Positions 1-30,146 of a DNA stretch of 30,146 nt are shown piece by piece. The stretch is taken from positions 1 through 30,146 of the forward strand of contig CAKPZC010000025.1 in NCBI GenBank assembly GCA_934203355.1. The letters are read 5' to 3'. A program made the position numbers and the translations under genes. Origin of the DNA: an uncultured Prevotella sp. Its GTDB lineage: Bacteria; Bacteroidota; Bacteroidia; Bacteroidales; Bacteroidaceae. The notes beneath the pieces were generated by a model, which saw only the letters and a program-made list of their open reading frames with translations, had not been told where the DNA came from and ran no database searches. Each line of letters begins with the position of its first letter. The first letter of the stretch is position 1.

Positions 1-945
1 GAGCTTAACAACCTCGACAATATAAGCATGTACGACCATTACTCTGCCATCTGCGGCATAAGCAAGACTGAACTGCTTACACAGATGAAGCCTGATGTGG
101 AATTGCTTGCCAAAGCCAATGGCACAACATTTGACGAGACGGTGGCTGAACTTACCGATTTTTATGATGGTTACCATTTCAGCGAACATGCGGAGGATGT
201 TTTCAATCCGTTTAGCCTTGTCAAGGCTTTACGAAACAAGAAGGTTGCTGCCTACTGGTTCAGTTCGGGTACACCAAGCTATCTGATAAAGACCTTGCAG
301 AAATATCATGTGGGCGTGATGGACATAGAGAAGAAAAGCGCATCTATTGACGACTTTGACGTGTCGCCAGAACAAATGACTTCTGCCTTGCCTCTTCTCT
401 ATCAGAGCGGTTATCTAACTATAAAGAAGTATAACCCAATACTACAGAAGTACCAGCTTGACTATCCTAACAAGGAGGTGCGCATAGGTATGGTCAAATC
501 GCTTGCGCCTAACTATCTGTCACCAATACAGCTCGACAACAACGGCTTCGTATTTGATTTTCTGGAGAATCTGCTCGACAACAACATGGATGGGGCTTTG
601 CAGAAAATGCAGGCGTATCTTGCAAGCATATCCAATCAACTGTCAAACAAGAACGAGCGCGACTTCCAAACCGTGTTCTATCTCATCTTCAATCTTATGG
701 GAGCATACATTAAGGTTGAGGAATGTAGCGCAATAGGCAGAGCTGATGCCGTGCTGCACTTGCCTGACGCCATATACGTGATAGAGCTAAAGTATGACGG
801 TTCTGCCGACGCTGCCCTGCAACAGATTGACGACAAGGGTTATCTTATTCCGTATTCGGCAGAGGGCAAGCGATTGATAAAGGTCGGCGTAAACTACGAC
901 AGCCTTAAACGAACAATTGGAGAATGGAGAATCGTGGAAGAGTAA
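1..945 (+). CDS. AAA-ATPase-like / PD-(D/E)XK nuclease-superfamily protein, 5'-truncated by window edge
   Basis: The reading frame is open from base 1 (it begins ELNNLDNIS before the first Met at base 28) and ends with TAA at 943-945, so this is the C-terminal part of a longer protein. The visible part matches the end of the AAA-ATPase_like region followed by the DUF1703 domain, a family expanded in Bacteroidales. The signature is near the C-terminus: [18 protein letters not shown], where the Glu and Lys fit a PD-(D/E)XK nuclease core, followed by a 'KGY...Y' stretch usual in these proteins. The N-terminal P-loop region lies outside the window. The biological role is not established; members are often called ATP-binding proteins and sit in variable regions. 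It converges on the restriction-modification operon, whose terminator starts just after this stop codon. Confidence 0.82.
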
Positions 946-991
946 AAAAAATCCTTGAGGGACATCTGATTTACTTTGATGCCCCCAAGGA
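945..991 (-). terminator. Rho-independent terminator of the restriction-modification operon
   Basis: On the minus strand, a stem formed by 991-978 and 966-952 (TCCTTGGGGGCATC paired with GATGTCCCTCAAGGA, one G-U pair and one bulged T) is followed by a run of eight T. It lies about 75 bases past the stop of the last methyltransferase and touches the stop of the converging gene. On the plus strand no T-run follows, so it works best for minus-strand transcription. Confidence 0.8.
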
Positions 992-1064
992 ACCATAAAA
1001 GACCAATAGTCATTAATGATTCAAATTATCTACAACCGAATAAAACTTCAATTGCGTATTATAA

Positions 1065-2738
1065 TTATTCAACAAGCCCCATCATCTTCCCCATCGTAGT
1101 ATCTGTAAACGTACGCCAGATTTCAAGTTTCACCTTCTTGTAATCATCAAATAACTGATCGACATATTTTATCTCAAACACCAGACGAAGGTCGTTCTTA
1201 TTCTCTTCTATAGTCCCCTCTTTGCGATAGCCAAGACGGGCAATCCTGATAAGGAAAAGATCGCGAACTCCCTTACCCTTAATGTAAGGCATGAAATAGT
1301 ACAGTTTGTTGAGAGCTACAGTGGTCGGAAATTTCTTACCAGTATAGTAGATGGTTGCAGAACCATCGAGGAAGATTTTCTCGTTGTCTTTCTTTACCAA
1401 AGAAATAAGCACATTCTTGCTTGTGTCAGCAACAGACCGCTTCCCATAGTGAGGATATTCCGAATCGCGAACCATACAGTTCTCGGTGATAGGATTTTGT
1501 CCATATTCGTCAAACAGAGAGAATAAGTCAAGTTGATGATAGACAATCTTTTTATCACTATTAGAGTCTTTTTTGAGCGTGGATTTTTGGAATTCTTCTT
1601 TTGTCTTGTCAAACGTAAAAAAAGCAAAATCTCCACCTCCTTGCCAATTTACAGATGTTGAAATACCACCTTGCTCACCTTCTATAACACGTTTAAGTCT
1701 GGTTACAACCAACTCAGTCATTTGATCGCCAATCTCTACACCAATGTACTTTCTCTTCAACTTGTGAGCTGTTGAAAGTGTTGTACCAGAGCCCAAATAA
1801 CAATCGAGTACATAATCCCCCTCATTAGTAGCAATTTCGAGAATGTGCTTTATCAATTCTTCTGGCTTAGGAGTATCAAAAACCTTTTCATGTTCATGGA
1901 ACAAAGTAAGCAAATGTTTCTTAGCACTATCAGTAGTGCCATACTCGTCACCAGCCCAAAGTGTTTGAGGAGTTAAACCAATCTTAGCTGTAGAGAGAAA
2001 CTTTTTAATTCTTGGAGTATTGGAACCTGAGGCACCAAACCAAATATTACCAAACGCGATTTCGTCCTTCATCTTCGCTTCATTGTACACCCAGCATCTT
2101 CCTTTCGGAGGATTATGCTCTATACCCGATGGAGATACTATTGTATAGAATTGGCTTGGTACTGCATGACCTGCTTGTACACTGGCACTTATAGATTGCC
2201 ATGGGCCTCGTGGGTCGTTGTCAGGATTCTTATATTTAGAGGAAATAAAATCTTTCCCAACAGGTAGCAGATTTCTTGATTTCTTGAATTTTGCAATATC
2301 CTTTGCATAAACCAATACGTACTCATGATTGTATGAAAAAACCGCACGGTTTTCGCGCGTTTTACGTTGCTGCCAAATAATAGTACCAGCATGGTTCTCT
2401 CTGCCAAACACTTTGTCTGCTTCAACCTTTAAATAAGCCATTTCGCTATCATCAATAGATATCCATACGCTGCCATCTTTTGTTAGCAACATTTTTAGAT
2501 ACGCCAAGACATAATGAATGTCTTTGAGCCAGTTTGCTTCAGAAATATTATCATTGTAATAATGGTAAGTGTCTCCATTATTGTATGGCGGGTCAATATA
2601 GACACACTTTATTCTTCCACCAAACTCTTTTGTCAAAGATGGTAGAATTTCCTTATTATTTCCTTTTATGAGAATGTTCTGACTATCACTTGTACCCATA
2701 GAGGAATCTGCTTCGTATATAAACTTTATATCTTTCAT
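1065..2738 (-). CDS. Beta-class DNA adenine N6-methyltransferase (Type III Mod-like)
   Basis: A 557-residue methyltransferase. The catalytic motif IV, DPPYNNGD (residues 49-56), comes before the AdoMet-binding motif I region DCYLGSGTT (312-320), the order of beta-class enzymes such as Type III Mod subunits and many Type II adenine methyltransferases. DPPY rather than SPPY points to N6-adenine as target. The region between the motifs (about 120-300) and the C-terminal 180 residues probably include target recognition. No Res helicase subunit is adjacent, so a true Type III system is unlikely. The start codon overlaps the stop of the upstream methyltransferase gene (ATGA, 2735-2738), so the two are probably translationally coupled. 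It is the last gene of a four-gene operon that also holds a PLD-fold nuclease, and likely protects one strand of an asymmetric site. Family and chemistry are well supported; the recognition sequence cannot be read. Confidence 0.9.
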   Translation of the reverse strand: MKDIKFIYEADSSMGTSDSQNILIKGNNKEILPSLTKEFGGRIKCVYIDPPYNNGDTYHYYNDNISEANWLKDIHYVLAYLKMLLTKDGSVWISIDDSEMAYLKVEADKVFGRENHAGTIIWQQRKTRENRAVFSYNHEYVLVYAKDIAKFKKSRNLLPVGKDFISSKYKNPDNDPRGPWQSISASVQAGHAVPSQFYTIVSPSGIEHNPPKGRCWVYNEAKMKDEIAFGNIWFGASGSNTPRIKKFLSTAKIGLTPQTLWAGDEYGTTDSAKKHLLTLFHEHEKVFDTPKPEELIKHILEIATNEGDYVLDCYLGSGTTLSTAHKLKRKYIGVEIGDQMTELVVTRLKRVIEGEQGGISTSVNWQGGGDFAFFTFDKTKEEFQKSTLKKDSNSDKKIVYHQLDLFSLFDEYGQNPITENCMVRDSEYPHYGKRSVADTSKNVLISLVKKDNEKIFLDGSATIYYTGKKFPTTVALNKLYYFMPYIKGKGVRDLFLIRIARLGYRKEGTIEENKNDLRLVFEIKYVDQLFDDYKKVKLEIWRTFTDTTMGKMMGLVE

Positions 2739-4054
2739 TTTGGTCTATTGGTGCATACGATTAAGAGTTCAGCCTCTTCAGAAGCATTAAGAAAATGCTC
2801 TGTAGAGTTAAGTTTATTATGTTTGAATGTACCGGCAGAAACAATTTCAACAGATGTAAAATACTCCTTGGCCCAATCTAATAACTGCTGCATAGTCACC
2901 ACTCGCGGATGTGATTTTTTTGTTTCATCATACGGAGAATAAGAAAGCAACAGATTTCTGTCTGAAGAGGAAACCAGTTCAAACATCTTTCGGAATGCAG
3001 CAGGAGCTTTACTCTTAATACAGAACGGTGACTGATGGCGATCTTCACGATAAATGCCGTTGCTTATATGTGTTGAGCCATGTATCGTAACAGTGGACAA
3101 TTTTGGAGTATCTCTTAGCGTCAAAGTTTCAAGCACATGATAATATCGGCTGTAGTGATCTCTCGTGTATGGAGGATCTGCATAAACCGTTTTGACATAC
3201 TGTGGCAGTTCTTTTAGACACTGTTCATAATCACCTTGCATAATTATATGCTTATACTCGCTTCTCGAGAGATTCTTATACTTTATCAGCCATTCTCTAA
3301 ATAGAGGAAAGACATCCATTGTTTTATCTTTTACGGCTTTATTATAAACCGTATTTTTAATATTGCCTTTGGAATCCCTTGCCTTGATAGGCTGAGCAAA
3401 GTGCTTTCCTACCGTGTCGACAATATCGCTTGTTGTACTTAAGAGCGCTGCAAGAAACAAATCTCGGTTTTCCATAGAAACAAACGTATGAATCCCTTCC
3501 AGAATAATATCTATATCAACAGCCTGCTTATATGAAAAATACACTCCACCATAGTAGCGGCTTATTAACGACCTAACATCATCAAGTTTGTCCTCTTTCA
3601 GACAATTACTTGCAGAATCAAGCAAGTCTGAAAGACATGAAACATTATGCTCAATATTGAACACTTCCAACGAACCATGCTCTAAGATGTCTGTAAGCAC
3701 CTCGATATTCTTAGTCGCAATAGAGTTTTGTTCGAGCACTATTAAAGGGTGGAAAGCCGTCTTTAATCTATTGGCAGAATCAGTGTTCAGTCTTTTAAAA
3801 AAGCTATCAATTTCAGAGTCGTCTATAGAGAATCTTTTCAACAAAGCATTTGCAATTATTTTGGAATATGCCTGAATATCACATGAAACAACAGAATGGG
3901 ACTGTGACAACTTACGAGAAACACAGCCAGAGCCTGCGAATAAATCACAGACACCAGCTCCTAATGGAGTGATTTCTTGAACTTTATCGTTGATAAAATC
4001 CAAAAGTCTCAGTTTACTACCAAGGTAGTTTAATGTTCGAAAATTATAACTCAT
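2735..4054 (-). CDS. Alpha-class (D12 / Dam-like) DNA adenine methyltransferase
   Basis: A 439-residue protein with the motif order of the D12 class: an N-terminal LNYLGSKLRLLDFI segment (motif X, about 8-21), motif I VCDLFAGSGCVS (35-46), and the catalytic motif IV YADPPYTRDHYSRYYH (291-306). Dam enzymes are about 280 residues long. Here roughly 250 residues separate motifs I and IV, so the target-recognition part that sits there in alpha-class enzymes is unusually large. DPPY predicts N6-methyladenine. The gene starts directly after the stop codon of the PLD nuclease (no spacer) and overlaps the next methyltransferase by 4 bases. Two methyltransferases of different permutation classes beside one nuclease suggest an asymmetric recognition site, each enzyme modifying one strand. 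This pairing is inference; the family assignment is from visible motifs. Confidence 0.88.
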   Translation of the reverse strand: MSYNFRTLNYLGSKLRLLDFINDKVQEITPLGAGVCDLFAGSGCVSRKLSQSHSVVSCDIQAYSKIIANALLKRFSIDDSEIDSFFKRLNTDSANRLKTAFHPLIVLEQNSIATKNIEVLTDILEHGSLEVFNIEHNVSCLSDLLDSASNCLKEDKLDDVRSLISRYYGGVYFSYKQAVDIDIILEGIHTFVSMENRDLFLAALLSTTSDIVDTVGKHFAQPIKARDSKGNIKNTVYNKAVKDKTMDVFPLFREWLIKYKNLSRSEYKHIIMQGDYEQCLKELPQYVKTVYADPPYTRDHYSRYYHVLETLTLRDTPKLSTVTIHGSTHISNGIYREDRHQSPFCIKSKAPAAFRKMFELVSSSDRNLLLSYSPYDETKKSHPRVVTMQQLLDWAKEYFTSVEIVSAGTFKHNKLNSTEHFLNASEEAELLIVCTNRPK

Positions 4055-5272
4055 TTAGAATATCAATTCTGGATAAAGTGCATGAATAGCTTCAATGTGA
4101 ACAATATGCCTTCTCAGTTCACCCTCTCTCCTAACTTTACTTTCTGTATACAGAAATTTCTTGATTTGTTTATATGAAGGATGGTCATACCAAAGGACTT
4201 GGTACAAAAACTGATTATTGTCAATCTTGATGAACAATCCTATAGGACGTTTCGTGTTCCCAGGATAATCAAGTTCGGTTTCAGCACAATGAATTTCAAA
4301 ACGATAATTATGACTTGCAACAGATACTGCCTGACGAATCTCAATATCGCCTAAAGTGCCATCTTTTGCTATATTCATCAAATGTATGTTGTAAGAATTG
4401 TTTCCACGTTCTGCACCAAAGAAATTCTCAAAGATATCAACAGTAAAATTAACTTGCTTCCAACGAGGGCCTCCTCCAATTTCTGCGATTAAAACTTCTT
4501 CTCCGTTTACCACAAGTGACTCTTCCGATTCTTTCAATATCGGGTGACTCGGATTGCATTCATCTTCAATCCTTATCACTCTTCTTGCTTTTACGACTCT
4601 TCTTTTAGGGACAAAACCGTCCGGATTACGTTGAATTTTTGCACCATTAAAACTGATATTCCTTTTAGTTTTTGACACACTATCTCTACCATTGTCATAC
4701 TTTTCCGTACGCTCTAACTCAGTTGGTATCAATTTGTCTGCAAATAAATTATCAATCAATTCTTGAGTAATTGGCATAAGATTTACATCAACTCCATCAA
4801 GAATTGACTTCCAGTATACATAAAAGTCATTATGAACAGAGTGTTCGCCTTTCGCATCTTTTATGAGCAATGAACATTCTATATTTTTCACCAATCCCAT
4901 AGTAGTCAAATTATTTGATCCTACAATGAGAGTAAAAATATCGGTATTCTCGAAAAGATATATTTTGGGATGAAAGATATTAACAGACTGAGTATGATAT
5001 ATCTTTGATTCTACTCCCCATGACAAGACCTCCTCAAGAGCTTCTTTTGAAGTTCCCTTTTGGTCTATTCCCAGTATAATATTAATCTTTACACCTCTTT
5101 CCTTTTCTGCTAGAATATATGGAGTCAATGCAGTTATTCCTCCATAACTTGCAAATGCAACAAGACATGTAAAAGAATCGTATCTTTTACTATTGAACTG
5201 TTCAATAAGTTCCTTGGCTATAGATGTATCAGCATCAATATTATAACCTTGTCCTATTATTTTGGTATCCAT
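4055..5272 (-). CDS. PLD-fold restriction endonuclease, BfiI/NgoFVII-like
   Basis: A 405-residue protein whose N-terminal half carries a phospholipase-D active-site motif: H101 and K103 in NIFHPKIYLFE, followed by VGSNNLTTMGL with GSNN at 118-121. One HxK...GSNN motif per chain is the pattern of the metal-independent PLD-family restriction enzymes (BfiI, NgoFVII), which dimerise to build one active site. Residues about 255-405 (EIGGGPRWKQVNF ... ENFFGAERGNNSYNIHL ... YRFEIHC) resemble a B3-like DNA-recognition domain of this family; that match is from memory and less certain. A basic linker rich in Lys and Arg (about 200-235) joins the halves. It lies between the DUF262 gene (6-base gap) and two adenine methyltransferases (no gap), so restriction endonuclease is the natural reading. 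A non-restriction PLD nuclease is the main alternative. Confidence 0.82.
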   Translation of the reverse strand: MDTKIIGQGYNIDADTSIAKELIEQFNSKRYDSFTCLVAFASYGGITALTPYILAEKERGVKINIILGIDQKGTSKEALEEVLSWGVESKIYHTQSVNIFHPKIYLFENTDIFTLIVGSNNLTTMGLVKNIECSLLIKDAKGEHSVHNDFYVYWKSILDGVDVNLMPITQELIDNLFADKLIPTELERTEKYDNGRDSVSKTKRNISFNGAKIQRNPDGFVPKRRVVKARRVIRIEDECNPSHPILKESEESLVVNGEEVLIAEIGGGPRWKQVNFTVDIFENFFGAERGNNSYNIHLMNIAKDGTLGDIEIRQAVSVASHNYRFEIHCAETELDYPGNTKRPIGLFIKIDNNQFLYQVLWYDHPSYKQIKKFLYTESKVRREGELRRHIVHIEAIHALYPELIF

Positions 5273-5278
5273 ATTTAC

Positions 5279-7381
5279 TTATTCTTTATTCTTTCTTAAT
5301 TCCTCAATTTGTCCAATTTGTACGCCATCTTCATTCTGCCAATACTCCCAACCGTTGCGAGATCCATGAAGAATGATAGCGGCTGTTGTGGAAAGCGCTG
5401 TCGCTTTTATCCTCTTAGGATAGAAGAAATAGTTTGTTGTAAACTTCAGTTGTCCTTCGCACTCTTCTATCACCCCATCGTCCTTCAAGTCTGAGCGTAA
5501 AGCTTCAATCTCTGGATATAACTCAGGAGTTGGCGAATCCATATAAAGCGTTGAACCTTCAAGAATTTCTACACTTCCGTTGTCAGGATAATAATATCCT
5601 TGTGCATACGCATTCTGAGAGTCAATGTGTATAGCCACTTTAGCTATGGCAGAGTCCTTCGCCTCATAATAAGGGTAAAGCCTTGCAATATCAGCTATGA
5701 GTTGCTGAGTGCGTTCTTCAATATCCATTAGTGTCCAATGCTCCTTTTGCAGAATCTCGTGATTTATCTTCAGATGGTTGGTAGAAGCAAGCACTTTGTT
5801 CTTGTATTCCCACACTTTGTTGCTCATTTTACTGTTGTCGTTTCGTGCAGCAAGTGTAAGATTGCCAAGCCGATGAACATTTTCGTCATAAGTGTCCTTG
5901 TCTGTGTTTAACGCTTCGTACCATTCGTGAGTAGCCGTTTGTGGCATCAAGTGTTCGATACTCAACTTAGAAAAATCTACAGGAGCGGGATTGTTCTCTG
6001 ATTCCAGCTTTCTGAAGAAAATGTTAAGCCATGAACGGAGATTGTACATGTTGGCATTTAGGATTCTGTCTCTTAGACGATTGTTGTCTGGCATCTCCTG
6101 AGAATTTCCTTTGTTTCTATTCACAAGGTTCTTCTTGAATATCTCCACTATGTCAACATAGTTGCCGTCACAATCTGCAAGAGTCTCCTTCAAAAGCGTT
6201 GGAAAGTAACGTGTAATGTCACTGGTGTCCATTCCGCAAAGTGAACGACGCATCAGATAAGAGTTGAGAATTGTTATTATCTCAGACAATTGCTTTGCTG
6301 AGATACGAGGATTCCCTTTGTCATCCACACTCTTATGTATCGCGTAAAGTTCCATAAGTAATGGAGCTGGCATATCTGACAAGATAAAGCGAAATTCTTC
6401 TACAGCTTTGTGCAATGCAGAATCCAAAGAATCTACTGGTGCTTTATAGATGGCGTTGTAGTAAGAAGCGTATTTCACAATCTCTTTGAATACTCCTTCC
6501 TCACCATAAGTGGCTACATTTTCGTCATACCATTCGGTAAATGCACGGTAAACTGCACTCTTGTTTATCAAAGACATTCTCTTCGCCATTATAAAAAAGC
6601 GAAAGAATGCTTCAAGTTTCTTAGAGTCACTATCAATCAGTTGTTCTAGTCGCTTCCAATACTTCTCATAGTATTTATCCTGCAAGTCACTACGAATAGG
6701 CATGAGGATGAAGTTGCGAATCAAGTCGCTGGCAGTGAGCTTTGCACCTGTGGCATTGATACTTTCAAATATTTTCTGAGGGTAATCGTCCTTACCTATG
6801 GGTACGCAGACGATATAGAGCTTATTCATAGCCTCAAGAATATCATTGATTGTATATGTGTCCAGCAATTCTTGAAGCACATTCTTTATATATAAGAAGT
6901 TGATATAGACATTTGCTTTCTTCTCTTGAATATTTTCAAAGTCGCGTGTAACAATCTGCTGATAAACAGCGTCATCCGACACAAGAGGCTTTAACTTGAA
7001 CTTGTTAGTTTCATTAAAAGGATTAACAAGATACATGTTTTCAAGTTTTTCAGCATCAAGATTCAAGCCTCTTTCTATCATCAATTCCTTGATTGAATAG
7101 AGCATAAGGAATATGGTGGTAAGACGTTGCTGACCATCTATGACAGAGCGTTCACGCTGAAATGCAGATATGCTTGTTTCCAAGTAAATCATGATACCAA
7201 TAAAATGCTTGGTTATTTCACCACTCAGGACCTCCTTTATATCCTCAAGCAACTGTTTAACCTCCTTATTCGCAACCCAGGTATAGTTACGCTGATAGGC
7301 AGGAATCACAAACTGTGTTCCCTGACTTCCGTACAGTAGTTCCAAAAGTCCTACTTTTATTGGTATATTTTCTTGTTGCAT
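5279..7381 (-). CDS. DUF262-DUF1524-DUF4357 protein, GmrSD-like nuclease
   Basis: A 700-residue protein with three recognisable parts. The N-terminal DUF262 (about 10-230) has PAYQRNYTW (28-35) and the IDGQQRLTT motif (81-89), which in GmrS/SspE-type proteins belongs to an NTP-binding/hydrolysing domain. The DUF1524 region (about 430-570) has the His-Me finger nuclease signature IEHLMPQ (H477) followed by VHRLGNLTLAARNDN (502-516). The C-terminus (about 640-695) has SRNGWEYW (N676-W678), as in DUF4357, an accessory domain of restriction-related proteins. The family includes the Type IV enzyme GmrSD, which cuts modified phage DNA, and the phosphorothioation-linked SspE. It leads a tight operon with a PLD nuclease and two methyltransferases. 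Whether it cuts modified phage DNA, senses something else, or works with the PLD enzyme cannot be told from sequence. Confidence 0.87.
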   Translation of the reverse strand: MQQENIPIKVGLLELLYGSQGTQFVIPAYQRNYTWVANKEVKQLLEDIKEVLSGEITKHFIGIMIYLETSISAFQRERSVIDGQQRLTTIFLMLYSIKELMIERGLNLDAEKLENMYLVNPFNETNKFKLKPLVSDDAVYQQIVTRDFENIQEKKANVYINFLYIKNVLQELLDTYTINDILEAMNKLYIVCVPIGKDDYPQKIFESINATGAKLTASDLIRNFILMPIRSDLQDKYYEKYWKRLEQLIDSDSKKLEAFFRFFIMAKRMSLINKSAVYRAFTEWYDENVATYGEEGVFKEIVKYASYYNAIYKAPVDSLDSALHKAVEEFRFILSDMPAPLLMELYAIHKSVDDKGNPRISAKQLSEIITILNSYLMRRSLCGMDTSDITRYFPTLLKETLADCDGNYVDIVEIFKKNLVNRNKGNSQEMPDNNRLRDRILNANMYNLRSWLNIFFRKLESENNPAPVDFSKLSIEHLMPQTATHEWYEALNTDKDTYDENVHRLGNLTLAARNDNSKMSNKVWEYKNKVLASTNHLKINHEILQKEHWTLMDIEERTQQLIADIARLYPYYEAKDSAIAKVAIHIDSQNAYAQGYYYPDNGSVEILEGSTLYMDSPTPELYPEIEALRSDLKDDGVIEECEGQLKFTTNYFFYPKRIKATALSTTAAIILHGSRNGWEYWQNEDGVQIGQIEELRKNKE

Positions 7382-7719
7382 AATAATTGATACTTATTTA
7401 TGAAACTTTTATCATCGTTGCAAGACACGTAGCATTTGTCAAGGCATTTTATTGTCTCATAGATTTAATGCTACCTATCTGTTATTGTGATAGAGTTTCT
7501 TTGACTTGAACATTTCATCTCGACTGAATACACAGCGTTAACTTAATTTGCAAATTTACGAAATTCAATTGAAATTAAGGCAATTTCATTCAAATATTAT
7601 AAGGTGAATCAATGAATGAAAAGTCTCTACTTATTAATACAAATATCGTACAAGCAGTAAAAAACTGTTACAAACGAAAAATTGATTCTAGAGATTTCAG
7701 AGGTAGGTTTTATAGTTTT

Positions 7720-7876
7720 TTGGAGCTACTAAGACACTCCAACTCGTCATTTTGGGCTTCTTTACCTTGCAAAAGTTGTCCTTTTGCAAGGCAATAGGAG
7801 TACATTTGCTTTGTAAATGTAGCCCAAATGTATAGTAAAAGAGGTTCTTTTTATGTCAAAAGGACCTCTTTTTTGT
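7720..7876 (+). ncRNA. Candidate structured RNA or non-coding mobile repeat (hairpin, three-way junction, terminator)
   Basis: Four stems follow in order. TTGGAG/CTCCAA (7720-7725 with 7737-7742). An outer stem TTTGGGCT/AGCCCAAA (7751-7758 with 7821-7828, two more pairs beyond a bulge) encloses two hairpins: CCTTGCAAAAG/CTTTTGCAAGG (7765-7775 with 7781-7791, 11 perfect pairs) and TACATTT/AAATGTA (7801-7807 with 7815-7821). Then a terminator hairpin at 7837-7874. No convincing protein gene feeds this terminator, which makes a small transcript plausible. A MITE-like or REP-like DNA element is an equally good reading. No clear plus-strand promoter was found. Confidence 0.35.
7837..7876 (+). terminator. 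Orphan rho-independent terminator
   Basis: AAAAGAGGTTC (7837-7847) pairs with GGACCTCTTTT (7862-7872) through one G-U pair and runs into further T (to 7874). The stem is A-rich before and T-rich after, so it could act in both directions. No protein gene ends just upstream on the plus strand. Confidence 0.65.
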
Positions 7877-7940
7877 AACTGAAATCTGCGTCATAGCTTC
7901 ACCATCGTTATAACTCGCTGTATACAAGCAACATAACAAA

Positions 7941-8009
7941 AACCGCTCAAAACTCGAGAATTCTGGCAAAAGATTTACTTGTGGGTTCAGCCCGCAGTTT
8001 TGAGCGGTT
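7941..8009. repeat. 14-base perfect inverted repeat with nested hairpin
   Basis: AACCGCTCAAAACT (7941-7954) is perfectly complementary to AGTTTTGAGCGGTT (7996-8009). Within the 41-base loop a smaller hairpin, TGTGGG/CCCGCA with one G-U pair, sits next to the right arm. The form resembles the REP-like intergenic palindromes of Bacteroidetes genomes. It lies about 85 bases before the nitroreductase promoter box. Confidence 0.6.
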
Positions 8010-8093
8010 ATAAATGCAAATATTGTATTAGTTGCAGTGGATTTGCCTGTGTACAAATATTCCTCTGTTATCTTTCATAAAGAAAAAAATGTG

Positions 8094-8101
8094 TAACTTT
8101 G
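8094..8101 (+). promoter_or_regulatory. Bacteroidetes -7 promoter box for the nitroreductase gene
   Basis: TAACTTTG matches TAnnTTTG exactly and lies 25 bases before the first start codon at 8127. No good TTTG -33 element is visible at the usual distance, so the assignment rests on the -7 box alone. Confidence 0.5.
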
Positions 8102-8126
8102 AGCACAAATAAACATTAATATATAT

Positions 8127-8825
8127 ATGATTATGACATTACTGGAAGCTATAAAGCAACGACATAGTGTGCGCAGGTACGTTCATAAGCCACTGTCGGC
8201 AGACATCATTGAGACGTTACAGAAGAAGATTGAGGAGTGTAACGCTGAGGGAGGGCTCCACATACAGCTTGTGACTAACGAGACAAGGGCTTTTACAGGC
8301 ATCTTCTCGTATGGCAAGTTTTCGGGTGTGGAGAATTATTTGGTTATGGTTGGAAAGAAGGCTGATGACCTTGACGAGCGTGTGGGTTATTACGGAGAAC
8401 AGCTTGTACTGCTGGCTCAAACACTTGGTCTGAATACTTGCTGGGCAGGACTGAGCTATCGCAAGGTGAGCGAGGCTTACATTGTTGGTGATGACGAAAA
8501 ACTGACGTGTATGATAGCCTTGGGATATGGAGCAACTCAAGGCTTTAAGCGCAAGAGCAAGACAATAGAGCAGGTAAGCAATGTCTGCAACGACTCGCCC
8601 GAATGGTTCCGCAATGGTGTTGAAGCTGCTCTCTTAGCTCCAACTGCCATCAATCAACAGAAGTTTTCCTTCACTCTGTTGCCTAACGAGCAAGGTACAA
8701 GAGAGAAACCAAAGATTCTTGCCAATCGAGGCTTCTCAATGGTGGGATATACCAAGATGGATATAGGCATAGCCAGACTGCACTTTGAGATTGGTGCAGG
8801 AAAGGAAAACTTCGATTGGGCGTAA
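8127..8825 (+). CDS. Nitroreductase-family protein (TM1586-type)
   Basis: A 232-residue protein beginning MIMTLLEAIKQRHSVRRY; the RHSVRRY segment is the usual N-terminal FMN-phosphate-binding signature of nitroreductases. It continues with YGEQLVLLAQTLGLNTCWAGLSY and MIALGYG, typical of the FMN-dependent fold, and ends with a second, related half (LLAPTAINQQKFSF; GIARLHFEIGAG) as in the TM1586 subfamily in which the domain is internally duplicated. Such enzymes are cytoplasmic NAD(P)H-dependent flavoproteins; the physiological substrate is not predictable. Either ATG 8127 or ATG 8133 may be the start. The gene stands alone: a promoter box lies upstream and hairpins follow directly. Confidence 0.85.
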   Translation: MIMTLLEAIKQRHSVRRYVHKPLSADIIETLQKKIEECNAEGGLHIQLVTNETRAFTGIFSYGKFSGVENYLVMVGKKADDLDERVGYYGEQLVLLAQTLGLNTCWAGLSYRKVSEAYIVGDDEKLTCMIALGYGATQGFKRKSKTIEQVSNVCNDSPEWFRNGVEAALLAPTAINQQKFSFTLLPNEQGTREKPKILANRGFSMVGYTKMDIGIARLHFEIGAGKENFDWA

Positions 8826-8826
8826 A

Positions 8827-8846
8827 TTACTTTTATCTAAAAGTAA
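8827..8846 (+). repeat. Small hairpin after the nitroreductase gene
   Basis: TTACTTTT (8827-8834) and AAAAGTAA (8839-8846) form an 8-base stem with a 4-base loop directly after the stop codon. It is AT-only apart from one pair and is probably secondary to the stronger terminator that follows. Confidence 0.4.
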
Positions 8847-8863
8847 ATTGCAGATATAAAATA

Positions 8864-8906
8864 TGCCGATAGAGAAAATGATTGAATATCTTCTTCTCTA
8901 TCGGCA
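8864..8906. terminator. Bidirectional terminator between converging nitroreductase and Nudix genes
   Basis: TGCCGATAGAGAA (8864-8876) and TTCTCTATCGGCA (8894-8906) form a perfect 13-base stem. T-rich sequence follows on both strands (AATAGTTTT on plus; ATTTTATATC on minus), and the two genes converge here. Confidence 0.75.
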
Positions 8907-8915
8907 AATAGTTTT

Positions 8916-9464
8916 CTATTTCTCTTCGGCAAACAGTTTCCAAAGCGGGGCAGCCATAAGACTTTGCCATATCTCGTTGTTTGTCAACATTTGGTAAACC
9001 TCGTCTCGGGTAAAAATTCTTACTTCAAGACATTCGCCCTCGTCAAGATGCTGAGTAGAAATACGCTCTACTCCACGTGCAATGTAACAATGAGTTATGT
9101 TGGTATGAGTACCTGGATTGGCTGATATATCCATCCAGTGTTGCCATTCGCCACCACCAAATCCTGTCTCTTCAAGCAATTCTCGCTTGGCACTATCCAT
9201 AGGGTCTTCACCTTTCTCGCATACACCAGCACACAATTCATTAACAGTCTTGCCTATGGCATAGCGATACTGGCGTACAAATACAAACTTGCCATCCTTT
9301 GTTATGGCAATTGTATTAACCCAGTCGGGATATTCCAATACATAATACTCGTCTAATATCACACCTGTAGGCAGCTCAACCTTGTCGACACGCGCTGTCA
9401 TCCACGGTTTCTTAAAAAGGTAATGACTAGAAAGCGTACGCCACTTCATGTCCTTGTCTTTCAT
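8916..9464 (-). CDS. Nudix hydrolase, ADP-ribose pyrophosphatase-like
   Basis: A 182-residue protein with an exact Nudix box (G-x5-E-x7-REU-x-EE-x-GU) from G80 to F102: GVCEKGEDPMDSAKRELLEE followed by TGF. The catalytic REL and EE residues are all present. The preceding segment VRQYRYAIGKTVNELCAG is typical of the ADP-ribose/nucleoside-diphosphate-sugar pyrophosphatase branch (RQYR ... E-L-x-A-G). The likely reaction is Mg-dependent hydrolysis of an X-linked nucleoside diphosphate in the cytoplasm; the exact substrate is open. The carB terminator lies between its start and carB, so it is probably transcribed separately or by read-through. M6 is an alternative start. Confidence 0.87.
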   Translation of the reverse strand: MKDKDMKWRTLSSHYLFKKPWMTARVDKVELPTGVILDEYYVLEYPDWVNTIAITKDGKFVFVRQYRYAIGKTVNELCAGVCEKGEDPMDSAKRELLEETGFGGGEWQHWMDISANPGTHTNITHCYIARGVERISTQHLDEGECLEVRIFTRDEVYQMLTNNEIWQSLMAAPLWKLFAEEK

Positions 9465-9485
9465 AAGCTATTCATTTAAATAAAA

Positions 9486-9513
9486 AAGGGTATGGCAAGC
9501 AAGCCATACCCTT
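9486..9513 (-). terminator. Rho-independent terminator of carB
   Basis: On the minus strand AAGGGTATGGC (9513-9503) pairs with GCCATACCCTT (9496-9486) across a 6-base loop, and a run of T follows. It begins 10 bases after the carB stop codon and precedes the Nudix gene. Confidence 0.9.
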
Positions 9514-9522
9514 ATATATTTA

Positions 9523-12500
9523 TTAATATTCACCCCAAGCCTTAATGTCAATATCCTCAATCTTCGTTGAGCAGAATGCGTAGATGAACGCACTTGCAAG
9601 ACGAGCATTGGTGATAAGAGGCACGTTGAGGTCGATAGCTGCACGACGAATCTTGTAGCCGTTGCTGAGCTCTGAACTTGTGAGGTTCTTCGGTATGTTG
9701 ACTACCATATCGATTGTATGGTTGTGCAACAGTTCGAGAGCCTTAGGTGCATCACCCTCCTCTGAAGGCCAGAGTACAAGTGTGTTCTGTATGCCGTTCT
9801 CGGTGAGGAACTTGCTTGTACCGCCAGTAGCGTAGAGGTTGTAGCCGTTCTCAAGGAGCATCTTAGCAGCATCGAGCATGGCAACCTTCTGCTTTGCACC
9901 ACCTGTAGAAAGAAGGATGTTCTTCTTCGGGATGCGGTGACCTACAGAGAGCATACTCTTAAGCAATGCAGTGTTGGTATCGTCGCCCAAGCAACCTACC
10001 TCACCAGTAGAGCTCATGTCTACGCCGAGCACTGGGTCGGCCTTCTGCAAACGGTTGAATGAGAACTGTGAAGCCTTGATACCTACGTAGTCGAGGTCGA
10101 AGAGGTTCTTGCTCGGCTTCTCTACCGGCAGACCAAGCATTACACGAGTAGCAAGCTCGATAAGGTTGATCTTCAGAACCTTGCTTACGAATGGGAACGA
10201 ACGCGAAGCACGCAGGTTACACTCGATAACGAGGATATCGTTGTCGCGGGCCATGAACTGGATGTTGAATGGTCCGTTGATGTGAAGCTCCTTGGCAATC
10301 TGACGGCCTACACGCTTACAACGGCGTACGGTCTCAACATAGAGTTTCTGCGGCGGGAACTGGATTGTAGCGTCACCAGAGTGAACACCAGCAAACTCGA
10401 TGTGCTCAGAGATAGCGTAAGCGATAACCTCACCATTTTTGGCAACGGCATCCATCTCAATCTCCTTGGCATGCTCGATGAACTTGCTCACTACAACTGG
10501 ATGATCCTCGCTTACGTTAGCAGCCAACTGGAGGAATCGCTTCAGTTCGTCCTCGTTAGAGCAAACGTTCATGGCAGCACCCGAGAGCACATACGACGGA
10601 CGTACAAGTACCGGGAATCCAACACGCTCGATGAAGCGGTCGATGTCCTCCATGCTTGTAAGTGCGCTCCACTCTGGCTGGTTGATGCCATTGTTGGTAA
10701 GCATCTGCGAGAACTTGGCACGGTCCTCAGCGTTGTCAATATCCTGAGCCTTGGTACCGAGGATTGGCACGTGCTGCTCGTCGAGAAGCATAGCAAGGTT
10801 GTTAGGAATCTGACCACCAGTAGAAACGATTACACCGTGAGGTGTCTCAAGGTCGATGATGTCCATCACACGCTCGAATGTCAACTCGTCGAAGTAGAGA
10901 CGGTCGCACATGTCGTAGTCGGTTGACACTGTCTCTGGGTTATAGTTGATCATCACTGAACGATAGCCCTCCTTGCGGATTGTGTTAAGAGCCTGAACAC
11001 CACACCAGTCGAACTCTACCGACGAACCGATACGGTAAGCGCCCGAACCAAGAACGATGATAGAACGCTTGTCGTTCTCGAATGTGATGTCGCTCTTCAC
11101 ACCAGCGTATGTCACATACAGATAGTTGGTCTGTGCAGGATACTCGGCAGCTAGGGTGTCAATCTGCTTAACAACAGGCAGGATGCCATAGTTCTTACGA
11201 CGTGAACGAACTACAAGCGAAGCCTTACGCATTGACTTAAGCTCGTCCTCAAGACCAACGGCACGTGCAATCTGGAAATCGGTGAAACCGTATACCTTAG
11301 CTGTGCGGAGAAGTTCCTTGTCGAGAGTATTGATGTTGCACTTCTTCATTTCCTCATCAATATCGATGATGTGCTGCAACTTCTCAAGGAACCACTTGTC
11401 AATCTTGGTAAGATCGTGTATCTGGTCTACGGTATAGCCCTTGTGCATAGCCTTAGAGATGACAAACACACGCTTGTCGGTAGGCTCGCGCAGAGCTGCG
11501 TCGATGTCTTCAATCTCAAGTTCCTTGTTCTCAACGAAGCCGTGCATGCCCTGACCAATCATACGCAGACCCTTCTGAATAGCCTCCTCGAAGTTGCGAC
11601 CGATAGCCATAACCTCACCTACAGACTTCATTGACGAACCAAGCTCCTTATCTACACCACGGAACTTAGAGAGGTCCCAACGTGGAATCTTGCAGACAAC
11701 GTAGTCGAGAGCCGGCTCGAAGAATGCGCTGGTGGTCTTTGTTACAGAGTTCTTCAACTCGAACAAGCCGTAGCCCATACCAAGCTTAGCTGCAACGAAG
11801 GCGAGAGGATAACCAGTTGCCTTAGAAGCAAGAGCTGACGAACGGCTCAGACGAGCGTTCACCTCAATAACGCGATAATCCTCCGACTGTGGGTCGAAAG
11901 CATACTGCACGTTACACTCACCTACGATACCGATGTGACGGATAATCTTGATGGCAAGGGCGCGGAGCTTGTGATACTCTGAATTGGTAAGAGTCTGTGA
12001 AGGAGCGATAACGATAGACTCACCTGTATGGATACCCAGAGGGTCGAAGTTCTCCATGTTACATACGGTGATACAGTTGTCGTAGCGGTCGCGCACTACC
12101 TCATACTCTATCTCCTTCCATCCCTTCAAACTCTTCTCTACCAATACCTGCGGTGAGAATGAGAATGCCTTCTCGGCAAGTTTGTCGAGTTCCTCCTCAT
12201 TGTCAGCGAAACCAGAACCGAGTCCACCAAGAGCGTAAGCGGCACGGATAATAACCGGATAACCAAGATCAGCAGCAGCCTTACGTGTCTGCTCAATTGT
12301 CTCGCAAGCCTCGCTCTTGATAGTCTTGACATTAATTTCATCGAGCTTCTGAACAAAGAGCTCACGATCCTCAGTGTCCATGATAGCCTGAACAGGAGTA
12401 CCAAGCACCTTCACGTTGTACTTCTCGAGAATGCCCTGGCGGTAAAGCTCAACGCCACAGTTTAGAGCAGTCTGTCCACCGAACGAGAGCAGGATGCCGT

Positions 12501-12747
12501 CGGGACGCTCCTTCTTGATAACCTCCTCAACAAAGTGAGGCTGAACGGGAAGGAAATATATCTGGTCGGCAACACCCTCTGATGTCTGCACAGTTGCGAT
12601 GTTAGGGTTGATGAGCACTGTCTTCACACCCTCCTCACGCAGAGCCTTCAGAGCCTGTGAGCCAGAATAGTCGAACTCGCCCGCTTCGCCAATCTTCAAG
12701 GCACCCGAACCGAGCAACAATACTTTCTTTATATTTTCGTCTTTCAT
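9523..12747 (-). CDS. carB: Carbamoyl-phosphate synthase large subunit
   Basis: A 1074-residue protein, the usual CarB length. With CarA it makes carbamoyl phosphate from glutamine-derived ammonia, bicarbonate and two ATP for pyrimidine and arginine synthesis. The two homologous synthetase halves are visible: pre-ATP-grasp plus ATP-grasp in residues 1 to about 400 (YALGGLGSGF; HTGESIVIAP; EVNARLSRSSALASKATGYP) and about 560-940 (EFDWCGVQALNTIRKEGY; RPSYVLSGAAMNV; EHIEFAGVHSGDAT; ECNLRASRSFPFVSK). The C-terminal MGS-like allosteric domain (about 945-1074) begins ILLSTGGAKQKVAM and has YATGGTSKFL. Many segments recall eukaryotic CAD-type synthetase more than E. coli CarB. The gene follows carA in the same direction with a 103-base spacer and ends at a strong terminator. 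Confidence 0.97.
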   Translation of the reverse strand: MKDENIKKVLLLGSGALKIGEAGEFDYSGSQALKALREEGVKTVLINPNIATVQTSEGVADQIYFLPVQPHFVEEVIKKERPDGILLSFGGQTALNCGVELYRQGILEKYNVKVLGTPVQAIMDTEDRELFVQKLDEINVKTIKSEACETIEQTRKAAADLGYPVIIRAAYALGGLGSGFADNEEELDKLAEKAFSFSPQVLVEKSLKGWKEIEYEVVRDRYDNCITVCNMENFDPLGIHTGESIVIAPSQTLTNSEYHKLRALAIKIIRHIGIVGECNVQYAFDPQSEDYRVIEVNARLSRSSALASKATGYPLAFVAAKLGMGYGLFELKNSVTKTTSAFFEPALDYVVCKIPRWDLSKFRGVDKELGSSMKSVGEVMAIGRNFEEAIQKGLRMIGQGMHGFVENKELEIEDIDAALREPTDKRVFVISKAMHKGYTVDQIHDLTKIDKWFLEKLQHIIDIDEEMKKCNINTLDKELLRTAKVYGFTDFQIARAVGLEDELKSMRKASLVVRSRRKNYGILPVVKQIDTLAAEYPAQTNYLYVTYAGVKSDITFENDKRSIIVLGSGAYRIGSSVEFDWCGVQALNTIRKEGYRSVMINYNPETVSTDYDMCDRLYFDELTFERVMDIIDLETPHGVIVSTGGQIPNNLAMLLDEQHVPILGTKAQDIDNAEDRAKFSQMLTNNGINQPEWSALTSMEDIDRFIERVGFPVLVRPSYVLSGAAMNVCSNEDELKRFLQLAANVSEDHPVVVSKFIEHAKEIEMDAVAKNGEVIAYAISEHIEFAGVHSGDATIQFPPQKLYVETVRRCKRVGRQIAKELHINGPFNIQFMARDNDILVIECNLRASRSFPFVSKVLKINLIELATRVMLGLPVEKPSKNLFDLDYVGIKASQFSFNRLQKADPVLGVDMSSTGEVGCLGDDTNTALLKSMLSVGHRIPKKNILLSTGGAKQKVAMLDAAKMLLENGYNLYATGGTSKFLTENGIQNTLVLWPSEEGDAPKALELLHNHTIDMVVNIPKNLTSSELSNGYKIRRAAIDLNVPLITNARLASAFIYAFCSTKIEDIDIKAWGEY

Positions 12748-12753
12748 TTATTC

Positions 12754-12851
12754 TAATGTTTAATGATTAATGTTTAATGTTTATTTGGCTATGCCATAAA
12801 CACAAAACTTAAACATTTGGATTTTTCACTTTTCGTTCTTCACTCTTCACT
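12754..12851. repeat. Two blocks of heptamer tandem repeats in the carA-carB spacer
   Basis: Plus strand 12754-12781 is four units of seven bases: TAATGTT, TAATGAT, TAATGTT, TAATGTT. A second block, 12824-12851, is also four heptamers: TTTCACT, TTTCGTT, CTTCACT, CTTCACT, its last base falling in the carA stop codon. On the carAB transcript these read AGTGAAG- and AACATTA-type units. No protein gene lies here. Confidence 0.7.
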
Positions 12852-13927
12852 TAGCCCAATGCTTCCACAAACTTGTCGAACATGAACTCGGTGTCTACTG
12901 GACCTGAACATGCCTCTGGGTGGAACTGGCTTGAGAACCAAGGCTTAGACTTGTGGCGAATACCCTCGTTAGAACCGTCGTTCATGTTTACAAACAGCTC
13001 TTCCCAGTCAGCGCCGAGTGTCTTAGCGTCAACAGCATAACCGTGGTTCTGCGATGTCACGAAGCATTTCTCTGTACCAACCATGCGTACTGGCTGGTTG
13101 TGTGAACGATGACCGTACTTAAGCTTATAAATATGAGCACCTGCAGCCTTAGCAAGCAGCTGGTTGCCCATACATATACCACAGATAGGCTTATCGGAAA
13201 GACTCATCTGCTTCTGGATAATCTTAACAGCGTCCTCGCACATGTCGGGGTCGCCAGGACCGTTGGCAAGGAAGAGTCCGTCAAACTCCATGTCGGTATA
13301 GTCGTAGTTCCAAGGCACACGGATTACCTCGCAACCGCGGTTGATAAGACAGCGGATGATGTTGGCCTTGACACCACAGTCGACGAGCACCACCTTCTTG
13401 TCGGCACCCTCGTTGTAGCGTATTATCTCCTTGCAGCTCACCTTGTCAACAAAGTTAACTCCAGCATACTCGGCCGTTGGGATATTCTCCGGCTCATCGT
13501 CGAAAAGAATCTTGCCCATCATCACGCCGTGCTCACGCAACACCTTTGTTAGCTCGCGGGTATCAATACCCGTAATGCCCGGCACGTGCTCGCGCTTGAG
13601 CCATTCGGCAAGGCTCTCCACTGCATTCCAGTGGCAATACTTCTCGCTATAGTCAGACACGATGATAGCCGAGGCGTAGATTTTGTCACTTTCCATGAAC
13701 GTGGGCAGTCCGTTCTCTTCGATAGAGAATGGCGGCACGCCATAGTTGCCTACAAGCGGATATGTCAGTGTCATGAGCTGTCCTGCATAAGAAGGGTCGG
13801 TCAACGACTCTGGATAACCCATCATCGCTGTGTTGAAAACGACCTCTCCAGCCACAGGTGTCTCATAACCAAATGACTTACCATGGAACTTGGTTCCGTC
13901 TTCCAATACTAAAGTTACATTTCTCAT
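12851..13927 (-). CDS. carA: Carbamoyl-phosphate synthase small (glutaminase) subunit
   Basis: A 358-residue protein that hydrolyses glutamine and passes ammonia to CarB. The N-terminal CPSase small domain (1 to about 150) has VVFNTAMMGYPESLTDPSY and TGIDTRELTKVLREHG. The class I amidotransferase domain (about 178-358) has the oxyanion and nucleophile region PICGICMGNQLLAKAAG with catalytic C252 and the FHPEA segment with H336 and E338. The phrase GNYGVPPFS, like several CarB segments, recalls CAD-type sequences. The gene is in the same direction as the upstream PurF-like gene (214-base gap containing a palindrome) and carB (103 bases downstream), so the three may be co-regulated. The start ATG at 13927 gives the normal MRNVTLVLEDGT N-terminus. 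Confidence 0.97.
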   Translation of the reverse strand: MRNVTLVLEDGTKFHGKSFGYETPVAGEVVFNTAMMGYPESLTDPSYAGQLMTLTYPLVGNYGVPPFSIEENGLPTFMESDKIYASAIIVSDYSEKYCHWNAVESLAEWLKREHVPGITGIDTRELTKVLREHGVMMGKILFDDEPENIPTAEYAGVNFVDKVSCKEIIRYNEGADKKVVLVDCGVKANIIRCLINRGCEVIRVPWNYDYTDMEFDGLFLANGPGDPDMCEDAVKIIQKQMSLSDKPICGICMGNQLLAKAAGAHIYKLKYGHRSHNQPVRMVGTEKCFVTSQNHGYAVDAKTLGADWEELFVNMNDGSNEGIRHKSKPWFSSQFHPEACSGPVDTEFMFDKFVEALG

Positions 13928-14036
13928 AGTTATATCTTATCGTTGTTTCTCTTGATTGTTGTATTTTGATTGTTTATTTTCTTGTTTTTATTAATATTGA
14001 AGTCGGCATGACTCCACAACATTATCGCGCACAGAC

Positions 14037-14125
14037 GCCCTGAAAAGGCAAAAGTGTAAATTCTGTTGTATATACTTTTGCCCTTCCAGGGCGCATTGGC
14101 TATTTATGTGGAACGGGCTGAGCCC
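14037..14125. repeat. REP-like intergenic palindrome
   Basis: GCCCTGAAAAGGCAAAAGT (14037-14055) pairs, with two mismatches, with ACTTTTGCCCTTCCAGGGC (14074-14092), and three further pairs extend the stem inward. A short palindrome GGGCTGAGCCC follows (14115-14125). The GCCCTG...GGCAAAAG form is one I associate with dispersed intergenic repeats of Bacteroidetes chromosomes. It lies between carA and the PurF-like gene. Confidence 0.6.
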
Positions 14126-14141
14126 TGTCTTGCTTTAATCG

Positions 14142-16019
14142 CTACATGAGCTTCTCCATATAGTTGACGAATGCCTGATTACACAGCTTCGTACCGCCAG
14201 GTGTGGGATACTTGCCTGTGAAATACCAGTCGCCCTTATGGTTGGGTATTGCCTCATGCAGTCCGTCTATCGACTGATATACGAGTTCTACGGGTGTCTC
14301 CAGTCCTTCAGGGCGAAGCATGTCGACAATCTTCCGGTTTATCTCGTCAATTGTGAACGGCTTGTATACGTCGCGCACACAATTGCGCATCATCTCCTTT
14401 GGCTTCAGCAGTTCGAGTTTGCACGACTCGTAGACACGCTTCAGTAAGTCCAGCATTCCACGTTCCTTTATCAGTTCAATCGTTGCACGGAACACACAGA
14501 ACTCTTCCAGACGTGGCATGTCTATGCCGTAATAGTCGGGATAGCGTATCTGTGGAGCCGACGACACTATGACAATCTTATTTGGATGCAGACGATCGAG
14601 GATGCGCAGTATGCTCTCCTTCAAGGTCGTTCCGCGCACAATGGAGTCGTCGATGACGACAAGATTGTCGACGTAAGGCTCTATACATCCATAGGTTATG
14701 TCGTATACATGCGATGCAAGGTCATTACGCGAGTTGCCCTCGGTGATGAACGTGCGCAACTTTATATCCTTTATAGCCACCTTTTCCGATCTTACATAGG
14801 TGTCGAGTATAGCATGGAGCTCTTCGTCGGTTGGTTTGTGATCGAGCTGTTGTATACGCTTCACCTTCAGCTGATTGCTATATTTTTTGAATCCAGAGAG
14901 CAGTCCGTAGTAAGCCACTTCTGCCGTGTTCGGTATAAACGAGAACACTGTGTGGTCGATATCTCCATCCACTGCCTTCAGAATCTGCGGCACAAGTTGT
15001 TCGCCAAGCTTCTTGCGCTCGCGATAGATATCTCTGTCGGAACCACGGCTGAAATATATGCGCTCGAACGAGCAAGCCGAGTCGCCTCGCTTTTCAAGTA
15101 TCCGTTCCATGCGCACGTTGCCGTTTCGGCTTACAAGCAACGCATTGCCTGGTTGCAGTTCCTGTATATCCTCGCATTCGAGGTCGAATGTGGTCTGTAG
15201 CACGGGGCGCTCGGATGCGACAGCCACAAACTCGTCGTTGACATAATAAAACGCCGGTCGTATTCCCCATGGGTCGCGCATTGAGAACATCTCGCCCGAT
15301 CCAGTCAGTCCACACATCACATATCCTCCATCGAAGTCGGGCATTGATGTCTTCAAGACATTTGCCATGTCCATGTGGTCGTCTATATAATGTGTGAGTT
15401 CCATACCGTCGAGTCCTTGCGTTTTTGCCTCTACAAAGTTGCGTTCTGCCTCGCGATCGAGACGGTGTCCCATCAGTTCGAGCAGGGTATAGCCATCACT
15501 ATAGATACGTGGAAACATACCGCGTGTGAGCATTTTCTGGAATATCTCGTCAATATTTGTCATATTGAAGTTGCCGCATATGCAGAGGTTCTTTGCCTGC
15601 CAGTTGTTGCGGCGCAGGAATGGGTGGACGTATGACAGTCCCTTCTTGCCTGTAGTGGAATAGCGCAAGTGTCCCATATATAGCTCGCCAGCAAACGGCA
15701 GATGGTCTTTTGCAAAGTCGGCATCGGCAAGCAATTCGGGTGCCAATGATGCGAACTCACCCTGCACTCGTCCGAAAATCTCGGTTATTGCATCCTTGCC
15801 TTCAGCACGTTCACGAAACATGTACTCTGTGCCTGGCTGTCCATCAAGTTTCACGCACGCCATGCCTGCACCTTCTTGTCCACGGTTGTGCTGCTTCTCC
15901 ATCATAAGATAGAGTTTGTTGAGTCCAAACATCCACGTGCCGTACTTCTCCTGATAGTATTCCAGCGGCTTGAGCAATCTTATCATTGCCACTCCGCACT
16001 CATGTTTTAATGGTTCCAC
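14142..16019 (-). CDS. Amidophosphoribosyltransferase-like protein (PurF paralogue, long form)
   Basis: A 625-residue protein with a class II glutamine amidotransferase domain and a phosphoribosyltransferase domain. MEPLKHECGVAMIR places the nucleophile Cys at residue 8, so a seven-residue propeptide would be removed to free it, as in Bacillus-type PurF. KQHNRGQEGAGMA (42-54) and ICGNFNMTN (147-155) belong to the amidotransferase; VVIDDSIVRGTT (454-465) is the PRPP-binding motif. PurF is usually 470-510 residues; extra length lies mainly in the amidotransferase half (a long insert near 60-110) and between residues 380 and 450. The start codon is GTG (16019-16017); no in-frame ATG lies just upstream. 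It stands before carA and carB in the same direction. It may make phosphoribosylamine, but its divergence from ordinary PurF leaves the reaction open. Confidence 0.8.
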   Translation of the reverse strand: MEPLKHECGVAMIRLLKPLEYYQEKYGTWMFGLNKLYLMMEKQHNRGQEGAGMACVKLDGQPGTEYMFRERAEGKDAITEIFGRVQGEFASLAPELLADADFAKDHLPFAGELYMGHLRYSTTGKKGLSYVHPFLRRNNWQAKNLCICGNFNMTNIDEIFQKMLTRGMFPRIYSDGYTLLELMGHRLDREAERNFVEAKTQGLDGMELTHYIDDHMDMANVLKTSMPDFDGGYVMCGLTGSGEMFSMRDPWGIRPAFYYVNDEFVAVASERPVLQTTFDLECEDIQELQPGNALLVSRNGNVRMERILEKRGDSACSFERIYFSRGSDRDIYRERKKLGEQLVPQILKAVDGDIDHTVFSFIPNTAEVAYYGLLSGFKKYSNQLKVKRIQQLDHKPTDEELHAILDTYVRSEKVAIKDIKLRTFITEGNSRNDLASHVYDITYGCIEPYVDNLVVIDDSIVRGTTLKESILRILDRLHPNKIVIVSSAPQIRYPDYYGIDMPRLEEFCVFRATIELIKERGMLDLLKRVYESCKLELLKPKEMMRNCVRDVYKPFTIDEINRKIVDMLRPEGLETPVELVYQSIDGLHEAIPNHKGDWYFTGKYPTPGGTKLCNQAFVNYMEKLM

Positions 16020-16092
16020 GATTATTATCCTTTTTATGTTATGGTTATACCACTTATTGTGTTTTGATTAATTAAGACTGACGGATAAAAAT

Positions 16093-16121
16093 TAAGCGTC
16101 AAGCCCATAGCCCAACGCTTA
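16093..16121 (-). terminator. Probable terminator of the polysaccharide export gene
   Basis: On the minus strand TAAGCGT (16121-16115) pairs with ACGCTTA (16099-16093) over a 15-base loop, followed by ATTTTTATC. It begins 17 bases after the stop of the export gene. The stem is short, so the call is moderate. Confidence 0.5.
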
Positions 16122-16137
16122 TATATGCATAATAGCA

Positions 16138-16938
16138 CTAATTTCTGATGATATTTACCAACAATGAAGCCACAGACGTCAAGATGCTCACGAATGAGAA
16201 CCACAACGTCGTAGACTGACCAATAGCCGAGTTCTTAGCCTTCGTGCTGTTGGGCTCCACATAGATATAGTCGTTCTGCTGTACATAATAGTACGGCGAG
16301 TTTATCACATTGGCATCATTCAAATTGAGACGATGAGCCTCCTTCTGTCCGTTGCTGTTCTCACGGATCAGAAGCACATTGTCACGACGACCATAGATGG
16401 TGAGGTCGCCTGCCTGGGCGAGAGCCTCAAGCACGCTCATCTTTTCTGTAGAAACAGGAACGACCTTCGGTGTGGTCACTTCGCCTGCAACAGTCACACG
16501 ATAGCTCGACATACTAACCGTGACAACGGGGTTTTCTGTAGCAGCAAGATATGGCTGCACTTTCGACTTAATCAACGACTCGCACTCGTTCTTAGTGAGA
16601 CCTGCCACATGAAGAGCTCCAACAACAGGGAAGTTGATATTGCCTTCATTGTCGACAAGATACTGCAACAATGAGCCGGTTGTGCTTCCAAGACGGCCAT
16701 CGGTGCCGAGTGTGTTGGAAATCGAGAGGTTGAACGGCTTAGAAGTCTCAGGGTCTGAAGTGACAACGGTGATTGTCAGCAAGTCCTTCGGCATGATTCG
16801 GGCATCATAAAGTCCCTTTGATGCAGCAAGGCTTACTGAATCGATGTTTTGAAAATAAGCTACCTGTTTTGCCGCACTACATCCGTCCAGCAAAAACGCT
16901 ATTGCCATAAAGACAATGGGGATTAACAATTTCTTCAT
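16138..16938 (-). CDS. Polysaccharide biosynthesis/export lipoprotein (Wza-like)
   Basis: A 266-residue protein with a lipoprotein signal peptide, MKKLLIPIVFMAIAFLLDGC, giving a lipidated Cys20. The mature part begins with AKQVAYFQN and contains the Poly_export domain (about 40-130: YDARIMPKDLLTITV; NINFPVVGALHVAGLTKNE) and an SLBB-like domain (about 140-235: YRVTVAGEVTTPKVVPVSTE; QAGDLTIYGRRDNVLLIREN; YYYVQQNDYIYVEP). A C-terminal hydrophobic stretch (about 242-264) is a probable membrane helix, as in Wza, where such helices form the outer-membrane pore. It would export capsule or exopolysaccharide, but the usual Wzc partner is not next to it here. A good promoter lies upstream on the minus strand. 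Confidence 0.9.
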   Translation of the reverse strand: MKKLLIPIVFMAIAFLLDGCSAAKQVAYFQNIDSVSLAASKGLYDARIMPKDLLTITVVTSDPETSKPFNLSISNTLGTDGRLGSTTGSLLQYLVDNEGNINFPVVGALHVAGLTKNECESLIKSKVQPYLAATENPVVTVSMSSYRVTVAGEVTTPKVVPVSTEKMSVLEALAQAGDLTIYGRRDNVLLIRENSNGQKEAHRLNLNDANVINSPYYYVQQNDYIYVEPNSTKAKNSAIGQSTTLWFSFVSILTSVASLLVNIIRN

Positions 16939-16972
16939 AATATACGTTGCAACATAGTTTTGATTGGTTGTG

Positions 16973-17003
16973 CAAAGTTATTACTAATTTCTGATTCTGG
17001 CAA
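16973..17003 (-). promoter_or_regulatory. Bacteroidetes-type promoter for the export lipoprotein gene
   Basis: On the minus strand TTG (17003-17001), a 20-base spacer and TAACTTTG (16980-16973) match the TTTG/TAnnTTTG layout of Bacteroidetes housekeeping promoters. The start codon lies 34 bases further, giving a short leader. Confidence 0.65.
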
Positions 17004-17321
17004 GTTTTAAGAACATTTATTTTTAACCCACACGTAAAGTATTCTATTTGCACCAACCTCACATTGTTTTACAATTACAAATTGAGACAATATTCCACAT
17101 TATATAAATATAGAATCATACAAAAGCACGCAACATAGAATTATCAAAATGAAAGTGATTACACTCAATTACCACTAAGCACAAAGATATTCTACTTACA
17201 AAATGAAGCTATGATGTTAGAATTTGTTATTTTTAAGGGTCTAAAACCGAAATAATGTAATTTTGCCTTTTTATTCAAAGAAAAAGTCGGACAAAAATAT
17301 CACATTGTCATTATTTTATAT

Positions 17322-17329
17322 TAATTTTG
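17322..17329 (+). promoter_or_regulatory. Candidate -7 box for the asparaginase operon
   Basis: TAATTTTG matches TAnnTTTG and sits 24 bases before the ATG. The nearest upstream TTG (17305-17307) is too close for a normal -33 element (14-base spacer), so the promoter is only probable. Confidence 0.4.
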
Positions 17330-17353
17330 CTAACAAAATAAACAAATAACAGC

Positions 17354-18406
17354 ATGAACAACGATAAAGCCTACAAACGCCAAAACAAAGTGCTGCTTAT
17401 CTATACAGGCGGTACAATCGGAATGGGACTCAACCCACAGACAGGCGCTCTCGAACCGCTCGACTTCGACCACCTCGTGGCTAATCTGCCCGAGTTTGCC
17501 TATCTGCAAACTGAGATAGAGACATACCAATTCACTCCACCCATCGACTCTTCCGACATGTCGCTCAGACGATGGGCACAACTTGTGCGTATCGTTCACG
17601 AAAACTATGACACATACGACGGATTTGTCATATTGCACGGCACCGACACCATGGCATACACAGCAAGTGCTTTATCGTTTATGATGGAAAACCTCACAAA
17701 GCCTGTAGTGCTCACTGGCTCACAATTGCCAATAGGACAACTGCGCACCGATGGTAAGGAAAATTTGCTCACAAGTATTGAGCTTGCTGCCGCATACGAC
17801 GATGAGGGCCACGCAATTGTTCCCGAAGTGTGTGTCTTCTTCAATGGACGACTTCTGCGCGGCAACCGTTGCACGAAACAGAACGCCGACGGATTCGATG
17901 CCTTCAACTCCTTCAACTATCCACATTTGTGCGATGCTGGAATTGAATTCAACTTCAAGCCACATTATATATTAAAGCCCGACTTCACAAAGCCGATGAT
18001 TCCACACTATGCTATGGACCCCAACGTGGTGGTGTTCTCGCTGTTCCCGGGCATCCAACAGAACATTGTGCGCCATGTGCTCGAAGCTCCAGAGCTACGA
18101 GGCATTGTGATGCGTTCCTATGGAAGTGGTAACGCGCCACAGAAACCATGGTTGCAACAGCTGCTGCGCAATGCCACTAAACGCGGAGTGACTGTCGTAA
18201 ACATCAGCCAATGTGTGGCAGGTAGTGTGAAAATGGGACGATATGAAGCAAGTTGCCAACTGAAGGACGCAGGTATCGTCAGCGGATATGACTCCACTGT
18301 GGAAAGTGCAGTCACAAAACTGATGTTCCTTTTGGCGAAATACTCCGACTCCAACATCATAAGAAATCTAATGAACCGCAACCTGTGCGGAGAAATAACA
18401 AAATAA
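17354..18406 (+). CDS. ansA: L-asparaginase, type I (cytoplasmic)
   Basis: A 350-residue protein that hydrolyses L-asparagine to aspartate and ammonia. The first active-site segment is LLIYTGGTIGMG, with nucleophile T21 by comparison with the E. coli enzyme; the second is VILHGTDTMAYTASALSFM, with T97 and D98; K175 lies in LLRGNRCTKQNADGFDAF and completes the catalytic set. LTGSQLPIGQLRTDGKEN is characteristic of type I enzymes. There is no signal peptide, so the enzyme should be cytoplasmic. It is first in a plus-strand run; its TAA is followed directly by the ATG of the sulfatase-maturating enzyme gene, so the two are almost certainly co-transcribed. Confidence 0.94.
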   Translation: MNNDKAYKRQNKVLLIYTGGTIGMGLNPQTGALEPLDFDHLVANLPEFAYLQTEIETYQFTPPIDSSDMSLRRWAQLVRIVHENYDTYDGFVILHGTDTMAYTASALSFMMENLTKPVVLTGSQLPIGQLRTDGKENLLTSIELAAAYDDEGHAIVPEVCVFFNGRLLRGNRCTKQNADGFDAFNSFNYPHLCDAGIEFNFKPHYILKPDFTKPMIPHYAMDPNVVVFSLFPGIQQNIVRHVLEAPELRGIVMRSYGSGNAPQKPWLQQLLRNATKRGVTVVNISQCVAGSVKMGRYEASCQLKDAGIVSGYDSTVESAVTKLMFLLAKYSDSNIIRNLMNRNLCGEITK

Positions 18407-19627
18407 ATGCAAACAACAAATCCATTTGCCCGCCCAGTCTACATGATGGCAAAAACGGCGGGCAGCCTTTGCAACCTCAGATGTAAGTACTGCTATTATC
18501 TCGAAAAGGCAAAACTCTATGACAACAACGAGAAACACGTAATGAGCGACCAAATGCTCGAACGATTCACCAAGCAATACATCGAGGCACAAACTTCACA
18601 GGACGTAATGTTCACATGGCACGGAGGCGAGACGCTCATGAGGCCAATATCATTCTATAAAAAAGCTCTGAGGTTTCAGCAACTGTATGGTAAGGGCCGA
18701 CGCATTGCCAATTGCATACAGACCAACGCCACACTACTCAACGACGACTGGTGCAAATTCTTTAGAGACAACAACTTCCTTGTAGGTGTCTCTATCGACG
18801 GACCGCAAGAATTCCACGATGCTTACCGGCTTTCGACCGACGGACGCCCAACATGGAACCAGGTAATGAGGGGAATACGACTGCTTAACCAATACCACGT
18901 GGAATGGAACGCGCTTGCAGTTGTCAACAACCTCAACGTGGAGCATCCGCATGAGTTCTACCAATTCTTCAAGGACATTCGTTGCCAGTTCATACAGTTC
19001 ACACCTATCGTGGAACGCATCGTTGACAACCGCAACGACGGACTGACACTGGCTCCTGGCATGGAGGAGGGAGGACGCATGGCAGACTTCAGCATCACAC
19101 CTGAACAATGGGGAAGATTTCTATGCGAGATTTTCGATGAGTGGGTGCGCCATGATGTTGGAACATACTTCATACAGACTTTCGACGCCACACTCGCCAA
19201 CTGGGTTGGGGTTGCACCGGGAATATGCTCTCTGTCCAAGGAGTGCGGCCACGCTGGCATAATGGAATATAACGGCGACGTGTACTCATGCGACCACTTT
19301 GTATATCCAGAGCATATGCTCGGCAACCTGCGCCACAAGACTATCACAGAGATGATGTACTCTGATAAACAACGCCAGTTTGCAAAGATGAAGACCGAAA
19401 TGTTGCCCAAGCAATGCCACGAATGCGACTTCCTTTTTGCTTGCCATGGCGAATGTCCTAAAAACAGATTTGTTAAAGACCACTATGGCAACCCTGGACT
19501 CAACTATCTATGCAAGGGCTACCACATGTTCTTCCAGCACGTAAAGCCATATATGGACTTTATGAAGGGTGAGCTTGCTGCTCAACGACCACCTGCTAAT
19601 GTGATGAACTTTGTAATCGAGAAGTAA
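18407..19627 (+). CDS. Anaerobic sulfatase-maturating enzyme (radical SAM, SPASM domain)
   Basis: A 406-residue radical SAM protein. AGSLCNLRCKYCYY has the CxxxCxxC cluster motif (C22, C26, C29) that binds the AdoMet-cleaving 4Fe-4S cluster. FTWHGGETLMRP and VSIDGPQEFHDAYR are typical of the anSME/AslB/SkfB branch. The C-terminal SPASM region supplies eight further cysteines (274, 280, 295, 337, 340, 346, 350, 369), the number needed for two auxiliary clusters. The enzyme converts an active-site Cys or Ser of sulfatases to formylglycine without oxygen. No sulfatase gene is in the window, so it would act on sulfatases encoded elsewhere, for example on sulfated host glycans. It begins directly after the asparaginase stop codon. 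A maturase for another peptide substrate is a less likely alternative. Confidence 0.88.
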   Translation: MQTTNPFARPVYMMAKTAGSLCNLRCKYCYYLEKAKLYDNNEKHVMSDQMLERFTKQYIEAQTSQDVMFTWHGGETLMRPISFYKKALRFQQLYGKGRRIANCIQTNATLLNDDWCKFFRDNNFLVGVSIDGPQEFHDAYRLSTDGRPTWNQVMRGIRLLNQYHVEWNALAVVNNLNVEHPHEFYQFFKDIRCQFIQFTPIVERIVDNRNDGLTLAPGMEEGGRMADFSITPEQWGRFLCEIFDEWVRHDVGTYFIQTFDATLANWVGVAPGICSLSKECGHAGIMEYNGDVYSCDHFVYPEHMLGNLRHKTITEMMYSDKQRQFAKMKTEMLPKQCHECDFLFACHGECPKNRFVKDHYGNPGLNYLCKGYHMFFQHVKPYMDFMKGELAAQRPPANVMNFVIEK

Positions 19628-19663
19628 GACATAACAAACTTAAGAAATATATAAACATAATAA

Positions 19664-20632
19664 ATGGACAAGAAGAACTTACGCATTGTGTTTATGGGAA
19701 CACCCGAGTTTGCAGTTGGCTCGCTTGAGCGACTTGTTGAGGGTGGCTACAACGTGGTGGCTGTCGTCACACAGCCCGATAAACCAGTAGGAAGACACGG
19801 CTCTGTGCTGCAAGCCTCTGCTGTCAAGAAATATGCACTCGAACACAATCTGCCGGTATTGCAACCAGTAAAGATGAAGGATCCGGAATTTGTGGAACAA
19901 CTGCGCTCATATAACGCCGACTTGCAGGTGGTGGTGGCATTCCGCATGTTACCTGAGGTGATATGGGACATGCCTCGGTTTGGCACTTTCAATGTTCATG
20001 CTGCATTGCTGCCGCAATATCGCGGAGCTGCTCCTATCAACTGGGCGGTAATTAACGGCGAGACAAAAACAGGTGTCACTACCTTCTTTCTCGACCACGA
20101 CATTGACACGGGACGCATCATAACACAAAGGGAGTTTCCCATTCCCGATGATGCAGATGTGGAATATGTTTACGACGGACTTATGGCTCTTGGCGCAGAA
20201 ATATGCCAGGACACTGTCGACCTTGTCATTGAAACCGATGGTAATGTGCCCTCGCAACCGCAGAAGGAAAACGAAAACTTGAAGGCAGCACCTAAGATTT
20301 TCAAGGAAACATGCGAAATAAAATGGCAACAACCTGCCAAGAAAATCTACGATTTTGTGCGCGGACTAAGCCCCTACCCCGGTACATGGACCACACTTGC
20401 ACACAAAGACAACCAACAGACTTCTGTTCTTAAGGTTTTCAAGACTGCAAAAACTGGTAACAGCTGCATCGAAACACCGGGCACACTTAAAACCGAACAC
20501 GGACACCTTCTTGTTGCTACTGCCGACGAATGGCTCGACATTATCGAGCTACAGGCTGCCGGCAAAAAACGTATGGCAACAAAAGATTTTCTTAACGGAT
20601 TCAAAAACGCACACGAATACGAATTAAGATAG
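19664..20632 (+). CDS. fmt: Methionyl-tRNA formyltransferase
   Basis: A 322-residue protein that formylates initiator Met-tRNA using 10-formyltetrahydrofolate. The N-terminal formyltransferase domain (about 5-200) starts LRIVFMGTPEFAVGSLERL and has the catalytic triad by position: N110 and H112 in GTFNVHAALLPQYRGAAPIN and D148 in DHDIDTGRII. QPDKPVGRHG is the substrate loop typical of Fmt. The C-terminal tRNA-binding domain (about 210-322) includes FVRGLSPYPGTWT. It follows the sulfatase-maturating enzyme gene by 36 bases and is followed by a strong terminator, so it is probably the last gene of the asparaginase operon. Confidence 0.96.
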   Translation: MDKKNLRIVFMGTPEFAVGSLERLVEGGYNVVAVVTQPDKPVGRHGSVLQASAVKKYALEHNLPVLQPVKMKDPEFVEQLRSYNADLQVVVAFRMLPEVIWDMPRFGTFNVHAALLPQYRGAAPINWAVINGETKTGVTTFFLDHDIDTGRIITQREFPIPDDADVEYVYDGLMALGAEICQDTVDLVIETDGNVPSQPQKENENLKAAPKIFKETCEIKWQQPAKKIYDFVRGLSPYPGTWTTLAHKDNQQTSVLKVFKTAKTGNSCIETPGTLKTEHGHLLVATADEWLDIIELQAAGKKRMATKDFLNGFKNAHEYELR

Positions 20633-20684
20633 TCGGCAGACGACTTCTGCCCAAGCTGGACAAAATGCCGACTGAATTTATTAG

Positions 20685-20741
20685 AAAAACACATACAACT
20701 TTGATGACAATATCGTGAAAGTTGTATGTGTTTTTCTTTTT
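20685..20741 (+). terminator. Strong terminator after fmt
   Basis: AAAAACACATACAACTTT (20685-20702) pairs perfectly over 18 bases with AAAGTTGTATGTGTTTTT (20718-20735), with a 15-base loop, and further T follow to 20742. The A-run before the stem would let it work on the minus strand too. Confidence 0.93.
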
Positions 20742-20853
20742 TCACAAAAAAAACTACAATTCCACATTAAACCATCCATTTCATTCTTGCGTCTATATTA
20801 ACGTTGAGCAAAACAACATATAGAATAAATCACAACAAAAACAAGAATCAAGA

Positions 20854-23823
20854 ATGAAACAGTTTTTATTTTCTCTTCTCTTCCTTCTTGCCGCAACTGG
20901 TGCCATGGCGCAACAGCGTTATATAACTGGTACAATAACCGATCGCGACACCAAGGAATACATGGAACAAACTGCCGTACAATTGCTACGTGGCGACAGC
21001 TCGTATGTTGCGGGAACTGTCACCGATGCCAATGGAGCATTCCGACTACAAGCACCCAAAAACGGCAAATATATTGTGAAACTATCGAGTGTTGGCTACA
21101 AGACAAGCTATCACAACGTGAACGTGAATGCCGACAAGGACACCAATCTGGGCAACATAATGTTCGCCTCGACAGCTATTGCGCTCAAGGGCACCACCGT
21201 AACGGCACAAGCAGCCAAGGTTGTTCTTAAGAAGGATACATTTATATATAATGCCACGGCATTCCGCACACCCGAAGGCTCAACAATCGAGGAACTCGTG
21301 AAACGTCTGCCGGGAGCACAAGTCGACGACGACGGCAAGATAACTGTCAACGGCAAGGAAGTGAAGAAAATCAAAGTCGACGGCAAGGAGTTTATGGTGG
21401 GCGACACCAAGACTGCCATGAAGAACCTGCCGACAAGCATTATCGACAAGATAAAAGCCTACGACGAGAAGAGCGATCTCGCTAAAGTGACTGGCATAGA
21501 CGACGGCAACGAAGAGACGGTGCTCGACTTCGGTATAAAGAAAGGTATGAACCGGGGCGTATTCGCTAATGCCGACGCTTCTTACGGAACCAACGACCGA
21601 TATGCCGAAAGGTTTATGGGAGCCACATTCACCGACAAATTGAGGGTGATGGGATTCGCCTCGTTCAACAATACTAATGATATGGGATTCCCAGGTGGAG
21701 GCGGACGTGGATCGTTCGGACGTGGACGCAATGGTCTAAACACATCAAAGATGCTTGGCACCAATTTCAACTACGACAACGGCAAGACTTTCGCATGGAA
21801 CGGCTCTGTGCGCTGGAATCATAACAACAGCGACACACGCACAAAGTCGGCATCCGAAAACTTTGTCAGCTCATCGTCGTCATTTGCCAACTCTCTTAAC
21901 CATAGTTTTACACGTAGCGACTCGTGGAACGCTCGAATGAGGTTTGAATGGAAACCCGACACTATGACCAACATCCTCTTCCGTCCTAACATGTCGATTT
22001 CCTACAACGACGGACGTTCAACAGCCAACTCGGCACAATTCAACGACGACCCTTACTCATATGTATCCGACCCTCTCTCTGCCGACGCAATAAAAGAATT
22101 GGCTAAAAACGGAAAGATGGTGAACACGTCGTCTACCAACTCCATAAGCTACTCCAACTCAAAGAAGTTCGGAGGTATGCTGCAAATAAACCGCAAACTT
22201 GGCAACAAGGGACGCAACGTGACACTGCGGGGCGACTTTAGCTACACAGACGGCGACTCTAAGTCATTGTCGGCAAACAACGTGCATCTATACCAAATAT
22301 TCAACCAGCTAGGCAACGACTCTACTTATCAGACCAACCGCTACAACGTGACGCCTACAAAGAATTACACCTACTCTTTGCAGACAACATACAGCGAACC
22401 GCTATGGAAGGCTACATTCCTGCAACTGAGCTATAAGTTCAACTACTCATACTCCAAGAGCGACCGCGCCACATACAACTTCTCAAACATGGGCGAGGAC
22501 TTCTTTGCAGGCTTGACTCCACAATATCGACAGTGGGATTCATGGCTATCGCGTCTCGACCGTCCATACACAGAATATGAAGATGAGTCGCTATCGCGCT
22601 ACTCTGAATATCGCAACTATACTCACGACATCGACCTTATGACGCGCATGTTGCGACAGAAATACCAACTCAACTTTGGTGTAAAGGTACAGCCGCAGAC
22701 ATCGAAGTTCATACAGGACTATCAAGGTGTGCACACCGACACTGTGCGCAATGTCGTCAACATCACTCCGACTCTTGACTTCCGCTATAGGTTCTCTAAC
22801 GTGAGCCAACTGCGCATCAACTATCGTGGCACTACGGCGCAACCATCGATGACCGACCTGCTCGACATCACCGACGACAGCGACCCGCTCAACATTACCA
22901 AGGGTAACCCAGGACTGAAGCCATCGTTCACCAATAACTTCCGAGCTGAGTATAACAACTACATACAAAAGCGACAAATGGCAATAATGGCAAGCCTCAA
23001 CTACTCTAACACACGAAACAGCATTGGCTACAAGGTGACTTACGACGAGACTACCGGAGGACGCATTACACGACCTGAAAACATCAACGGCAACTGGAAT
23101 GCTGGCGGTATGTTGATATTCAATATGGCTATCGACACAACTGGCTACTGGAACATCAACACCTTTACCAACGTCGATCACCAGAACCGCGTGGGTTATC
23201 TCTCGCTAAACAGAAACGCCGACTCACAAAGAAATATTACAAAGTCGACTACTCTCGGCGAACGACTCGGAGTAAGCTACCGCAACTCATGGCTCGAAGT
23301 TGAGCTCGATGGTTCTATGAACTATATGCACTCGCGCAATAATCTGCAAGCTGTGTCAAATCTCGACACATGGCAGTTTGCCTACGGAGGAACAATAATC
23401 CTCACCGCACCGTGGGGCACAAGTCTATCAACCGACTTACACCAAAACTCACGTCGTGGCTATTCCGACAACTCGATGAACACCAACGAGCTTATATGGA
23501 ACGCTCAACTGTCGCAGAGTTTCCTGCGTGGCAAAGCTCTGACTGTGTCGCTACAGATGTACGACATACTTAAAAACCAGAGTAACTTCTCGCGCACGGT
23601 GTCAGCAATGAGCCGCAGCGACATTGAATACAACTCTATTAACAGCTATGCCATGCTCCACGTCATCTACCGACTTAACGTATTCGGCGGCAAACAGGCA
23701 CGACGCGACAATCGTATGCCCGGAAACCCACATGGATATGGACCGGGACAATTTGGCGGCAGACGTCCACCAATGGGACCCATACCTATGGGCGGTGGTC
23801 GTCGACCGCATATGATGTACTGA
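20854..23823 (+). CDS. Outer-membrane beta-barrel protein (CarboxypepD_reg-like, OMP_b-brl/TonB-receptor-like)
   Basis: A 989-residue protein. A signal peptide (MKQFLFSLLFLLAATGAMA, cleavage after residue 19) leads into a carboxypeptidase-regulatory-like beta domain (about 20-105: YITGTITDRDTKEYMEQTAV; FRLQAPKNGKYIVKLSSVGY). A plug-like segment (about 120-225) has GSTIEELVKRLPGAQVDDDG. The rest is a large barrel of alternating strands rich in Asn, Ser, Tyr and Trp, fitting the OMP_b-brl_3 family. Odd features are a Gly/Arg-rich insert, GFPGGGGRGSFGRGRNG (278-294), and a 45-residue tail rich in Gly, Pro, Arg and His (945-989). No SusD-like gene is adjacent, so a classical glycan-uptake pair is unlikely; its cargo is unknown. 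The stop codon lies at the edge of a 48-base palindrome shared with the converging gene. Confidence 0.85.
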   Translation: MKQFLFSLLFLLAATGAMAQQRYITGTITDRDTKEYMEQTAVQLLRGDSSYVAGTVTDANGAFRLQAPKNGKYIVKLSSVGYKTSYHNVNVNADKDTNLGNIMFASTAIALKGTTVTAQAAKVVLKKDTFIYNATAFRTPEGSTIEELVKRLPGAQVDDDGKITVNGKEVKKIKVDGKEFMVGDTKTAMKNLPTSIIDKIKAYDEKSDLAKVTGIDDGNEETVLDFGIKKGMNRGVFANADASYGTNDRYAERFMGATFTDKLRVMGFASFNNTNDMGFPGGGGRGSFGRGRNGLNTSKMLGTNFNYDNGKTFAWNGSVRWNHNNSDTRTKSASENFVSSSSSFANSLNHSFTRSDSWNARMRFEWKPDTMTNILFRPNMSISYNDGRSTANSAQFNDDPYSYVSDPLSADAIKELAKNGKMVNTSSTNSISYSNSKKFGGMLQINRKLGNKGRNVTLRGDFSYTDGDSKSLSANNVHLYQIFNQLGNDSTYQTNRYNVTPTKNYTYSLQTTYSEPLWKATFLQLSYKFNYSYSKSDRATYNFSNMGEDFFAGLTPQYRQWDSWLSRLDRPYTEYEDESLSRYSEYRNYTHDIDLMTRMLRQKYQLNFGVKVQPQTSKFIQDYQGVHTDTVRNVVNITPTLDFRYRFSNVSQLRINYRGTTAQPSMTDLLDITDDSDPLNITKGNPGLKPSFTNNFRAEYNNYIQKRQMAIMASLNYSNTRNSIGYKVTYDETTGGRITRPENINGNWNAGGMLIFNMAIDTTGYWNINTFTNVDHQNRVGYLSLNRNADSQRNITKSTTLGERLGVSYRNSWLEVELDGSMNYMHSRNNLQAVSNLDTWQFAYGGTIILTAPWGTSLSTDLHQNSRRGYSDNSMNTNELIWNAQLSQSFLRGKALTVSLQMYDILKNQSNFSRTVSAMSRSDIEYNSINSYAMLHVIYRLNVFGGKQARRDNRMPGNPHGYGPGQFGGRRPPMGPIPMGGGRRPHMMY

Positions 23824-23870
23824 TAAAAACAAGTTTCGCATGCCAATTGGCATGCGAAACTTGTTTTTAT
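23823..23870. terminator. 48-base perfect palindrome, bidirectional terminator
   Basis: The sequence is exactly self-complementary about a centre between 23846 and 23847 (inner part CATGCCAATTGGCATG). Its outer arms are A-runs and T-runs, as in a terminator working both ways. Its left end contains the last base of the barrel-protein stop codon (TGA, 23821-23823) and its right end contains the stop codon of the converging DUF4230 gene (23867-23869). Confidence 0.9.
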
Positions 23871-24496
23871 TCCACTTTTATCTTCTCATATCCCATACCT
23901 CGCAGCATCTGCTCAAACTGAGCCTTGCCATTAGTGCGTGCCGTGGCATAATTACGCTTGGTCAGACACCGCCGCCGCATGAGTAACGCGGCACGTTCAT
24001 ACATCGCCTTACGGTCTTGATGACTCCATTTGCCAGTCTCAATAAACGACCGTGTGCGTGCCTCGTCAATAAAGTTATTGTCGAGCAATCTTACAGGTGG
24101 CAATATTGCCCGCAACGTGTCGCCTTCCATAGCAAGCCACCCCTCATGAGCCTCCTTCATATTGATGCCCAAACGCAACGTGCCATAGTATATGCGCACA
24201 AGTTCGTCGTCGGAGAAGAATCCGCGACGCACGGTGTCGACAAGTTCCTCGTCGTTTATCTCCAAAAATGCCCACTCGCCTATCTGTTCTATCGACCTTA
24301 TCTGCGACGGCGTTATGTCTATCTTGTCGTTTTTCACGACCTCTACTGGTGTAGAGGTGGATGCCACCTTATATATATAATGACGCGCCACAAGCACCAC
24401 CGCCACCACCACAACAGCCACGAGCAATATCTTTATTATAAGCACTCGTAGCGGCATCGGCAACCTGTAAAACTTATTGTTCTGCTTGTTGTTCAT
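23867..24496 (-). CDS. DUF4230 family protein, membrane-anchored
   Basis: A 209-residue protein with one N-terminal membrane helix (about 17-41: LRVLIIKILLVAVVVVAVVL) and the rest presumably outside the cytoplasm. The body matches DUF4230 as I know it: ITPSQIRSIEQIGEWAFLEI, then DDELVRIYYGTLRLGINM, LPPVRLLDNNFIDEARTRSF and QFEQMLRGMGYEKIKVE. The function of the family is unknown. Seven bases separate it from a second DUF4230 gene upstream, so the two form an operon from one promoter near 25220. The last codons overlap the palindromic terminator shared with the barrel gene. Confidence in the gene is high and in the family name good. Confidence 0.8.
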   Translation of the reverse strand: MNNKQNNKFYRLPMPLRVLIIKILLVAVVVVAVVLVARHYIYKVASTSTPVEVVKNDKIDITPSQIRSIEQIGEWAFLEINDEELVDTVRRGFFSDDELVRIYYGTLRLGINMKEAHEGWLAMEGDTLRAILPPVRLLDNNFIDEARTRSFIETGKWSHQDRKAMYERAALLMRRRCLTKRNYATARTNGKAQFEQMLRGMGYEKIKVE

Positions 24497-24503
24497 AATC
24501 CTG

Positions 24504-25196
24504 CTATTTTGTTTTCTTTTCTACTGTGGTTTTGTCGATTAGTTTCGACATGTCGCTACGTCTAATGTCGTGACGAAACGACACCGTTATGTTCTCTGGC
24601 TTATAACCCAACTGCTGCAACATTGGCACAAGCACATTGGCTGCTCCCACACGTGCCGACTCAAGAATGTCGGTCTTGCCAATGTCGGCAATGATGGCTT
24701 TTCGTCCTTGCTGCTCGTAGGATGAGAGTTCGGCATCGGTGAAATTGCTCCTTGTCAATGCCACATACTCCTTGATGTCGTCGTGATTGATGCGCGTAGA
24801 GGAGAGCACAAGGTGAGGATCGGGCAGTATTATTTCTATATGCGACGTGTCGCGCCTAACGTTCTTCTCCGTAAAATCGGCAAAGTCGACATATGCCTTC
24901 ACCGTGGCATCTACTGGAATTGCTATCTTACGCTTGCCAAAAGGCATCTGCACGTTATAGTCATGCCCCAAGAGTTTGCCTTTCAAGGCGAGTTCGTCGT
25001 CGTGGGTTATCACCTTATGGATATGATATTCGGTGGTGTAGAGCTTCGAACAACGCTGTGCCTGCATAACAAGCGTGGGAATGGTGTCGATGCGTGGCTC
25101 TTCAGCCGTGGCTGTTGACTCTGCCTGCTTCTTGCCACACCCCAAGGTGAGCAAAAGCAGAAGGGTTGCTATTAATGTTGTAATTCTATTTGCCAT
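24504..25196 (-). CDS. DUF4230 family lipoprotein
   Basis: A 230-residue protein with a lipoprotein signal (MANRITTLIATLLLLLTLGC, lipidated Cys20). The mature part has the DUF4230 pattern: TTEYHIHKVI, FGKRKIAIPVDATVKAYVDF, IEIILPDPHLVLSSTRINHD, YEQQGRKAIIADI, NVLVPMLQQLGYKPENITVS. It is thus a diverged paralogue of the next gene, which is helix-anchored instead of lipid-anchored. No enzyme motif is visible. Its own promoter lies about 20 bases upstream, divergent from the DUF4738 gene. The pair may form a complex in the cell envelope; that is inference from tandem paralogy alone. Confidence 0.8.
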   Translation of the reverse strand: MANRITTLIATLLLLLTLGCGKKQAESTATAEEPRIDTIPTLVMQAQRCSKLYTTEYHIHKVITHDDELALKGKLLGHDYNVQMPFGKRKIAIPVDATVKAYVDFADFTEKNVRRDTSHIEIILPDPHLVLSSTRINHDDIKEYVALTRSNFTDAELSSYEQQGRKAIIADIGKTDILESARVGAANVLVPMLQQLGYKPENITVSFRHDIRRSDMSKLIDKTTVEKKTK

Positions 25197-25215
25197 AACT
25201 CATTTGTTTGTATTG

Positions 25216-25245
25216 CAAATTTACAACTTTACTTTCACATTGCAA
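25216..25245 (-). promoter_or_regulatory. Bacteroidetes-type promoter for the DUF4230 pair
   Basis: On the minus strand TTG (25245-25243), a 19-base spacer and TAAATTTG (25223-25216) match the consensus layout. The ATG is 19 bases beyond the -7 box. Confidence 0.65.
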
Positions 25246-25318
25246 TATTAAACAAAGCAAAAAACCGTCAAAACATATATATACATTCCAAGTTGGTTAC
25301 AAAAAAGAACTCTATTAT

Positions 25319-25349
25319 TTTGATTTCTCTCTCTTTTGTACTACCTTTG
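25319..25349 (+). promoter_or_regulatory. Near-consensus Bacteroidetes promoter for the DUF4738 lipoprotein gene
   Basis: TTTG (25319-25322), a 19-base spacer and TACCTTTG (25342-25349) match the full consensus. Only five bases separate the -7 box from the ATG at 25355, so the transcript would begin at or very near the start codon. Confidence 0.75.
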
Positions 25350-25354
25350 CCTTT

Positions 25355-25951
25355 ATGAAAGCAATAAAGATTATAACCAGCATCTTCCTTGCCACGGCTT
25401 TGTGCACCACGGTGACAACCATAACCTCGTGCAACGAAAAGCCACAAACCAAGGACATAATAACCAAGAAGCCGGTAAAGCCGACTCCAAAACCCACGCA
25501 AGACATGGGCGACTACAAGCAGAACCGCTCTATTGAGTGGCTCGGTGGCACCTATACCATCTATGTGGAGCGCAAAGCCGACCGCCAGTTACCACTCGCC
25601 ATTGACGAAACAGGCAACAAATACTTCGACAACCGCATAACTCTCACCATAAAACGTAGCGACGGCAGCGATTTCTTCAACCGCACGTTCAGCAAGAATG
25701 ACTTCATTCAATATGTGGACGAAGAGTATAAGGACGGTGGTATGCTCGGCATCGTCTTCGACTGTATCGACGGTGACAAACTGCGATTTGCTGCCTCTAT
25801 TGGGTCGCCCGACAAGATGAGCGACAATTATGTGCCTCTTGTTCTCACCATAACGCGTGTAGGAGGTGTGGCTATCGATAAAGACACTAAACTCGACACC
25901 ACAAGCGACGAGAATGCCAACTTAGAGGACGACGACGAAGACGGGGTGTAA
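25355..25951 (+). CDS. DUF4738-domain lipoprotein
   Basis: A 198-residue protein when started at ATG 25355. This start gives a clean lipoprotein signal peptide, MKAIKIITSIFLATALCTTV then TTITSC, with lipidated Cys26. The open frame extends upstream to 25208, but that would bury the signal peptide and put a consensus promoter inside the coding region. The mature part has a Lys/Pro linker (about 30-48), then a beta-rich domain (about 55-180) with YTIYVERKADRQLPLAIDE, YFDNRITLTIKRSDGSDFF and LGIVFDCIDGDKLRFAASIG, matching DUF4738. The end is strongly acidic (NLEDDDEDGV). Function is unknown; a role in the cell envelope is likely. menC follows 24 bases later in the same direction. Confidence 0.8.
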   Translation: MKAIKIITSIFLATALCTTVTTITSCNEKPQTKDIITKKPVKPTPKPTQDMGDYKQNRSIEWLGGTYTIYVERKADRQLPLAIDETGNKYFDNRITLTIKRSDGSDFFNRTFSKNDFIQYVDEEYKDGGMLGIVFDCIDGDKLRFAASIGSPDKMSDNYVPLVLTITRVGGVAIDKDTKLDTTSDENANLEDDDEDGV

Positions 25952-25975
25952 AAAGAAAAGAAGAACTGTTGACAC

Positions 25976-27022
25976 ATGAAATATAAATTCCACATAACTC
26001 CACGAACTCTACACTTCAAGCAGCCTGCCGGGACATCGCGTGGAGTCTACACCACACGCCAATCGTGGTTTGTCGAAGCCGAATGCGATGCCCATCCTGG
26101 CATCAAGGGTGTGGGCGAATGCGCTCCCCTACCCGACCTTAGCTGCGATGCACTACCAGAATACGAAGCCACACTGCTACAACTATGTCGCATGATAGAG
26201 CTTACGGGCAATGTCAACTACGACATGTTGCGCCCCTACCCATCCATGCTCTTCGGACTTGAGACCTCGCTGCTCGACCTTGAGCGCGGCGGAAATGGCA
26301 ACCTCTTCGATACTCCATTCACTCGCGGCGAAGAGGGAATTACTATCAATGGACTTGTATGGATGGGCAACTACGACGAGATGCTGAAAAGGCTTGAAGC
26401 CAAGATGCACGACGGATTTCACTGTGTGAAACTCAAGATTGGTGCTATCGACTTCGAGCGTGAACTCGACTTGGTGAGTCATATACGACAGGCTTTCACT
26501 AAAGAGCAAATCGAACTGCGAGTCGATGCTAACGGCGGATTCTCGTTTGAGGAAGCTCCCAAACGTCTCGAACAACTTGCACACTACGACATACACTCCA
26601 TAGAACAACCCATACGACAGCACCAATGGGACAACATGGCACAACTGTGTGCCAACTCTCCCATACCTATAGCTCTCGACGAGGAACTCATAGGGGTAAA
26701 CATGACAGCTATGAAGCAGGAACTTCTCGACCGCATACGACCACAATATATAATACTAAAACCGTCGCTTCACGGAGGTATGCGAGGAACACGCGAGTGG
26801 ATCGATCTCGCTAAGGCACGTGGCATTGGCTCATGGATTACAAGCGCACTCGAAAGCAACGTGGGACTTAACGCAGTGGCTCAACTCGCAGCCGACATCT
26901 ACGGTCCTGGCATACAGATGCCACAAGGTCTGGGCACCGGAATGCTATTCACCGACAACATCCCTATGCCACTGGAAATACGTGGCGAAAAGTTATGGAG
27001 ATTAAAAAGTAGTTATCAATAA
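25976..27022 (+). CDS. menC: o-Succinylbenzoate synthase
   Basis: A 348-residue enolase-superfamily enzyme. GVGECAPLPDLSCDALPEYE is the N-terminal capping-domain signature. The barrel carries the catalytic KxK pair (K152, K154 in CVKLKIGAIDFE), the metal ligands D184 (RVDANGGF), E210 (SIEQPI) and D235 (IALDEEL), and the second catalytic Lys K262 (IILKPSLHGG). It dehydrates SHCHC to o-succinylbenzoate in menaquinone synthesis, which fits an anaerobe using fumarate respiration. The close relative dipeptide epimerase is the alternative, but the overall pattern (FKQPAGTSRGVYTTR; SALESNVGLNAVAQL; PQGLGTGMLFTDNI) is that of Bacteroidales MenC as I recall it. Other men genes are not in the window. 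It probably shares a transcript with the DUF4738 gene. Confidence 0.88.
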   Translation: MKYKFHITPRTLHFKQPAGTSRGVYTTRQSWFVEAECDAHPGIKGVGECAPLPDLSCDALPEYEATLLQLCRMIELTGNVNYDMLRPYPSMLFGLETSLLDLERGGNGNLFDTPFTRGEEGITINGLVWMGNYDEMLKRLEAKMHDGFHCVKLKIGAIDFERELDLVSHIRQAFTKEQIELRVDANGGFSFEEAPKRLEQLAHYDIHSIEQPIRQHQWDNMAQLCANSPIPIALDEELIGVNMTAMKQELLDRIRPQYIILKPSLHGGMRGTREWIDLAKARGIGSWITSALESNVGLNAVAQLAADIYGPGIQMPQGLGTGMLFTDNIPMPLEIRGEKLWRLKSSYQ

Positions 27023-27096
27023 TTATCATAAACAATACGGCTTATAAATTTTATTGTTGTGCTGATATTGTTAATGCTATAAATACAGCAAAAAAA

Positions 27097-27145
27097 TCAC
27101 CCACAGCCTCTCCATCATTATGGAGTAGCTGTGGGTGAATCTTTT
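27097..27145 (+). terminator. Terminator after menC
   Basis: TCACCCACAGC (27097-27107) pairs with GCTGTGGGTGA (27128-27138); an inner CTCCAT/ATGGAG pair set extends the stem after an internal loop. ATCTTTTT follows. Confidence 0.85.
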
Positions 27146-27193
27146 TACACCTTATTAAGGCTTGCGAACGACTTCAATACGATATAAAAAAGC

Positions 27194-27255
27194 AATATAT
27201 ATTAAATGCCCATTTAATATATATTAAAAAGCAAAGTAATACATATTAAATGGGC
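27194..27255 (-). terminator. AT-rich nested inverted repeats, probable fucP terminator
   Basis: On the minus strand GCCCATTTAATATGTATTA (27255-27237) pairs with TAATATATATTAAATGGGC over 19 bases with one wobble pair, and further on AATATATATTAAATG and CATTTAATATATATT (27194-27208, 27211-27225) form a competing 15-base hairpin with a two-base loop. T-runs follow on the minus strand. The three related arms could form alternative structures. It lies downstream of fucP and opposite the menC terminator. Confidence 0.55.
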
Positions 27256-27297
27256 AAGTAATATAATATACTTTTAAGAGGTGACAGCAGGACTTTA

Positions 27298-28623
27298 TTA
27301 CCCCTTAAGTCTTCCTTTGCTACGCAGGAAAGTGCGGTAGCCGTAGACCGAAATCACCACAAAGCATATGAACGGAAGAACGAACGACACATTCACTGCT
27401 GGCATGCCAAACAATGTGCCCTTGTCGATGATAGAAGCCTGCAACGGAGGCAGAATGCTACCACCGAGGATAGCCATGATAAGACCAGCGGCACCAAACT
27501 TAGCGTCGTCGCCAAGCCCGGTCAATGCAATGCCATAGATTGTGGGGAACATGAGCGACATACATGCACTAACACCAACGAGACAATAAAGTCCGTAGAT
27601 GTTCTGGAAGAATATCACTCCACACGTAAGAGCACCACCAGCAATGGCAAGAATCATCAACAACTGACCAGTGTTGAGATAGCGCAAGAGGAAAGTGCAG
27701 ATGAAACGCGAGCAACAGAATATCACCATTGCTACGATGTTGTATTGCTGCGACATAACCTCGGCCTGCTGCTCAGCCATTCCCTCAGCCATAAGCACAC
27801 GTGTGCCATACTGAATAACAAATGTCCAGCACATAATCTGCACACCCACGTAGAAGAACTGAGCAATAACACCCTCGCGATAGTGAGGCATGGTGAATAT
27901 GCGGCGCAGTGTCGGCAGGAAGTTGATCTGATGGTTCTGGTCGCCGTTCTTAGGCATCTTCATAAAGAGCACAATGAGGAACATGGCAAGAATCACCATA
28001 CCAATAATAAGATAAGGACCTATGAGCACCGATAGGTCGTATTCCTTCACCGCCTCGAACTCTTCGGGCGAGAGATTTGCGCGCGCTGTCGTGTCGAGCG
28101 GATTGAGCTTGGCCTGGATGAAGTTCATTGCAACAAACATGCCGAGCAGCGAACCCATCGGATTGAACGACTGAGCCAAATTAAGACGGCGTGTAGCCGT
28201 CTCCTCCGTACCCATCGACAATATATAAGGATTGCTCGATGTCTCAAGGAACGACAGTCCGCACGTGAGCAGGAAGTATGCGGCGAGGAACGGATAATAC
28301 TCGCCCGTCATCTTGGCAGGATAGAACATAAACGCTCCGAGAGCATATAGTCCGAGTCCCACAAGCACACCAGCCTTGTAGCTGTATTTGCGTATGAACA
28401 TAGCAGCGGGGAAAGCCATGGCAAAATAGCCACCATAGAACGCCACCTGTACCATTGCACCGTCGGTGGCAGACATGCGGAAAATCTTGGAGAAGGCTTT
28501 CACCATAGGGTTAGTGATATCGTTGGCAAAGCCCCACAGAGCAAAGCACGACGTTATTAGGATAAAGGGCACGACGTAGCTCACGCCATCCTTCATGAAG
28601 ATAGATTGTTTGTTTTCTTTCAT
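27298..28623 (-). CDS. fucP: FucP-type sugar:H+ symporter (major facilitator superfamily)
   Basis: A 441-residue inner-membrane transporter with about 12 hydrophobic segments. CFALWGFANDITNPMVKAF (26-44) carries the D35 that matches D46 of E. coli FucP, and GLSFLETSSNPYILSMG (122-138) carries E127 matching E135, the two protonation residues of the family. PTIYGIALTGLGDDAKFGAAG is the conserved C-terminal-half segment. The substrate is most likely L-fucose, with related sugars possible in this family. It is 21 bases downstream of a rhamnulokinase-family gene in the same direction, so uptake and phosphorylation are coupled in one operon. The family is clear; the exact substrate is inference. 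Confidence 0.85.
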   Translation of the reverse strand: MKENKQSIFMKDGVSYVVPFILITSCFALWGFANDITNPMVKAFSKIFRMSATDGAMVQVAFYGGYFAMAFPAAMFIRKYSYKAGVLVGLGLYALGAFMFYPAKMTGEYYPFLAAYFLLTCGLSFLETSSNPYILSMGTEETATRRLNLAQSFNPMGSLLGMFVAMNFIQAKLNPLDTTARANLSPEEFEAVKEYDLSVLIGPYLIIGMVILAMFLIVLFMKMPKNGDQNHQINFLPTLRRIFTMPHYREGVIAQFFYVGVQIMCWTFVIQYGTRVLMAEGMAEQQAEVMSQQYNIVAMVIFCCSRFICTFLLRYLNTGQLLMILAIAGGALTCGVIFFQNIYGLYCLVGVSACMSLMFPTIYGIALTGLGDDAKFGAAGLIMAILGGSILPPLQASIIDKGTLFGMPAVNVSFVLPFICFVVISVYGYRTFLRSKGRLKG

Positions 28624-28644
28624 CGGGTATGTTTAATTATTATT

Positions 28645-30042
28645 TTAGGATTTCACGATTCGTCTCATTTCTGCTATACCGCTCACTTCTCCCTTAGCAA
28701 GTGCCTGGGTGAGAATGTTGCCAATGCCAGTAGCCTCTACAGGTCCTGCCTCTACAGGCACGCCAAGAGCCTCCTCTGTGAGACGATTGAGCAGTTTGTT
28801 CTGCGAACCGCCACCAATGATATGCAAATTCTTTATAGGCGAGGGAAGCATGGCATTGAGAGCTTGCGTTGCCTCGGCATACTTGGCAGCGAGCGACTGT
28901 AGTACAATGCGTGTAGTCTCGGCCTTGTTGGCGGGAGCTTTAAGGTTGTGGTCGTTGCAATAGTCGACAATGGCTTGCTGCATAGAAGGTGGATTCTGGA
29001 AGGCAGCGTCGTCGACCGGTATGACTGTGTCGATAGATACCTTTTCGGCTTCGGGCAACAGTATGTCGTACTGCTGTTCGTCGCCCTGCTCTTTCCATTC
29101 AGCCATTAGTCGCTGTATGAACCACAAACCTGTGATGTTTCGCAGGAATGTTATCTTGCCACCGATGCCGCCCTCGTTTGTAAATTCAGCGCGGCGCGCC
29201 TCCTCGGTGAGTATAGGCTCGTTAATTTCGACACCAAGCAACGACCATGTGCCCGAACTGATAAAAGCCACTGGCTGCTCGTCGTCGGTTGCGGGAACAG
29301 CGGCAACGGCACTTGCCGTGTCGTGTGAGCCGACAGCAATAACATCCACTTCGCCAAGCCCCGTCTCCTCGGCAATATCCTTGCGTAGTCGTCCACGCAC
29401 TGTGCCAGGCATTACTATCGGACAGAACAAATGGCGTGGCAATTGAAGGCGATCGATGAGTTCCCAGTCCCAGTCACGCTTGCGAGCGTCGAGCATCTCG
29501 GAAGTAGAGGCTATTGTGTATTCGGTGTTTGCCTCGCCGGTGAGGAAATAGCTGAAGAGGTCGGGTGTGAAGAGTAGCTTGTCGGCAATCTGCAACTGCG
29601 GACTGTCGGCGAGTTTCAAGCTAAGTAGTTGGAATAAAGTGTTGATTTCCATCACCTGTGTGCCGTTCACAGCATAATGAGCAGTACGGTCGACATCAGC
29701 AAAGAAACGTTCGGCCATGCCATTAGTGCGCGCGTCGCGATAACACACTGGATTGCCAACAAGATTGCCGTCGCGGTCGATAAGTCCGAAGTCAACTCCC
29801 CATGTGTCGATAGCTATGCCAGCTACTTTAAGTCCGAGCTGTGCCGCCTTCTTGAGTCCAGTCTTCATGTCCTCGAACAGTGCGGGGAAGTCCCAATAAA
29901 CATGATTGCCAAGACGCACCTGTCGGTTTTGGAAGCGGTGAACAAGTTGCATAGTGAGTTTCTTCTCACCTTTTTCATCGGTTATGGTTCCAGCGATGAC
30001 GCGACCGGAGCCGCCGCCGAAGTCGATTGCTAAATAGGTCAT
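28645..30042 (-). CDS. Rhamnulokinase-family sugar kinase, probable L-fuculokinase
   Basis: A 465-residue FGGY-family kinase of the RhaB type. The N-terminus LAIDFGGGSGRVIAG is the phosphate-binding loop with D7; IDTWGVDFGLID (78-89) is a RhaB hallmark; VGSHDTASAV has the catalytic base D241; ISSGTWSLLG and HIIGGGSQNKLLN (in the C-terminal half) bind the nucleotide. Reaction: ATP-dependent phosphorylation of a ketose, rhamnulose or fuculose, at O1. Sequence alone suggests rhamnulokinase, but FucP is the next gene and Bacteroides fucose operons use a RhaB-like kinase for fuculose, so I favour fuculokinase. Isomerase and aldolase genes would lie upstream, beyond the window. The start ATG at 30042 gives the canonical N-terminus. 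Confidence 0.85.
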   Translation of the reverse strand: MTYLAIDFGGGSGRVIAGTITDEKGEKKLTMQLVHRFQNRQVRLGNHVYWDFPALFEDMKTGLKKAAQLGLKVAGIAIDTWGVDFGLIDRDGNLVGNPVCYRDARTNGMAERFFADVDRTAHYAVNGTQVMEINTLFQLLSLKLADSPQLQIADKLLFTPDLFSYFLTGEANTEYTIASTSEMLDARKRDWDWELIDRLQLPRHLFCPIVMPGTVRGRLRKDIAEETGLGEVDVIAVGSHDTASAVAAVPATDDEQPVAFISSGTWSLLGVEINEPILTEEARRAEFTNEGGIGGKITFLRNITGLWFIQRLMAEWKEQGDEQQYDILLPEAEKVSIDTVIPVDDAAFQNPPSMQQAIVDYCNDHNLKAPANKAETTRIVLQSLAAKYAEATQALNAMLPSPIKNLHIIGGGSQNKLLNRLTEEALGVPVEAGPVEATGIGNILTQALAKGEVSGIAEMRRIVKS

Positions 30043-30076
30043 TGTAAGTTAGGTTTAAAAAAAATTGAAGAGGGTG

Positions 30077-30142
30077 TGTCAAAATTGGAGTTAGTGGAAG
30101 TTAAGAAGAAGTTAATCCATCTACGATGGATGGAAGTTAACG
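30077..30142. repeat. GAAGTTAA-type short repeats and small hairpin at the window edge
   Basis: GGAAGTTAAG, AGAAGTTAAT and GGAAGTTAAC occur as near-copies, and ATCCATC/GATGGAT (30116-30122, 30126-30132) forms a small hairpin between them. The element is cut by the window end. It lies upstream of the sugar kinase. Confidence 0.4.
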
Positions 30143-30146
30143 GACA

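Follow-up and report, generated by a model that had tools for sequence, protein, structure and literature searches.

The BfiI restriction-modification (RM) system has two methyltransferases, and NgoAVII requires a helicase. The portions of the literature drawn on here describe the BfiI nuclease as a PLD protein with a single HxK motif and a B3-like C-terminal domain, and type IIS enzymes as having, in most cases, a pair of methyltransferases, one for each strand (PMC4081073). Genes of the GmrSD family are described as clustering with RM systems in general, and a GmrSD variant with a DUF4357 tail was already listed by Machnicka et al. in 2015 (PMC4619093). BrxU and BREX are reported to be functionally complementary (PMC8565348), and complementary protection has been suggested for TgvAB, which is located inside a type I RM cluster (PMC11411939). 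DndI and SspE are described as effectors that take their cue from a DNA mark made by the host itself (PMC11662687). We compared with these systems a locus in which a GmrSD-like gene directly precedes genes for a PLD-family protein and two methyltransferases.

Layout of the locus and its transcription signals

The window, which is the whole stretch of 30,146 nucleotides analysed from an uncultured Prevotella sp. (contig CAKPZC010000025.1), had been described in a sequence-only reading as holding four genes on one strand separated by gaps of 6, 0 and -4 nucleotides and followed by one terminator. Four intact open reading frames with this spacing in transcription order are indeed found on the minus strand (Table 1). 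The motifs quoted for the DUF262/DUF1524, PLD, alpha-class and beta-class products are present in the translations, and Pfam backs the gene identities. The terminator-like hairpin has a folding energy of -21.7 kcal/mol (z -3.2), is equalled or bettered by 0 of 200 shuffles, and is followed by eight T, which is also in agreement with that reading.

Table 1. Positions of genes, domains and signals in the window
Feature	Position	Strand	Details
DUF262/DUF1524 (GmrSD/SspE/DndI family) protein with DUF4357-like tail	5279..7381	-	700 aa
DUF262 (GmrSD_N) domain	6707..7327	-	residues 19-225; DGQQR at 82-86
DUF1524 (GmrSD_C, His-Me/HNH nuclease) domain	5693..6091	-	residues 431-563, Pfam
DUF4357-like C-terminal domain	5318..5497	-	residues 629-688; Pfam E 3.4e-8, under curated cut-off
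PLD-family restriction endonuclease (predicted)	4055..5272	-	405 aa; PLDc_2, RE_NgoFVII, Foldseek BfiI match
Catalytic HPK of the PLD protein's single HxK motif	4967..4975	-	residues 100-102; invariant in 54 sequences
B3-like domain of the PLD protein, predicted to recognise DNA	4061..4504	-	about residues 257-404
Alpha-class (D12) adenine-N6 methyltransferase (predicted)	2735..4054	-	439 aa; MethyltransfD12; DLFAGSG, DPPY
Beta-class, type III Mod-like adenine-N6 methyltransferase (predicted)	1065..2738	-	557 aa; N6_N4_Mtase, MTase_III, PDB 6k0w
Intrinsic terminator-like hairpin and T tract	944..991	-	folding vs shuffles

The same reading placed all four genes under a single promoter, which is not shown by the pattern searches used here. 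Matches to a sigma-70 type pattern were near chance level (30, where shuffled sequences averaged 24.5), as were those to a Bacteroidetes-type pattern (2 against 1.2, and 23 against 21.6). Scanning the window for Rfam families and tRNA genes gave no match. The DUF262 gene and the trio formed by the other three genes are probably co-transcribed.

A conserved trio of PLD nuclease and methyltransferases

The PLD protein is matched by PLDc_2 (3.9e-13) and RE_NgoFVII (1.8e-5; 24.6 bits against a cut-off of 23.8), and its family numbers 710 database proteins at E <= 1e-3. Like BfiI, it carries a single HxK motif with S and N downstream and a B3-like C-terminal domain, and residues H100, K102, S118 and N120 are invariant among the 54 aligned sequences. 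Foldseek ranks BfiI (2c1l) first for the PLD model (E 4.9e-14), which bears out the comparison with BfiI made in the sequence-only reading, and the NgoAVII R-protein is also among the fold matches. At the sequence level, similarity to BfiI is significant in the PLD domain only. The methyltransferase pair is mixed, with one alpha-class D12 enzyme (MethyltransfD12, 9.2e-17) and one beta-class, type III Mod-like enzyme (N6_N4_Mtase, 9e-43; MTase_III, 1e-100; PDB Mod structure 6k0w, 3.3e-38).

The complete trio is present in nine other places (L002-L008, L046 and L061), and a tenth trio locus (L001) holds the PLD gene and the alpha-class gene before its contig ends. These loci range from Bacteroidales to an Acinetobacter plasmid. 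Because the PLD proteins of L001-L003 are 97-98% identical, these three were counted as one lineage. Judged from gene order across these genomes, the last three of the four genes are the conserved unit. With its PLD and B3-like domains, this unit is a type II RM system of the BfiI kind, probably of type IIS.

An alternative is that the PLD protein cuts modified DNA, as does SauUSI, with its PLD domain of closest fold, and that the adjacent methyltransferases are unrelated to it. However, the PLD protein has no helicase part, and its recognition domain is B3-like as in BfiI. Moreover, nine PLD places all retain methyltransferase genes beside the nuclease, with both enzymes in seven, the alpha-class enzyme up to a contig end in one, and an Eco57I-type enzyme in one. 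We therefore consider the SauUSI-like alternative highly doubtful. More broadly, PLD homologues adjoin Eco57I-type methyltransferases in L009, L047, L048 and L066 and a D12 enzyme alone in L051, and such varied neighbours resemble those of type II nucleases generally. No methyltransferase is annotated beside the PLD homologue in a Halobacterium match, and none was recognised beside those in L049 and L050, which were viewed without a Pfam scan.

In none of the 10 trio loci is the PLD gene preceded by a full DUF262 gene, and in nine of them the upstream DNA extends for 1.2 kb or more. A profile built from 14 DUF262 proteins gave a single match across these ten loci, which is located behind the trio in L046 and belongs to another lineage (26.6% identical to the DUF262 protein of the window). 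DNA could be aligned to the PLD start in eight loci (L001-L007 and L046), and in seven of them the similarity starts 0-32 bases before the PLD gene. Furthermore, seven of nine genomes with a PLD homologue, mostly drafts, have no DUF262 match at E <= 1e-5. The sequence-only reading had named regular absence of the DUF262 gene from homologous loci as one observation that would count against its reading, and such absence is what the visible loci display.

As a separate observation, L001 and L003 have a T5orf172 gene upstream of their trio, the end of which (LSELRKEKE) resembles the DUF4357-like tail by eye. This candidate tail had no Pfam match at E 10 and none with a tail profile, and it was rejected.

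The DUF262 gene, its relatives and the junction

The DUF262 protein is matched by GmrSD_N (4.1e-32) and GmrSD_C (1.4e-21), and its DUF4357 match scores 33.8 bits, below the curated cut-off of 38.4. The same domain is precomputed for 114 of 120 listed homologues. The DGQQR motif of DUF262 and the His-Me finger residues of DUF1524, which are features of the GmrSD family, are present, and D82-R86, H477, N507, N516 and N521 are invariant in 42 aligned sequences. The fold of the protein model matches solved GmrSD-family members, of which DndI and SspE are the closest found, nearer than BrxU.

Among DUF262 relatives whose genomic surroundings are visible, the three nearest are 84% (L036), 62% (L037) and 48% (L065) identical to the DUF262 protein of the window, and none has a PLD gene or the methyltransferases of the trio in its locus. 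DNA similarity with L036 spans 7397-5276 of the window, which corresponds to the DUF262 gene plus at most 16 extra bases. Among 22 DUF262 places examined, four of which are covered by short loci (2.4-4.2 kb), a PLD gene is found in one (L046). At least 120 DUF262 homologues, 64-98% identical, are listed without genomic context, and most of the close homologues in the protein database have no placement on a contig, which counts against concluding that the modules are fully independent. Since neighbours are readable for few relatives, close relatives may have the four-gene order more often than the loci show.

These relatives also bear on the proposal that the DUF262 protein reads the m6A of the two methyltransferases as a self mark. 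Two nucleases would then share one modification, by a logic like that of DndI with phosphorothioate. The closeness in fold to DndI and SspE, which are described as steered by a host DNA mark (PMC11662687), is consistent with this proposal. However, fold similarity is silent on the ligand, no m6A-reading domain was identified in the DUF262 protein, and the relatives at 84, 62 and 48% identity have loci without these methyltransferases. We regard the proposal as very improbable; if it were true, the loose pairing of DUF262 gene and trio seen in the window and in genome G421 would represent an early or optional stage.

In G421 (L046, positions 8650-8707), the PLD gene is immediately preceded by 58 nucleotides that resemble the end of the DUF262 gene of the window (its 3' part; 78%, E 2e-8), and for this reason the similarity in this locus starts 64 bases before the PLD gene. 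The remnant encodes nearly the same C-terminal residues, with a stop 11 nucleotides before the PLD start, and the DUF262 gene from the other lineage follows 51 nucleotides behind the trio. The remnant shows that two lineages or more have had the DUF262-PLD junction, and together with the second DUF262 gene it shows that the pairing recurs without being fixed. The association recurs more than blind independence would suggest.

These findings could also be explained if the four genes formed one integrated two-layer system, with one promoter and with selection keeping the DUF262 gene and the trio together, as the sequence-only reading had proposed. The 6-nucleotide gap between the DUF262 and PLD genes, the one terminator, and both the remnant and the second DUF262 gene in G421 argue for it, as does the complementarity reported for BrxU and BREX (PMC8565348) and suggested for TgvAB in a type I RM cluster (PMC11411939). 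On the other hand, the ten trio loci have no full DUF262 gene in front, and the three nearest DUF262 relatives with visible surroundings lack the trio. In addition, GmrSD genes are described as clustering with RM systems generally (PMC4619093), which would explain the neighbourhood without integration. We therefore judge a single integrated system to be unlikely.

Wider searches were also made. Among 393 sampled genomes of the order, the PLD protein was matched in six and the DUF262 protein in 13 (at different E limits), with only two DUF262 candidates scored in many of these genomes. Both were matched in none, which carries no weight either way because about 0.2 genomes would be expected by chance alone. 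At E <= 1e-100, the DUF262 protein had no match in two families, sampled with 399 and 180 genomes; this is of little weight, because each genome had few candidates scored and the set contained no genome known to match. Searches for the DUF262 protein gave one match in 38 genomes for the genus of G005 and one in eight each for the genus and family of G323, where it is the same gene as found in the order-level sample. Single-protein scans of viral contigs gave no relatives, subsequent alignments gave one and four loci, and phage records gave seven and two weak matches. Seven of 12 plasmid PLD records and two of 279 plasmid DUF262 records were inspected. The alignment-based lists name only some relatives, and nothing was concluded from a family that they lack.

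Two probable modules and their known counterparts

Because the trio is conserved without a full DUF262 gene and DUF262 relatives occur without the trio, the DUF262 gene forms a module of its own, which belongs to the GmrSD/SspE/DndI family. Together with gene content, intact motifs and folds, these observations form the basis for our preferred reading, which we consider probable: the locus holds two separate defence modules in tandem, likely co-transcribed, one being the BfiI-like RM trio and the other a stand-alone GmrSD-family enzyme. In the first module (1065-5272), the PLD protein would bind an asymmetric site via its B3-like domain and cut unmodified DNA without metal, using one HxK motif per subunit, while N6-adenine methylation by the two methyltransferases would shield the DNA, with one enzyme for each strand. 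In the second (5279-7381), the GmrSD-family enzyme would act by itself, with the DUF262 domain binding or hydrolysing NTP and gating the DUF1524 nuclease. Its target would most likely be DNA with a modification that escapes the first module.

The junction is intact in the window, eroded in one relative and absent from the other trio loci seen, and is thus mobile. Tight spacing and a common terminator are therefore insufficient grounds for calling a set of genes a single system. The locus seems to be a stack of defences and not a new system, with pieces of known kinds that are mostly found apart. The four-gene set, which the sequence-only reading could not match to a characterised system, had no literature match among the titles and abstract openings listed (few subscription papers being covered). 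The layered-defence idea of that reading had already been published (PMC8565348, PMC11411939).

Two other classes were considered and rejected. For DISARM, the DrmC model scores 28.4 bits, far under its curated cut-off of 133. For type III RM, a Mod-like gene is present, but Pfam recognises no Res helicase-nuclease among the 21 window genes scanned.

The trio most resembles the BfiI/BmrI type IIS systems, in which a PLD nuclease with one HxK motif is likewise fused to a B3-like C-terminal domain and accompanied by two methyltransferases. The trio may differ in its combination of one alpha-class D12 and one type III Mod-like enzyme, and the BfiI kind gains a PLD type II family with a mixed pair. 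With NgoFVII and NgoAVII the PLD protein has in common the RE_NgoFVII domain and the fold match to the NgoAVII R-protein, although no helicase gene was found beside the trio by Pfam among the window genes. The DUF262 protein shares with GmrSD, BrxU and Eco94GmrSD, which are type IV enzymes, both domains in one chain, the DGQQR motif and the His-Me finger residues, but it has a DUF4357-like tail and its model is nearer to DndI and SspE than to BrxU. The stacking of GmrSD-type enzymes on modification-blocked systems is already described for BREX with BrxU and type I RM with TgvAB, and, as the sequence-only reading recognised, the locus of the window has a similar arrangement, with the DUF262 gene directly before an RM trio. 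It adds a further case, in which the partner of the GmrSD-type enzyme is a type II PLD system.

The four-gene run and its surroundings

The sequence-only reading described a run of four genes, and this observation is confirmed by minus-strand open reading frames, transcribed in the order gene 1 to gene 4 and separated by 6, 0 and -4 nt, and by a closing hairpin with an eight-T tail. A search of the window for promoter patterns yielded matches at approximately the chance level, so the single promoter proposed for the run is inferred from spacing only. Flanking genes encode a PDDEXK_9-domain protein on the left and, on the right, a nitroreductase, a NUDIX protein and both carbamoyl-phosphate synthase chains; the run therefore sits among ordinary genes. 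An inverted repeat (AACCGCTCAAAACT and AGTTTTGAGCGGTT) is seen in the sequence between the DUF262 and nitroreductase genes. For the C-terminal 180 residues of gene 4, Pfam gives no family match at E ≤ 0.01. Gene 4 homologues in loci L008 (379 aa) and L061 (373 aa) are shorter, and the L006 match is confined to residues 6-376.

Coordinates of features in the window and in comparison loci (L numbers)
Feature	Location	Strand	Remark
Gene 1, DUF262/DUF1524 (GmrSD-like)	window 5279-7381	minus	
Gene 2, PLD nuclease	window 4055-5272	minus	
Gene 3, alpha-class methyltransferase	window 2735-4054	minus	
Gene 4, beta-class methyltransferase	window 1065-2738	minus	
Gene 4 C-terminal 180 residues	window 1068-1607		
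Hairpin and eight-T tail	window 991-944	minus	-21.7 kcal/mol, z -3.2
Inverted repeat	window 7941-8009		arms 7941-7954, 7996-8009
T5orf172 gene	L001 9082-9744; L003 735-1412		
T5orf172 gene	L002, upstream of 4454		apparently decayed
Gene 1 remnant	L046 8707-8650		58 nt
Rear DUF262 gene	L046 2276-4357		
Gene 2 C-terminal relative	L064 5061-5546		161 aa; 28.7% over query 236-401
HTH_3 gene	L048 6529-6846		
PLD and Eco57I-type pair	L066 5974-8777		contig filed as viral
DUF262 relative without trio	L065 180-2453		contig filed as viral
DUF4357-bearing GmrSD-like and YjcQ-family genes	L056 1711-4049; L057 5109-6784		plasmids, two genera

Conservation of the nuclease-methyltransferase trio

Relatives of gene 2, sought in one genome per species, were found at nine places, and genes 2, 3 and 4 are all present at seven of these (L002-L008). 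L001 carries genes 2 and 3 before its contig ends, and L009 pairs its PLD gene with an Eco57I-type methyltransferase in place of the trio methyltransferases. L001-L003, whose gene 2 copies are 97-98% identical, were counted as one lineage. Two further trio loci are L046 and L061 (an Acinetobacter pittii plasmid); gene 3 is reversed in L061, likewise in L008.

In none of the ten trio loci (including L001, cut by its contig end) is gene 2 preceded by a full DUF262 gene; the upstream DNA available spans 1.2 kb or more in nine and only 163 bases in L006. DUF262 matches at E ≤ 1e-5 occur in two of the nine genomes with a gene 2 relative (best, 31% identical). Of the eight loci whose DNA aligns with the window up to gene 2, seven show similarity starting 0-32 bases ahead of that gene.

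A T5orf172 gene precedes the trio in L001 and L003, and in L002 it is apparently decayed; its tail resembles DUF4357 by eye only. The stand-alone gene 2 C-terminal relative in L064, a Paenarthrobacter plasmid, lies behind two methyltransferase genes and lacks the PLD part. The HTH_3 gene of L048, between PLD nuclease and Eco57I-type methyltransferase genes, is placed like a restriction-modification controller gene.

Pairing of the DUF262 gene with the trio

We examined 22 DUF262 places, four of them visible only within loci 2.4-4.2 kb long: four from genomes with a gene 2 relative, 13 from the order survey, one from a further genome search, two from 279 plasmid records, one viral contig and L046. 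Only L046 has a PLD gene in the same locus. The nearest gene 1 relatives with readable neighbours (L036, 84%; L037, 62%; L065, 48%) lie in loci without PLD or trio methyltransferase genes, and window-L036 DNA similarity (window 7397-5276) covers practically the DUF262 gene alone. Many closer homologues (120 listed, 64-98%) are protein entries without genomic context. Among 393 sampled genomes of the order, six have a match to gene 2, 13 a match to gene 1 and none a match to both, which carries no weight because approximately 0.2 would be expected by chance.

The remnant directly before gene 2 in L046 is 78% identical to the window gene 1 3' end, encodes nearly the same last residues and stops 11 nt before gene 2. 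The window junction therefore existed in another lineage and eroded there. L046 also carries, 51 nt behind its trio, a DUF262 gene of another lineage, whose 97.8% identical copy in L040 stands without a trio. Thus, the pairing recurs but is not fixed. The interpretation offered with the sequence-only reading is partly supported: the gene identities, the BfiI comparison and the placing of a GmrSD-type gene with a modification-blocked system hold up, and the claim of one four-gene system is not supported.

In L044, a DUF262 gene lies 9 nt before HsdM, followed by HsdS, which agrees with reported clustering of GmrSD genes with restriction-modification systems (PMC4619093). On Lactococcus and Enterococcus plasmids, a YjcQ gene 20 nt downstream of a related DUF4357-bearing GmrSD-like gene possibly forms a fixed pair with it.

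Proposed modules and known systems

On the evidence of gene content, folds and conservation, with every activity inferred, the four genes are most simply read as two modules. Carrying a B3-like recognition domain of its own and accompanied by two methyltransferases, the PLD enzyme would fit the type IIS plan, in which each methyltransferase guards one strand of an asymmetric site (PMC4081073). The DUF262 protein would fit the GmrSD plan of NTP-gated cleavage of DNA bearing foreign modifications (PMC10952713). By analogy with DndI, which reads phosphorothioate (PMC11662687), gene 1 might instead read the trio's methyl marks; we consider this boldest reading highly improbable, and it is weakened because gene 1 relatives occur without the trio. 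The locus adds only a further member and a novel combination of modules that are already known. Together, the two modules would cover unmodified and modified phages, a joint cover that has been shown for BREX with BrxU (PMC8565348) and suggested for type I restriction-modification with TgvAB (PMC11411939).
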